Source: Burkholderiales bacterium
Lineage (GTDB): Bacteria > Pseudomonadota > Gammaproteobacteria > Burkholderiales > Burkholderiaceae_C
Direction of reading: 5' to 3'
Assembly: GCA_947381415.1 (NCBI GenBank)
Contig: CANCVB010000003.1
Coordinates: forward strand, 62,001 to 126,000
Length of the DNA stretch: 64,000 nucleotides
The notes beneath the pieces are model-generated. The model was not told the origin of the DNA. It did no database searches and worked only from the letters and a program-made list of their open reading frames with translations. Each line of letters opens with the position of its first letter. Position 1 is the first letter of the stretch. A program made the position numbers and the translations under genes. Positions 1-64,000 of the stretch are shown here, piece by piece.

Positions 1-303
1 GGAGAAAACGTATTGGGACATGGAGGTACTTTCGGGACAGGGGCGCCACACAGCGTGGCGACGGGTGAACGGGGGATTATCTCCGCTTGTTCCAGCCGCC
101 CAAAGCCCTTTCGTGCTTTCATGCGAGAATGCAGACCAGTTGACGCCACCAGTTGCTTCAACATCAGCGCTTCTGCTGGGGCGGGAACCAAACAATTCGT
201 TTGACCTTTACCTGCCCAAATGTGTTTCCTCGGTCTTTAGCTGGCTGCCCTTTTTTGGCAGAACAGACCGAAACCAAAGCGTCGCCTAACCGCGCGCTCC
301 ACT

Positions 304-2121
304 ATGAACTTTGATGAATTGAACTTGGCCCCGGCCATTTTGAAAGCTGTGCGCGAGCAAGGCTACGACACCCCTACCCCTATCCAAGCGCAAGCCATTC
401 CCGCTGTCCTCGCAGGCCAAGACTTGTTGGCAGGCGCGCAAACCGGCACCGGTAAAACCGCCGCCTTTACCCTGCCCATGCTGCACAAACTCAGCATGAG
501 CCGCAGTGCCACCAACCGCTTTGGCGTGTTTGGCATCCGCGCCCTGGTGCTTACCCCCACCCGCGAACTCGCAGCCCAGGTGGAAGAGTCGGTGCGCAAT
601 TACGGCAAGCACTTGCAACTCCAGTCCGCCGTGATCTTTGGTGGTGTGGGCATGGCCGCGCAAATCAAGGCCTTGAAAAAAGGCGTGGACATCCTGGTGG
701 CCACTCCAGGACGTTTGCTGGACTTGCAGCAACAAGGCTTTTTGGACCTCTCCACCGTGCAAATGCTGGTGCTCGATGAAGCCGACCGCATGCTGGACAT
801 GGGCTTCATCCATGACGTGAAAAAAGTGCTGGCTTTGGTGCCCAAGGAAAAACAAAGCCTGTTGTTCTCGGCCACCTTCAGCCAAGAGATCCGTGACTTG
901 GCAGCGCAACTGCTGCACTCCCCGCAAAGCATTCAGGTCACGCCTGAAAACACCACGGTACAACTGATTAAGCAGGTGATTCACCCCGTGGGCCGCCAGC
1001 AAAAGAAAGCCTTGTTGGCCCACATCATCGAGACCAAACAATGGAGCCAGGTGCTGGTGTTTTGCCGCACCAAATTTGGCGCCAACCATGTGGCCGATTT
1101 CCTGAACAAACAAGGCATCACCGCCATGGCGCTGCACGGCAACAAAAGCCAAACCGCGCGTACCCAAGCCCTGTCGGGCTTCAAGAGCGGCGAGATTCGC
1201 GTCTTGGTGGCCACCGACATCGCGGCACGTGGTATCGACATTGATGATTTGCCACACGTGGTCAATTACGAAATTCCCAATATCAGCGAAGACTATGTTC
1301 ACCGCATTGGCCGCACCGGCCGCGCAGGTGCCAGCGGAGAAGCGGTCAGTTTGGTGTCCTTGGACGAGGAAGGCTTTATGCAAGAGATTGAAAAATTCAC
1401 GCGTCAAACCATCGAGGTTGAAAAGGTCGAAGGTTTTGAAGCCGCACCTGACGAACGTGCCGAACCCATCGCCATGGGTCGCCAAACCCTGTGGGGTGGC
1501 ATTGGCAAACCGCCCAGCCGCGATGTGATGGCTGCTGCCGCGCGCGCTGCACGCCAAGAAATGATGGAACGTATCCGCGAGAAAAAACCCGCGGGTGGCA
1601 GAGGCCCTGGTCAAGGACAGGGTCAAGGACAGGGTCAAGGACAGCGTGCAACCACGCCCTCTTCAGCGCCGCGCAGTGAACGCCCTCCCCGCAGCCCCAA
1701 CCCAGGACAGCCCTCGCACGCCGCGCACAACGGCGCGCCGCGCCCACAGGGTCCTCGTCGCGATCGCGAGCGTGGCCCCCGCAACCCCGCGCCTGCTGGC
1801 ATGCCGCGTGACGACTTCGAGCATCAACCCCCTTCACACCACCAAGAAGACGATTTCCAGCCGCGCGCGAACGCCCATTTGGGCACGCAAAGTGGTGTGA
1901 ACGCGTTTGGCCACAAATCGGGCGGCGGCGCTGGCCGTCAACCCGATCCCACCATGACCTCGGTTGATTTACTCAGCCGCAACAACCGTGGCGGCGGCGC
2001 AGGCGGTAAACGCCGCGGTGGCGGCGGCGGTAACGGCGGTCGCCCCGGCGGCGGCGGCGGTCGACCTGGTGGTGGCGGCGGTTACGCCGGCAAGAAAAGC
2101 GGCGGCGGCTTCGGCCGTTAA
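304..2121 (+). CDS. DEAD-box ATP-dependent RNA helicase (RhlE-like) with Gly-rich C-terminal tail
   Basis: 605 aa; [12 protein letters not shown] ([13 protein letters not shown]), [13 protein letters not shown] motifs; low-complexity GQ/RGG-like tail. Confidence 0.95.
1609..1644 (+). repeat. 12-bp tandem repeat (GGTCAAGGACAG x3) inside helicase tail
   Basis: Three perfect consecutive copies, in frame, encode part of the GQGQGQ run. Confidence 0.9.
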
Positions 2122-2130
2122 AAACCGCAA

Positions 2131-2147
2131 AAAGGCTTTATGCCTTG
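2131..2147. terminator. Candidate bidirectional hairpin between convergent genes
   Basis: AAGGC-ttta(t)-GCCTT arms overlapping the stop codon of the minus-strand gene; A-run upstream, T-rich downstream. Confidence 0.45.
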
Positions 2148-3076
2148 TTAGCCCACTCCGGTACCAAGGCTGGAATGGGCTTGCCTTCAAAATGGGCGTT
2201 CAAATTGGCAAATGCCAAAGCAGCCATGGCTTGACGGGTTTGCACCGTGCCGCTGGCGACATGCGGCGTGAGTACCACGTTGGGCAGGTTGCGCAACTCC
2301 GCAGGCACGCGAGGCTCGTCGGCATACACATCCAAGGCCGCACCTGCAATCACTTTCTTTTGCAAGGCGTCAATCAGCGCAGCTTGGTCTACCACCGAGC
2401 CACGCGCCACATTGATCAAAAAGCCTTTGTTACCCAAAGCCTGTAACACCTCCGCGTTGATCAGGTTACGGGTAGAGGCGCCACCGGGGGTGATAGCCAC
2501 CAGGTAGTCCACCTGCGCGGCCAAGTCTTTGGCTGAAGGGTAATAGGTGTAGGGCAATGTGGGCACAGCGTGCCTGGCGGTGTAAGCAATCGACATGTCA
2601 AATGCCGCCGCACGCTTGGCAATCGCTTGGCCAATGCGCCCAATGCCGACCAAGCCCAGCCGCGCGCCACTCATTTTGGTTTGCAATGGGAAAGGGCCGT
2701 CAACCCAATCGCTGTTGCGTACAAACTTGTCCGCTTGGGGAATACGTCTGGCAATCGAGAGCATCAGGCCCAGCGCCAAATCGGCCACATCATCGTTGAG
2801 CACCCCTGGGGTGTGACTGACTTGGATGCCCCGCTCCATCGCGCCAATGACGTCAACGCCGTCATAACCTACACCACAAATCGAAATGAACTCCAGGGCG
2901 GGGAAAAGTGCCATGAGTTTTTTATCAATGACCGCGTCTCCCCCACCCACCATGGCGCGGATGCGCTGCAAGGCACCGGGGTCGGTGATGTGGTCGCGGT
3001 CATGCACCGTAAAGGCATTTTGCAGATCCGACATCAGGTAAGGGGGCAGGTTGGTGACCCGCAATACATCAATCAT
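2138..3076 (-). CDS. D-isomer-specific 2-hydroxyacid dehydrogenase family protein
   Basis: MIDVLRVTNLPP...; GLVGIGRIGQAIAKRAAAFDM NAD-binding motif and NVARGSVVDQAALIDAL signature; start set to 3076. Confidence 0.88.
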   Translation of the reverse strand: MIDVLRVTNLPPYLMSDLQNAFTVHDRDHITDPGALQRIRAMVGGGDAVIDKKLMALFPALEFISICGVGYDGVDVIGAMERGIQVSHTPGVLNDDVADLALGLMLSIARRIPQADKFVRNSDWVDGPFPLQTKMSGARLGLVGIGRIGQAIAKRAAAFDMSIAYTARHAVPTLPYTYYPSAKDLAAQVDYLVAITPGGASTRNLINAEVLQALGNKGFLINVARGSVVDQAALIDALQKKVIAGAALDVYADEPRVPAELRNLPNVVLTPHVASGTVQTRQAMAALAFANLNAHFEGKPIPALVPEWANKA

Positions 3077-3181
3077 GGCGCGCTCCTTGTGGACCATCCC
3101 CGTATAAACACTGCTCAGCGAGGGGCTTTGGCGGGGGTAGTATAGGCACAGTCTTTCACCTCTCTCAGGCTGTACACCACC

Positions 3182-4921
3182 ATGACCCAATCTCCCCCCA
3201 AGAAAAAACCCTCTGAACTTCGCTCGCAGCAATGGTTTGGCCGCCAAGACCGCGATGGTTTTGCCTACCGCAGCTGGGTCAAAGGCAAAGGCGTGCCCCA
3301 CGATCAGTTCGATGGTCGCCCCGTCATCGGTATTTGCAACACCTTCAGCGAACTCACGCCTTGCAACTCGCATTTCCGCACCTTGGCCGAGCAGGTCAAG
3401 ATTGGCGTGTATGAGGCAGGCGGCTTTCCGCTTGAATTTCCTGTCATGTCTTTGGGTGAAACCTTGCTTCGCCCAACCGCCATGCTGTATCGCAACTTGG
3501 CCAGCATGGACGTGGAAGAAAGCATCCGTGGCAATCCCATCGACGGTGTGGTGCTGCTCATGGGTTGCGACAAAACCACCCCTTCACTCATCATGGGTGC
3601 GGCCAGCGCCGACTTGCCCACCATTGGCGTGAGCGGTGGCCCCATGCTCAACGGCAAATGGCGCGGCCAAGAACTCGGTTCCGGCACAGGCATGTGGAGC
3701 ATGAGCGAGCAAGTGCGCGCTGGCACCTTGAAGCTGGCTGATTTCTTTGAAGCTGAAAGCTGCATGCACCGCAGCCACGGTCATTGCATGACCATGGGCA
3801 CCGCCTCCACCATGGCTTGCATGGTCGAAGCCCTGGGCGTGGGACTGCCGGGCAACGCCGCCTACCCTGCTGTGGATGGGCGACGCAACGTCTTGGCGCG
3901 CATGGCGGGTCGGCGCATTGTTGAGATGGTGCACAGCGACCAAAAACTCTCCGCCATCCTTACCCGCGAAGCCTTTGAAAATGCCATCAAAACCTTGGCA
4001 GCGATTGGCGGTTCTACCAACGCGGTGATTCACCTCATCGCCATGGCCGGACGTTTGGGCGTGCCCTTAAGCGTGGATGATTTCGACCGCTTGGCCTCCG
4101 AGTTGCCCTGCCTGCTCAATTTACAACCCTCGGGCGAACACCTGATGGAAGATTTCTGTTACGCCGGCGGCTTGCCTGCGGTCATGAAAGAAATTGAACA
4201 CCTCTTGCACACCGACATCATCACGGCCAGCGGTCAGTCCGTGAAAGAAAACCTGGCCGATGCCGTCAATTACGACCCGCGCGTCATCAAGCCGTTTGCC
4301 CAACCCTTCAAAGACAAAGCTGGTATTGCAGTGCTTCGTGGCAACTTGGCGCCGCGTGGCGCGGTCATCAAACCCAGTGCCGCAACGCCTGAATTGATGG
4401 TGCACACCGGCCGCGCAGTGGTGTTTGAAAACATTGATGATTTCCATGCCCGTATCAACGATGAAAATTTGGATGTCGATGAAACCTGCGTGCTGGTCCT
4501 GAAAAACTGCGGACCCAAGGGCTACCCTGGCATGGCCGAGGTAGGCAATATGCCGTTGCCGCCCAAGGTTCTGCGCAAGGGCATCACGGACATGGTTCGC
4601 ATCAGCGATGCGCGCATGAGTGGCACCGCTTATGGCACGGTGGTGCTGCATGCCGCACCGGAGGCGGCGGCAGGCGGCAACTTGGCTTTGGTGCACAACG
4701 GCGACATGGTGGAACTGAACGTGCCCGAACGCAGAATCCAGTTACTCGTCAGCGAAGAGGAATTGGCCAAACGCCGCGCCACTTGGAAACCACCCACGCC
4801 CGACTTGGATTCAGGCTATTGGAAGCTGTACATCGACCACGTGACCCAAGCCGATGAAGGTGTGGACCTGGACTTTTTACGCGGCAAGCGCGGCTCGTTT
4901 GTGCCAAAGGACAACCATTAA
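3182..4921 (+). CDS. IlvD/Edd family dehydratase (sugar-acid dehydratase, L-arabinonate dehydratase-like)
   Basis: 579 aa; GCDKTTPSLIMGAAS, GSGTGMWSMSEQ, GSTNAVIHL, SDARMSGTAYGTVVLH motifs. Confidence 0.9.
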   Translation: MTQSPPKKKPSELRSQQWFGRQDRDGFAYRSWVKGKGVPHDQFDGRPVIGICNTFSELTPCNSHFRTLAEQVKIGVYEAGGFPLEFPVMSLGETLLRPTAMLYRNLASMDVEESIRGNPIDGVVLLMGCDKTTPSLIMGAASADLPTIGVSGGPMLNGKWRGQELGSGTGMWSMSEQVRAGTLKLADFFEAESCMHRSHGHCMTMGTASTMACMVEALGVGLPGNAAYPAVDGRRNVLARMAGRRIVEMVHSDQKLSAILTREAFENAIKTLAAIGGSTNAVIHLIAMAGRLGVPLSVDDFDRLASELPCLLNLQPSGEHLMEDFCYAGGLPAVMKEIEHLLHTDIITASGQSVKENLADAVNYDPRVIKPFAQPFKDKAGIAVLRGNLAPRGAVIKPSAATPELMVHTGRAVVFENIDDFHARINDENLDVDETCVLVLKNCGPKGYPGMAEVGNMPLPPKVLRKGITDMVRISDARMSGTAYGTVVLHAAPEAAAGGNLALVHNGDMVELNVPERRIQLLVSEEELAKRRATWKPPTPDLDSGYWKLYIDHVTQADEGVDLDFLRGKRGSFVPKDNH

Positions 4922-4937
4922 AGGCGAAAGCCTTTTA
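4920..4937 (+). terminator. Candidate intrinsic terminator after dehydratase
   Basis: AAAGGC-GAAA-GCCTTT TAT stem-loop directly after the stop codon. Confidence 0.5.
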
Positions 4938-4965
4938 TGGTTGGGGGAAGTCATGACTGAAAGCG

Positions 4966-5967
4966 TTACAGCCCTTTGAGGGCTGTGCTCTCCAAGCCAG
5001 CCGCCTTGCAGTCATCGATGTACTGGCGAATGACTTCTTCGAAATTGGCATCGGGCTGCAAGCCCAAACGCGGCGCACGCAAGGCCTTGGCACCCTTGGG
5101 CCAATTGGCCACGATGCCTGCAATGCGCTCGTCGCGTTGAAACTTCACGCGGGCGCGCACCGCAGGGCCGGCCACCGCTTCCAAAGCGTCCAGCATTTGC
5201 TGCACCGTGACGTTCAAGGCTGGCAAATTCATGGCGCTTCGGCCTTGGAAATCCTCGGCGCTGGCCTCAAAAATTGCGATCAAGCTGCGCACCGTCACGC
5301 CAGGTGAGGACACCGGGTGTGAAACAGTGGCGTCCACGGGACACACCGACGCCTCGCCTGCCAAAGGCTCGCGCAAGATGCCACTGAAAAACGAAGAAGC
5401 TGCGCCATTGGGCTTGCCTGGGCGCACGCTCACCGTCATCAAGCGCGCGCTGCGACCATCGATAAACCCTTTGCGGCTGTAGTCGGCCACCATGTATTCG
5501 CACATCAGTTTTTGCGCGCCATACGAGGTTTGCGGCGTGGTGAAGGTGTCATCGGTGACCACATCAGGCAAGGGATGTGCAGGGTCTGGGCCGTACACCG
5601 CCACCGAGCTGCTGAACAACAAGCGAGGCTTGTTGCCTGCGGCACGCAAGGCGTCCAGCAAAGCGCGGGTGCTGTCCAGGTTGGAGCGCATGCCCAAATC
5701 GAAGTCTGCCTCGCACTCGCCCGAGACGGCTGAGGCCAAATGGAACACACCATCGAACTTGGCCTGTGCGAAACCCGCGCATTGGTCCAGCAAGGGGCCG
5801 GTCAACACGGCCACACGGGGGTCTGCCGCCAAATCGGCGGGGGCGGGAAACTGGTCTGCCAACACAACTTGCGACAGTGGTTGGCCCGCAAGTGTGCCTT
5901 TGGCCAACAAGGTACGGGCTAAGCGAGCCCCTAAAAAGCCGGCACCGCCGGTGATCAACAGCTTCAT
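4966..5967 (-). CDS. NAD-dependent epimerase/dehydratase family, D-erythronate dehydrogenase (DenD)-like
   Basis: MKLLITGGAGFLGARLARTLL Rossmann motif; YGAQKLMCEYMVADYSRKGFIDGRSARL resembles the DenD family. Confidence 0.8.
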   Translation of the reverse strand: MKLLITGGAGFLGARLARTLLAKGTLAGQPLSQVVLADQFPAPADLAADPRVAVLTGPLLDQCAGFAQAKFDGVFHLASAVSGECEADFDLGMRSNLDSTRALLDALRAAGNKPRLLFSSSVAVYGPDPAHPLPDVVTDDTFTTPQTSYGAQKLMCEYMVADYSRKGFIDGRSARLMTVSVRPGKPNGAASSFFSGILREPLAGEASVCPVDATVSHPVSSPGVTVRSLIAIFEASAEDFQGRSAMNLPALNVTVQQMLDALEAVAGPAVRARVKFQRDERIAGIVANWPKGAKALRAPRLGLQPDANFEEVIRQYIDDCKAAGLESTALKGL

Positions 5968-6130
5968 GTGGTGTGTCTCGGTAATAAAGAAAAGACGCAA
6001 AGCATAACCGCCAACACTGCTCAGAATGTGCGCTTTTTCAACGGGTTAGCCCTGATGGACGCGGCCCCATCGGCGGGTAAGCTTGGTTTCAATGCTGCGC
6101 CTTGTGCGCACCCCCTCTTGCGGAGATTTC

Positions 6131-7195
6131 ATGGCCAGCGTCACCATCGGTCAAGTACACAAATACTTTGGCCGCACCCACATCATCCAAGGTGTCAGCG
6201 TGGACATCGCCGACGGCGAATTTTGCGTGCTTGTTGGCCCGTCCGGCTGCGGCAAGTCCACCTTGTTGCGCATGATCGCAGGCCTGGAGGAAATCTCCGG
6301 CGGCGATATTTATATTGGCGACAAGCGTGTCAACGACATGCCGCCCAAAGAGCGCGACATTGCGATGGTGTTTCAAAACTACGCCCTTTACCCGCACATG
6401 ACAGTTCGCGACAACATGGCGTTTTCCTTGTTGCTGGCCAAGCAGTCGAGCCAAGTCATTGCCGAGCGGGTTGATGTGGCCGCTGGGATCTTGGGTTTGC
6501 ACGCCCTGTTAGACCGTTTTCCACGCCAACTCTCGGGCGGGCAGCGCCAGCGCGTGGCCATGGGACGCGCCATCGTGCGTGATCCACAGGTGTTTTTGTT
6601 TGACGAACCGCTCTCCAACCTTGACGCCAAGTTGCGCGTGTCCATGCGCACCGAAATCAAAGAGTTGCACCAGCGCCTGAAAACCACCTCTATTTATGTC
6701 ACCCACGACCAAATCGAGGCCATGACCATGGCTGACAAAATTGTGGTCATGCGAGACGGTGTGGTCGAACAAATTGGCTCACCCTTGCAGCTTTACGACC
6801 ACCCGGCCAACCAGTTTGTGGCGGGTTTTATCGGCTCGCCTTCCATGAACTTCTTGCCCGGCACGGTGCGCGGCACCCATGTGGCGCTGTCTGATGGCAA
6901 TACCCTGCCCTTGCCCCCACAGGTACGCGCCAGCGAGGGCCAAGCGGTGGTTTATGGCATTCGCCCCGAGCATTTGGACATTGCCAGCGGCAGCGATGGC
7001 TTGGCCACAGAAGTGGTGGTGGTTGAACCCACGGGCGCGGACACCCAGGTGTTCACCAAAATTGCAGGTGTCGAGGTGACATCGGTTTTTCGTGAACGCC
7101 ACACCTTCCAACCAGGTAGCACCATCCGTTTGCAACCCGATACCAGCCGCGCCCATGTGTTTGACGCGACCAGTGGCAAAGCCCTCACGGCTTGA
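6131..7195 (+). CDS. Sugar ABC transporter ATP-binding protein (UgpC/MalK type)
   Basis: GPSGCGKSTLLRMIAGLE Walker A, LSGGQRQRVAMGRAI, FLFDEPLSNLDAKLR; start at ATG 6131. Confidence 0.93.
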   Translation: MASVTIGQVHKYFGRTHIIQGVSVDIADGEFCVLVGPSGCGKSTLLRMIAGLEEISGGDIYIGDKRVNDMPPKERDIAMVFQNYALYPHMTVRDNMAFSLLLAKQSSQVIAERVDVAAGILGLHALLDRFPRQLSGGQRQRVAMGRAIVRDPQVFLFDEPLSNLDAKLRVSMRTEIKELHQRLKTTSIYVTHDQIEAMTMADKIVVMRDGVVEQIGSPLQLYDHPANQFVAGFIGSPSMNFLPGTVRGTHVALSDGNTLPLPPQVRASEGQAVVYGIRPEHLDIASGSDGLATEVVVVEPTGADTQVFTKIAGVEVTSVFRERHTFQPGSTIRLQPDTSRAHVFDATSGKALTA

Positions 7196-7230
7196 AGCGC
7201 CAGCCCAACCCCATTGCCACAGGAGGCTTT

Positions 7231-8550
7231 ATGACCGAAACCACCCGTCGCCAATTTATCCAATCCACCAGTGTGGCCACCGGCGCGCTCTCGGCCGCCC
7301 CGATGTTGCTCAGCACCCCCGCCAGAGCGCAATGGACCAATGTGCCAGAGAAAGACGCCAAGTTGCGGGTGTTGCGCTGGAGCCGATTTGTACAGGGCGA
7401 TATAGACGCCTACATGGCCAACGTCAAAAAGTTCACCGAAAAAACCGGCATCGAAGTTCGCGTGGACAACGAAGGTTGGGAGGATGTGCGCCCCAAAGCA
7501 GCGGTGGCCGCCAATACCGGCGCTGGCCCCGACATCATTTTGTCCACCAACGATGATGCCAACCTCTATCCCGACAAATTGCTCGACGTCTCTGACGTGT
7601 GCGACTACTTGGGTAAAAAATATGGCGGCTGGTACCCCGCTTGCGAAACCTATCTCAAGCCCGATGGCAAAAAATGGATTGGCGTGCCCTTGGGCGCCAG
7701 CGGCGCCATCATGGTCTACCGACAAAGCCTCCTGAAAGCGGCTGGCATCAACAGTTTCCCCAAAGACGTCGACAGCTATTTGAAAATGTTCCAAGCCCTC
7801 AAAGCCAAAGGCACACCGGGTGGCATGGCCTTGGGCAACGCCACGGGTGACAGCGGCTGGACGCACTGGCTGATTTGGGCTTTTGGTGGCTCCATCGTGG
7901 ACAAGAACAACAAGGTCATCATCCACAGCCCACAAACCATCAAGGCCTTGGAGTACGCCAAAGAGCTTTATGCCACCTTTATTCCAGGCACCTTGTCATG
8001 GCTGGACCCCAACAACAACAAAGCCTTTTTGGACGGTCAACTCAGCGTGACCAACAACGGCATTTCAATTTACTACGCCGCTAAAAATTCGGACAACCCC
8101 ACGGTCAAAGCGCTGGCAGCAGATATTCAACACGCGCCGTTTCCGGTCGGTCCTGTGGGCATCCCCACCGAGTACCACCTGTTTTTCAACCAAATGATTT
8201 TCAAGTACACCAAGTACCCCAACGCCGCCAAAGAGTTTTTGCGCTTCATGATGGAAGAAGAGCAATACGGCGCATGGTTGCAAGGCGCAGGTGGCTATGT
8301 GTCTCATCCCTTGGCCGCCTATGGCAAAAACCCCATTTGGACATCCGACCCCAAGCACACGCCCTACCGCGACTCGGTCAAAAACATGCGTCCTGCAGGC
8401 TACGCGGGTCAGTTGGGCTATGCGTCTGCGGGGGCCATGGCCGACTTCATCGTTTGCAACATGGTGGCCGAAGCGGCCTCGGGCTCCAAGTCTCCTTTAG
8501 AGGCCGCCCAACGCGCCCAAAAGCGCGCTGAACGCTACTACAAAACCTGA
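7231..8550 (+). CDS. Extracellular sugar-binding protein of ABC transporter, Tat-type signal
   Basis: RBS AGGAGG before ATG 7231; TRRQFIQSTSVATGALSAAPMLLSTPARA twin-arginine leader; family 1 solute-binding architecture. Confidence 0.9.
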   Translation: MTETTRRQFIQSTSVATGALSAAPMLLSTPARAQWTNVPEKDAKLRVLRWSRFVQGDIDAYMANVKKFTEKTGIEVRVDNEGWEDVRPKAAVAANTGAGPDIILSTNDDANLYPDKLLDVSDVCDYLGKKYGGWYPACETYLKPDGKKWIGVPLGASGAIMVYRQSLLKAAGINSFPKDVDSYLKMFQALKAKGTPGGMALGNATGDSGWTHWLIWAFGGSIVDKNNKVIIHSPQTIKALEYAKELYATFIPGTLSWLDPNNNKAFLDGQLSVTNNGISIYYAAKNSDNPTVKALAADIQHAPFPVGPVGIPTEYHLFFNQMIFKYTKYPNAAKEFLRFMMEEEQYGAWLQGAGGYVSHPLAAYGKNPIWTSDPKHTPYRDSVKNMRPAGYAGQLGYASAGAMADFIVCNMVAEAASGSKSPLEAAQRAQKRAERYYKT

Positions 8551-9452
8551 TGTTTAGTCGCCTGCAAAACAGTCGCAACGGTCTGGGCCTGCTGTTCATG
8601 CTGCCGGCCACGGTGTTGCTCATCGTGTTTCTGACCTATCCCTTGGGCCTGGGCATTTGGCTGGGCTTTACCGACACCAAAGTCGGGCGCGAAGGCATGT
8701 TCGTTGGCCTAGAGAATTACGAATTTTTATGGGACGACGCGGTCACGCGACTGGCTTTGTTCAACACCTTGTTCTACACCTTTGTGGCCAGCGTCTTGAA
8801 GTTTTTTCTGGGCCTGTGGCTGGCGATATTGCTCAACGAGCGCCTGCCCTTCAAAACGTTTTTCCGCTCGGTGATTTTGCTCCCCTACATCGTGCCCACC
8901 GCTTTGTCAGCCATTGCATTTTGGTGGTTGTACGACGCCCAGTTTTCCATCATCAGTTGGGTGTTGGTCAAAGCCGGTTGGATCGACAACTACATTGATT
9001 TTTTAGGCGATCCGTGGAACGCGCGCCTCTCGGTACTGGCGGCCAACGTGTGGCGCGGCGTGCCATTTGTGGCCATCACTTTGTTGGCGGGATTGCAAAC
9101 CATTTCGCCCTCGTTGTACGAAGCGGCAGCGATTGACGGTGCCACCGCATGGCAACGCTTTCGCCATATCACCTTGCCTTTGCTCACGCCCATGATTGCT
9201 GTCGTGATGACGTTTTCCGTGCTGTTCACCTTCACCGACTTTCAATTGATTTACGTCATCACACGCGGTGGCCCCCTCAACGCCACCCATTTGATGGCCA
9301 CCCTCTCCTTTCAGCGGGCCATCTCTGGGGGCGCGCTGGGCGAAGGCGCGGCGATTGCAATTTCCATGGTGCCCTTTTTATTGGCGGCGATTTTGTTCAG
9401 TTACTTCGGGTTGCAGCGACGCGCCTGGCAACAAGGGGGCAGTGACGCATGA
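8550..9452 (+). CDS. Sugar ABC transporter permease
   Basis: Hydrophobic, EAAAIDGATAWQRFRHITLPLLTP (EAA loop). Confidence 0.93.
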   Translation: MFSRLQNSRNGLGLLFMLPATVLLIVFLTYPLGLGIWLGFTDTKVGREGMFVGLENYEFLWDDAVTRLALFNTLFYTFVASVLKFFLGLWLAILLNERLPFKTFFRSVILLPYIVPTALSAIAFWWLYDAQFSIISWVLVKAGWIDNYIDFLGDPWNARLSVLAANVWRGVPFVAITLLAGLQTISPSLYEAAAIDGATAWQRFRHITLPLLTPMIAVVMTFSVLFTFTDFQLIYVITRGGPLNATHLMATLSFQRAISGGALGEGAAIAISMVPFLLAAILFSYFGLQRRAWQQGGSDA

Positions 9453-10324
9453 GCGATCCCAAGGACGACGACAGCCAAGGCATGGGCTATTTGGACACCG
9501 CACGCACGCGCTGGGTGACGGTGTATGCGCCGCTGGGCGTGTTTGTGTTTGTGCTGTTGTTTCCGTTTTACTGGATGGTCATCACCTCGGTCAAACCCAA
9601 CAATGAACTGCTTTCGCGCGACGGCAACCCTTTTTGGGTGATCCAACCGACCCTGGAGCATTTCCATAAATTGCTGTTCAAAACAGCCTACCCAGAGTGG
9701 CTGTGGAACACCGTCTTCATATCCGTCATCTCTACCGTGGTGTCGCTGGCCTGTGCGGTGCTGGCGGCTTACGCCATCGAGCGTCTGCGCTTTAAAGGGT
9801 CGCGCCAAGTTGGTCTGGGTATTTTTTTGGCGTATTTGGTGCCGCCTTCTATTTTGTTCATCCCCTTGGCGACCATCGTTTTCAAGCTGGGCTTGTTTGA
9901 CACCCGCTGGGCGCTCATCCTCACCTACCCCACCTTTCTCATTCCTTTTTGCACCTGGTTGTTGATGGGCTACTTCCGTTCGATTCCGTTCGAGTTGGAA
10001 GAATGCGCACTGATTGACGGCGCTACACGTTTTGAAATTTTGTGGAAGATCATCTTGCCGCTGTCGGTGCCAGGGCTCATTTCCGCAGGTATTTTTGCGT
10101 TCACCCTGTCTTGGAACGAGTTCATTTACGCTCTGACCTTTATCTCATCCTCCGAGGTCAAAACCGTGCCCGTGGGGGTGGTGACAGAACTGGTTGAGGG
10201 CGACGTTTATCACTGGGGATCGCTGATGGCAGGTGCACTCTTGGGGTCTTTTCCGGTCGCAGTGTTGTATTCCTTTTTTGTCGATCACTATGTATCGGGC
10301 ATGACCGGCGCGGTCAAGGAATAA
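9449..10324 (+). CDS. Sugar ABC transporter permease (MalG-like)
   Basis: EECALIDGATRFEILWKIILPLSVPG EAA loop; 4-bp overlap with upstream permease. Confidence 0.93.
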   Translation: MSDPKDDDSQGMGYLDTARTRWVTVYAPLGVFVFVLLFPFYWMVITSVKPNNELLSRDGNPFWVIQPTLEHFHKLLFKTAYPEWLWNTVFISVISTVVSLACAVLAAYAIERLRFKGSRQVGLGIFLAYLVPPSILFIPLATIVFKLGLFDTRWALILTYPTFLIPFCTWLLMGYFRSIPFELEECALIDGATRFEILWKIILPLSVPGLISAGIFAFTLSWNEFIYALTFISSSEVKTVPVGVVTELVEGDVYHWGSLMAGALLGSFPVAVLYSFFVDHYVSGMTGAVKE

Positions 10325-10357
10325 GATAAGCGCCTTCTGACAAGAGGGTGAGTGGTG

Positions 10358-10999
10358 ATGAGCAAAATTTCGCTGGCCAATATGCGCAAGAGCTACCAAC
10401 GCGCTGAGTTGCGTGAAGACAGCGCGCAAGACCAACCCCTGCGGCAATTTGAGCAATGGTTGCATGAAGCCTTGCAAGCCGAGGTCCCTGAGCCCAATGC
10501 CATGACCTTGGCCACTGTGGGCAGCGATATGCGTCCGAGCACCCGTGTGGTACTGATCAAGGGCTATGACGATCAAGGCTTGGTGTGGTACACCAATTAC
10601 GACAGTCGCAAAGGCCATGAGCTCGCAGGTAACCCCTATGCCTCTTTGCAGTTTCATTGGGTGGAGCTCGAGCGGGTGGTGCGTATCGAGGGGCGTGTGC
10701 GTAAAGTCAGCGCAGAAGAAAGCGACACATACTTTCAGAGTCGCCCGCTGGACTCACGCATAGGCGCGTGGGCCAGTCCGCAAAGCCAAGTCATCTCCTC
10801 GCGCACCCAACTGGTCACCCAAGCCGCCAGCTATTTGGCCAAATTAGGCACACAACCGCCGCGTCCGCCGCACTGGGGAGGCTATAGGCTCACGCCGGAT
10901 TATTGGGAGTTTTGGCAAGGCGGTGTGGCCCGTTTACACGACCGCTTGGTCTACCGCGCCAAAGAAGGCAAGTGGCTCAAAGAACGACTGGCGCCTTGA
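10358..10999 (+). CDS. pdxH: Pyridoxamine 5'-phosphate oxidase
   Basis: [44 protein letters not shown]-terminal [24 protein letters not shown]. Confidence 0.95.
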
Positions 11000-11005
11000 G
11001 CGCTG

Positions 11006-11545
11006 TCAGCTTTTCACCCACTGTGCAAAGTGATGGTGGAGTTTTTTGACCTTGGGCGCCACCACAAAGGTGCAATAGCCTTGGTAGGGGTTATTTTCAA
11101 AATAGTCTTGGTGGTAATCCTCGGCCGCCCAGTAATTTTGTAGGGGCAAAACCTCGGTCACGATGGGGCTGTCAAACTCGCCCCGACTGGTCGCGGCTGA
11201 AATAAACTGCAAAGCGACCATGTGGTCGGCGTCCCCCGACACATAAATACCGCTGCGGTACTGGGTGCCCACATCATTGCCTTGTCGGTTCAAGCTGGTG
11301 GGGTCGTGAATCTCAAAAAAGATATTCAAAATATCTTGCAAGCCAATGACGCTGTCGTCGTATTGCAAACGCACCACTTCGTTAAACCCTGTTCGGCCTG
11401 TGCACACTTGTTCATAGGTGGGACGGCTTGGTACCAGTCCGTTGCAGTAACCCGATTCGACATCGAGCACCCCTTTGACACGCACAAACACCGCTTCTGT
11501 GCACCAGAAACAACCGCCGCCCAAGGTGATGATTGCGTTCGCCAT
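11006..11545 (-). CDS. msrA: Peptide-methionine (S)-S-oxide reductase
   Basis: GGGCFWCTEAVFVRVKGVLDVESGYCNG signature; start at 11545. Confidence 0.95.
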   Translation of the reverse strand: MANAIITLGGGCFWCTEAVFVRVKGVLDVESGYCNGLVPSRPTYEQVCTGRTGFNEVVRLQYDDSVIGLQDILNIFFEIHDPTSLNRQGNDVGTQYRSGIYVSGDADHMVALQFISAATSRGEFDSPIVTEVLPLQNYWAAEDYHQDYFENNPYQGYCTFVVAPKVKKLHHHFAQWVKS

Positions 11546-11611
11546 GCCAAGCATCTTAGCCACTCTGTCTCGCTGTGGGAAACTTTGGCTTTTATTCACC
11601 ATGGTTGCATC

Positions 11612-12373
11612 ATGTTTTCTTGGATTGGCCCGCTTAAACCGCTGATTTCCACCCTGCTCATGCCGCCTGCCAGTCCGTTACTGTTGATGGTCATCGGTGT
11701 GGCCGTGCTGGGTGTGTCTAAGCGCTGGGGGCGAAGCTTGTGCGCCCTAGGCATCCTGCTGCTATGGGTGCTCAGTACCAGCGCCACCGCCTATGGTTTG
11801 AACCAGTTGTTGCTGCGAACTTACCCGCCGTTGTCACACCAAGACTTGGGCCGCGCCCAAGCTATCTTGGTACTGGGCAGTGGGGTGGAGTTGTATGCGC
11901 CTGAATACGGTCAAGCCACGCTCGGTGCAGCGGCCCAGCAGCGTTTGGTTTATGGCCGATATTTGAAAACCCTCAGCGACTTGCCACTGGTGTACAGCGG
12001 TGGCAAGGGCTGGGGTGCATCCTCGGCGCAAACCCAGACCGAAGCCCAAGTGGCCGCCTATGTTTTGCAGCGAGATTTTGGTCTGGCCTTTTTGTTGACC
12101 GATGAGTCCTCGCGCGACACCCGCGAAAACGCCTTGCACTCTTATGCGGTGTTGTCGGCCAAGGGCATCCAACGCATCGCCTTGGTTACCCATGACTGGC
12201 ATATGCAACGCAGTGTGATGCAATTTGAGGCTGCCGGTTTCGAGGTGTTTCCTGCCCCGATGGGCTATACCCAACCGCCACTGCGCTGGGACACCGATTT
12301 TTTGCCCTCGGCGGGCGGCTTGCTAGGCAGCCAAAGGGTTTTACATGAATGGCTGGGTCGGTTACATTACTAA
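11612..12373 (+). CDS. YdcF/ElyC-like (DUF218) membrane-anchored protein
   Basis: N-terminal TMs; AILVLGSG..., YSGGKGWG, DESSRDTRENA, LVTHDWHMQRS motifs. Confidence 0.85.
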   Translation: MFSWIGPLKPLISTLLMPPASPLLLMVIGVAVLGVSKRWGRSLCALGILLLWVLSTSATAYGLNQLLLRTYPPLSHQDLGRAQAILVLGSGVELYAPEYGQATLGAAAQQRLVYGRYLKTLSDLPLVYSGGKGWGASSAQTQTEAQVAAYVLQRDFGLAFLLTDESSRDTRENALHSYAVLSAKGIQRIALVTHDWHMQRSVMQFEAAGFEVFPAPMGYTQPPLRWDTDFLPSAGGLLGSQRVLHEWLGRLHY

Positions 12374-12388
12374 CCAGTCAGTCATTAA
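12367..12388. promoter_or_regulatory. Candidate TetR-family operator
   Basis: TTACTAAC-CAGTCA-GTCATTAA imperfect palindrome (6/8 arm matches), 1 nt before the tetR start and overlapping the upstream stop. Confidence 0.4.
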
Positions 12389-12389
12389 T

Positions 12390-13043
12390 ATGCAAACCAC
12401 CACCATCTCCAGTGACACGCCTGTTGGCAACAAACGCGAGCGCCGAAAAGAAGCACGCCCCGGCGAATTGCTTGATGCGGCGCTGAACCTGTTTGTCAAC
12501 AAAGGCTATTCCGCCACCAAGGTGGAAGATGTCGCTGCCAGTGCCGGTGTATCCAAAGGCACCTTGTTTCTGTATTTCCCCAGCAAGGAAGATTTGTTCA
12601 AAGCGGTGATTCGCGCCAATTTGGCCGAACACTTCCCCACTTGGAACCAAGAGTTTGAAGAATTCCAAGGCAGCACCTCCGAGATGCTGGAATACGCCTT
12701 GGTGTCGTGGTGGCAACGCATCGGTTCAACCGATGCCAGCGGCATCACCAAATTGGTGATGAGCGAGGCCAATAACTTTCCTGAAGTGGTGCAGTTTTAC
12801 GACCAAGAGGTGATTCGCCCTGGCCATGCGCTTTTCAAACGCATTCTTCAACGCGGTATCGATTGCGGTGAATTTGCGACATTTGACGCAGAGCAAGCGG
12901 TTCACAGTTTGGTGAGCGCTATCTTGTATGTGAACATGTGGAAACACTCGCTGGCTTGCAATGCCTTGCAAAACTCGCTCAGCCCAGAAACTTTTTTACG
13001 CAACCATGCCTATCTGCTAGCGCAAGGTTGGCGCCGGACCTGA
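12390..13043 (+). CDS. TetR/AcrR family regulator
   Basis: GELLDAALNLFVNKGYSATKVEDVAASAGVSKGTLFLYFPSKEDLFKAVIR HTH; start ATG 12390. Confidence 0.93.
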   Translation: MQTTTISSDTPVGNKRERRKEARPGELLDAALNLFVNKGYSATKVEDVAASAGVSKGTLFLYFPSKEDLFKAVIRANLAEHFPTWNQEFEEFQGSTSEMLEYALVSWWQRIGSTDASGITKLVMSEANNFPEVVQFYDQEVIRPGHALFKRILQRGIDCGEFATFDAEQAVHSLVSAILYVNMWKHSLACNALQNSLSPETFLRNHAYLLAQGWRRT

Positions 13044-13071
13044 GTCGGCCATTTTTTCGGAGCAAGCGCAG

Positions 13072-14217
13072 ATGAAATTCAAAATCAAAGGCTGGGGTGG
13101 CGTTGTCTTGCTGTCGGCGGCCATGTTGGGTGGCGCTGCTTGGTATATGCGCAGCACATCGCCTAAATCCGATGCCAGCGTCGCTGCGCCCCCCGCTGCC
13201 AACGCGGTCGCACCCACGGTCTTTGAAATCCCCGCCAGCGATACCTTGCTAGCGGTCGAGCAGCGTTTGGTGAACAACCTGCCCGTCTCGGGCAACCTCA
13301 AAGCGGTCAATACCGTGGTCATCAAATCGCGGGTGGCTGGTGAAATCACCGAGCTGCAACTGCGCGAAGGCGACTATGTCAAGGCGGGCCAAGTGGTCGC
13401 CCGCATTGACCCCACGGAATATCAACGCAGACTGCGCCAAATCGAACAACAAGCCGACGCGGCCAAAGCCCAGGTAGATATTGCCAAGCGCCAATACGAC
13501 AATAACAAATCCTTGGTGGACAAAGGCTTTATTTCGGTGACTGCGCTGGAAACCTCGCTGTCGAATTTGACTGGCGCAGAGGCCACCTACAAAGCCGCTT
13601 TATCCGGCGCAGATGTGGCGCGCAAAGTGCTGGATGACGCGGTACTCACATCGCCGATTTCAGGTCAGGTATCCGCCCGCTTGGCGCAACCCGGTGAGCG
13701 TGTCGCCATCGATATGCGCTTGCTCGAGGTGGTTGACCTCAACAGTTTAGAGCTTGAAGCCACCCTCAGTCCCGCTGACTCGATTGATGTGCGCATCGGC
13801 CAACAAGCCACCTTGCAACTGGAAGGCCGTGAACAACCCGTCACGGCCAAAGTTCAACGCATCAACCCCAGTGTGCTGGCAGGCAGTCGCAGTGTGTTGG
13901 TGTATTTGCGCTTAGACAATGTCAATGGTTTGCGCCAAGGTTTGTATGGCCAAGGCCAGTTGGCACTGGGTCAGCACACTGTGCTGGCTATTCCCTTGGA
14001 CTCGGTGCGCACCGACAAACCCCAGCCCTATGTGCAGGTGATTGAGAACAACCAAATCAAACACTATGTTGTGAAAACCGGCTTGCGCGGTCAATTGGCA
14101 GGACAAACCGACACCAGTACCTGGGTTGAGGTCAGTGGTTTACCTGTCAACAGCACGGTACTTCGCAGCACCGCAGGTGCTTTGCGCGAAGGCTTGCCAG
14201 TCAAAGGCAAGCCCTAA
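13072..14217 (+). CDS. RND efflux periplasmic adaptor (membrane fusion protein)
   Basis: N-terminal TM; NLPVSGNLKAVNTVVIKSRVAGEITELQLREGDYVKAGQVVARID lipoyl-like motif. Confidence 0.92.
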   Translation: MKFKIKGWGGVVLLSAAMLGGAAWYMRSTSPKSDASVAAPPAANAVAPTVFEIPASDTLLAVEQRLVNNLPVSGNLKAVNTVVIKSRVAGEITELQLREGDYVKAGQVVARIDPTEYQRRLRQIEQQADAAKAQVDIAKRQYDNNKSLVDKGFISVTALETSLSNLTGAEATYKAALSGADVARKVLDDAVLTSPISGQVSARLAQPGERVAIDMRLLEVVDLNSLELEATLSPADSIDVRIGQQATLQLEGREQPVTAKVQRINPSVLAGSRSVLVYLRLDNVNGLRQGLYGQGQLALGQHTVLAIPLDSVRTDKPQPYVQVIENNQIKHYVVKTGLRGQLAGQTDTSTWVEVSGLPVNSTVLRSTAGALREGLPVKGKP

Positions 14218-14219
14218 CC

Positions 14220-17200
14220 ATGTGGTTCACCCAAGTCAGTCTGCGCAACCCGGTGTTTGCCACCATGATGATGCTCGCCTTGGTGGTGCTTGGCATCTTC
14301 AGCTACCAGCGCCTCAAAATCGACCAATTCCCCAACATTGATTTACCGGTGGTGGTGATTACCACCGAATACCCAGGTGCCTCGCCTGAAATCATTGAGA
14401 GCGAGGTAAGTAAAAAAATCGAAGAAGCGGTGAACTCCATTGCCGGTATCAGCGCCCTGACCTCGCGCAGTTACGAAGGCTTGTCGGTGGTGGTGATCGA
14501 GTTTCAGCTGTATGTCAATGGCCGCAAAGCGGCCGACGATGTTCGCGAAAAAGTCTCCAACGTGCATCCCTTTTTGCGCACCGATGTGAAAGAGTCGCGC
14601 ATTCTTCGTTTTGACCCCACCAGCCGACCGATTTGGTCGGTGGCGGTGTTGCCAGACGACAAAGCCACGGGCCTCAACCAAGCCTTGAGCAATGTGGAGC
14701 TCACCAATTGGGCAGACCAGGTGTTTAAGAAACGCCTAGAAAACGTTCGCGGCGTCGGTTCGGTGGCCTTGGTGGGGGGAACCAAACGGGAAATCAACCT
14801 CTACCTCAATCCCCAAGCCATGGAGGCGCTGGGCGTGACTGCCGCGCAAGTGGTGGCAGCGGTCAGCAATGAAAACCAAGATTTGCCCGTGGGTTCGGTG
14901 CGCTCGGTGCAACAAGACCGCGTGGTGCAGGTGCAAGCGCGCATGAAGCGGCCCGAGGACTTTGGCAACATCATCGTGGCGCGCAAAGGCGGCTCGTATG
15001 TGCGCTTGTCGCAAGTCGCCAAAGTCAACGATGGTGCGCAGGAGCTGGAAAACTTGGCGCTGTACAACGGACAACGCACACTGCTGCTGTCGGTCGTCAA
15101 AGCGCAAGACGAGAACACCATCGAGGTGGTGGACGGCTTGATTGACACTTTGGAGTCCATGCGCAAACAACTGCCACCAGGGATTCGCTTAGAACCCATT
15201 TTCGATGGCTCGCGTCCGATCCGTGTGGCTGTCAACAACGTGCGCAAAACCCTGATCGAAGGCGCATTGCTCACGGTATTGATCGTGTTTTTATTCTTGA
15301 ACTCTTGGCGCTCGACCATCATCACGGGCTTGGCTTTGCCGATTGCAGTGATTGGTACGTTTTTGTTCATGAGCTTGTTTGGTTTTACCGTCAACATGAT
15401 GACGCTCATGGCCTTGTCGCTGTGTATTGGTTTGTTGATCGACGACGCCATCGTGGTGCGGGAAAACATTGTGCGCCATGTGCAAATGGGCAAAAACGCC
15501 TTCACTGCCGCCATGGAAGGCACCAAAGAAATTGGTTTGGCGGTGCTGGCCACCACCTTCTCTATCGTGGCCGTGTTTTTACCGATTGGTTTCATGGAAG
15601 GTGTGATTGGCAAGTTCTTCCATGAGTTTGGTTTGACCATTGTGGTGGCCGTGGTCATCTCGATGTTTGTCAGTTTCACCTTGGATCCCATGCTCTCCAG
15701 CGTCTGGCACGATCCCAGCATCCACGTTCAAGGCCATGCGCCCAAGCCTCGCAACTGGTACGACAAGAGCATTGGTCTTGTGACCGGGTGGTTTGAAAGC
15801 ACCACCGAGCGTTTAAGCGATATTTACCAGCACCTGTTGGCTTGGGCCTTGGTGCACAAATTGAAAACCGTGTTTGCCGCGATCGGCATTTTCGTGGGCA
15901 GCATCTTCATGGTGCCACTGTTGGGCACCGAGTTCGTGCCCAAGGCCGATTACTCTGAAGCCACTGTGACCTTTTACGTCCCTGTGGGCTCTTCGTTGCA
16001 AGTGACCGAGCGCAAAGCGCAGGAAGTGGAAAAACTCTTGCGCAGTTTCCCCGAGGTGCGCTACACCTTGACCACCATCAATACGGGTAACGCCAACGGC
16101 AAGATTTACGCGAATGTGTATTTCCGTTTGGTCGATCGGGGCTTGCGAACGCGCAACCTCAACAGCATCACGCCAGATGTGCGTCAACGCTTGTTGCAAT
16201 TGCCAGGCATCACCATCACGCATGTGGGGCAACTCGACAGTGTGAGTGGCTCCAAGCAAATTGAGTTTTTTGTGCTGGGCCCCGAGCAAGCCGAATTGGA
16301 ACGCATTGCTTCACAGGTCATGACCAAATTGCAAAACGTCAAAGGTTTTGTGGATATTGAATCCAGCGTCAAACCGAACAAGCCCACCATCGACATCGCC
16401 ATCAAACACGAAGCAGCCTCGGACTTTGGTTTGGGCGCGAGCAGCATTGCCGACCAGTTGCGCACCTTGGTGGCAGGGCAAAACATTGGCGTATGGCGTG
16501 CCAGCAATGACCAAACCTATGATGTGCTGGTGCGGCTCTCCCCCAATGCACGCACCTCGCCACAAGACCTGGAGCGCCTGCCGTTCAACCTGCCCTCAGC
16601 GGCGGACGGCACCAACCGCAGCGTCAAACTCAACCAAGTGGCACAGGTCAGCGAAGGTGTGGGCCCCAACCAAATCAACCGCCGTGAACTGTCGCGTGAA
16701 GTTTCCTTCAGCGGCAATGCCTTTGGACGCGCCAGTGGCGACGTATCCAAAGACATACAAGCGGTGATGGCGGGTATCCAAATGCCCGATGGTTACCGCT
16801 ACCAGTTTGGGGGTTCAACCAAAAACATGAAAGAGTCATTTGCCTACGCAATCTCAGCGCTGGCCATGGCGATTATTTTCATTTACATGATTTTGGCGAG
16901 TCAGTTCAAGAGCTTTTTGCAACCGCTGGCCTTGATGACCGCATTACCGCTCACCCTCATTGGCGTGGTATTGGCGTTGATGCTGTTTCACTCTACCTTG
17001 TCGTTGTTCTCGGTGATTGGCGTGATCATGCTCATGGGCTTGGTGACCAAGAACGCGATTTTGTTGCTCGACTTTGCCATTCGCGCGCGAGCAGGCCTGG
17101 ACAACGGTGACGGCACGTTCCAAGCACCGCTGGGTCGCAGTGAAGCCTTATTGATGGCTGCCAAAGTGCGCTTGCGCCCCATTTTGATGACCACCTTGGC

Positions 17201-17417
17201 GATGGTGTTTGGCATGATGCCTTTGGCCTTGTCCACCAGTGAAGGTGCCGAGCAGCGGGCGCCTTTGGGCCAAGCGGTCATTGGCGGGGTTATCACCTCG
17301 TCATTGCTGACCTTGGTGGTGGTGCCTGTGGTGTACTGCTATTTGGATGACTTGACCCAATGGCTTAAGCGCCTGTGGGGTATTGCGCCAGACACTGGGA
17401 AAAACCATGCTGGTTAA
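14220..17417 (+). CDS. RND efflux permease (AcrB/MexF-type)
   Basis: 1065 aa; FATMMMLALVVLGIFSYQRLKIDQFPNIDLPVV; GLLIDDAIVVREN; repeated TM blocks. Confidence 0.95.
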   Translation: MWFTQVSLRNPVFATMMMLALVVLGIFSYQRLKIDQFPNIDLPVVVITTEYPGASPEIIESEVSKKIEEAVNSIAGISALTSRSYEGLSVVVIEFQLYVNGRKAADDVREKVSNVHPFLRTDVKESRILRFDPTSRPIWSVAVLPDDKATGLNQALSNVELTNWADQVFKKRLENVRGVGSVALVGGTKREINLYLNPQAMEALGVTAAQVVAAVSNENQDLPVGSVRSVQQDRVVQVQARMKRPEDFGNIIVARKGGSYVRLSQVAKVNDGAQELENLALYNGQRTLLLSVVKAQDENTIEVVDGLIDTLESMRKQLPPGIRLEPIFDGSRPIRVAVNNVRKTLIEGALLTVLIVFLFLNSWRSTIITGLALPIAVIGTFLFMSLFGFTVNMMTLMALSLCIGLLIDDAIVVRENIVRHVQMGKNAFTAAMEGTKEIGLAVLATTFSIVAVFLPIGFMEGVIGKFFHEFGLTIVVAVVISMFVSFTLDPMLSSVWHDPSIHVQGHAPKPRNWYDKSIGLVTGWFESTTERLSDIYQHLLAWALVHKLKTVFAAIGIFVGSIFMVPLLGTEFVPKADYSEATVTFYVPVGSSLQVTERKAQEVEKLLRSFPEVRYTLTTINTGNANGKIYANVYFRLVDRGLRTRNLNSITPDVRQRLLQLPGITITHVGQLDSVSGSKQIEFFVLGPEQAELERIASQVMTKLQNVKGFVDIESSVKPNKPTIDIAIKHEAASDFGLGASSIADQLRTLVAGQNIGVWRASNDQTYDVLVRLSPNARTSPQDLERLPFNLPSAADGTNRSVKLNQVAQVSEGVGPNQINRRELSREVSFSGNAFGRASGDVSKDIQAVMAGIQMPDGYRYQFGGSTKNMKESFAYAISALAMAIIFIYMILASQFKSFLQPLALMTALPLTLIGVVLALMLFHSTLSLFSVIGVIMLMGLVTKNAILLLDFAIRARAGLDNGDGTFQAPLGRSEALLMAAKVRLRPILMTTLAMVFGMMPLALSTSEGAEQRAPLGQAVIGGVITSSLLTLVVVPVVYCYLDDLTQWLKRLWGIAPDTGKNHAG

Positions 17418-17450
17418 AATTTGCACCATGACTTTGCCTGACCTCTTGCC

Positions 17451-18104
17451 ATGAATACCGAACTTGCCCGCTTCAACATGGTTGAACAACAAATCCGACC
17501 ATGGAATGTGCTTGACCACACAGTGCTTGAAAAGTTGTCCTTTTTAGACCGCTGTGTGTTTGTTCCAGCGGCCTTTCAAGATGTGGCTTACAGCGACACC
17601 GAAATTCCCCTGGCCCATGGTGAAACCATGCTCGCGCCCAGGGTGGCAGCCAGGTTGGCGCAAGACCTGTTGCTCAAGCCCAGCGACAACGTGCTTGAAA
17701 TAGGTACGGGCAGTGGTTACCTCACCGCTTTGCTGGCCAGTATGGCCGCCAAGGTTTTAAGTTTGGAATGCCATGCCGATGTCTTGGCCCAAGCCCAGAC
17801 CCATTTGCAACAAGCGGGTATGGCCAATGTGCAACTCCGTCAAAGCCAGGGCGTCCCGCTGGACCTCCCGCGCGCCTCCTTCGACGCAGTGGTGTTGACA
17901 GGCTCTGTCGCACAGGTGCCAGACGAGCTGCTTTCACTGCTCAAACCAGGCGGACGTTTGATGGCTGTGGTGGGTGAGGAACCTATGATGCAAGCCACAC
18001 GCTATACCCTCTCCAGCCATGGTGATCTTCATTCGCAAGTGATGTGGGATGTGGTGCTCCCACGTTTGCACGGATTTGTCCAAGCACCTGCTTTTCAATT
18101 TTGA
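17451..18104 (+). CDS. pcm: Protein-L-isoaspartate O-methyltransferase family
   Basis: MVEQQIRPWNVLD, LEIGTGSGYLTALLA, LKPGGRLMAVVG. Confidence 0.88.
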   Translation: MNTELARFNMVEQQIRPWNVLDHTVLEKLSFLDRCVFVPAAFQDVAYSDTEIPLAHGETMLAPRVAARLAQDLLLKPSDNVLEIGTGSGYLTALLASMAAKVLSLECHADVLAQAQTHLQQAGMANVQLRQSQGVPLDLPRASFDAVVLTGSVAQVPDELLSLLKPGGRLMAVVGEEPMMQATRYTLSSHGDLHSQVMWDVVLPRLHGFVQAPAFQF

Positions 18105-18127
18105 TTCGCTTACCCCAAAGGAAGACC

Positions 18128-19483
18128 ATGCGTTCTTTTCGTCCTCTGCCTCTTATCTCGGCCATGGCTCTGGCCTTTTGTGGCATGGCCCACGGGCAAA
18201 GCCTGGTGGAACTCTACGATGCAGCTCGCAGCTTTGATGCCAGCTACCAATCGGTGCAAGCACAGTTTGAGGCCACGCGGTTAAAGTCAGCGCAAGCCCA
18301 GGCCAAACTCGGTCCGACTGGCACTTTGAGTGTGAATCTCGCGAAAAACTATATCGATTTTGACCCCAACAAACCCAGCGCAACCAAGGGCATCGCGAAC
18401 TACAACAACTACTACGGGAGCAACACTGCAACTGTGATTGGCTCTCAGCCTCTTTACCGTCCAGCCGACAAAGCCGAAATTGCGCAAAGCAATTTGGCCA
18501 TGAAAGTGATACAAGAGCAATTGGTAGCCGCTGAACAAGACTTGATGGTTCGCGTCAGCCAAACGTATTTTGAGGTCTTGGCTGCGCAAGACACCTTGGC
18601 GTTTGTGCAAGCCCAAAAAACCGCTGTGGCTGAACAACTGGCTTCAGCCAAACGCAATTTTGAAGTGGGTACCGCCACCATTACCGACACGCGCGAAGCC
18701 CAGGCGGGCTTTGACTTGGTGGTTGCACAAGAAATTGCTTCGCAAAACGATTTACAGGTGAAGAAATTGGCCTTGGACCAAATCGTGGGCAAAAATGGTA
18801 CCTCACCCAAAAGCATGGCCATTCAAGCCGAGCCCAGTCCATTGAACCCACCCCAAGTGGAAGAATGGGTCAGCCTCAGCGCAGAGAAAAACCCTTCCTT
18901 GCGCCAAGCGACCCTCAACCTGCAAGTCACCGAACTGGAAACTCAAAAAGCCAAAGCGGCTCTCAAACCTACTGTGGATTTCCAACTCAGTCACAGTCTT
19001 GCAAATACAACCAATGCAACCTCCTCTGGTGCCATTTCTGGCGGCTCGAATACCAATCTCACAACCGGTGCGGTGGTCTTGTCTTGGCCTTTTTACACTG
19101 GCAACGCCTTGGACAATCGCGTGCGCGAAACCCTGAGTCTGAGCCAAAAAGCCCAAGCCGATTTGGATGCAGCTGCGCGAACCGTGGCGCAAAACACCCG
19201 CAGTGCCTTTTTTGGCGTGATGTCAGGTGTCAGCCAAGTCAAGGCTTTGCAAGCGGCCGTCGAGTCCAGCCAAGTCGCGCTGGAAGCCAACAAACTGGGC
19301 TATACCGTGGGTGTACGCATCAATATGAATGTGCTGGATGCGCAAAGCAAATTGTTTGACACCAAAGCCAAATTGGCCAAGGCGCGCTACGACGTATTGG
19401 TTGGTCATTTGCGCTTGCGACAAGTCAGCGGGACTTTGCAACTCCAAGACTTGCAAGGTATCAATAACCTGCTGGAGCCTTGA
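18128..19483 (+). CDS. TolC family outer membrane efflux protein
   Basis: Signal peptide; SLVELYDAARSFDASYQSVQAQFEATR, two OEP repeats. Confidence 0.93.
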   Translation: MRSFRPLPLISAMALAFCGMAHGQSLVELYDAARSFDASYQSVQAQFEATRLKSAQAQAKLGPTGTLSVNLAKNYIDFDPNKPSATKGIANYNNYYGSNTATVIGSQPLYRPADKAEIAQSNLAMKVIQEQLVAAEQDLMVRVSQTYFEVLAAQDTLAFVQAQKTAVAEQLASAKRNFEVGTATITDTREAQAGFDLVVAQEIASQNDLQVKKLALDQIVGKNGTSPKSMAIQAEPSPLNPPQVEEWVSLSAEKNPSLRQATLNLQVTELETQKAKAALKPTVDFQLSHSLANTTNATSSGAISGGSNTNLTTGAVVLSWPFYTGNALDNRVRETLSLSQKAQADLDAAARTVAQNTRSAFFGVMSGVSQVKALQAAVESSQVALEANKLGYTVGVRINMNVLDAQSKLFDTKAKLAKARYDVLVGHLRLRQVSGTLQLQDLQGINNLLEP

Positions 19484-19500
19484 ACCTCTCAAGGCTTTTT
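19476..19500. terminator. Bidirectional intrinsic terminator between tolC-like and waaA
   Basis: AGCCTTGA-ACCTC-TCAAGGCT-TTTT perfect 8-bp stem; T-run on + side. Confidence 0.75.
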
Positions 19501-20769
19501 CAACCACGCAGCCAAAGCATTCACACAGTGTGCCACCGCCCCTTGGTGGCTGCTGGCAAACAACTGCGCGGCATGTGACATGGCTTGTTGGCGTGGCGCA
19601 TCTTTTGCAAGGCTCAAAGCTTGCGACATGGCCTGGGCCATGTCCGCGCTGCGCCAGCCAGCTTGGGCCGCAATGGCCCACTCTGCGGCTTGTGTGAAGT
19701 TAAAGGTGTGAGGCCCCATCACCACTGGACAAGCACAGGCACAGGCTTCGATCAAATTTTGTCCTCCCAAAGTGGCAAAACTCCCCCCCACCAAGGCGAC
19801 ACTTGCCGCACCGTAATACAGGGGCATTTCGCCTAAGGAGTCCCCTAACACCAAGCTTGCGGCTTGCGGTGCAGCCATGGGCGCCAGATCTGCTGGCCAC
19901 TGGCTGCGACGCTGCCAAGGCAGCCCAGAGGCTTGCATCAGGGCAGCCACATCGTCGAAACGCTGTGGGTGACGCGGCACGATCCACCACTGCGCCTGTT
20001 GCAAGTAGGCAGGATGCTGTCGCAAGACATCTAAAAACTGTGCCTCCTCACCTTCTCGCGAAATGGCCAACAGCACCACGGGACGATTGAGGAAAGCGCG
20101 CCGCCAAGTTTTTCCCATGGCCAGCAATTGCGGATTGGGGATGGCATCGAATTTCAAATTCCCCATGATGGCCGTCACAGGTGCGCCCAAACTGCGCAGC
20201 CGAGCGGCATCCTCTTCGGTCTGCGCCCACACCGCATGCAAGCCACTGAAAGCAGGCTTGGCCAACGCCGCCCAGCGTTGGGTTTTTCGCCAAGAACGTT
20301 CACTCAAACGGGCATTGGCCAGCACCATGGGGACGCCTTGTTGCCTGGCCACAGCGATGAGGTTGGGCCATACCTCGGTATCAATCAACAACCCAAGACA
20401 GGGTTGGAATTGGGCGAAAAATCGCTCCACCGCTGCAGAGGTATCCCATGGCAGCCATGCTTGCAAATCACCCGCGCGCAACAGACCTGCTCCTTCAGTG
20501 CGTCCGGTGGCCGTGCCATGGGTGAGCAACAAGCGCAGATCGGGGTATGCCTCCCGCAAAGCCTTGATCAAGCCAGCTACCGCACGGGTCTCGCCCAGTG
20601 ACACCGCATGGATCCACAAAGCACCAGCGGGCACTGCATGGGTGTAGTAACCAAATCGCTCGGCAATGGCTTGCCCGTAAACAGGTTCACGCCGCGCGCG
20701 CAAACGCAGCTTGAGCCATAGCAACGGCGACAACATCCACATCAAACAGGCATACAACAACCGCGTCAT
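19489..20769 (-). CDS. waaA: 3-deoxy-D-manno-octulosonic acid transferase (Kdo transferase)
   Basis: GALWIHAVSLGETRAVAGLIKAL; TEVWPNLIAVARQQGVPMVLANARLSERS; VGGSFATLGGQNLIEACACACPVVMGPHTFNF. Confidence 0.95.
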   Translation of the reverse strand: MTRLLYACLMWMLSPLLWLKLRLRARREPVYGQAIAERFGYYTHAVPAGALWIHAVSLGETRAVAGLIKALREAYPDLRLLLTHGTATGRTEGAGLLRAGDLQAWLPWDTSAAVERFFAQFQPCLGLLIDTEVWPNLIAVARQQGVPMVLANARLSERSWRKTQRWAALAKPAFSGLHAVWAQTEEDAARLRSLGAPVTAIMGNLKFDAIPNPQLLAMGKTWRRAFLNRPVVLLAISREGEEAQFLDVLRQHPAYLQQAQWWIVPRHPQRFDDVAALMQASGLPWQRRSQWPADLAPMAAPQAASLVLGDSLGEMPLYYGAASVALVGGSFATLGGQNLIEACACACPVVMGPHTFNFTQAAEWAIAAQAGWRSADMAQAMSQALSLAKDAPRQQAMSHAAQLFASSHQGAVAHCVNALAAWLKKP

Positions 20770-21746
20770 AGCTGCTGAGAATACGACGCGAGGCAGGCAG
20801 CCCAAACCGACAACACGGTTTGCGGCAAAGGTGTGGGTTTGGCATACACGCTTTGCTGCCCATCGCCACCCGCAGGGCCAGTGCGCCAAGCGGTGTCAAC
20901 GTTGTAGAGCTGCACATGTGGCAAGCCCAGCGCCACGGCGATGTGGCTGACGCCACTGTCAACACCAATGACACCCACACAAGCCGCCAATCGCTGGGTG
21001 AGTTGGTCCAAGTCACTGCGCGGCCAAACCACTGCACCGGGGCAGGCGCTGGCAATGGCTTGGGCGGTGGACAGTTCCACGTCATTGGCATGGGGCAAGG
21101 CCAATTGAAAACCTTGTTGCTGCAATGCTTGGCCCAGGGTTTGCCAATGTGCCAGCGGCCATTCTTTGTCCTTGCGGGAACTGCCATGCACCAAGGCCAC
21201 GGTCTTTGCCAAGACATCCGGATGCGCTGTGGCTTGCAAGCCTGCTTGCACCTGAGCGGGCAAGGCATAGCCCAGCGCCTGGGCGCAAACATGTCGGCCA
21301 CGGTCAATCGCATGGCTGTGCCAAGCGCAAGGAATCAGAACATCGGCCACCCAGCGGGTGGGCGCTTCATAGCCAGACCCTTGGGTGCGGTTGGCCATGG
21401 CATGGCGTTGGCCGTTGGGGCTCAAGCGAGCCAACTTGGCGACCAAAGCGGATTTGCTCAGGCCTTGCAGATCGATCACGGCGTCATATGCCGTGCTTTG
21501 CAGGTCTTGCTTGAACACGCGCCATGCAGCGCGGGTGTCAGCCCGCCAAAAGCTTTTTCGCCATTGGCGAAGCGCGCAGGGAATCACCCGCTGCACCGCA
21601 GGGCACAGCTTGAGCAAAGGGGCGAAAGCAGGTTCAACCACCCAGTCGATCTGAATGCCAGGGATGCAGGAAACCATGTCCATGGCCGCTGGCAAGCTGT
21701 GCACCACATCCCCCAGCGACGACAGCTTGACCAGCAATACCCTCAA
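20766..21746 (-). CDS. waaC: Lipopolysaccharide heptosyltransferase I, probable TTG start
   Basis: LRVLLVKLSSLGDVVHSLPAAMDM; GVDSGVSHIAVALGLPHVQLYN; TTG at 21746 overlaps the upstream gene's stop (TTGA). Confidence 0.9.
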   Translation of the reverse strand: MRVLLVKLSSLGDVVHSLPAAMDMVSCIPGIQIDWVVEPAFAPLLKLCPAVQRVIPCALRQWRKSFWRADTRAAWRVFKQDLQSTAYDAVIDLQGLSKSALVAKLARLSPNGQRHAMANRTQGSGYEAPTRWVADVLIPCAWHSHAIDRGRHVCAQALGYALPAQVQAGLQATAHPDVLAKTVALVHGSSRKDKEWPLAHWQTLGQALQQQGFQLALPHANDVELSTAQAIASACPGAVVWPRSDLDQLTQRLAACVGVIGVDSGVSHIAVALGLPHVQLYNVDTAWRTGPAGGDGQQSVYAKPTPLPQTVLSVWAACLASYSQQL

Positions 21747-23143
21747 TGCGCCGCCTCTTGCACTTGGGCGTCGGGTTTGACTTGGCGCAACAAGGCCATC
21801 ATGTCGGCCTGGATGCGCTGCAAAGCTGCAGGGCTTTGACCCTCGAAGCGCAGCACCAAGACAGGCGTGGTGTTGGAGGCGCGCACCAAACCAAAACCAT
21901 CCGACCAGTCGATGCGCACACCGTCGATGTCGCACAGCACGGGTTGGTACTGGGGTGAAGGCAAACCTTGGGCTTGCGCGAGTTGGCGCAACTCGGCGGT
22001 GACGCGGTGTGGTTCGCCCTCGGCACAGGCCACATTCAGCTCGGGCGTGGACTGGCTGTTGGGCAAGGCATGCAGCACCGCATTGGCGTCGGGCGAGCGG
22101 CTGAGGATTTCCAGCAAACGGCAACCCGCATAGGTGCCGTCGTCAAAACCATACCAGCGCTCTTTGAAAAACACATGGCCGCTCATCTCGCCGCCCAAGG
22201 GTGATTGGATGGCTTTCATCTGCGCTTTGATCAGCGAGTGGCCAGTTTTGAACATCACGGGTTCACCCCCTGCGGCGCGAATGGCGGGCGCGAGTTGCTG
22301 CGAGCATTTCACGTCAAACACGATCGCACCGCCGGGCACACGGCTCAGCACATCTTGGGCGAACAACATCATTTGGCGATCGGGGTAAATGGTCTGACCA
22401 TCTTGGGTGACGATGCCCAAACGGTCGCCATCGCCGTCAAATGCCAAACCCAATTCAGCGCCTGTGGTTTGCAGTGCCGCGATCAGGTCGCGCAGGTTTT
22501 CGGGTTTGCTGGGGTCGGGGTGGTGGTTGGGGAACTCGCCATCGACCTCGCTGAAGAGTTCAATCACCTCGCAACCTATGGCACGCAAGATGGCCGGTGC
22601 CGAGGCCCCCGCAACGCCATTGCCGCTGTCGACCACGATGCGCATGGGGCGGCTCAGGTGGATGTCTTGCACGATGCGCTCTTGGTAGGCCTGGTGCACG
22701 CTCAGCGCTTGCACAGCGCCGCCCGCTTGCAAGACCCAGGTTTGGTCTTGCATCATCTGACGCAGGCCTTGGATCTCGTCACCATGAATGGCTCGCCCGC
22801 CCATCACCATCTTGAAGCCGTTGTAGTCCTTGGGGTTGTGGCTGCCAGTGATTTGAATGCCGCTGGTGCACAAGGTGTGCGCGGCGAAATACAACTGCGG
22901 CGTGGTGACCATGCCCACATCGATGACCTGCACACCGGCATCGACCAAACCTTGGATGAGCGCTTGCGCCAAAGACGGGCCGCTCAAGCGCCCGTCTCGG
23001 CCCACAGCCACTTGGGTTTCACCTTGCGCCAACGCTTGCGTGCCAAAGGCCCTGCCCAGCGCCAATGCCACCTCAGGGTTGAGTGCGGCAGGAACCACGC
23101 CACGAATGTCGTAAGCTTTGAAAATAGATGCTTCAAGATTCAT
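21743..23143 (-). CDS. Phosphomannomutase/phosphoglucomutase
   Basis: FKAYDIRGVVPAALNPEVALALGRAFG; ITGSHNPKDYNGFKMV; FDGDGDRLGIV. Confidence 0.94.
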   Translation of the reverse strand: MNLEASIFKAYDIRGVVPAALNPEVALALGRAFGTQALAQGETQVAVGRDGRLSGPSLAQALIQGLVDAGVQVIDVGMVTTPQLYFAAHTLCTSGIQITGSHNPKDYNGFKMVMGGRAIHGDEIQGLRQMMQDQTWVLQAGGAVQALSVHQAYQERIVQDIHLSRPMRIVVDSGNGVAGASAPAILRAIGCEVIELFSEVDGEFPNHHPDPSKPENLRDLIAALQTTGAELGLAFDGDGDRLGIVTQDGQTIYPDRQMMLFAQDVLSRVPGGAIVFDVKCSQQLAPAIRAAGGEPVMFKTGHSLIKAQMKAIQSPLGGEMSGHVFFKERWYGFDDGTYAGCRLLEILSRSPDANAVLHALPNSQSTPELNVACAEGEPHRVTAELRQLAQAQGLPSPQYQPVLCDIDGVRIDWSDGFGLVRASNTTPVLVLRFEGQSPAALQRIQADMMALLRQVKPDAQVQEAAH

Positions 23144-23223
23144 TGCATCATTGTAGAAGCTGCGAATCTTTGAGACCGACATCTTGACATCGTATGATGA
23201 ACCTCAACGACAAACCCCAACCC

Positions 23224-23742
23224 ATGCTCTCGACTTCTGCACACGCCCCTTTTCTTGCCAACGCTTGGCAAATGCCGATCAACTCGCCGCTCGGTCCATT
23301 GAGCTTGGTCGCCAGTGAAAAAGGTTTGTGTGGCGTTTGGTTTGACGACCAGGCACACAAACCCGATTTGCGTCATCTCCCATGGGGCCCTTCGCAACAT
23401 TGGTTGCGCTTGGCCAAATCGCAATTGGCAGATTATTTTGCTGGCAAGCGCTCTGCGTTTGATGTCCCGCTCGACTTCGCCATAGGCAGCGAGTTTCAGC
23501 AACGTGTCTGGCGTTCTTTGCTGCAAATTCCCTATGGCCGTTATTCCACTTATGGTGAACTGGCGCAACACCTTGGTCAAGCCCAAGCCGCGCGTGCCGT
23601 AGGCATGGCGGTTGGGCGCAACCCCTTGAGCATTGTTGTGCCTTGCCACCGCGTGGTCGGCGCCAATGGTGCATTGACTGGCTATGCCGGTGGTTTGTGG
23701 CGCAAGATGGATTTGCTGCAACGTGAAGGCACGCTTTTGTGA
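23224..23742 (+). CDS. ogt: Methylated-DNA--[protein]-cysteine S-methyltransferase
   Basis: NPLSIVVPCHRVVGANGALTGYAGGLWRK active-site motif. Confidence 0.94.
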   Translation: MLSTSAHAPFLANAWQMPINSPLGPLSLVASEKGLCGVWFDDQAHKPDLRHLPWGPSQHWLRLAKSQLADYFAGKRSAFDVPLDFAIGSEFQQRVWRSLLQIPYGRYSTYGELAQHLGQAQAARAVGMAVGRNPLSIVVPCHRVVGANGALTGYAGGLWRKMDLLQREGTLL

Positions 23743-24635
23743 CCGATGCCCTGCGGTGGCGCCAGTGGCTGCCTGAGTTTGTATTGCTGGGTGTGATTTG
23801 GGGCTCCTCCTTCCTATTCATGCGTTTGACCTCGCAAGAATTTGGCAGTTGGTCCACCGCTTGGTTGAGGGTGAGTGTGGCGTGGTTGACCTTGCTGCCG
23901 TTTTTGCTGTGGCAAGGACAGCTTCAACATTTGCGCCAACACTGGCGGCGCATTTTGCCCATGGGCGTGGTGAATTCAGGTATTCCGTTTATTTGCTATG
24001 CCTATGCGGTCATGTCTATCACGACCGGTTTGTCATCCATACTGAACTCCACCACGCCACTGTTTGGGGCATTGATTGCCTGGGTGTGGTTCAAGCAACG
24101 CCCAGGGCGTTCACGTGGTTTGGGCTTGCTGTTGGGCTTTGCCGGCGCGGTGCTGCTGGCCGTCACCATGCCAGGTGGCGTGTCTTTCAAACCCGGCGGC
24201 TCGGGCTGGGCGGTACTGGCTTGCCTGCTGGCCACCACCTGTTATGGCCTGAGCACCCATTATTCGCAACGCTTTTTGGGCGGCATACCCACCATGACCA
24301 TTGCTGCAGGCAGTCAACTCGGGGCATGCTTGGTGCTGGCTTTGCCTGGCCTGTGGTTTTGGCCGACTGAATGGCCCAGTGACAGCGCTTGGTGGAGTTT
24401 GTTGATGATTGGCGTGGTGTGCACGGGTCTGGCCTATGTGCTGTATTTCCGCTTGATTGCCAAGGTGGGTGCATCCCGCACGATGACGGTGACCTATTTG
24501 ATTCCGCTGTTTGCCAACCTGATTGGCATTGCTTTCTTGAACGAAACCATCACGCCTTGGGTGATTCTTTGCGCAGCCATGGTTTTAACCGGCACCGCCT
24601 TGGCAGCCGGTCTGGTCAAGCTACCCAGCACCTAG
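23739..24635 (+). CDS. EamA/DMT-family transporter
   Basis: About 10 TMs; two EamA-like repeats; GTG start overlapping the ogt stop. Confidence 0.9.
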   Translation: MTDALRWRQWLPEFVLLGVIWGSSFLFMRLTSQEFGSWSTAWLRVSVAWLTLLPFLLWQGQLQHLRQHWRRILPMGVVNSGIPFICYAYAVMSITTGLSSILNSTTPLFGALIAWVWFKQRPGRSRGLGLLLGFAGAVLLAVTMPGGVSFKPGGSGWAVLACLLATTCYGLSTHYSQRFLGGIPTMTIAAGSQLGACLVLALPGLWFWPTEWPSDSAWWSLLMIGVVCTGLAYVLYFRLIAKVGASRTMTVTYLIPLFANLIGIAFLNETITPWVILCAAMVLTGTALAAGLVKLPST

Positions 24636-24647
24636 ACCCTGCCAGGC

Positions 24648-25493
24648 TCAAGCGCGAAGTTGTTGCATCAACAAGCCATGCAAGTGCGAGCCAGGCTTGG
24701 CCAATTCGTTGACGATGCTGAAGTGGTGCAAGCCCGGTAAATCTTCCACCAAGGGCACCCGCTGATGGCCCCAAGCCTCTTGAATCAGGTGGTTGTGTCG
24801 AATAAATGCATCGCTTTCCAACGCCCCAGCCACGCTGATCAAACTGCCTGTGGTTGGCGCAGGCATCCATGCGGGGCTACAACGCAACACTTGGGCCTCG
24901 GTCAAATGCAGGGATGACTGCAACATGGGCGAGCGCATCACGCTGTCCAACTCGTACAAGCCCGAAATCGACAAAGCGGTTTTCACCAGGTCAGTGGGCA
25001 AATCCGATTGGCAGTCGTGCCACTGGCAAGCCAACATCATGGCGGTCAAATGACCGCCTGCACTGTGCCCTGCAACATGGATACGCGCGGGATCCCCTCC
25101 CCATTGACCGATATAGCGCCACACCCACGCCAGCGCCTTGACCATTTGCATCACGATGTCAGGAAGCGTCACCGCAGGACACAGTGCGTAATTGGGCACC
25201 ACCACACACGCGCCTTGTGCCACCAAAGCGGGGGCGATAAAGGAATGGTCGGATTTATCGAGGGACCGCCAGTAGCCGCCATGGATGAACACCACCACCG
25301 GTGCGTTGGCATGGTCGGCGGGAAAAATATCCAAGGTCTCGCTCGGCCCAGCGCCATAGGAAACATCGGTCAAACCACCCAATGTGGCCCGCGCTGCCGC
25401 CGAGTCATCCGCCCACTGGGTGAAATACTGAGCAAAATCGGGCACGCGTGCCCGATTGTTGTACATCTGATCGAAGTGATCCGGCGACAACAA
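24648..25493 (-). CDS. Alpha/beta hydrolase (kynurenine-formamidase/esterase-like)
   Basis: VVFIHGGYWRSLDKSDHSFIAP (HGGYW), HVAGHSAGGHLTAMML nucleophile elbow, GLHHFSI catalytic His. Confidence 0.87.
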   Translation of the reverse strand: MLSPDHFDQMYNNRARVPDFAQYFTQWADDSAAARATLGGLTDVSYGAGPSETLDIFPADHANAPVVVFIHGGYWRSLDKSDHSFIAPALVAQGACVVVPNYALCPAVTLPDIVMQMVKALAWVWRYIGQWGGDPARIHVAGHSAGGHLTAMMLACQWHDCQSDLPTDLVKTALSISGLYELDSVMRSPMLQSSLHLTEAQVLRCSPAWMPAPTTGSLISVAGALESDAFIRHNHLIQEAWGHQRVPLVEDLPGLHHFSIVNELAKPGSHLHGLLMQQLRA

Positions 25494-25499
25494 AGCGGT

Positions 25500-25931
25500 T
25501 TACTTGTTGGTTTGTGCTTGGCGAATGGCCGTGTTGGCTTCGGTGCTGGCATTGCCACCGGCAGGGTTTTGGATCACCAAGCCGAGCAAACGAGCGCCAT
25601 GCTCCACGGCGATGGAGCCATAGGAAATATCGCCATGCACCACCGAGTCTTTATGGAATTCGACCCGTTCTGAGGCGTAAATATTGCCCTCGACTTTGCC
25701 AGCCACCATCACGCGATGGGCTGTGACGTCTCCCGACACCTCGCCACTGGCACCAATGGCGACAGTGACTTTGTGTTCTTTGGTGGTTTCAATATTGCCC
25801 ACCACTTTGCCGTCAATGCGCACGCTGTCGAGCAACACCAAGCGCCCGTAAATTTGGGTGGTGCGACCAATAAGGGTTTCAAAACGTTCTTGCGAACTGG
25901 CCAAAGGCTTGTCGCGCAGTTTTTCGAACAT
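25500..25931 (-). CDS. Bactofilin family (polymer-forming cytoskeletal) protein
   Basis: LIGRTTQIYGRLVLLDSVRIDGKVVGNIETTKEHKVTVAIGASGEVSGDVTAHRVMVAGKVEGNIYA beta-helix repeats. Confidence 0.92.
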   Translation of the reverse strand: MFEKLRDKPLASSQERFETLIGRTTQIYGRLVLLDSVRIDGKVVGNIETTKEHKVTVAIGASGEVSGDVTAHRVMVAGKVEGNIYASERVEFHKDSVVHGDISYGSIAVEHGARLLGLVIQNPAGGNASTEANTAIRQAQTNK

Positions 25932-25951
25932 GGGAGGCTCCGGTAAAGGGG

Positions 25952-26881
25952 TTAGCTAGATCCTAAAGGCAGGACTTGTGCAGGGTTGATGACCCTGTCT
26001 TTGTTAAAGACTTCGTAATGCAAATGGGGTCCTGTTGAGCGCCCTGTGCTGCCGACCTCGCCCAAAACACCGCCCCGCTCCACCACGTCACCGACTTGGG
26101 CGATACGCTTGCTGAGATGGGCGTAACGGGTGGCAAAACCTTCGGCATGGTGGACTTCAATGACATTGCCGTAGCTGGGATCCCAGGCTGAACGGGTAAC
26201 TGTGCCTTGTGCGGTAGCCACCACCAACGTGCCTATAGGCGCGGTGAAGTCCAAGCCTTCGTGCATGGCCAAGCCACCGGTGAAAGGGTCATTGCGGATA
26301 CCAAAACCACTGGTGATACGGAAGTCTCCGCGTACCGGCAAAGCTGTCGGCAGGGAATGCAACCAATCCAGCTGCTTTTCCCAATGGGAATGCAACTCCG
26401 CCACAGCGGTCTGGGTTTGCAGGAATTCTTGCAGCGTTTGGTCGAATTCGATGCCCAAAGGCTGGCGGATAAAAGAAGAGAAAGGCCTGGGGGCCACCAA
26501 GGGACCGCCCTTGTTTTCGTCTTTGCGATTGATTTTGTCGCGCACCACCGAGGGGGTAGCCATTTCCATGAAACGGTTTTTCATGGTTTCAAGCTGGCGT
26601 ATTTCGGTGACGGTGTTGTGCATGGACTCGCGCAGTTGACTCAAGTGGTCACGGTAAACCGACTCCATGCGCTTTTGTTCTGCTTCGGTGGTCACGCCAC
26701 CAATACTGCGAGCGAGGTCGGGGTTGTACTCAACCGCGATCTTGAAACCCACAAAATGCAACAGGAAACCCGCGCTGAGCAAAAACAGCGCAACCACGAC
26801 AGACGTCATCAACACCGTGCGAAAGGTGATGGATATCGTCCTGACATTTCCCGTGGGCCCTGAAAGCCACATCAATTGCAT
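25952..26881 (-). CDS. M23 family metallopeptidase (LytM), membrane anchored
   Basis: N-terminal TM; GLDFTAPIGTLVVATAQGTVTRSAWDPSYGNVIEVHHAEGFATRYAHLSKR; GSTGRSTGPHLHYEV. Confidence 0.94.
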   Translation of the reverse strand: MQLMWLSGPTGNVRTISITFRTVLMTSVVVALFLLSAGFLLHFVGFKIAVEYNPDLARSIGGVTTEAEQKRMESVYRDHLSQLRESMHNTVTEIRQLETMKNRFMEMATPSVVRDKINRKDENKGGPLVAPRPFSSFIRQPLGIEFDQTLQEFLQTQTAVAELHSHWEKQLDWLHSLPTALPVRGDFRITSGFGIRNDPFTGGLAMHEGLDFTAPIGTLVVATAQGTVTRSAWDPSYGNVIEVHHAEGFATRYAHLSKRIAQVGDVVERGGVLGEVGSTGRSTGPHLHYEVFNKDRVINPAQVLPLGSS

Positions 26882-27010
26882 AAGTCGTCCCTGTGTGTGC
26901 CTGTCCAGAAACAGGATCGCCATTCTAGGCCCAGAGCTTGAGGGCTCCAAGCAAAAAAAAGCCCCAAAACGCTACAAATACACCACAAAGTATTCAAAAA
27001 ATAAGGGTAT

Positions 27011-27817
27011 TTACCCCCAAAACCGGCTGATCCAGCCGCTAAAGAACCACACTGCGGTCAAGTTGGTCAGCCAAGCCCAGAAAAAACGGTTCAAGCCAAA
27101 AAACCAAAACACCAAAAAATGAAAAACCGCGGCGATGGCAGTAAAACCCAGCACCCAATCGGGCTGCAGCAATACCAAGGGAAACACCGCTTCCCACAAA
27201 ATGAAAGCCCAACTGCACAGCAAAGCCACCAAGGGTTTGCGAAACAAGCTGTCTGGCGACAAAGGGCCGTATAGGCCACCATTGAGGAAAACGGTGAGCG
27301 CTCGCCCACTTCTCCACTCGGGTTGCAGCAATTTAATCCAGCCAGAGACAAAATAAGAACTCAGGGTGTAAATCGCGATGTACGACAGGCCCAGGGCCCA
27401 ACCAAGGCCATGTCCCGCCCATAGCGTCACCACTTGTGCAATCAAGATACCAGTGACCGCCACCAAGGTCATGAAGTCGCTTCCGCCATTGAAGGCCCCT
27501 CGCCAGCGCAGCAACAGCAATACATTGCCCATAAATAGTACCAAGGCCAGGCCCAAGCTCGCACCCTGAAGCAGCAAGACCAGTGCGGCCAAAGCACGAA
27601 CCCACAATTGCACACGGTAAGCCGCAGGCTGGAACAGCCGGTCTAAGAGGCTGCCTACCCAAGCCGGTTGGGCAGGAATGTCAGCACGCTGAACCGGCCA
27701 AGACCACACACCTTGGGGGTCAGAACTGCCAGCAATTCGCAGGTATTCCGCCACCTGCATCAGCAAACTGAGGCCACACAAGACTTCCAGACAGCGAACC
27801 ACGGTATCGCCATTCAT
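27011..27817 (-). CDS. Polytopic membrane protein, unknown function (HTTM/DoxX-like appearance)
   Basis: 268 aa, multiple hydrophobic segments; NGGSDFMTLVAVTGILIAQ, FGLNRFFWAWL. Confidence 0.7.
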   Translation of the reverse strand: MNGDTVVRCLEVLCGLSLLMQVAEYLRIAGSSDPQGVWSWPVQRADIPAQPAWVGSLLDRLFQPAAYRVQLWVRALAALVLLLQGASLGLALVLFMGNVLLLLRWRGAFNGGSDFMTLVAVTGILIAQVVTLWAGHGLGWALGLSYIAIYTLSSYFVSGWIKLLQPEWRSGRALTVFLNGGLYGPLSPDSLFRKPLVALLCSWAFILWEAVFPLVLLQPDWVLGFTAIAAVFHFLVFWFFGLNRFFWAWLTNLTAVWFFSGWISRFWG

Positions 27818-28317
27818 AACGGCATCTCCGGACTGCGCAACACGGTATCGCTTTGTGCATAGCCCTCGGGAGTGGGTCGCTCCAGTCGCAGTTCAAATTG
27901 GTAGGCACCCTCACCCTTGCGCTGTCGTGCAGCTTGGGCGGCCAAACGGCACACCAGTTGGTAACTGACCAAAGGACGGGCATCGGCGCCCTCACCCAAC
28001 TCTTTGACGTCACTGGACAAATGGTCCACCAGGTTTTGCTGCGCCAGCAGCAGGTTGCCATGCGGGTTGTGCAGCACATCCCATAACTGGCGCTGCCGGC
28101 GAGGGTAAATCCATTGCCAATCGCTCCACTGCTGCAGGCTGTCTTGAAAGCGCACATACAAATGGGGGACAGGGCCGACTTTGTGAAAAAACTGCCAATT
28201 CGGGAAGAAGGCTCGAAGCAAAAACAACCATGGCCCACGCACGGTGTGTTGTCGATAAACCAAGGAGACACCCAACACCACAAAATAGGCCAGCAGCAAC
28301 CCAAGGGCTGTTTCCAT
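27814..28317 (-). CDS. Hypothetical protein with N-terminal TM
   Basis: METALGLLLAYFVVLGVSLVYRQ...; 4-bp overlap with downstream membrane protein gene. Confidence 0.65.
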   Translation of the reverse strand: METALGLLLAYFVVLGVSLVYRQHTVRGPWLFLLRAFFPNWQFFHKVGPVPHLYVRFQDSLQQWSDWQWIYPRRQRQLWDVLHNPHGNLLLAQQNLVDHLSSDVKELGEGADARPLVSYQLVCRLAAQAARQRKGEGAYQFELRLERPTPEGYAQSDTVLRSPEMPL

Positions 28318-28438
28318 GCAATGCTCCTCTGTCAGCTTCAGCAGATTGTCACGGAATTCAAGCCGCCGTCCTGCGCACCGTTTAGACAAGCGTGTAAAGT
28401 CCTGCCTTTCGTCGACAGACCTGTGTTTTCTTTGGTAA

Positions 28439-29188
28439 ATGCCTATGAGCTCTCGAACCCCAGCCCCCGCCTTGTCTTTTGAAATCAAAAGCGCCTCTTT
28501 GCCATTGGTGTCTTTTGTCGTCAAAAGCGCAGACCTCCGTGTGCTGGCGCAAGATTTGCAAACGCGTCTGGGAGATACCCCCGATTTTTTTGACAACGAC
28601 CCCGTCCTGATCGATTTGCAACATTTGGACAGTCAAACCGGCCCGTTGGACTTACCGGCCATGCTGCATCTCTTGCGTAGCTTTCGGATGAACCCCGTGG
28701 CTTTGCGCCCGAGTAACGCAGCACATGAAGCTGCAGCCACCTTGGCTGGTCTGTTCGTCACAGCAGAAGCCCGGACCTTGCCGCCCAGCGTAAGCACACA
28801 AGAAGTGGTGCGTGAGGTGGAAGTCATACGTGAAGTGGTACGCGAAGTTGCCAGCGGCGGCAGCGCCATGGTGGTAGACAAGCCCTTGCGCTCAGGCCAG
28901 CATGTCTATGCCAAGGGCCGCGATTTGGTGGTGCTGTCCATGGTCAACCCAGGCGCCGAAATCATGGCGGATGGTCACATCCATGTGTATGCACCTTTGC
29001 GTGGCAAAGCGATCGCAGGTGCCAAGGGCGACACCTCAGCGCGTATCTTTACAAGCAGTTTGGAAGCCGAGTTGCTGTCCATCGCCGGGGTTTACCGTAC
29101 CAGCGATATGCCACTGCCCAAAGAAGTGTTGGGCAAGCCAGCGCAAGTTTGCTTGGCCGACGACAAGCTGGTGATGCAAGCCTTGTAA
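28439..29188 (+). CDS. minC: Septum site-determining protein MinC
   Basis: C-terminal GQHVYAKGRDLVVLSMVNPGAEIMADGHIHVYAPLRGKAIAGAKGD; upstream of minD. Confidence 0.96.
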   Translation: MPMSSRTPAPALSFEIKSASLPLVSFVVKSADLRVLAQDLQTRLGDTPDFFDNDPVLIDLQHLDSQTGPLDLPAMLHLLRSFRMNPVALRPSNAAHEAAATLAGLFVTAEARTLPPSVSTQEVVREVEVIREVVREVASGGSAMVVDKPLRSGQHVYAKGRDLVVLSMVNPGAEIMADGHIHVYAPLRGKAIAGAKGDTSARIFTSSLEAELLSIAGVYRTSDMPLPKEVLGKPAQVCLADDKLVMQAL

Positions 29189-29258
29189 ACTCTTAACTTC
29201 ACTGCACTTGACTCAGCTGTCATAGCCAGTGTTTTCAATCAATCAAGGATTTGTTTAG

Positions 29259-30074
29259 ATGACGAAAATTGTCGTGGTGACCTCGGGTAAAGGCGGAGTG
29301 GGCAAAACCACCACAAGTGCCAGTTTTGCATCAGGTTTGGCCTTGCGAGGCCAAAAAACTGTGGTGATTGACTTTGATGTGGGCTTGCGCAACCTTGACC
29401 TGATCATGGGTTGCGAGCGGCGCGTGGTTTACGACTTTGTCAATGTCATCAACGGCGAAGCCAGCTTGAACCAAGCACTGATCAAAGACAAGCATTCCGA
29501 CAATTTGTATGTACTGGCCGCCTCCCAAACCCGCGACAAAGAAGCCTTGACGCTAGAGGGTGTCGAACGTGTACTGCAAGAACTCACCGGCATGGGTTTT
29601 GACTTCATCGTCTGTGATTCACCCGCTGGCATTGAAACGGGTGCCATGATGGCCATGCACTTTGCCGATGAGGCCTTGGTCGTGACCAATCCCGAAGTGT
29701 CCTCGGTACGTGACTCAGACCGTATTTTGGGCATGCTCAGCAGCCGTACCCTGCGCGCAATTCAAGGCCAAGAACCCATCAAAGAACACTTGCTGATCAC
29801 GCGTTACAACCCCAATCGCGTGCTTGAAGGTCAGATGCTGTCGTTGGAAGACATCCAAGACATCTTGCGCATTCCCCTGATTGGTGTCATTCCAGAATCA
29901 GAGGATGTCTTGCAAGCTTCCAACCAAGGCTTGCCAGCGGTACTGCTGGATAAGAGCGATGTGGCCGAGGCCTACAAAGACGTCATTGATCGGTTTTTAG
30001 GCAACGACGTTCCATTGCGCTTTACCGAGGCCATCAAACCCGGTCTGTTGCAACGCATGTTTGGGCGGAGATAA
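29259..30074 (+). CDS. minD: Septum site-determining ATPase MinD
   Basis: [28 protein letters not shown] deviant Walker A; C-terminal amphipathic LLQRMFGRR. Confidence 0.98.
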
Positions 30075-30078
30075 GCCC

Positions 30079-30339
30079 ATGTCGTTTTTGTCTTTCCTGA
30101 TCGGCGAAAAGAAGAAAACCGCCAGCGTCGCCAAAGAGCGCTTGCAAATCATTTTGGCCCATGAGCGCTCTGGCCGCTCTGCCCACCAGCCCGACTATTT
30201 GCCAGACTTGCAACGAGACTTGATTGCGGTTTTGTCGAAATACGTCAACATCAATCCAGACGACATCAAGGTCAACTTGGAGCGCCAAGACAACCTTGAA
30301 GTGCTGGAAGTGAAAATCGAATTGCCCGACGCTCGCTAG
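30079..30339 (+). CDS. minE: Cell division topological specificity factor MinE
   Basis: [33 protein letters not shown]. Confidence 0.97.
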
Positions 30340-30354
30340 CGCGTCACGCTTATT

Positions 30355-30735
30355 TCACTTGGGGAGTTTGCCGCCACTTTTGAGGCATTCATCGATGGTT
30401 TTGAACTCGGTGAATTTCTTGGTGCGCGCATAGCTTGGGCTTTTGTCATCGTGACAAATACCGCTTTCCGATTTTTTCACCACCGGCGCAGCAGGCGTTG
30501 CAGCGGCTTGCCCCGCAGGCAATTTGCCACCGCTTTTCACGCATTCATCCACCGAGGCAAACGCTGTGAATTTCTTGGTATTGCCATAAGAGGCTGAGCC
30601 TTTTTCATGGCAAATACCAGCGTCTGATTTTTTCACAGCAGGTTCTGCAGCTGCGTCCTTTTTGTCTGCGGCCTGCACAAGCGCAGATCCCAAGACCAAA
30701 GACAACAAGAGGGAAGACATTTTGAGGTTCAGCAT
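30355..30735 (-). CDS. Small secreted protein with two ~40-aa Cys-containing repeats
   Basis: Signal peptide; repeats VKKSDAGICHEKGSASYGNTKKFTAFASVDECVKSGGKLP and VKKSESGICHDDKSPSYARTKKFTEFKTIDECLKSGGKLP. Confidence 0.75.
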   Translation of the reverse strand: MLNLKMSSLLLSLVLGSALVQAADKKDAAAEPAVKKSDAGICHEKGSASYGNTKKFTAFASVDECVKSGGKLPAGQAAATPAAPVVKKSESGICHDDKSPSYARTKKFTEFKTIDECLKSGGKLPK

Positions 30736-30885
30736 CGATAAACTCCTTGTGAGAATTGATCTTAACCAAGTCATTTGACGCTTTCAGGACAGATTGCTCG
30801 AACCCCTAGGCCCAGCCAATGCAAGGGGGACTGCTTGAACGCTCATTTTGGTCATAAGTGATTGATTTATCAGTTAAAGTCAGTG

Positions 30886-31737
30886 ATGACAATTGATTTC
30901 AAAACCAGTATGACATCTCTTTGGCTTATTTGTGCAGTGCTTGGGGCAGTCACCATTGCCCTGGCTTATGTCTACTTTCAAGAACGCAGACGGACCCGCG
31001 AATTGCAAGCAGAGGTCCTCAAGGGTCGCGACAGCAAACACCATGTGAATGATTTTTTGGCCTCGATGTCGCACCATCTGCGCACCCCCTTGAATGGGAT
31101 CATGGGGTACGCAGAATACATTTACAGCAGCACGCGTGAGCCGATGATTCAGTTCACCTCCAAGATCATTTTGGAAAACAGTTTGCAAATGTTGCACTTG
31201 GTCAATGGTTTGCTTGATTTGAGCAAAATACAGGAAGGCACACTGGATTTGTCGCAATCCGATTTCAATATCAGCGACATGGTGGAGTCTGTTCAAGCCT
31301 TGCACCAAGCCCGCGCAGATGAATTGAAAATCAGCTTACACGTCAATTTCTCACCCAATTTACCCACCCAAATGCGCGCCGACCCCTACAGGGTCCGTCA
31401 AGTACTTAACAACTTGATCGACAACGCATTGAATTACAACCGCCCGCAAGGCAGTGTCACCTTGTCGGTCACGCCCAGCGCCAACCATCTGTGGGTGGTA
31501 TTTTCGGTCCAAGACACTGGCAAAGGCATCTCGCCTGAAATGCAAGAAACGATTTTCAAACGCCAGCAAAAAACCGATAACCCGTTTGTGCTTCGACCCA
31601 ATGAGGGGGCAGGCCTGGGTTTGGTGCTCAGTCACCATTTGATCAAACTGATGGGCGGCACACTGAACTATTCCACCAAAGCAGGTGAAGGAAGCGTATT
31701 CTTCTTCACCTTGCCACTACGCACAGAAAGTCCATGA
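30886..31737 (+). CDS. Sensor histidine kinase with one TM and no evident sensory domain
   Basis: HisKA FLASMSHHLRTPLNGIMGYAEYI; HATPase NNLIDNALNY, VQDTGKGIS, GAGLGLVLSHHLIKLMGG. Confidence 0.93.
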   Translation: MTIDFKTSMTSLWLICAVLGAVTIALAYVYFQERRRTRELQAEVLKGRDSKHHVNDFLASMSHHLRTPLNGIMGYAEYIYSSTREPMIQFTSKIILENSLQMLHLVNGLLDLSKIQEGTLDLSQSDFNISDMVESVQALHQARADELKISLHVNFSPNLPTQMRADPYRVRQVLNNLIDNALNYNRPQGSVTLSVTPSANHLWVVFSVQDTGKGISPEMQETIFKRQQKTDNPFVLRPNEGAGLGLVLSHHLIKLMGGTLNYSTKAGEGSVFFFTLPLRTESP

Positions 31738-32102
31738 CCGCCATGCATACGTCTTTGAAAGTGGTGGTGATTGATGACAACGCCACCAACCGTCTTTTAC
31801 CTGGCTTGTTTTTGCGCCCACTGGGGCATGAAGTCAACGAATGCAACGGTGCCCAAGAAGCGCTTCAATGGTTAAAAGACAACCACTGCGATATGGTGCT
31901 GCTGGATATTTCCATGCCCAGCATCAGCGGTTTGCAACTGTGCAAACAGTTGCGCTCAGACCGCAATTACCAACATTTGAAAATCATTGCGTACACCGCC
32001 CACGCCATGCCCGATGAGGTATTGCTGTGGGAGTCGTCAGGGTTTGACAAAGTTTTGCTCAAACCCATACGCAAAGACGATTTGCTGGCGCTGTTTATTT
32101 GA
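31734..32102 (+). CDS. Stand-alone receiver-domain response regulator
   Basis: VVVIDDNATNR, MVLLDISMPSISG, KIIAYTAHA, KVLLKPIRKDDL; no output domain; ATGA overlap with kinase. Confidence 0.93.
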   Translation: MTAMHTSLKVVVIDDNATNRLLPGLFLRPLGHEVNECNGAQEALQWLKDNHCDMVLLDISMPSISGLQLCKQLRSDRNYQHLKIIAYTAHAMPDEVLLWESSGFDKVLLKPIRKDDLLALFI

Positions 32103-33081
32103 GATAGGCCTTCAAAATGCCCGCGCCCACGGTGTATTTGGGGTCGACAAAATTACCCAAGCGCACCTTGCCACATTGGCTGAGCATCATGTAGGCATCC
32201 CAGCGGTCAAAACCGAATTCGGCTTCCATCCACAAGACCAGGTCTTTGTAAGCGATGCGGGTGGCATCCTCTAAAGGCCTGGCGCTGCCGATCGTCATGA
32301 TCATGTCTTCGGTCTCTAGGCGCGGCCAAGTGATTGCCCAATTTTTGATGAGGTCGACCTGAATGGTCGTGGTGCTTTGAAACTCCACGGCGGTTCCACA
32401 CACCTCACCATCCCCTTGGCAAGCATGGGCGTCACCAATGAACACACGTGCACCATCGGTACACACAGGCAAATAGGTGATGCTGCCTGGCCCCATATCG
32501 GGCAAATCCATATTGCCACCATGGGTGTCGGGGGTCAGTGTGTTGATCGAATCGAGCATGGGCGAGCAACTCAAGGTACCGATATGCGGCTTATAGGGCA
32601 AGGTCACACGCTTGCTCCAGTAAACCCCTTTTTCATCCACATCGATTTTCCGCACGATCTCGGGCAAAGGTTGTGTCAACAAAGAAGTGAACATGGTGGC
32701 ACTCAGCGCACCAAACTCAGGAATCATGGCACAGGTTCCACGCGGGTTAGGGCCACGCGGCGCCATCGATTCGATGTACACCGCCACCACATCGCCAGGC
32801 TGTGCACCTTCAACCATGATGGGGCCGTTTTGCGGATTGACGAAGGGCATGGTCAGCACCTTGGAGGGCAGGTCTTGTTCGGTTTTGACTTTGCCTTCAA
32901 AAGCGTCGCGGGTTTCCACCACGATACGGTCACCCGGTTTGACACTCAGCACGGGTTGGGAGTAGGGGCCTATGGTGTAGTGGTAGTTGCCCTGTTTGGC
33001 TTCGGTTAACTCGTGGGTGACAGATTGGCGGCCTTGCGCTACGCCGCGCTGGCGCATGATGGATTGGTCTAACCATGACAT
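32095..33081 (-). CDS. Acetamidase/formamidase family protein (FmdA-like)
   Basis: VKPGDRIVVETRDAFEGKVKTEQDLPS; GTLSCSPMLDSINTLTPDTHGGNMD; GDAHACQGDGEVCGTAVE. Confidence 0.92.
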   Translation of the reverse strand: MSWLDQSIMRQRGVAQGRQSVTHELTEAKQGNYHYTIGPYSQPVLSVKPGDRIVVETRDAFEGKVKTEQDLPSKVLTMPFVNPQNGPIMVEGAQPGDVVAVYIESMAPRGPNPRGTCAMIPEFGALSATMFTSLLTQPLPEIVRKIDVDEKGVYWSKRVTLPYKPHIGTLSCSPMLDSINTLTPDTHGGNMDLPDMGPGSITYLPVCTDGARVFIGDAHACQGDGEVCGTAVEFQSTTTIQVDLIKNWAITWPRLETEDMIMTIGSARPLEDATRIAYKDLVLWMEAEFGFDRWDAYMMLSQCGKVRLGNFVDPKYTVGAGILKAYLK

Positions 33082-33098
33082 AGGGATACTCCTTTGAA

Positions 33099-34499
33099 TC
33101 AAATGTGGGGGTGGTGACGGTGCCAGTCGGTGGCTTGTTGAAATGCCCAACCAGCGCGGATGATCATGTCTTCCTCGAAATGACGCCCAACAAACTGGCA
33201 ACCAATGGGCATGCCTTGCGGTGTGAATCCTGCTGGCAAGGTGATGGTGGGTTGACCGGTCATGTCAAACGGACAAGTGAATTTCAACAAAGCACTGAGC
33301 AACTCGGCATCGGTGGCCAATGTGCTCATGCGCTCCCAAGTTGGCGCGGCAATGCCGGTGGTGGGAATGAGCAGTAAATCAATGCCTTGAAACAATGCAT
33401 CTACGCGGCCTTTGAAGTCATGGCGACGCAAAATGATTTTTTGGTATTCCAAACCCGTTAATGCATGACCCATATCGATCAAACCTGCCAAGCCTGCGCC
33501 GTACTCGGACTTGCGTGAGGGATAAGTGGCTTCATGCGCAACCGCGCACTCGACGCCGCACAAGGGAAACCAATCATCAATGGCTTGTTGGGGGTCTGGA
33601 AATGTGATTTCTTTGACAGTGGCACCTTGCGCCTTGACGACCTCAATCATGGCCATGAATGCCTGTTTGGTGGGCTCGTCAATGCCTTCCAAACTCCATT
33701 TCAAATCGATACCGACACGCACACCTTTAAGGCCTTGGGTCATGCCCGCCAAGTAATCAGGTACGGGCAACAAACTGGCAGTAGGGTCGTGTGCGTCTGC
33801 ACCTGCAATCACACCCAATATGGCTGCCGCGTCAGCAGCACTGCGGGTCATAGGCCCTAAATGGTCCAAGGTTGCCGCCAACTCGAACGCACCGTAGCGG
33901 CTGACCCGACCCCATGTGGGCTTGATACCTGTGATGCCATTGGCCGCACAGGGAAAACGGATAGAGCCGCCCGTGTCTGAGCCCAAAGAGCCATAACAAA
34001 GACCCGCTGCGGTAGCCACCCCCGAGCCACTTGAAGAAGCCCCAGGCCACTGCCCGGCACCCCAAGGGTTGACCGGCGGCGTGATCTGGGGGTGATGGTC
34101 TGCGTAAGCGCCTTCGGTGAGTTGCAACTTGCCCAAAATCACTGCACCTGCTTCACGCAACTTGCGCACCACAGTTCCATCTTCTTTGGGAATGTTGTTG
34201 GCATGAATGGTCATGCCTGCAGCCGTTGGGGTACCTGCCGTCCAGCACAGGTCCTTGACCGCGATTGGCACACCATGTAAGGGCCCTTTGGTATTTCCAG
34301 CCCCAATGGCCTTGTCTGCTGCTTGTGCATCAGCCAAAGCATGTTCGGCCATGACCGTGGCAAAACTCTTCAAACTGCCATCCAGTTGCGCGATGCGCTG
34401 CAACTGGGCTTGGGTCGCTTCGACAGAGGAAATTTGGCGAGATTGAATGCGCTTGGAGATCTCCAGTAGTTCATCGTAATGTGCTTGCGATTGACTCAT
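33099..34499 (-). CDS. Amidase (amidase signature family)
   Basis: GPLHGVPIAVKDLCWTAGTPTAAGM; GASSSGSGVATAAGLCYGSLGSDTGGSIRFPC. Confidence 0.94.
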   Translation of the reverse strand: MSQSQAHYDELLEISKRIQSRQISSVEATQAQLQRIAQLDGSLKSFATVMAEHALADAQAADKAIGAGNTKGPLHGVPIAVKDLCWTAGTPTAAGMTIHANNIPKEDGTVVRKLREAGAVILGKLQLTEGAYADHHPQITPPVNPWGAGQWPGASSSGSGVATAAGLCYGSLGSDTGGSIRFPCAANGITGIKPTWGRVSRYGAFELAATLDHLGPMTRSAADAAAILGVIAGADAHDPTASLLPVPDYLAGMTQGLKGVRVGIDLKWSLEGIDEPTKQAFMAMIEVVKAQGATVKEITFPDPQQAIDDWFPLCGVECAVAHEATYPSRKSEYGAGLAGLIDMGHALTGLEYQKIILRRHDFKGRVDALFQGIDLLLIPTTGIAAPTWERMSTLATDAELLSALLKFTCPFDMTGQPTITLPAGFTPQGMPIGCQFVGRHFEEDMIIRAGWAFQQATDWHRHHPHI

Positions 34500-34654
34500 G
34501 ACAGCCCCTTGTTGGTGTGCCCCATTGTGCTTGAAGGCGATGGGGATTGTCCATAAAAAACTTTCCAATTCAAGTAAATCTGCCAAGCAAGGCAAGACAT
34601 AATGCGTCTTTACCCGCATGGCATCGATGACATGCACCGACTTGAGGCATTGCT

Positions 34655-35716
34655 ATGAGCATCTCTTCCCGCTGGAAAAACCGCCCCGCTGGCTCGACTT
34701 GGGGCGACTTTGGCCCAGATGACCAGTTCGGCCGCATGAATTTACTTACCCCTGCCAAAGTGCTGCAAGGCATGGCCGAGGTGCAACATGGTTTGAGCTT
34801 TAACCTGAGTTTGCCGCTGGATTTCCCTGGTGGTTCGGTGCTCAATCCCCGCCGCAGCCCGCCTGTCTTGCGTCCCACAGTGCGCAACGGCAAACCCAAT
34901 ATGAATTACCAGATGTGGTGCGATGACCCCTTGTGCACCGATGTGATGAGTGACGACTTGGTCATCATGCATTTGCAATACAGCACCCAGTGGGACAGCT
35001 TGGCCCATGCCGGCTCGATGTTTGATGCCGATGGTGATGGCGTGCCCGAAGCGCTTTATTACAACGGTTTTCGCGCTGGCAGCGATGTGATTGGCCCCGA
35101 ACAGAATGAAGGCGCAGGCATTTTTGATTTCATTAAAGTACCGCGTGAATCCACCTCTTACGCCAAGGCGCTGGGGATTGAAAAAATGGCTGAGCGCTGC
35201 GTGCAAGGACGCGCCGTGATGATCGACTTGCATGCCCATGTAGGCAACACTGGCACAGTGGTCGGCTATGAAATGCTGATGGACATCATGGCCAAAGACA
35301 AGGTCGTGGTGGAAGAAGGCGACATGGTGTGTTTACACACAGGGTTTGGCGAGGTGCTGCTGGGCATGAACCGCCAACCGGATGGTGCGGTATTGGATAA
35401 GAGTGGCTCTACCCTGGATGGTCGCGATGAGCGCTTAAAGCAATGGATCACCGACAGCGGCTTGATTGCCTTGATTGCTGACAACTATGCGGTGGAAACC
35501 CACCCTGCCCTGCCCCATGCAGGCGCTTGCGCAGCACTGCCTTTGCATGAGCATTGTTTGTTCAAACTGGGGGTTCACTTGGGGGAGTTGTGGCACCTCA
35601 CACCCTTGGCCAACTGGTTGCGGTCGCATGGCCGCTCGAGGTTTTTATTGACAGCACCACCGCTTCGTTTGCCGGGTGCGATTGGCTCGCCAGCTGCACC
35701 CATTGCCACGGTTTGA
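34655..35716 (+). CDS. Cyclase family protein (kynurenine formamidase/cyclase superfamily)
   Basis: TQWDSLAHAGSMFDADGDG; ARHGVMIDLHAHVG-like block (GRAVMIDLHAHVGNTGTVVG); LHEHCLFKLGVHLGELWHLTPLA. Confidence 0.85.
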   Translation: MSISSRWKNRPAGSTWGDFGPDDQFGRMNLLTPAKVLQGMAEVQHGLSFNLSLPLDFPGGSVLNPRRSPPVLRPTVRNGKPNMNYQMWCDDPLCTDVMSDDLVIMHLQYSTQWDSLAHAGSMFDADGDGVPEALYYNGFRAGSDVIGPEQNEGAGIFDFIKVPRESTSYAKALGIEKMAERCVQGRAVMIDLHAHVGNTGTVVGYEMLMDIMAKDKVVVEEGDMVCLHTGFGEVLLGMNRQPDGAVLDKSGSTLDGRDERLKQWITDSGLIALIADNYAVETHPALPHAGACAALPLHEHCLFKLGVHLGELWHLTPLANWLRSHGRSRFLLTAPPLRLPGAIGSPAAPIATV

Positions 35717-35727
35717 AAACAGTCGCT

Positions 35728-36147
35728 TTAAGGGGCGCAGACTTTGTTGATCAAGACCTCAAAAAATGAGCCTGGCTGGGGTGTGTACCAACGAAAGTAA
35801 CGTTTTTTGGGTCCACCTTGTGCAGCTTGGGTCACCGTGCCAGTGCCCATGCGACCTTCGTAGTCGGTGAATTGAATTTGGCGTTGACGCTTGGCTTCGC
35901 ACTCTACATGGCGAACAGAAATACGTGAACTGGTGAGATACGCACAACTGTCACCTTGGCAGGCTTCTTTTTTGTCTTTGGGAAAGTCTGAAAGGGTCGT
36001 GACTTGTTTGGCCCCATCGACATCACTGACGGATTGCAAATCGATGTAATGGTTCTCACCAAACTCAGGAACCTGTATCAAGGGTGTCCACTCAGCCTGC
36101 GCATACATGGAGACAGCCAACAAACTTAAAGCCACAATACGTTTCAT
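35728..36147 (-). CDS. Small secreted protein (surface-adhesin E-like, uncertain)
   Basis: Signal peptide MKRIVALSLLAVSMYAQA; EWTPL...YIDLQSV pattern; several Cys. Confidence 0.55.
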   Translation of the reverse strand: MKRIVALSLLAVSMYAQAEWTPLIQVPEFGENHYIDLQSVSDVDGAKQVTTLSDFPKDKKEACQGDSCAYLTSSRISVRHVECEAKRQRQIQFTDYEGRMGTGTVTQAAQGGPKKRYFRWYTPQPGSFFEVLINKVCAP

Positions 36148-36197
36148 ACACAATTCCTGTTAAAGATCAGCTGATTGTAGGCACAAGCCAAACCCCT

Positions 36198-38351
36198 TTA
36201 AGGCGCATGTTTTTCTAAACATTCAATCACTGCAGGGCTTAGCGCAAAACCTTCGCCGTGCTGTGCGCTTAGTCTCTGGCAATGTTCCACAAACTTAGGC
36301 AAGCCCTCTGCGTAGACAAATTGCAATGCACCCCCTGTCCATGCAGGAAACCCAATACCCAAAATAGAACCTATGTTGGCATCGTGCGAAGAAGTCAGTA
36401 CGTTTTCTTGTAAACAGCGTGCTGTCTCTACCGCTTGGCGGTAGAGCAGTCGCTGTTTGATGGCCAACTGCAGTGCTTGGGGATCGCCCATCAAGGGCTT
36501 TTCAAAATGCTGCTTTAAGCCTGTCCACAAGCGCTTGGGGCCAGTGGGTGGAAAGTCATAAAACCCTGCGCCTGCTGCCCGCCCTGACCGTTTGAATTCG
36601 TGGACCATGCGTTCAACGATGCGCTCACCTGCAGAGGTGATATAGGTTTTTCCTTCGGCTGCAAAATCGGCGCGTGTTTGCTCGATCACATGCACCGACA
36701 GTGAGAGCGAGGTTTCATCCATCACAGCCAACGGACCCACTGGCATGCCAGCTGCCAAAGCAGCATGTTCAATCAAGGCTGCTGGAATGCCCTCACCCAA
36801 CATGGCGGCCCCCTCCATCACATAGGTGCCAAACACACGGCTGGTAAAAAATCCGCGCGAGTCGTTGACCACTATGGGCGTCTTGCCAATCGCCAACACA
36901 TAGTCGTAGGCGCGTGCCAAGGTTTCATCGCTGGTTTTCTCACCTCTGATGATCTCCACCAAACGCATTTTGTCTACAGGTGAGAAGAAATGCAGGCCGA
37001 CAAATTGTGCGGGCCGTGCACTTGCTTGCGCCAAACCACTGATGGGCAGGGTCGATGTGTTGGAAGCAAACACACCACCTGCAACCATGCGCATTTCAGC
37101 CTCTTGGGTGACTTGGGCTTTCAGTGCACGGTTTTCAAATACCGCTTCAATCACCAAATCGCAACCGCTCAAATCCTGCAGTTGTTCGCAGGGGTGAATC
37201 AGCGACAACACTTGCGCTTGCTTGGCCTCACTCATGCGGTTTTGTGCCACGCGCTTGTCTGTCAATTGCCGCGTGTACTCTCGACCTCGTTGGGCTTTTT
37301 CTAAGTCAATGTCGCGCAACACACAAGGGATACCTTTGATGGCGTTGGCATAGGCAATACCAGCCCCCATCATTCCCGCACCCAAGATTCCCACCTTGTT
37401 GGGTTTCCAAGGCGCAAACCCACTGGGGCGAGATTGACCTGCTTTGATGGCATTGAGGTTGAAGAAAAAAGCCGTGATCATGTTCTTGGCGGTCTGCCCG
37501 ACCACCAACTTGGCCAATTTGCGGCTCTCAATTCGGGTGGCCGTGTCGTAATCGACTTGCGCGCCTTCCACCATGCTCTCCAAAACAGCTTGGGCTGCAG
37601 GGTACAAACCATGGGCTTTGTGAAAGAGCATCGCAGGCGCGACGGCCAAGCCAGCGGCAAGTGCGGGGCTGTTGACACTGCCACCGGGCATTTTGTAGCC
37701 TTTGCGATCCCAAGCTTGTTGCGCCAGTGGGTTGTCGTGGATATAGGCCATCCCCAAAGCCAGAAGGTGCTCGGGCGAATTGCCCAAACCATCGACCAAG
37801 CCCAACGACAAGGCTTCACTGGGATTGAACAATTTGCCTTCCATCAAGTAAGGTTGCGCTGCCATCAGTCCCAGAAGACGGGTCATCTTGGTGATACCCG
37901 TGGCGCCAGGGATCAAGCCCAAGGTCACCTCGGGTAAACCAAAAGAGATATTGGGCTTGTCCAGTGCGAAACGTGCATGCGCCACCAATGCAAGCTCCCA
38001 GCCACCCCCCAAGGCAGCACCTTGCAACAAGGCCACAACCGGCTTGCCCATGGTCTCGATACGGCGAAAGGCTTTCTTCAAAGCTTCTATGCCGGCAAAG
38101 GTCTGGGCTGCATCGCTGGCTTGCAACTTGAGCACGCCCCTGAGATCCGCACCCGCAAAAAAAGTCGACTTGGCAGAAGTCAACAACACACCTTTGAGCG
38201 CATCTTGGTCTGCCTGCAATTGATCAGCCAAGGCCAGCATATCGGCATGCCACTCGGGCTTCATGGTGTTCACTGGCGAGTCGGGCTCGTCAAAGGTGAC
38301 GGTGACAATGCCTTGGCTGTTGAGTTCGTAACGCAGTGTGGAGAAAGCCAT
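36198..38351 (-). CDS. Multifunctional enoyl-CoA hydratase/3-hydroxyacyl-CoA dehydrogenase (FadB/FadJ-like)
   Basis: N-terminal crotonase AALGGGWELALVAHARFAL; VGILGAGMMGAGIAYANAIKG NAD motif; start at 38351. Confidence 0.94.
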   Translation of the reverse strand: MAFSTLRYELNSQGIVTVTFDEPDSPVNTMKPEWHADMLALADQLQADQDALKGVLLTSAKSTFFAGADLRGVLKLQASDAAQTFAGIEALKKAFRRIETMGKPVVALLQGAALGGGWELALVAHARFALDKPNISFGLPEVTLGLIPGATGITKMTRLLGLMAAQPYLMEGKLFNPSEALSLGLVDGLGNSPEHLLALGMAYIHDNPLAQQAWDRKGYKMPGGSVNSPALAAGLAVAPAMLFHKAHGLYPAAQAVLESMVEGAQVDYDTATRIESRKLAKLVVGQTAKNMITAFFFNLNAIKAGQSRPSGFAPWKPNKVGILGAGMMGAGIAYANAIKGIPCVLRDIDLEKAQRGREYTRQLTDKRVAQNRMSEAKQAQVLSLIHPCEQLQDLSGCDLVIEAVFENRALKAQVTQEAEMRMVAGGVFASNTSTLPISGLAQASARPAQFVGLHFFSPVDKMRLVEIIRGEKTSDETLARAYDYVLAIGKTPIVVNDSRGFFTSRVFGTYVMEGAAMLGEGIPAALIEHAALAAGMPVGPLAVMDETSLSLSVHVIEQTRADFAAEGKTYITSAGERIVERMVHEFKRSGRAAGAGFYDFPPTGPKRLWTGLKQHFEKPLMGDPQALQLAIKQRLLYRQAVETARCLQENVLTSSHDANIGSILGIGFPAWTGGALQFVYAEGLPKFVEHCQRLSAQHGEGFALSPAVIECLEKHAP

Positions 38352-38352
38352 G

Positions 38353-39558
38353 TCAAATCCGTTCAATGATGGTGGCGATACCCATACCGCCACCCACACA
38401 CAATGTGATGAGTCCACGCTTGAGTTGGCGCAATTCCAATTCGTCCAGTAAGGTGCCAAGCAACATGGCACCCGTAGCCCCCAAGGGGTGACCCATGGCA
38501 ATGGCACCCCCATTGACATTCACCTTTTCATGCGGGACGTTCATCTCACGCATAAAGCGCATGGGCACTGCCGCGAAGGCCTCGTTGATTTCAAACAAAT
38601 CAATGTCATCAATGGTCAGTCCAGCTTTGGCCAAGGCTTTACGCGCCGCTGGCATTGGACCTGTGAGCATGATGATGGGGTCCGCGCCGGACAAAGCAGT
38701 GGCGACGATGCGACCGCGAGGCTGTAAACCCAAAGCACGGCCTTTGGTTTCACTGCCTATCAATACGGCCGCAGCACCATCCACAATGCCTGACGAGTTT
38801 CCAGCGGTATGCACATGGTCAATGCGCTCGACGTGGGGGTAACGCGACAAAGCCACCGCATCAAAACCCATCTTGCCCATCTCGGCAAAACTGGGCTTCA
38901 ATGCACCCAGCGCCTCCAGTGTGGTGCGCGGCTTGATAAATTCATCGCGCTCCAAAACAGGCAGGCCTATCTCATCACACACAGGCAAAACAGAGCGGTC
39001 GAATTTACCCAGGCTTTGAGCAGCTGCGGCGCGCTGCTGCGAGGTGAGTGCAAATTGGTCCACGTCTTCGCGGGTCCAACCCGCCATGGTGGCGATCAGG
39101 TCAGCGCCGATGCCTTGTGGTGTGAAGCCGGTGGCTGCGTTGGTTGCAGGGTCTTGTGCCCAAGCGCCACCATCTGAGCCCATGGGCACGCGAGACATGC
39201 TCTCTACGCCACCTGCAACCACCATATCTTCCCATCCACTGGCCACTTTTTGTGCAGCCATGTTGACGGCTTCTAAACCAGAGGCACAAAATCGATTGAT
39301 CTGAACACCAGACACTCGGAAGTCCCATCCGGCTTTGAGCAAAGCCGTTTTAGGCAGTACCGAGCCTTGTTCACCCACGGGTGAAACACAACCCATGACC
39401 ACATCATCGACTTCTGCAGGGTCAAAGTCATGTCGGGCCTGAAGCTGATTGAGCAAACCACCCAGCAAGTCCACTGGCTTGATGCTGTGCAAACTGCCGT
39501 CCTTTTTTCCTTTACCGCGGGGTGTGCGAACTGCATCAAAAATCATGGCGTGGGTCAT
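38353..39558 (-). CDS. Acetyl-CoA acyltransferase (thiolase, FadA-like)
   Basis: [65 protein letters not shown]. Confidence 0.94.
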
Positions 39559-39609
39559 GGGTGTCCTCCTCTTGAGCTGGCCAGATGATAAGTTAGTTAA
39601 GATGTTCGC

Positions 39610-39780
39610 ATGGACCGTATCGAATCCTCTCGCCCCCAAGCAACCGCACAGGTTCTGCAAAAAAACCAAGCCCTGGTGAAGACTGCTGTCACCAAAGACA
39701 TTCGTCTCGCCAAAACCGAAGTCAAACAAGCACCACAGCCCAGTGCCTCTAAAGGCTCACGGGTAGATGTGAGAGCCTAG
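39610..39780 (+). CDS. Putative 56-aa small ORF upstream of kdgT (not in supplied ORF track)
   Basis: [56 protein letters not shown]; ends 11 nt before kdgT start; no strong RBS. Confidence 0.35.
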
Positions 39781-39791
39781 GAGCGCATCGC

Positions 39792-40721
39792 ATGCAAATT
39801 TTGAAGACCATCCACAAAGTCCCAGGGGGCCTCATGGTGGTGCCACTCTTCATTGGCATGTTGCTCAATACCTTTGCACCCGATGCCATGAAGATTGGTG
39901 GGTTTACACAGGCCTTGACCAATGTGGGTTACCCCACCATGTTGGGTGTGTATTTGTTCACGGTTGGCACAAAAATGACTTTGAATGCCGCCCCCCAAAT
40001 GCTTAAACGCGGCTTTGGCATCATGTTTGCCAAAGTCGGCGTAGCCGTCTTGGTGGCTTTAAGCATTGCCCACTTCTTTGATGGCGATTTGCTCGGCTTG
40101 TCAACGCTGGCTGTATTGGCTGCGATGAACGACACCAATGGCGGCATGTTCATGGCCTTGACCAGCACATTTGGCACCAAAGAAGACGCAGGCACCTATG
40201 TGCCACAAAGCATCGAAACCGGACCGTTTTTGACCATGCTGGTGTTGGTCGGTGCAGGCTTGGCTGTGATTCCTTGGATGACCATGGTGTCTGTCATTGC
40301 ACCGATTGCCGCAGGCGCCTTGCTCGGTAATTTGGATGAAGACATACGGGAATTTTTTGCGCAACACGAACCACTTGTCATTCCGTTCATGGCTTTCATG
40401 CTGGGACAAGGCATCAACCTGCAATCCATCACCAAAGCCGGTATGCCTGGCATTTTGTTGGGCTTGTCGGTGCTGATCATCACCGGCTTCGTCTGTATCT
40501 TGGCAGACAAACTGCTGGGTGGTTCAGGCATTGCCGGTGCGGCAGCTTCCAGCACTGCCGGCAATGCGGCGGGGACACCACAAGCGGTTGCCTTGGCAGA
40601 CCCTGGTTTTGCGGCCATCGCACCGATCGCCACGCTTCAAGTGGCCGCCTCCGTCATCGTGACCGCGGTGCTGACACCGATTCTCACGGCGTACGTACAC
40701 CGCAAAACCAAGTCAAAGTAG
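39792..40721 (+). CDS. kdgT: 2-keto-3-deoxygluconate permease
   Basis: MQILKTIHKVPGGLMVVPLFIGMLLNTFAPDAMKIGGFTQAL; AAMNDTNGGMFMALTSTFGTKEDAGTYVPQSIETGPF. Confidence 0.93.
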   Translation: MQILKTIHKVPGGLMVVPLFIGMLLNTFAPDAMKIGGFTQALTNVGYPTMLGVYLFTVGTKMTLNAAPQMLKRGFGIMFAKVGVAVLVALSIAHFFDGDLLGLSTLAVLAAMNDTNGGMFMALTSTFGTKEDAGTYVPQSIETGPFLTMLVLVGAGLAVIPWMTMVSVIAPIAAGALLGNLDEDIREFFAQHEPLVIPFMAFMLGQGINLQSITKAGMPGILLGLSVLIITGFVCILADKLLGGSGIAGAAASSTAGNAAGTPQAVALADPGFAAIAPIATLQVAASVIVTAVLTPILTAYVHRKTKSK

Positions 40722-40735
40722 GTTGGGGTTTTTGC

Positions 40736-42034
40736 TCAATTCGTACTGTAGATTTTGAGTTTTTGTTCAAGTAAATCAGGCTTGACCGTCTTGACCCACT
40801 CCGGCGATTTTTGACCCACCGGTGTGGTGGCCGTGTTGGCTGGGATGATCATGATTTGATCAATCACAGGAAACGGGTATTGAGGTACTTTTTTGGTGAC
40901 ACCTAATAACTGGTCTTCGAGTCCTTGTCCATCGGCACGCATCTTGACGTTTCGGCCATAGCCTTTGAACTCCATGGCGTGCATGGCATCCGCGACCTCT
41001 TCTGTAGTGGGCCACTTACCGCCATTGGCTTTCATCGCTTGTTCGTAACCCGCTTTCAAGCCATATAAGGCTTGAGCCATGTGGTAAACCGAATAAATCG
41101 GATAGGTGTTTGTTTTGGCTTTGAATTTTTGGACAAACGCTTTGTGGTTGGCATCGTCTTTGGTTTCTGGGTGTAAGAAGTAGTGGTCACCTCTAGCCCC
41201 CACAATCACGCCATCTGGCAATGTGCCGCCCAAGCGCTCTAGCGAACTTTCAGCGAGAGGCAATACAAACTTCGATTGCTTGAACAAGCCACGCTGTGCG
41301 GCTTGGCGGGCAAAGGTGTCTAAATCGCCACCCCAAGCCGTCGATAACACCACATCAGGTTTGAGTGCTGACAAACGGGACACTTCGGTTGAAAAATCAG
41401 AAGCGCCAAACTTGGGGAAAAATTCTCCTACCACTTTCACCTCAGGTTTCAAGGCCAGTAAGGTGTTGCGAAAAATTTCCCAGGAGTCGCGGCCCCAAGC
41501 GTAGTCTTGGTTCACAACCGCAATGGTTTTGAAATCGGGGTTGGTCTTTAGCAAATAAATCACGGTGGCCACCATCTCGGTCGTGGCATTGGCCTGTGTA
41601 CGCACGACATATCGGAATTTTTTATCTTCCAACACTTTTTCAGTGCCACAGTCCCACATGATGTTGAGCACTTTCAAATCTTCAGCCACGGGCGCAACGA
41701 TATTGCAGTTGCCACTGGAAATGGCCGACAACATGGTGCGCACACCTTGGTCTTGCACCAAGCGTCGGTATTCAGACAAGAGTTGGTCAGCACCTAAACC
41801 CTCATCGATGTAATTGGCATTGATTTTCACTCCCGCTATGCCGCCTTTGGCATTGATGTCGTCAACGATGATTTCGGCGGCTGCTTTGGCCGGCACACCA
41901 AAAACTGAAGGAGGTCCGGATAAAAAGGTGGTGATGCCGATTTTGATGTCTGCAGGTTTTTGCTGCGCCCAAGCCAGGCTTGAAATGACACAGGCGCCCA
42001 TCAGTACAGCCATCTGCTTTGAGAACATGAACAT
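40736..42034 (-). CDS. ABC transporter substrate-binding protein (LivK-like)
   Basis: Signal peptide; DIKIGITTFLSGPPSVFGVPAKAAAEIIVDDINAKGGIAGVKI. Confidence 0.92.
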   Translation of the reverse strand: MFMFSKQMAVLMGACVISSLAWAQQKPADIKIGITTFLSGPPSVFGVPAKAAAEIIVDDINAKGGIAGVKINANYIDEGLGADQLLSEYRRLVQDQGVRTMLSAISSGNCNIVAPVAEDLKVLNIMWDCGTEKVLEDKKFRYVVRTQANATTEMVATVIYLLKTNPDFKTIAVVNQDYAWGRDSWEIFRNTLLALKPEVKVVGEFFPKFGASDFSTEVSRLSALKPDVVLSTAWGGDLDTFARQAAQRGLFKQSKFVLPLAESSLERLGGTLPDGVIVGARGDHYFLHPETKDDANHKAFVQKFKAKTNTYPIYSVYHMAQALYGLKAGYEQAMKANGGKWPTTEEVADAMHAMEFKGYGRNVKMRADGQGLEDQLLGVTKKVPQYPFPVIDQIMIIPANTATTPVGQKSPEWVKTVKPDLLEQKLKIYSTN

Positions 42035-42066
42035 GGTTGATCTCCAGAAAGGATAAAGTGGTTAAC

Positions 42067-42819
42067 TTAGACGGTTCTGCCGCCATCCACAGGCAGCTCG
42101 ACGCCGGTGAAAAATGCCGCCTCAGGGCTGGCCAAAAACAACGCAGCGGCGGCAACATCGCTGGGCAATGAGAAGCGTCCCAAGGGGATAGAGCCCAAGA
42201 ATTTGGCACGGTTCTCTGGGGTATCGGGCAAGCCCATAAATTGGGTAAACATGCCTGTCTCACCCATCACAGGGCAGATGGCGTTGACGCGAATACGGTC
42301 GGGACCAAGCTCAACCGCCATCGACTTAGAAAGAATATTCACCGCGGCTTTCGACCCGTTGTACCAAGTCAGACCCGGTCGTGGCCGAATGCCAGCGGTT
42401 GATCCCACATTCAAAATCACACCGCCCTTGTTTTGACGCATCAAAGGAACCACCGCATGGGCCATATGGAAAATCGACTTCACATTGATGTCGTAGACGC
42501 GGTCAAACTCTTCCTCAGTGACTTCGAGCATTGGCCTGTTCAGGTGCGTCACGCCCGCATTGTTCACCACAATATGGGGAATACCAAAGGTTTTCACCGT
42601 GTGATCAACCAATGCTTGCACGCTTGCACCTTTGGAGACATCGCAGGTGAATGCGCTTGCATTCGGGCCCAAACGCTGAGCCACCGCAAGCGCGGCATCG
42701 GCGCGTATATCGGCAATGATGACTTTGGCGCCTTCTTGGACATAGCATTGCGCAATCCCTTCGCCAAAACCACCGCCTGCGCCAGTGACGATAGCAACTT
42801 GGTTCAGTAATTTAGTCAT
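42067..42819 (-). CDS. SDR-family oxidoreductase
   Basis: VAIVTGAGGGFGEGIAQCYVQEGAKVIIADI; NNAGVTH; YNGSKAAV. Confidence 0.93.
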   Translation of the reverse strand: MTKLLNQVAIVTGAGGGFGEGIAQCYVQEGAKVIIADIRADAALAVAQRLGPNASAFTCDVSKGASVQALVDHTVKTFGIPHIVVNNAGVTHLNRPMLEVTEEEFDRVYDINVKSIFHMAHAVVPLMRQNKGGVILNVGSTAGIRPRPGLTWYNGSKAAVNILSKSMAVELGPDRIRVNAICPVMGETGMFTQFMGLPDTPENRAKFLGSIPLGRFSLPSDVAAAALFLASPEAAFFTGVELPVDGGRTV

Positions 42820-42833
42820 GTGTGTTCTCCTGT

Positions 42834-44267
42834 TCAACCATGGTAGTGAATCACCGTCTTGGTCGCGCTCACCTCTTCCAGCGCCAAAAATCCTTTTTCC
42901 CGACCATGACCACTTCGTTTGAATCCGCCAAAGGGTAACTCGACCCCACCGCCTGCACCAAAAGCATTGATATAGACCTGTCCAGCCTTGATGGCCTTGG
43001 ATACCCGCTGCTGACACCCACCGTTTTCAGTCCATACGGCAGCCATCAAACCATAGTCGGTGCCGTTGGCCAATGAAATGGCTTGGGCTTCGGTTTCAAA
43101 AGGCATGGTGGCCAAGACGGGGCCAAAAATTTCTTCTTGGGCGCAACAATGATCGGCAGGCACATGCCCCAACAACGTAGGTGTGACGTAATAGCCGGTG
43201 TCTGGCAAACCCGCCGCAAGCACGCCTTGGGCAACGATGTCTATGCCGGATTTTTTCGCTTCGTTCAAATAATGCGCCACGCGGTCACGCTGCGCGATAT
43301 TGACCACGGGGCCGCAGTCCAGATCCATTTCGGGAGTTCCTACTTTGATCTGAGAAAACTGTTTAGCCAGTTTGTCCATGATCTGCGGGTAGATGCTGTT
43401 GTGAACAATCAAGCGACTTCCTGCGGTACATGTTTGACCCGTGTTGGCAATGATGCCACGGGTGATGATGGGCACAGCGCGGTCGAGGTCAGCATCGGCA
43501 AACACCACATGGGGGGATTTGCCACCCAACTCCAACACACATTTAATGACGTTTTTGGCAGCAGCCTTTTGCACCAAAACACCCACCTCGTTGGAGCCGG
43601 TGAAAGAAATGAAATGGATGCCAGGATGCGCTGACAGTGCCGCACCCGCCTCTTCACCAAGCCCTGTGACCACGTTAATCACACCATCGGGAAAGCCCAC
43701 TTCTCTGGCCAATTCGGCAATGCGCAAGGGTGACAAACAAGCGTCTTCCGCGGGCTTGACCACCACCGCATTGCCCATGGCCAAAGACGGTGCAATGCTG
43801 CGTCCCATCATTTGGGCAGGGTAGTTCCAAGGAATGATGTGCGCCGTCACGCCCAAGGGCTCTCGCAAAACATTGACGCTGTAGCCATCTAAAAAGGGGA
43901 TGACCAAGCCATGTACCTTGTCAGCCGCAGAACCGTAAAACTCAAAGTACCGTGCAAGCACTGTGATGTCGGTGCGTGCAGTGGTCATGGGCTTGCCTGT
44001 GTCTTTGGCCTCCAACAGACTGAGCTCCGCATGGTGTGCCAATACGCTTTCACCCAACTTCATCAATAAGCGACCACGCTCCAGCGCTGTCATTTTTCCC
44101 CAAGGCCCCAGCAACGCCGCATTGGCAGCCTTCACCGCCAAATCGACATCGGCAGACTCGCCCCTTGGAATATCGTCGAACTTCATGCCGTCAACGGGTG
44201 ACAGCACATCCAACACCTGGCCTGAGACCGCTGAGACTGATTTACCGTTGATGAGCATCTTGGCCAT
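42834..44267 (-). CDS. NAD-dependent aldehyde dehydrogenase
   Basis: PWNYPAQMMGRSIAPSLAMGNAVVVKPAED; ELGGKSPHVVFADADLD; GQTCTAGSR catalytic Cys. Confidence 0.94.
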   Translation of the reverse strand: MAKMLINGKSVSAVSGQVLDVLSPVDGMKFDDIPRGESADVDLAVKAANAALLGPWGKMTALERGRLLMKLGESVLAHHAELSLLEAKDTGKPMTTARTDITVLARYFEFYGSAADKVHGLVIPFLDGYSVNVLREPLGVTAHIIPWNYPAQMMGRSIAPSLAMGNAVVVKPAEDACLSPLRIAELAREVGFPDGVINVVTGLGEEAGAALSAHPGIHFISFTGSNEVGVLVQKAAAKNVIKCVLELGGKSPHVVFADADLDRAVPIITRGIIANTGQTCTAGSRLIVHNSIYPQIMDKLAKQFSQIKVGTPEMDLDCGPVVNIAQRDRVAHYLNEAKKSGIDIVAQGVLAAGLPDTGYYVTPTLLGHVPADHCCAQEEIFGPVLATMPFETEAQAISLANGTDYGLMAAVWTENGGCQQRVSKAIKAGQVYINAFGAGGGVELPFGGFKRSGHGREKGFLALEEVSATKTVIHYHG

Positions 44268-44294
44268 GTTTTTCCTATCGCGTGTGTCTGTAGG

Positions 44295-44945
44295 TTAAAT
44301 GAACGAACCGCGTTCGATCGTCAAAATCTGGTTGGGTATGTCTGACAGCAACGCCCCATTGGACTCTGTCATGAGCACGCACAAATCAGGTCGAGTGGCA
44401 CGCAGCCGCCCCAGCGCTTGGGCATATTGCAATGCCAATGCGGGAGCCAAGCCTTGGAAAGGTTCGTCCAACAATACCAAGTGGCTACCCACCATCAAGG
44501 CACGCCCCAAAGCCACCATTTTTCCTTGCCCGCCCGACAAGGCCGCACCTGAACGCGTAAGCATGGGTTTGAGTTGAGGAACAACTTCCAACACATGCGC
44601 CATGCGCTCACGCATGGCAGCGGGGGACAAGCCCAATATGTCGCATGGCAGGCTTAAGTTTTCTTGCACGCTTAGCGTTGGGAAAATGACCCTGTCTTCG
44701 GGTGCATAACCGATGCCCAATTGTGTTCTGTGGTGTGGCTCAGACAACAACAGATTGGTTTCGCCTAAATGCATCTGACCGGAGATCACGGGGATAAGCC
44801 CCATGATGCTTCGCAGCAAAGTGGTTTTGCCCGCACCGTTACGACCAACCACCGCCAAGGTTTGGCCAGCGGACAACTGCAAAGACAAGGACCGCAGCAC
44901 AGGTGAGTTGGCAAATGACACACACACTTGGTCCAGGCTTAGCAC
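44295..44945 (-). CDS. Branched-chain amino acid-type ABC transporter ATP-binding protein (LivF-like)
   Basis: VVGRNGAGKTTLLRSIMGL; LSGGQGKMVALGRALMVGSHLVLLDEPFQGLAP. Confidence 0.93.
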   Translation of the reverse strand: MLSLDQVCVSFANSPVLRSLSLQLSAGQTLAVVGRNGAGKTTLLRSIMGLIPVISGQMHLGETNLLLSEPHHRTQLGIGYAPEDRVIFPTLSVQENLSLPCDILGLSPAAMRERMAHVLEVVPQLKPMLTRSGAALSGGQGKMVALGRALMVGSHLVLLDEPFQGLAPALALQYAQALGRLRATRPDLCVLMTESNGALLSDIPNQILTIERGSFI

Positions 44946-45691
44946 GGCATCTCTCCCAATACCTCTTGGCGCACCTGCGGGTTATTCAACACCGTTTGCG
45001 GGTCGCCGTCAGCGGCAATTTTTCCATCGATCCAAGCGGCTACACGGGTGGCATACCGAGAAACAATATCAATATCGTGTTCGACAAACCAACTGGTGAC
45101 TTTGCGCTCATCCAATGCCTGCATCACCAATGCCATTAAGCCGTGCTTGTCTTGTGAGGACACACCGCTGGTTGGTTCATCCATGATCAGCAATGTGGGA
45201 CGCAGCATCAATGCCATGGCGACATCCAACAGTTTCTTATGGCCTTCTGGCAACTCGCCACACACCTCATTGGCAACGCTTGTCAGACCAATCAACTCCA
45301 AGGTTTCAGAGATTTCAAAAGAGTCCACGGAACGGGACAACGGGGTCAACCATGACAACTTTCCACCCCTGGCCGCTGCAGAAATTTCCAGGCATTGCCG
45401 AACGGAATGCTCAGCAAACAATTGTGGCAATTGAAACGAACGCCCCATACCCAACTTCACAATGCGGCGCGGATTGAGACCCGTGATGTCGTGGCCGTTA
45501 AACACAATACGCCCCGCTGTGGGATGCAGATAGCCAGTGCAAATATTGATGAAGGTTGTTTTGCCAGCGCCATTTTGACCAATCACGGCCAAGCGTTCGC
45601 CCGCTCTGAGTTCAAAATCGATATGGTCTGCCGCAACCACACCACCGAAGGACAAACAGATGTCTTTGGCATTGATTAACAAGGGGGTCAT
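44939..45691 (-). CDS. ABC transporter ATP-binding protein (LivG-like)
   Basis: VIGQNGAGKTTFINICTGYLHPTAGRIVFNGHDITG; LPEGHKKLLDVAMALMLRPTLLIMDEPTSG. Confidence 0.93.
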   Translation of the reverse strand: MTPLLINAKDICLSFGGVVAADHIDFELRAGERLAVIGQNGAGKTTFINICTGYLHPTAGRIVFNGHDITGLNPRRIVKLGMGRSFQLPQLFAEHSVRQCLEISAAARGGKLSWLTPLSRSVDSFEISETLELIGLTSVANEVCGELPEGHKKLLDVAMALMLRPTLLIMDEPTSGVSSQDKHGLMALVMQALDERKVTSWFVEHDIDIVSRYATRVAAWIDGKIAADGDPQTVLNNPQVRQEVLGEMPC

Positions 45692-46635
45692 GGCGCCACT
45701 CCTTCACGCGGGGATTGGCGACGTTTGTGCAGAGCACCCAAAATGCCATCAGGCGCAACCGCAATGACCACCAGCAAGGTAAAACCCAGCAACATCTGCC
45801 AAACACCTGCCATGTAAGCCGAAGCAAACAACTTAACCGCCTGAAAAATGGCGGCCCCCACAAACGGCCCCATGGCGTGAGAAACACCGCCAAGGATCAT
45901 GATGAATACCAACTCACCTGAACGCGTCCAAGCACCCATGTCTGGCGTCACCAAACCTTGCGCCAAGGCAAAAATAGCGCCCGCAAGGCTGACCATCAAG
46001 CCCGACCAAACATAACCCACCCACAAGACCCGGTATGCAGAAATACCCAAATACTCTAGGCGCGTTTCATTGCTTTTCAAACCCACCAAGGCTTCACCCG
46101 TCGCTGACTGGGTAAAGCGCTGGTAAAACCAACCGGCCAGTAAACACAAACAGCAAGTCAATACCAATAACAGCGTTTCAAACCCGCTTCGATCGGCAAG
46201 CATGCCCATCAATGCAGGTCTTTCAACACGTATACCGTCTGTGCCACCAGACAGGTTGTAGAGCTTGCCCAAGAGCGTGACAATCACCATGCTGACAGCC
46301 AAATTGAGCATGCCAAAAAAAATACCACGGTAGCGAACCACAAACAAACCCAGCAAGGCAGAAAAGAGCGTCCCCAGCAGGGTTGCCAACACAATCAGCA
46401 ACAAACCATCCCAAGCGGGAAATGCGCTGGCCATGAAGGCCACACTGTAGGCAGAAACACAGGCAAACATGGCGTGACCAAAAGAGACTTGACCTGACTT
46501 TGCTGGAATGGCAACGCCCAATGCAGACAAGCCGTAACACAGGCCAATGATGAGCAAAGTCTTAGACCAAGGAAACAGCACGCCTATGGTTAGAAGCAGG
46601 AGAAGCGCAAAGACCGATGCAATACCCATCTTCAT
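45688..46635 (-). CDS. ABC transporter permease (LivM-like)
   Basis: Polytopic; FFGMLNLAVSMV; GGVSHAMGPFVGAAIF. Confidence 0.92.
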   Translation of the reverse strand: MKMGIASVFALLLLLTIGVLFPWSKTLLIIGLCYGLSALGVAIPAKSGQVSFGHAMFACVSAYSVAFMASAFPAWDGLLLIVLATLLGTLFSALLGLFVVRYRGIFFGMLNLAVSMVIVTLLGKLYNLSGGTDGIRVERPALMGMLADRSGFETLLLVLTCCLCLLAGWFYQRFTQSATGEALVGLKSNETRLEYLGISAYRVLWVGYVWSGLMVSLAGAIFALAQGLVTPDMGAWTRSGELVFIMILGGVSHAMGPFVGAAIFQAVKLFASAYMAGVWQMLLGFTLLVVIAVAPDGILGALHKRRQSPREGVAP

Positions 46636-47543
46636 CAGATTCTCCGAGCCTGAGCGACCGTGAACAGTCCATTGGGTCGAATGAGCAGCACCACCAACAT
46701 GATGATGTAGGGCGTAGCCACATCCAACTCTGGCAAGAGATAGACCGCCATAGAGCGCGCCAAGCCAATCATCAACGAAGTGAGCAAAGCACCAGTGATT
46801 TGCCCAAGACCTGCGGTAGCAACCACGGTGAAAGACAAGACAATCATTTCAGCGCCAACCCCAGGTGACAAGGCTGACACAGGAACCGCCAATGCACCGC
46901 CTAAAGCGCCCAGCACCGCACCAAAGACAAACACCAAACTGGCAATGTGTTTGACATTCACGCCCAAGGCTGTGGCCATCTCGCGGTGATGCGTCAGTGC
47001 GACGGTCTGTTTTCCCCAAAGGGTTTTTTGCAGGAAAAAAAGCAAGCCAACGTAGCTGGCAAGCGCAATACCTGGAATAACCAAGATTTGGTAAACGGTA
47101 TAGGTCACATCAAACAACTCAACCGTACCTAATCGAGAGACGATTTCACCAGCTGAATATGGAGACGTGCCCCATACCAATTTTTGAACATCTTCAAACA
47201 TCACAAATGCAGCGAAAGTGACCAAGAGCTGAATCACCGGGTCCTTCTTTTGAAAATAGCGCAGCAACACCACTTCCAATAACAAGCCCATCAACACTCC
47301 AACCAACAGAGCAGCAATCAGCAAGGACATGAACAACAAGGGCGTGGCGTCCAAGCCATGACGCATGGCAAACGCTGTCATGCTGGCCGCCGAGTAACCG
47401 CCTAAGGCATACAAACTGCCGTGTGCGATATTGAGAACGCCCAGCACACCAAAAATCAAGGTGAGCCCCAAGGACACCAAAAACAGCAGACCTGCATACG
47501 AGATGCCATCTGCCAAACCCAAGAGCAACATATCCATATTCAT
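46635..47543 (-). CDS. ABC transporter permease (LivH-like)
   Basis: LLLGLADGISYAGLLFLVSLGLTLIFGVLGVLNIAHGSLYALGGY. Confidence 0.94.
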   Translation of the reverse strand: MNMDMLLLGLADGISYAGLLFLVSLGLTLIFGVLGVLNIAHGSLYALGGYSAASMTAFAMRHGLDATPLLFMSLLIAALLVGVLMGLLLEVVLLRYFQKKDPVIQLLVTFAAFVMFEDVQKLVWGTSPYSAGEIVSRLGTVELFDVTYTVYQILVIPGIALASYVGLLFFLQKTLWGKQTVALTHHREMATALGVNVKHIASLVFVFGAVLGALGGALAVPVSALSPGVGAEMIVLSFTVVATAGLGQITGALLTSLMIGLARSMAVYLLPELDVATPYIIMLVVLLIRPNGLFTVAQARRI

Positions 47544-47545
47544 CG

Positions 47546-48727
47546 CTAAATTGCCTCTTGCGCTTTCATTTGTGCAATGGTTTCATCGCTCAGGCCCAAG
47601 GCTTTCAATATGCTTTGGGTATGTTCGCCCACGGCTGGAATAGCGTCCATGCGGTAGTTGAAAGCGCTGTTAGCGCCAGGTGGAAGCAAAGCAGGCACCT
47701 CGCCGACGGGAGAGGCCACTGCTTGCCAGCGGTGTCTGGCTTGGAGTTGGGGATGGGCCCATACCTCATGCATGCCGTTCATGCGCGCATGGGCAATTTT
47801 GGCTTGATCCAAGCGCGCTTCAACCTCAGCGGTGGTTAAGCTGGAAAAGCAATCGGCAATCCATTGCTTGAGCAGATCGCGATGCAAATGCCTTTGGGTA
47901 TTGTTGTGAAATCGCTCATCTGTCGCAAGCGAGCTATCTTGCAAGACGTTTTCACAAAAGAGCACCCACTCACGCTCGTTTTGCAATCCCAGCATGACGG
48001 TCGCGCCATCTCCCACGGGGAAAGGGCCGTAAGGGTAAATCGTGGCATGTGATGCACCTGAGCGAACAGGTGGTTCGGCTTGATCGTAGGCATAGTAAAG
48101 CGGAAAACTCATCCATTCAGCGAGAGACTCCAACATCGACACATCAATGTGTGAACCTTCGCCCGTTTTTTCACGCAATAACAAAGCGGAAAGAATATTG
48201 GTGTAGGCATACATGCCAGCCGCAATATCTGCGATAGAGCAACCCGCCTTGGAAGGGCTGTCGGGTGTACCTGTGACTGACAAAAACCCTGCCTCACTTT
48301 GAATCAACAAGTCATAGGCTTTTTTATCGCGGTAGGGGCCATCATTGCCATAGCCAGAAATGTCGCACACAACCAAACGTGGGTTGAGCGCTTTGAGTTG
48401 CTCGGCAGACAAGCCCAAGCGTGCAGTGGCACCAGGTGCCAAATTTTGCACAAACACATCAGCCGTTTTAAGCAAGCTCAGCAAAACCTGCATGGCTTGA
48501 TCGTGCTTGATGTCCAAACACAGGCTTTCTTTGGATCGGTTGGTCCAGGTGAAATGCGATGACATGCCGTTCACCCGTTGGTCGTAGCCTCGGGCGAAGT
48601 CGCCAACGTCAGGGCGCTCAATTTTGATGACACGTGCGCCCAGGTCTGCCAGTTGCCGCGTACAAAAGGGGGCGGCAATGGCATGCTCTAAAGAAACTAC
48701 GGTGATGTGATCTAGAGGTCGGGTCAT
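47546..48727 (-). CDS. CaiB/BaiF family (class III) CoA-transferase
   Basis: VVSLEHAIAAPFCTRQLADLGARVIKIERPDVGDFARGYD; YDLLIQSEAGFLSVTGTPDSPSKAGCSIADIAAGMYA. Confidence 0.94.
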   Translation of the reverse strand: MTRPLDHITVVSLEHAIAAPFCTRQLADLGARVIKIERPDVGDFARGYDQRVNGMSSHFTWTNRSKESLCLDIKHDQAMQVLLSLLKTADVFVQNLAPGATARLGLSAEQLKALNPRLVVCDISGYGNDGPYRDKKAYDLLIQSEAGFLSVTGTPDSPSKAGCSIADIAAGMYAYTNILSALLLREKTGEGSHIDVSMLESLAEWMSFPLYYAYDQAEPPVRSGASHATIYPYGPFPVGDGATVMLGLQNEREWVLFCENVLQDSSLATDERFHNNTQRHLHRDLLKQWIADCFSSLTTAEVEARLDQAKIAHARMNGMHEVWAHPQLQARHRWQAVASPVGEVPALLPPGANSAFNYRMDAIPAVGEHTQSILKALGLSDETIAQMKAQEAI

Positions 48728-48736
48728 AGCGAATGG

Positions 48737-49906
48737 TCAAAAAGAGCGCGGCAAACCAAGCACATGCTCAGCAATATAAGCATAAATCATGTTGGTAGAG
48801 ACAGGGGCCACTTGGTACAGGCGTGTTTCTCTGAATTTTCGCTCGACATCGTATGCACTGGCAAACCCAAAACCCCCATGTGTTTGCAGGCAAACATTGG
48901 CAGCCTCCCACGAGGCCTTGGCGGCCAAATACTTTGCCATATTGGCTTGCGCACCACAGGGTTGTTGCTTATCGAACAACTCGCATGCACTCCAACGCAT
49001 CAAGTTCGCGGCCTCGGTCTCCATGTAGACATCGGCAATGGGAAACTGAATGCCTTGGTTGTGTCCAATGGGACGCCCAAACACCACCCTGTCGTTGGCA
49101 TAGCGTCTGGCACGGTCGATAAACCAATACGCATCGCCCAAGCACTCAGCGGCAATCAAAATACGCTCCGCATTCAAGCCATCGAGGATGTAAGAAAACC
49201 CTTTGCCCTCTTCTCCGATCAAGTGGTCTTCTGGAATGTCAAGTTGATCGAAAAACACTTCGTTGGTTTCATGGTTAACCAAGTTGCGAATGGGTTGGAG
49301 CGTCATCCCATTGTTCAGGGCTTTTTTCACATCCACCATGAAGACAGACATGCCTTCACTCTTGCGCTGTACCTGGGCAAGTGGCGTGGTGCGGGCCAGC
49401 AAAATCATCCAATCCGAGTGTTGCACTCGCGAAATCCATACTTTTTGTCCCTGGATCACATACCTGTCACCACGCTTCACGGCCGTGGTTTTGAGTTGCG
49501 TGGTGTCTGTACCCGTTGTCGGTTCTGTCACGGCCATCGATTGCAAGCGCCACTCACCAGAGGCAATTTTGGGCAGGAAATACGCCTTTTGTTGCTCGGA
49601 CCCATGGCGCAGCAAAGTGCCCATGTTGTACATCTGCCCATGGCATGAACCGGCATTGCCACCACTGAAATTGATCTCTTCCATGATGACAGAGGCTTGA
49701 GCCAAGCTCAGACCCGAGCCACCATACTGGGTCGGGATCAAAGCCGCCAACCAACCCGCAGCAGTCAATGCATGGACAAAAGCTTCAGGGTAGGCGCGTT
49801 GCTCGTCAACGCTTTGCCAATAGCTTGAACCGTATGACGCACACAAAGCGCGCACCGCATCGCGCAAAACCTGGTGCTCATCAGAAGCAGGAATGCTTGT
49901 TTTCAT
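48737..49906 (-). CDS. Acyl-CoA dehydrogenase
   Basis: LQSMAVTEPTTGTDTTQLKTTAVKRGDRYVIQGQKVWIS; QTHGGFGFASAYDVERKFRETRLYQVAPVSTNMI. Confidence 0.94.
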   Translation of the reverse strand: MKTSIPASDEHQVLRDAVRALCASYGSSYWQSVDEQRAYPEAFVHALTAAGWLAALIPTQYGGSGLSLAQASVIMEEINFSGGNAGSCHGQMYNMGTLLRHGSEQQKAYFLPKIASGEWRLQSMAVTEPTTGTDTTQLKTTAVKRGDRYVIQGQKVWISRVQHSDWMILLARTTPLAQVQRKSEGMSVFMVDVKKALNNGMTLQPIRNLVNHETNEVFFDQLDIPEDHLIGEEGKGFSYILDGLNAERILIAAECLGDAYWFIDRARRYANDRVVFGRPIGHNQGIQFPIADVYMETEAANLMRWSACELFDKQQPCGAQANMAKYLAAKASWEAANVCLQTHGGFGFASAYDVERKFRETRLYQVAPVSTNMIYAYIAEHVLGLPRSF

Positions 49907-49911
49907 GGTTA

Positions 49912-50802
49912 TCAACTGAAATGCGCATCAGCTTGCATCGCCAACCAGCCCTCATGGTCTTGCGCCCACAATCGACAGTGGGAACCTGAAGTTTGCATTT
50001 GTGCATGTAAGCGCAGGGGGCGTTGATCGGCACATTCAAACACGGGCCGCACGGCTTTGAATGTGAAACGCTTTAGTGGCTTATCGGTGTGCTGATGCAA
50101 GAGATCCATCAACAGACTTGCCAATAAAGGACCATGCACAACCAAACCCGGATACCCCTCGGTCTTGACAGCGTATTGACGGTCATAGTGAATTCGATGC
50201 GCATTGAACGTCAAGGCTGAATATCGAAATAACAGCACATCGTCTGGCACAAGCTCTTTGTGCCACACAGCATGGGCATTGGGACTGTGGTCAATCAAGC
50301 TGTTGGCATCGATGGGGGGTACGGGCGTATCCAAGGAACTGGGGGCAGACCGGTAAACAATGTCATGGGTTTCCGTCAAGCACAAGGTCTGGTCTCGGTG
50401 CACACGGTGCTCGACGGTAACAAACACGAGTTCACCACTGCGTCCTGATTTTGAAGTCACCGATTGAACGGTAGACGTCCGCGCCAAGGTGTCCCCTATA
50501 CGAATTGGGGCTTGAAACACCAAACTACCACCTGCCCACATCCGCCTAGGCAAGGGCACAGGTGGCAAAAATCCACCCCGCTTAGCGTGACCGTCATGAC
50601 CCAGCTTAGCTTGTTTTGTGGTTGCGAGGAAATACAGCCAATGCCACAAAGCTGGCAATTCCTCCCCTTCCCCTGGGGCCGTCTGGTGGTCGAGCAAGGC
50701 AGCCATGGCTCGCACAGGTGCCAGTGTCACGCGGTCCTGCACGGATTCATTTTGGCCTACCCATGTAGACAACAAAGCCATATCGATTGCAGACTGGTGC
50801 AT
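49912..50802 (-). CDS. FAS1-like/MaoC-type hydratase (mesaconyl-C4-CoA hydratase/HTD2-like)
   Basis: Double hot-dog-like protein; LWHWLYFL, GGFLPPVPLPRRMWAGGSL, TETHDIVYR, NAHRIHYD motifs. Confidence 0.8.
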   Translation of the reverse strand: MHQSAIDMALLSTWVGQNESVQDRVTLAPVRAMAALLDHQTAPGEGEELPALWHWLYFLATTKQAKLGHDGHAKRGGFLPPVPLPRRMWAGGSLVFQAPIRIGDTLARTSTVQSVTSKSGRSGELVFVTVEHRVHRDQTLCLTETHDIVYRSAPSSLDTPVPPIDANSLIDHSPNAHAVWHKELVPDDVLLFRYSALTFNAHRIHYDRQYAVKTEGYPGLVVHGPLLASLLMDLLHQHTDKPLKRFTFKAVRPVFECADQRPLRLHAQMQTSGSHCRLWAQDHEGWLAMQADAHFS

Positions 50803-50823
50803 GAATAAAGAAAAATGGAATGC

Positions 50824-51783
50824 TTAAAAAACGGAATGCTCACCCAAATCAACACTTTGTTGACTGGCAATCAGCTGATCGTAATAGCTAAACAAGGTTT
50901 GTGACCCAAATGCAGGTGTCGCTTGCGCGTCATAGCACTGCGCTTGTGCATCCCATACCAACATGGATTCGCTCGCGTAGTAACGACCAATTCGCGCAAG
51001 CTCGGCTTTGCTTTTCAAGGATGGAATCAACCACCCCAAGGTTTTCAACAATTGAATGATGACATCCAACAAACCCACAGGCACATGCTTGTATTTGGGG
51101 GTTTTCCCGAGTGCCTTGAACAAATATTCGCCCTGTTGCAAAGGTGTGATGGCTTCACCAGGGCCACCAATGGGCAATATTTGCCGATGCTTCGATGCAT
51201 CTGTCAGGCAGTGTGCAATGAACAGTCCCAAATCCGAATCGCTGATGGGCTTGCATGCAGTGAGCTGGCCATCCCCAAACAACAAAAACGGTTTGTTGTG
51301 TCGAAGCCGATTGATTTGACCAGACAAGGATTTGAAAAAAGCAGTGGGTCTGACGATGGAGTACAACAGACCTGAATCGATCAACTCTTTCTCGAATGCC
51401 AACTTGGCTTGCTGAAAAGCAAGCAGGGGTTTTTGCACGCAAATTGCTGACAACAGCACGAATTGCTGGACGCCCGACGTTTTGGCCAATTGGAGTATGT
51501 GCGAATGCGCCTGGTAGTCAACAGCCCAAGCATCTTTGGGTGCACCTGTACGTGAGGCCAGGCAAGACACGATCGCATCAAAGCGTTCGCCTGCAAATGC
51601 CTGTTGCGCAAGTGATTCAGGTGATTGCACATCACCTGTGCGAAATTGTGTTTCTGAACGCAACAGTTCTTGGGCAACTGCCTTATCACGCACAAAGCAA
51701 ACCACATCATGCCCGCAAGCAAGCAATGCTTTGTATGTGGCTTGACCTATGGTTCCGGTTGCGCCGAATAAAAGAACGCGCAT
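50824..51783 (-). CDS. bciA: Divinyl (proto)chlorophyllide 8-vinyl reductase-like NAD(P)-binding protein (BciA/DVR family)
   Basis: LLFGATGTIGQATYKALLACGHDVVCFVRD; RPTAFFKSLSGQINRLRHNKPFLLFGDGQLTACKPISDSDLG; IGGPGEAITPLQQGE; C-terminal ATPAFGSQTLFSYYDQLIA...LGEHSVF as I recall for BciA. Confidence 0.8.
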   Translation of the reverse strand: MRVLLFGATGTIGQATYKALLACGHDVVCFVRDKAVAQELLRSETQFRTGDVQSPESLAQQAFAGERFDAIVSCLASRTGAPKDAWAVDYQAHSHILQLAKTSGVQQFVLLSAICVQKPLLAFQQAKLAFEKELIDSGLLYSIVRPTAFFKSLSGQINRLRHNKPFLLFGDGQLTACKPISDSDLGLFIAHCLTDASKHRQILPIGGPGEAITPLQQGEYLFKALGKTPKYKHVPVGLLDVIIQLLKTLGWLIPSLKSKAELARIGRYYASESMLVWDAQAQCYDAQATPAFGSQTLFSYYDQLIASQQSVDLGEHSVF

Positions 51784-51817
51784 GTGTGCCCTGTCAAAAA
51801 AGGCGACTATAGGCTAA

Positions 51818-51831
51818 CTGGCGGAAACGAA
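51818..51831. repeat. 14-bp direct repeat of the tRNA-Ser 3' end (putative attR)
   Basis: CTGGCGGAAACGAA, identical and same orientation as 53351..53364. Confidence 0.75.
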
Positions 51832-51863
51832 TAAACCAAGTGAAACTATGAATAGCCAATCAC

Positions 51864-53000
51864 CTACTTCATAAGCTGCAGTACACATTTACCAAAGCTT
51901 TCACTCGCAACCTTAAACCCTAGTTCTTCGCACTTGATTTTGGCTATATCAAGATTGATCAAATTATTTTTATTTAATGGCAACGATTGCCCGTCGTCAG
52001 TATCCTTTTCGCCAGTATTTGCCGATCGAGACCTTGTATTTTTGTTTTGAGCTTGTGCGAAATCAAACAATACACATTTTCCAGCGTCAACAGGTCTTAC
52101 TTTTTCGCAATTATCAATTGCTAATTTATCTGCCATTTCCTTTGTCCCCATTCCATAAGCATATCCATATGGGGTTATATGGTCTTTGTATTTAGAAAAT
52201 GCAATTGAACTATTGTCAACCCTATTGCTTATATCTTCAAGTGCACCAAGAAATCCTACTGATAATTTTTCTTCTTTAAGTCCAAATGGTGAAGGAACTA
52301 AATCCCTGTAAGGTAGAACTTTTTCAAATAAGTTGGGTGAAGGTTTTGTGTAATTCATCAATTCATTTGATAGAGCAAAGTAACTCTCTGCCCAAAGAGT
52401 AACTTTTTCAAGAAGCTTTGCCTTTCGTTTGTCGGCTTTGATAGACGTATCATTCCATTCAGCAACGCTTGAGTCCAAAAACCCAAGTAATGCAAGGTTG
52501 AGTCCGAACGCAACTTGGTAATACCTTCCTTGAGATCCGCTTTGCGTAATTAAAATATTCAATAGCGTAATTTGTTTGTTGCCTACTGTTGTAGACAACG
52601 GATCTATAGTTAAGCAGTGATCTTCACGATTCCTTTTTATTCCTTGCCTAATTACTAAATGGTTGGGCGAACAAGGTTCACCGGTCCAGTACGAATTTGT
52701 CCCACTTTCTGTAGTTGCGATAATGAATTGTTTAGCAAATAATTGATTTCCTTCAAAGTGCACTAGGGTCACACTCCCCATCTTTATTGAACTTTTACCG
52801 GTTGAGGTACTTGCAATTCCTTTTTCAAACTGCCACTTCTCTCCACCTATCAATATAGGATAACCACCGATGGTTACATCCTCTTCAATTACCTCTCTAA
52901 ATGCAATGTTTCGCAGAACTCCATTCGGAAACAATTCTGAACTTTGGGACTGAGTAACCCACATTAAAAATACCGCAGCAATTAATTTAACGTGCTTCAT
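51864..53000 (-). CDS. Secreted hypothetical protein, orphan, AT-rich gene
   Basis: MKHVKLIAAVFLMWVTQSQS signal peptide; C-terminal IKCEELGFKVASESFGKCVLQLMK motif. Confidence 0.75.
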   Translation of the reverse strand: MKHVKLIAAVFLMWVTQSQSSELFPNGVLRNIAFREVIEEDVTIGGYPILIGGEKWQFEKGIASTSTGKSSIKMGSVTLVHFEGNQLFAKQFIIATTESGTNSYWTGEPCSPNHLVIRQGIKRNREDHCLTIDPLSTTVGNKQITLLNILITQSGSQGRYYQVAFGLNLALLGFLDSSVAEWNDTSIKADKRKAKLLEKVTLWAESYFALSNELMNYTKPSPNLFEKVLPYRDLVPSPFGLKEEKLSVGFLGALEDISNRVDNSSIAFSKYKDHITPYGYAYGMGTKEMADKLAIDNCEKVRPVDAGKCVLFDFAQAQNKNTRSRSANTGEKDTDDGQSLPLNKNNLINLDIAKIKCEELGFKVASESFGKCVLQLMK

Positions 53001-53144
53001 ATTTAATCTCATAAAGTGGTTATCGGTATCGCCAAGTTAAATTTTCAATACTGTGAAATTTTGCAATATTTTCAAATATAGCTATAAAGTTTGCAGTCCT
53101 ACAGGGGTACGACTGAACTTCAAAATTTATTCCCTTTTGTAATC

Positions 53145-53175
53145 GCAAGCAAAGGATCACCATTACTTTGCTTGC
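53145..53175. repeat. Perfect 10-bp inverted repeat with 11-nt loop
   Basis: GCAAGCAAAG-GATCACCATTA-CTTTGCTTGC; no T-run after it. Confidence 0.8.
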
Positions 53176-53192
53176 ATTCGATAGTGAATTCG

Positions 53193-53223
53193 GAATTAAT
53201 AAAGTCTAGGATCTAATTAATTC
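53193..53223. repeat. Perfect 8-bp inverted repeat with 15-nt spacer
   Basis: GAATTAAT-aaagtctaggatcta-ATTAATTC. Confidence 0.65.
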
Positions 53224-53313
53224 AATAAAAAATGCTGCGCAACATAAACGTTAAGAATTCGTATCTGAAAGCAGTATGCAAAAAATGATGAGGGGTAACT
53301 TGTAGGTTAGCAA

Positions 53314-53340
53314 TAAAAAACGCCCCGTGAGGGGCGTCTT
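53314..53340 (-). terminator. Intrinsic terminator downstream of tRNA-Ser
   Basis: Minus strand reads GACGCCCCTCACGGGGCGTTTTTTATTG: GC-rich stem plus T-run. Confidence 0.85.
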
Positions 53341-53350
53341 GAATTGGTAG

Positions 53351-53364
53351 CTGGCGGAAACGAA
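53351..53364. repeat. 14-bp direct repeat inside tRNA-Ser 3' end (putative attL)
   Basis: CTGGCGGAAACGAA identical to 51818..51831. Confidence 0.75.
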
Positions 53365-53444
53365 GGGATTCGAACCCTTGATGAGGCTCAACACCCCATA
53401 CTCCCTTAGCAGGGGAGCACCTTCGGCCACTCGGTCACGTTTCC
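53352..53444 (-). tRNA. tRNA-Ser(GCU)
   Basis: GGAAACGTGACCGAGTGGCCGAAGGTGCTCCCCTGCTAAGGGAGTAT...GGTTCGAATCCCTTCGTTTCCGCCA; long variable arm, anticodon GCT, encoded CCA. Confidence 0.97.
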
Positions 53445-53454
53445 AGCTGATTAA

Positions 53455-54723
53455 TTATGCCTGATTCTTCTCTAAGTCAAAGGCTTTGTGCAGCGCACGC
53501 ACCGCCAACTCTAGGTATTTCTCGTTGATTACCACAGAAGTTTTGATTTCGCTGGTAGAAATCATCTGTATGTTGATGCCCTCTTCACTCAAGGATTCAA
53601 ACATTCGACTGGCCACCCCAACGTGGCTGCGCATGCCAATACCCACAATCGATACCTTGCAGATCTTGGCATCGCCGATCACCTCGGGGGATCCCAAGTC
53701 GGGCATGACTTGGTTTTTAAGCAACTCCATGGCTCGGGCGTGATCGTTGCGGTTCACGGTGAAACTAAAGTCGGTCAAACCACCTTTGCTGATGTTTTGA
53801 ATAATCATGTCAACATCAATATTGGCTTGGGCAACAGCGCCCAAAATTTTGTAGGCAATGCCCGGTTTGTCAGGCACACCGATGATGGAGATTTTGGCTT
53901 CATCACGGGTGAAGGCAATGCCCGATACGATGGCTTGTTCCATTTGCTCGTCTTCCTCAAAAGTAATCAAAGTGCCAGACTTGGCTTCCTCGTGAATATC
54001 GATGTCCCAGGGCGTGAAGCTAGAGAGCACCCGCAAAGGTACCTTGTACTTGCCCGCAAATTCCACCGAACGAATTTGCAACACCTTGCTGCCAAGAGAA
54101 GCCATCTCCAGCATTTCTTCAAAGCTCACGGTATGCAAGCGCCGCGCTTCGGGCACCACGCGGGGATCGGTGGTGTACACCCCATCCACATCGGTATAAA
54201 TCAAACATTCGGCAGCTTTCATTGCTGCGGCCACCGCGACAGCCGATGTGTCAGAGCCACCGCGGCCCAGTGTGGTGATATGCCCCTCGGGATCCACCCC
54301 TTGAAAACCCGTGATGATGACCACCTTGCCCGAGGCCAAATCTGCGCGAACACGGGCGTCGTCGATCGATTCGATGCGTGCCTTGGTAAATGAACTGTCG
54401 GTTCGGATCGGAACTTGCCAACCGGCATAACTGACAGAAGCCAAACCTTCTGCCTGCAAAGCGATAGCCAGCAAAGCTGAAGATGCTTGCTCGCCTGTGG
54501 CTGCCAATGCATCCAGCTCTCTGAAGTAATCGGTGTTGCTGGTATCGGGCACCAACTCTTTGGCCAAACCCAATAAACGGTTGGTTTCGCCACTCATGGC
54601 AGAGGGAACGACCACCAATTGGTGCCCTGCTCTGGCCCATTTGGCCACGCGTTTAGCGACATTGCGTATGCGCTCGGTGGACCCCATCGAGGTACCACCG
54701 TATTTATGAACGATCAAAGCCAT
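53455..54723 (-). CDS. lysC: Aspartate kinase
   Basis: MALIVHKYGGTSMGSTERIRNVAKRVA; GRGGSDTSAVAVAAAMKA; two ACT domains. Confidence 0.97.
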   Translation of the reverse strand: MALIVHKYGGTSMGSTERIRNVAKRVAKWARAGHQLVVVPSAMSGETNRLLGLAKELVPDTSNTDYFRELDALAATGEQASSALLAIALQAEGLASVSYAGWQVPIRTDSSFTKARIESIDDARVRADLASGKVVIITGFQGVDPEGHITTLGRGGSDTSAVAVAAAMKAAECLIYTDVDGVYTTDPRVVPEARRLHTVSFEEMLEMASLGSKVLQIRSVEFAGKYKVPLRVLSSFTPWDIDIHEEAKSGTLITFEEDEQMEQAIVSGIAFTRDEAKISIIGVPDKPGIAYKILGAVAQANIDVDMIIQNISKGGLTDFSFTVNRNDHARAMELLKNQVMPDLGSPEVIGDAKICKVSIVGIGMRSHVGVASRMFESLSEEGINIQMISTSEIKTSVVINEKYLELAVRALHKAFDLEKNQA

Positions 54724-54750
54724 CGTAGAAGAAGGTCTATCTATGCAAAG

Positions 54751-55713
54751 CTAGAAATTGTACCAATCGATATGACCACCTACTCTGCGCACAAAACCAT
54801 CGCCTACTTTGATGTCAATCTGGTGTCCTCGCGTGCGGCAAGCGTCAATTTGGTGCAGCAACTGATCGATTTGCGCCGTGCTGCACGACACCTGACGCTG
54901 TGATAACCAAGCACGCAGCACATTGGCTTGGCGCGGGATGCTGAGTTGCTGCAAAGCCGCCAACTGAGGTGGTATACCGGTTTGCTGCAAATCTATCAAA
55001 GCCATGTCATCTAAAACGGATTGGGCTTGGGCGGCATGGCGGGCACTGCGACCAAAGGTTTGGCGAAACGCGGGAAAAGCCAAGGCCAGCACAGGCAAGA
55101 GTTGATGGCGGATACGGTTGCGGGTGTACCGCTGGTCTTGGTTGGTGGGGTCTTCTGCCCAGCTTACCCCCTCTTGCAACAACCAATCGCGCAACTGCTG
55201 GGCTGGAACATCCAACCAAGGGCGATGAATACGCAAGCCGCCTCTCTCTGCCAAAGCAGGCATGGCTGACAAGCCAGGCAAACCTGCGCCTCGCGACAAT
55301 GCCAACAGCATTGTTTCCACTTGGTCATCCGCATGTTGTGCCAAGGCAAGGTCTTTGATGGAACCCTCCCAGTGTGTTTCCAGTACCTGTGAAAAAGCTT
55401 GGTAGCGCGCTTGACGTGCGGCATCTTCAGGGCTTTCCCCGCTGAGAGGATGCGCGTCAACATGCGTGACCACCAAAGGAACCGACCAACGTTCACACAA
55501 GTTGCGGCAGTGGGAGGCAAATTCATCGGCAGCAGCTTGCAAACCATGGTGAACATGAACAGCTCGCACCTGATGGGGCCAACGCTGCACACATGCCAAC
55601 AGCAAAGCACATGAGTCCGCGCCACCACTCAAGGCAACCGCAAAAGGCAAAGAAGGTGAAAAGTGCGCGAGTGAGGGAGCAGTCAAGTTAGCGCGCGTCA
55701 GCCTTGGTGTCAT
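54751..55713 (-). CDS. tilS: tRNA(Ile)-lysidine synthetase
   Basis: [19 protein letters not shown] (SGGxDS), [13 protein letters not shown]. Confidence 0.94.
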
Positions 55714-56665
55714 TGAACCGGCCATAGCTTTGCAAGCGCTCATAGCGTCGATCAAGCAACTCTTTCAGTTTGAGGTCAGTGACTTGACGCCATGCATCGT
55801 TCAGACCACGTTTAAGTTGAGACGCCATCAACTTGGTGTCACGGTGGGCACCACCCACGGGTTCATTCACGATTTTGTCGACCAGCCCTAAGGCTTTCAA
55901 ACGGTGGGCGGTGATGCCCAAAGCGTCGGCTGCATCAGATGCACGGTCCGAGGTTTTCCACAAAATAGAAGCACATCCCTCGGGACTGATGACAGAGTAA
56001 ATGGAGTACTGCAACATCAACAGTTGGTCAGCCACACTGATAGCCAAGGCACCGCCCGAGCCACCTTCCCCAATGATGGTGGTGATGATGGGAACCTGCA
56101 ATTGCGCCATCTCGAAAATATTTCGCCCAATGGCTTCGCTTTGGCTGCGTTCTTCAGCGTCAATGCCTGGGAAAGCACCCGGGGTGTCAACAAAGGTGAA
56201 CACGGGCAGTTTGAATTTCTCGGCCGTCTTCATCAAACGCAAGGCTTTGCGGTAACCCTCTGGGCGCGTCATGCCAAAGTTGCGCGCTGTACGTTCTCTC
56301 GTGTCGCGGCCTTTTTGTTGACCGATCACCATGCAGGCATTGCCGTTGAATCGCGCCAAACCACCCACAATGCTCAAGTCGTCAGAGAAATGCCTGTCGC
56401 CATGCATCTCCACAAAGTCAGTGAAGATGTCATTGATGTAATCAAGTGTGTAGGGCCGCTCGGGGTGACGCGCAATCTTGGTGATTTGCCAAGGGGTGAG
56501 GTCACTGTAAATGTCTTTGGTAAGTTGAAGGCTTTTTTTAGCGAGCTGCTCAATTTCATCGGAAATATCCACAGCCGACTCGGTTTGCACATATCTGAGT
56601 TCTTCGATCTTGCCTTCGAGTTCAGCAATCGGTTGCTCGAAATCGAGAAATGTTTTTTTTGCCAA
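55688..56665 (-). CDS. accA: Acetyl-CoA carboxylase carboxyltransferase subunit alpha, probable TTG start
   Basis: (L)[54 protein letters not shown] then TTG at 56665. Confidence 0.95.
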
Positions 56666-56700
56666 TCGTCTCTCCTTGCGCCCAGGTGTCTGACCGAGGC

Positions 56701-57345
56701 TTAGTAGGCCACTGGTTGCGGGTCTAGCGAGCGCCAAATATACCAAGTTGCCACACTGCAGTACGGCGCCCAAGCGGCAGCGACTTCACGCGCATCACTG
56801 CGACTGACTGCTTCACCAGAAAAATAGTTGTGGCTGATCCCATTGATAAGCCCCACATCGTCCAGCGGCAAGACATTGGGACGCATCAAATAAAAGATCA
56901 AAAACATCTCTGCCGTCCAACGGCCAATGCCGCGGATGGATACCAACTCGGCAATGATGGCCTCGTCGTCCATCTCTGCCCATTGCCGGGTATGCACAGC
57001 GCCGTTGGAAAAATGCAAAGCCAGATCGACCAAATACTCGACTTTGCGCGCAGACAAGCCAGCCGCACGCATGTCATCGACTTTGAGCTTCAACACATAC
57101 GCGGGTGTGATTTTTTTAGGTAATGCGGCAAACCTGTCCCATACCGATTGGGCCGCCTTGACGGATATTTGTTGACCGACGATGCTTCTGGCCAAAGTGA
57201 CGAAAGCATCACCGCGCGACTCTAAACAGGCATCGCCAAACTGCGGAATCAAGCGGCGCATGACACGGTCTTTTTTGGCCAAATGCTTACACGCCTCATC
57301 CCAGTAAGAGGGAATGGCGCGCTTGACAGGCAAACTGACCACCAT
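56701..57345 (-). CDS. DNA-3-methyladenine glycosylase (AlkA-like, HhH-GPD)
   Basis: [58 protein letters not shown]. Confidence 0.93.
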
Positions 57346-58718
57346 CAGGCACGCTCCCATTGCGTGCCTTGGGGCGAGTCTTTCAACACCACACCCATGT
57401 CGCTCAAGGTTTGTCGAATTTGATCGGCTTGGGCAAAATTTTTGCTGGCCTTGGCTTGGGCGCGGGCATCAATCAGAGACTGAATATGGGCTTCATCGAT
57501 GTCACTGCCCGCTTGCAAAAAGTCTTGCGGCGGGCTTTGCAACAAACCCAGCACGCCACCCAAGGCTTTGAGCAAACCCGACAACTGCGTGGATTGCGAG
57601 CGGTTGACCTCAGCGGCCAAATCAAACAGCACGGCCACCGCTTCAGGGGTGCCGAAATCCTCATCCATGGCAAGCTTAAAGCGAGCCGCATAGTCGTTTT
57701 GCCAGTCGATGGCAACCTCATCAGGCTTTACGGCCTGTAAAGCCGTGTACATACGCTTTAGCGATGCCCGCGCATCATCCAAATGCACATCGCTGAAATT
57801 TAAAGCACTTCGGTAATGGCTACGCACCACAAAGAAACGCACCACCTCGGGGGCATACAACTTCAATACTTCTCGGATCGTGAAGAAATTGTTCAAGCTC
57901 TTGGACATCTTGACGTTGTCCACATTGATAAAGCCGTTGTGCATCCAAATGCGGGCCATGGGGTGTCCATGGGCACCTTCACTTTGCGCAATTTCATTTT
58001 CATGGTGGGGAAACTGCAAATCAGCACCCCCGCCGTGAATGTCAAAGCTTTGCCCCAACAACTCGCAGGCCATGGCCGAGCATTCGATGTGCCAGCCTGG
58101 CCGCCCTGCACCGAAAGGGCTGTCCCATTTCACCTCTTGTGGCTCATCTGCTTTGGCAGATTTCCACAAAACAAAATCCAAAGGATCGTCTTTGCCATCG
58201 AGCACCGCTACCCGCTCACCGGCGTGTAACTCATCCAACGACTTGCCAGAGAGCTTGCCGTAACCAGTGAATTTACGCACGGCGTAATTCACATCACCAC
58301 TGGGTGCGCGGTAGGCCAATCCTTTGTCTTCCAATTGACCGATGAGTGTCAGCATTTGTGGCACGTAATCGGTGGCACGGGGTTCGAAGGTGGGCCGCTC
58401 TATGCCCAAGGCGTCGGCGTCTTGGTGCAAAGCCGCAATCATGCGATCGGTCAAAGAACGGATGCTTTCGCCGTTTTCGGTTGCACGGCGAATGATCTTG
58501 TCATCAATATCAGTGACATTGCGAACATAGGTGACTTGGAAACCGCTGTGACGCAACCAGCGTTGCACCACATCAAATGCCACCATAGAGCGGGCATGGC
58601 CAAGATGGCAAAGATCGTAAACAGTCATGCCGCAAACATACATACGCACCTGACCAGGCGTCAGCGGCGTCAAGTTTTCCAGCGCACGACTTAAGGTGCT
58701 GTAAATGCGGATGCTCAT
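57345..58718 (-). CDS. cysS: Cysteinyl-tRNA synthetase
   Basis: [45 protein letters not shown]. Confidence 0.97.
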
Positions 58719-58850
58719 GTGAGAAAAAAGGCGCTTGCACCGAGGCAAGAAAGGCGAATGGCTGAGATGGACTCTCTACTACAATGCCCGCAGTATATCG
58801 ATCCCTTGCTTTGTAAGCATTTGTTTTGAACTGATGCTTGATTGAATTCC

Positions 58851-59438
58851 ATGCCACGTTCCTTCCTGCCCTGTTCGTCTGTCCGTGCGTCGTCTTGGCG
58901 CAGAAGCTTTTGCTGGCTACTGCTTGCGGCTGCTTTGGCCGTGAACGCACAAACCACTAGCACCATACAACTCAAAGGCACCCCCCATGACGAGGTGCAA
59001 AAAGCCATGGGGCAGCGCAAATGGCCCCAAGCTTTGGAACAGGTCGATGCCTATTTGCAAGAGCGCCCACGCGATCCCCAGATGCGTTTTTGGCGCGCGC
59101 GTTTACTGGAGCAACTCGGTCGTCCCGACGAAGCCTTAGAGGTATACGAAGGCTTGGCGCAAGACTATCCCGAGTTACCCGAAGTTCAAAACAATTTGGG
59201 CGTGATGTATGCCAGCAAAGGCAAACTCGATATGGCCAAATATGCTTTTGAGCAAGCCCTGCGCAACAACCCCACCTACGCCACGGCGCATGAAAACATG
59301 GGGGATATTTTGTTGCACTTGGCTAAGCAATCTTTTGCGAAAGCGGGCCAACTTGACCCCAGCATGGCCAAAACGCTTGAGCAAAAGATGTTGGCACTTG
59401 AACCTGTTCTTCAACTCACACTGAGCACACCTAAATGA
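58851..59438 (+). CDS. TPR-repeat protein, periplasmic
   Basis: Signal peptide, TPR units (PQALEQVDAYLQERPRDPQMRFWRARLLEQLGRPDEALEVYEGL). Confidence 0.85.
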   Translation: MPRSFLPCSSVRASSWRRSFCWLLLAAALAVNAQTTSTIQLKGTPHDEVQKAMGQRKWPQALEQVDAYLQERPRDPQMRFWRARLLEQLGRPDEALEVYEGLAQDYPELPEVQNNLGVMYASKGKLDMAKYAFEQALRNNPTYATAHENMGDILLHLAKQSFAKAGQLDPSMAKTLEQKMLALEPVLQLTLSTPK

Positions 59439-60028
59439 TTCTGCGCCGTTGCTTTCTAGGCTTATCCCTCGTCATTTTCAGCTTGACCAATGCCCAAGCA
59501 CAAACGCTCGCTCCCCAAGTGAAATTCACCACCAACATGGGTGAATTCGTGGTGGAGGTCTATCCCGACAAAGCCCCCAACACGGTAGAAAACTTTTTGA
59601 CCTATGTCCGTGATGGCCATTACAACGGAACCATTTTTCACCGCGTCATCAACAATTTCATGATCCAAGGTGGTGGCTACGACGCCCGCTACATGGAAAA
59701 GCCTGGCCGTGCACCCATCAAACATGAAGGGGCAGAAGTCAAGGCCAAAGGCGGCCCTACCAACACGGTGGGCACGATTGCCATGGCTCGCACGAACAAC
59801 CCACACTCTGCCTCTGCACAGTTTTTTATCAACGTCAACAACAACGATTTCCTCAACCACGTCGCCCCTTCTGGACAAGGCTGGGGCTATGTGGCCTTTG
59901 GCAAAGTGGTCAGTGGCATGGACGTTGTCAACAAAATCAAACTCACCCCCACCGGTTCAGGCGGTCCTTTCCCCACCGATGTCCCTCAAACCCAGGTCGT
60001 GATTCAGTCCGCCACTTTAGTGAAATAA
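59435..60028 (+). CDS. Peptidyl-prolyl cis-trans isomerase, cyclophilin, secreted (PpiA-like)
   Basis: Signal peptide; [37 protein letters not shown]. Confidence 0.94.
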
Positions 60029-60032
60029 ACCC

Positions 60033-60542
60033 ATGTCAAATCCCCAAGTTGAACTGCATATCCAAGACCACGGCATCATCACCCTTGAACTCGATGCCGA
60101 AAAGGCTCCCAAAACAGTGGCCAATTTTTTGGCGTATGTTGACAGTGGCCATTACGACCAAACGATTTTTCACCGTGTGATTCCCGGCTTTATGGTGCAA
60201 GGTGGTGGCATGTCGGTTGGTATGAAAGAAAAAAAGACCGGCGAGAAATTGGAAAATGAAGCCCACAATGGCTTGGTCAACGACTGTTACACCGTTGCCA
60301 TGGCGCGTACCAGCGACCCCCATTCAGCGACATCGCAGTTTTTCATCAATGTGAAAGACAACGATTTTCTCAACCACACAGCCCCTACAGGCAGTGGCTG
60401 GGGCTATGCGGTGTTTGGCAAAGTCATCAGCGGCACCGACGTGGTAGACGCCATTTGCAAAGTAAAAACAGGGCGTAAAGGCTTTCACGACGATGTTCCT
60501 AAAGAGGATGTGATCATCGAAAAAGCCGTGCAACTGGCCTGA
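60033..60542 (+). CDS. ppiB: Peptidyl-prolyl cis-trans isomerase, cyclophilin, cytosolic (PpiB-like)
   Basis: [39 protein letters not shown]; no signal peptide. Confidence 0.95.
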
Positions 60543-60569
60543 CACTTTGACGCAGGCAGTCACTTCTGT

Positions 60570-61352
60570 ATGAAGCCTGACCTGGCCGCCCCTCTTGCCA
60601 GTGTCAATGTCAGCCCTTGGCACAAGCTGACATTTATTTCCGACTTGCATCTTCAACCGAGCCAAACCGCAACATTTGAGGTTTGGCAATCTGCCATGCA
60701 AAGGCTCGATACCGATGCCTTGTTTATCTTGGGCGATCTGTTTGAGGTGTGGGTAGGTGACGATATATTGGATGCGCCGGAGGGCGTGTTTGAGCGCCAA
60801 TGTTGTGAGGTATTGCAGCAGGTGGCCAAGCGGTTACCGGTGTTTTGGATGGTCGGCAACAGAGACTTCCTATGGGGCAGACAAGCAGCCCATGCAAGCG
60901 GCATGCAAACCCTGCAAGACCCTTGCGTTTTAGAAACGTCCCAGGGGCGATGGCTCTTAAGCCATGGCGACGCACTGTGCATTGCCGACACCGCCTACCA
61001 AGCATTTCGACAAAAAGTCAGATCGCAAGCTTGGCAAACCAAGTTTTTGTCTCAGCCCTTGGCCGACCGGCTCACGATTGCGCGAGACATGCGGGCACAA
61101 AGTGAAGCCTTGAAGCAGTCTCAAAGCGTTTGGATAGATGTCGACGATGCAGCCGCTTTGCAACTTTTGCAACAGCACAACGCCAGTGTGTTGGTACACG
61201 GTCATACCCACCAAGCGGCCTTGCATGTGTTGTCATCGCAACATCAACGCTTGGTGCTCAGCGACTGGGATGCCAGCGCCATGCCTGCTCGGGCACAGTG
61301 GCTGACATGGCAAAGCGGTCGAGGCTTTTCTCGCTCAGCCGTGCTGGGCTAA
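60570..61352 (+). CDS. lpxH: UDP-2,3-diacylglucosamine diphosphatase
   Basis: TFISDLHLQPSQ, LGDLFEVWVGDD, GNRDFLWG, LSHGDALC, VHGHTHQAALH. Confidence 0.95.
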   Translation: MKPDLAAPLASVNVSPWHKLTFISDLHLQPSQTATFEVWQSAMQRLDTDALFILGDLFEVWVGDDILDAPEGVFERQCCEVLQQVAKRLPVFWMVGNRDFLWGRQAAHASGMQTLQDPCVLETSQGRWLLSHGDALCIADTAYQAFRQKVRSQAWQTKFLSQPLADRLTIARDMRAQSEALKQSQSVWIDVDDAAALQLLQQHNASVLVHGHTHQAALHVLSSQHQRLVLSDWDASAMPARAQWLTWQSGRGFSRSAVLG

Positions 61353-61367
61353 CACAGACTGAAACAG

Positions 61368-64000
61368 TTATTTTTTCAGCAGCACTTTAAGCACCGCTTG
61401 TACCCGTTTGGCGCTTTCTTCCCCGTGAGGAGTAGCCAGTACCTGTGCGATGTCATGGGCCCAGGTTTGGGCGGGCCCAGCGTCATTTCGCTTGGTCAGC
61501 AACTGAAGTTGCAGCATGCGCCGCGCATCCACATAAGCCGCAGGCGTTGGTACCTCGGCCGCAATTTCCAAACGCAACAATGCCTGCTCGCCCGAGCCTT
61601 GTGGCGAGGTTTGCAAGGCTTTGACCCAATCCTGTCGTTGCTGCGCAGTTAGGCGCGCGCCCAACTCCTTGGCGGGCGGCAATTGATCGGGCTGGCGATG
61701 TTGCCAGGCACCCAACACATGCACCAAAGTTTCACCATGGGCTTGCATCGCAAGCTTGCGCAAGGCCATGTCTGCTTGTTCAAGTGCGTGTCGTTGCGCG
61801 CGAAAGGCGGTATCTCCCAAGCGCGGACCACGAGCTTCAAAAGCAGGTTTGTCGCGATACCCTGGGCGCGAAGCGTCAGGTGTGCGTCGGTTGTGGGCGT
61901 CACCACGATCGGGGCGGCGGGCACCCGCCTTGTCACCCGAACGACCCATGGGTGTGGGTTCGGTTTTCTTTTGACCAGGCCTGTCATCGCCGCGAACAGC
62001 CACCACTTTTTTGGCAACAGCAACAGGCTTGGGCGCTTCAAGGGGGGGGTCTTGCACAGGGTCGGCTGCTGGGGGTTCTTCTGTGATTGCAGGCAAGGTG
62101 GGTTCAGGCGTGGCTGCCACTGCGGTTTGCTGGTTTGCAGAAACCGCCTGCACATGCGCCATGGCTTGGCGAATGCCCGTCGCATCGCCCTGCGCGATGG
62201 CTTTTTCCAGCGCCTCAGCTGCAGCGATCACAGCCTTGTCATGCTCGGACAGGTCGTGGGTGGGTGGGGCATGGCGAGACTGGGTTTTGCGACTGAACGC
62301 CTCGTCCAAGGGTTGACGAAATGCGTCCCACAGCTTTTGTGCAAGTTTGCGATCAACAGGTACCGCCTGCGACTCGGCTTGCCAACGTTGTTGCAAGGCT
62401 TTGACGGCATCTATGCGCAGTTGGGGCGCTTCACCCAGGGCCTTGGCTTCTTCGATCATGGCTCGGCGCAGCGAAATGCTTTGGGTTTGCGCAAGCTCCA
62501 AAGCGGCGTGCGCTGCTTTGATGGCGGTTTTCCACTGGGTTTGCATGTCGGCAAACGCCTTTTCGCTGAGGTGGCCACTGTTGCGCCAACGCTCGGAAAA
62601 TTGATGCAAATCACGCGCTTGGGTTTTCCAATCGGTGTTGCTTTGGTGGGCCTGTGTCCATGCGGCCACTTCGGCCAACAAGGCCAATCGCCCTTCTTTG
62701 TGGGCGGCACTTTCAGCCTTGGCTTTTTCCAACCACGCCTGCACAAAAGGATAGGCTCGGTTACATGCTTGGTCAAAACGTTTCCACAGCCCGTGGTTGG
62801 GCAAGCCACCTTGATCGGTTTTTTTCCACTCTTCCCTCAACTGACGCAAGTTGTCTTGCAATTTGCGCCCGCCAACCGCAGGCACCCACTGGCTGTAGTC
62901 GACAGGGGTGGCTTCGACCGCCAAGGCAGCGCCCTCTTGCGCAACAGCCTCTTCGCTTTGCACTTGCGCAGTAGCGTCTGGCGCCGGCTGGTTGGGCGGC
63001 GGTTGCAACAAGGCTTCGGCTTTGGTGACCAGTTGCAATCGAATCTCATCCGCATGCTTGCGTTGCCACCCCTCCAATTCAGCGGCTGTGGCCAAAGCGG
63101 TTTGCACCTGTTGCGACAAAGCAGGTTCTAGCTGCAAGCCTTTGGTCTTGAGTGCCGCACGCAGTTGCGCAGCGGCACTGGACATGGCCTTGCTGTGCCC
63201 CAACGCCACCTCTTTTTCAAGCTGTTGCAACATGGCAGGCACTTGTATGGCGACCTGACTGGGTGGAGAAACCTCAGGCTTGGGCTTGGCCACGGCAAGG
63301 GGGGGAGTCGCCACATTTTCACCACGGGATTGACGTAGCTGATCCGCCCAAGCAGGTACGGCGGGTAAAGGCACACTGGGGTCTTGCGCAGCAGCTAGGG
63401 TTTGCGCCAAGGCAGCAGAGAAAGCCTCCCAGACCAAAGGCATGTGTTGCGTGGTTTCTGAGACCAATGAAGGGTATTTGGGGTCGACACTGGGCCAATG
63501 GGCATCGCTTTGCAAGGCTTCAAATTCGTTGTGCAAGCGCTTTAAGTCCGCTTGCAAAGCGGTTTGTTGCTCCAAGGCTTCTTGCCACAGCTTGGTTGAC
63601 AAGACTTCGATGCGTTGCGTCAGCAGCAGGGCTGTTTCGCGTTGAACTTGGGCTCGGTGTTCAAGTTCTTCCACATGTTTGATGCGCTCCGACAGGGCCT
63701 GGCGCAGACTCGTCAAAGGCTCACGTGACAAGGGCGCACCCGCTTTGGCTGCATCCCTTTGCCATGCCATCGCATCGACGACTTTGAAGGGGCTGGACTG
63801 CAACAAAAGTTGCGCTTTATCTGCCCATTCTTGGGCCAAGGTGTCTTGCGTTTTGGCACGTTTGATGTCGTCAAGTTTTTCGCGCAAAGGCTTGGCAGCC
63901 CCCTTGTCACGCGCGCTCATTTCTTTGAGTACTTGCTGCATCTGTTCGGGCGACGGATCGGTGGCCAACCAGTCACGCAGGCGCGCAGATCGCTCGCCTG
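61368..64000 (-). CDS. DUF349-like domain protein, truncated at window end
   Basis: Repeated W..A...G...E..LW..F...C coiled-coil units; frame stays open to the edge (GERSARLRDWLATDPSPEQ...). Confidence 0.8.
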   Translation of the reverse strand, partial: GERSARLRDWLATDPSPEQMQQVLKEMSARDKGAAKPLREKLDDIKRAKTQDTLAQEWADKAQLLLQSSPFKVVDAMAWQRDAAKAGAPLSREPLTSLRQALSERIKHVEELEHRAQVQRETALLLTQRIEVLSTKLWQEALEQQTALQADLKRLHNEFEALQSDAHWPSVDPKYPSLVSETTQHMPLVWEAFSAALAQTLAAAQDPSVPLPAVPAWADQLRQSRGENVATPPLAVAKPKPEVSPPSQVAIQVPAMLQQLEKEVALGHSKAMSSAAAQLRAALKTKGLQLEPALSQQVQTALATAAELEGWQRKHADEIRLQLVTKAEALLQPPPNQPAPDATAQVQSEEAVAQEGAALAVEATPVDYSQWVPAVGGRKLQDNLRQLREEWKKTDQGGLPNHGLWKRFDQACNRAYPFVQAWLEKAKAESAAHKEGRLALLAEVAAWTQAHQSNTDWKTQARDLHQFSERWRNSGHLSEKAFADMQTQWKTAIKAAHAALELAQTQSISLRRAMIEEAKALGEAPQLRIDAVKALQQRWQAESQAVPVDRKLAQKLWDAFRQPLDEAFSRKTQSRHAPPTHDLSEHDKAVIAAAEALEKAIAQGDATGIRQAMAHVQAVSANQQTAVAATPEPTLPAITEEPPAADPVQDPPLEAPKPVAVAKKVVAVRGDDRPGQKKTEPTPMGRSGDKAGARRPDRGDAHNRRTPDASRPGYRDKPAFEARGPRLGDTAFRAQRHALEQADMALRKLAMQAHGETLVHVLGAWQHRQPDQLPPAKELGARLTAQQRQDWVKALQTSPQGSGEQALLRLEIAAEVPTPAAYVDARRMLQLQLLTKRNDAGPAQTWAHDIAQVLATPHGEESAKRVQAVLKVLLKK

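Follow-up and report, generated by a model that had tools for sequence, protein, structure and literature searches.

In 'Ca. Methylopumilus', freshwater bacteria of the Methylophilaceae, the additive flexible genomic island fGI-2 consists of units bounded by tRNA-end repeats, which span 330 bp–42 kb and hold 1–63 CDS of mostly unknown function (PMC10872708). Islander requires an integrase gene and a length of 2–200 kb, and names the vicinity of the T/acceptor stem junction as one integration subsite (PMC4383910).

Tycheposons are cargo-carrying units of 4–200 kbp that are bordered by tRNA genes and have a tyrosine recombinase.

The window analysed here, a stretch of 64,000 nucleotides (G000:C3:62001-126000) from a 2.5-Mb genome (G000), contains a segment of 1,533 bp, measured from repeat start to repeat start, that lies between tRNA-Ser(GCU) and a bciA-like gene and is referred to below as the islet. 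Like fGI-2, the islet is bounded by direct repeats of the final nucleotides of a tRNA; unlike fGI-2, which has tRNA-Lys, a 20-nt repeat and units in varying numbers, it has tRNA-Ser(GCU), a 14-nt repeat and a single unit. It shares with Islander islands a full tRNA gene and a displaced 3' fragment in the same orientation, with the edge near the T/acceptor stem junction, but it has no integrase gene and is shorter than 2 kb. Islander would reject it because of its length and integrase filters, and standard island finders that filter for an integrase and for a length of 2 kb would miss it. The P4-type elements of the same genus (for example on G046:C113, G048:C63 and G006:C4) use the same tRNA-end site, have the same right edge of the core and in most cases a terminator after it, but carry an integrase, whereas the islet has one cargo gene only. 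Of the features of a P4-type element, the islet shows the insertion at a tRNA 3' end and a core that ends with CCA, but not the PF13356+PF00589 integrase, and it has neither the size nor the tyrosine recombinase of a tycheposon. It is a small additive-island unit, of a kind already known: a variable unit with tRNA-end repeats and at least one CDS, at a locus that is insert-free in three other genomes of the genus (G018, G059 and G060). The islet is a clear small example of a single foreign gene settling behind a tRNA gene in a burkholderial genus of freshwater type, "freshwater" being judged from the titles of the records that hold close bciA relatives (Comamonadaceae, Burkholderiales and similar).

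The repeat and its target gene

The sequence-only reading had placed a copy of the tRNA-Ser 3' end on either side of the islet, in the same orientation, and an exact-match search found CTGGCGGAAACGAA at both places (Table 1). The repeat comprises the final 13 nt of tRNA-Ser(GCU), which are two T-stem bases, the acceptor strand, the discriminator and CCA, plus one further base, and it extends to 17 nt at the cost of one mismatch, TA[A/G]CTGGCGGAAACGAA. Frequent occurrence of the 14-mer across the genome had been named as an argument against insertion at the tRNA; a search allowing up to one mismatch found two sites in the 2.5-Mb genome, those at the islet.

Table 1. Features of the islet and its flanks, with positions in the window.
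Feature	Position	Strand	Basis
bciA-like NAD(P)-binding protein gene, native distal flank	50824..51783	-	ORF, family and genus comparison
-10-like hexamer of bciA (TATAGT), close to the distal repeat	51806..51811	-	leader alignment
tRNA-distal 14-bp repeat, the displaced tRNA 3' fragment	51818..51831	+	exact-match search
Inner spacer of 32 bp, cargo stop codon to distal repeat	51832..51863	.	sequence
Cargo gene, the sole one, 382 aa	51864..53012	-	ORF; without Pfam or PHROG family
AT-rich non-coding stretch, terminator to ORF start	53013..53316	.	without recognised integrase remnant
Intrinsic terminator directly after the tRNA	53317..53340	-	10-pair stem and T run
tRNA-proximal 14-bp repeat	53351..53364	+	exact-match search
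tRNA-Ser(GCU), the target gene, 3' end facing the islet	53352..53444	-	ARAGORN, Rfam tRNA
lysC, native proximal flank	53455..54723	-	ORF, genus comparison

Exact 14-mer direct repeats less than 5 kb apart form seven merged pairs in the window, so the length of the repeat is by itself weak evidence. The repeat stands out once it is tied to a tRNA 3' end. For 34 tRNA genes, repeats of the 3' end were sought in up to 10 kb of downstream DNA, or in far less where a contig ended sooner. Two genes had copies longer than 12 nt, namely 14 nt for tRNA-Ser(GCU) and 17 nt for tRNA-Arg(ACG), and the runners-up had 12 and 10 nt. On G000:C20, 4,781 bp separate tRNA-Arg(ACG) from the downstream copy of its 3' end; a tyrosine integrase gene lies in between, and this region is likely a small island in the window genome.

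The locus in related genomes

In a tree of lysC the window genome groups with G018, G059 and G078 (80/91 support), with G019 adjacent. The sequence-only reading had proposed that the ancestral order was lysC/tRNA-Ser/bciA and had suggested looking for an empty site with a single repeat copy in close relatives. Both were found in G018, G059 and G060, where there is no insert, the repeat is present once and 55–58 bp separate the tRNA from bciA. In the window, bciA begins 35 bp beyond the displaced tRNA end, and the distance from the tRNA to the -10 of bciA in G018 is about 22 nt longer than the distance from the distal repeat in the window. Between the -10-like hexamer and the start codon, the window and other members of the genus have bciA leaders that align, and because of this alignment the distal 14-mer can be said to abut native bciA sequence at the place where the sisters have the tRNA end. 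The sisters differ from the window by about 13–14% in DNA of the lysC region and by about 22–25% in BciA protein; with sister sites so diverged, the exact pre-insertion junction cannot be read.

The interval between tRNA-Ser and bciA is occupied by two small ORFs in G078. Other genes lie upstream of bciA in G019 and G083; no contig of either genome runs from the tRNA to bciA, and these genes are only presumed to lie in the interval. Judged by eye, the small genes directly upstream of bciA in G083 and G019 are toxin-antitoxin-like. The lysC tree and the bciA tree place G078 differently, which points to recombination at the tRNA that separates the two genes. The bciA-maoC block was not found elsewhere in the genus where 5–12 kb behind tRNA-Ser were checked.

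Content of the islet

The DNA between the repeats had been described as more AT-rich than its flanks, and windows of 500 bases agree, with 36–39% GC inside against about 46–57% around; the GC fraction is 0.35 for 53013-53351. The cargo ORF has a GC of 0.375 and a GC3 of 0.311, compared with a GC3 of 0.50–0.64 in 18 neighbour genes, and its codon fit is the poorest in the comparison with those genes. The cargo gene is compositionally foreign.

The 382-aa cargo protein had no match in Pfam or PHROGs and no useful match in a PDB sequence search, and its AlphaFold model from a single sequence has a mean pLDDT of 36. The protein is predicted to be secreted, its N-terminus being signal-peptide-like when judged by eye; residue 5 is a Met that coincides with the first residue of the homologues, and translation possibly starts there. 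In a search of the 85-genome set of the genus the gene was absent from the other 84 genomes, a result that speaks against the possibility, raised beforehand, that all relatives carry it. Those 84 genomes gave weak partial matches, the best being a 56-residue C-terminal stretch (E = 7e-6). At the C-terminus of the cargo ORF, a short stretch (KCEELGF...FGKCVLQL) is similar to the ends of ORFs in G003 and G068 that are unrelated to it in other respects. Remote homologues were found in four other genomes of the family (401 searched) and in two further genomes of the order (400 searched), and in all four family genomes the GC of the homologue is lower than that of the surrounding DNA. Searches of genome_contigs, viral contigs, plasmids and phages returned no relatives of the cargo gene.

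The earlier statement that no integrase fits inside the islet also held: the one ORF is without a family match, and tblastn with 12 integrases of the genus against 51700-53460 gave no match better than E = 0.027. Searches of the islet for inverted repeats and Rfam families found nothing except the tRNA.

The sequence right after the tRNA in the window is GCTACCAATTCAAGACGCCCCTCACGGGGCG; the terminator type here is GACGCCCCTCACGGGGCG, whereas G019, G018, G048, G008 and G026 have the type AAYGAATA. Because the closest sister genomes do not share the window type, the terminator probably came with the insert. The window type also follows tRNA-Ser in G074, G065, G035, G058 and G003, in which no second core was detected, and because these members share it the terminator could instead stem from ordinary homologous exchange. 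A single exact match to the post-tRNA terminator sequence occurs in the window genome. The view that this terminator is native, and hence speaks against integration, was considered and dropped, as terminators follow most of the displaced cores in the genus and the closest relatives differ in type. The 3' end of lysC and the spacer between lysC and the tRNA are of the local subclade type in the window, and therefore the foreign boundary lies within or just after the tRNA.

Integrases at the same tRNA end in the genus

The 85 genomes of the genus were scanned for the 13-mer TYCGTTTCCGCCA, and the matches were mostly the tRNA itself. Extra copies were overall not above the control with the backwards pattern, and for this reason each was judged by its context. 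Copies in G016, G002, G014, G029, G050, on G020:C7 and one on G023:C39 were set aside, there being no integrase or terminator adjoining them in the sequence examined.

At least 12 of the 85 genomes have tyrosine integrases, mostly P4-type, that adjoin either the tRNA-Ser 3' end or a duplicate of this end. Integrase genes of PF13356 lie about 120–210 bp from the core in G046 (two), G006, G033, G082, G008, G048, G061 and G020; the start of a DUF6538-type gene adjoins a core copy in G023; and in G030, G015 and G022 an integrase ORF begins about 210–235 bp behind the tRNA itself. In the islands of the genus that have a displaced core, the integrase gene adjoins that core. Most contigs with a core do not include the tRNA, so that it is the core sequence that connects them with tRNA-Ser. 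In six of seven comparisons, tRNA and copy are identical as far as CCA or the base after it; in G006 the identity continues because the same sequence follows both copies. The core is often, though not always, followed by a terminator: a terminator-like hairpin comes after it in G046 (three copies), G023, G006, G082, G008 and G048, and none is evident in the 46 bases left on the contig after the G033 core or in the stretch examined behind the core of G020. In G061 the contig stops 20 bases past the core. No PF13356 protein, the P4-type integrase, was found in the window genome.

Contig G046:C113 has three tRNA-Ser 3'-end cores, at 128, 10561 and 15655, two of them with P4-type integrases adjoining, and one unit with AlpA-like and CHC2-zinc-finger genes; these cores likely form a tandem array. 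In G006 the ends of contigs C7, C4 and C2 all have the core and are identical for over 80 bp behind it, which suggests that one element end is repeated in tandem. Two contigs of the genus set, titled 'Rickettsia typhi' and 'Bordetella parapertussis', look like mislabelled MAGs.

Origin of the islet

The insertion of an element of about 1,533 bp at tRNA-Ser, proposed from the sequence alone, gains support from the sister sites, the absence of the gene from the rest of the genus and the integrases of the genus. We consider it quite probable that a P4-type integrase inserted the segment into tRNA-Ser(GCU) at the junction of T-stem and acceptor, which the edges of the islet match, and that the integrase has since been lost. 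A P4-type tyrosine integrase would have recombined an incoming tRNA 3'-end sequence with the chromosomal tRNA at this junction; the incoming DNA would have restored the tRNA end and supplied the terminator and the cargo gene, and the former 13-nt tRNA end would have been displaced and ended up against the bciA promoter. Later loss of the integrase gene and of the remaining element would then have left one cargo gene between two att-like repeats. We infer the recombination event, the class of the enzyme and the later loss of the integrase, as against a cassette that never had one. The enzyme was likely a P4-type tyrosine integrase (PF13356+PF22022+PF00589), an assignment taken from the relatives because the islet has neither an integrase nor a recognisable remnant of one and the genome has no PF13356 protein. 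For the same reason no source of mobilisation in trans is visible in the present host, and a deletion remnant therefore seems likelier than a cassette mobilised in trans.

The integration step would be the same if the islet were a live non-autonomous cassette, made up of cargo and att sites and moved in trans by a P4-type integrase. Both cores, the terminator and the open reading frame are intact, members of the genus carry integrases at the same tRNA end, with three cores on one contig in G046, and a one-gene unit falls within the size range of the tRNA-end-bounded units in the Methylophilaceae. A live cassette is nevertheless unlikely, as the window genome is without a PF13356 integrase, the 85 genomes hold neither a second example of the gene nor an exact-core islet without integrase on one contig, and deletion alone explains the structure. 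The wider proposal, that the islet is an integrase-free single-gene cassette moved by the P4-type integrases of other islands and that the tRNA-Ser(GCU) end is a docking site for stand-alone cargo genes, shared across the genus, seems to us quite unlikely. A narrow literature query returned nothing on integrase-less tRNA islands excised in trans. The comparison across the genus marks tRNA-Ser(GCU) as a recurrent P4-type docking site, which makes trans mobilisation testable.

Homologous exchange, in which an incoming tRNA-Ser with terminator and gene replaced the locus and an illegitimate right-hand joint left 13 nt before bciA, would fit the resemblance of the post-tRNA terminator to those of several other genus members, the variation of the tRNA-Ser to bciA interval among sisters and the discordance of lysC and bciA across the tRNA in G078. 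It is very unlikely in our view, since the local lysC end and spacer would confine the left crossover to within or just after the 93-bp tRNA, unless the donor belonged to the same subclade, and the right joint lies at the core edge used by the islands of the genus. That edge also argues against a chance 14-mer near an orphan gene that arrived or arose otherwise. The seven exact 14-mer pairs within 5 kb in the window show that such repeats do occur, but of the 34 tRNA 3' ends, each scanned over the accessible downstream sequence, two have a repeat of more than 12 nt, that of tRNA-Arg with an integrase gene inside, and the distal copy adjoins bciA where the sisters have the tRNA end itself; coincidence is thus extremely improbable, and placement by a P4-type integrase with later loss of that integrase remains our preferred reading. 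Elsewhere in the window genome, contigs C1 and C30 have two similar solitary integrase-like genes, each adjoining a porin-like ORF, and one of the two adjoins tRNA-Pro(CGG).
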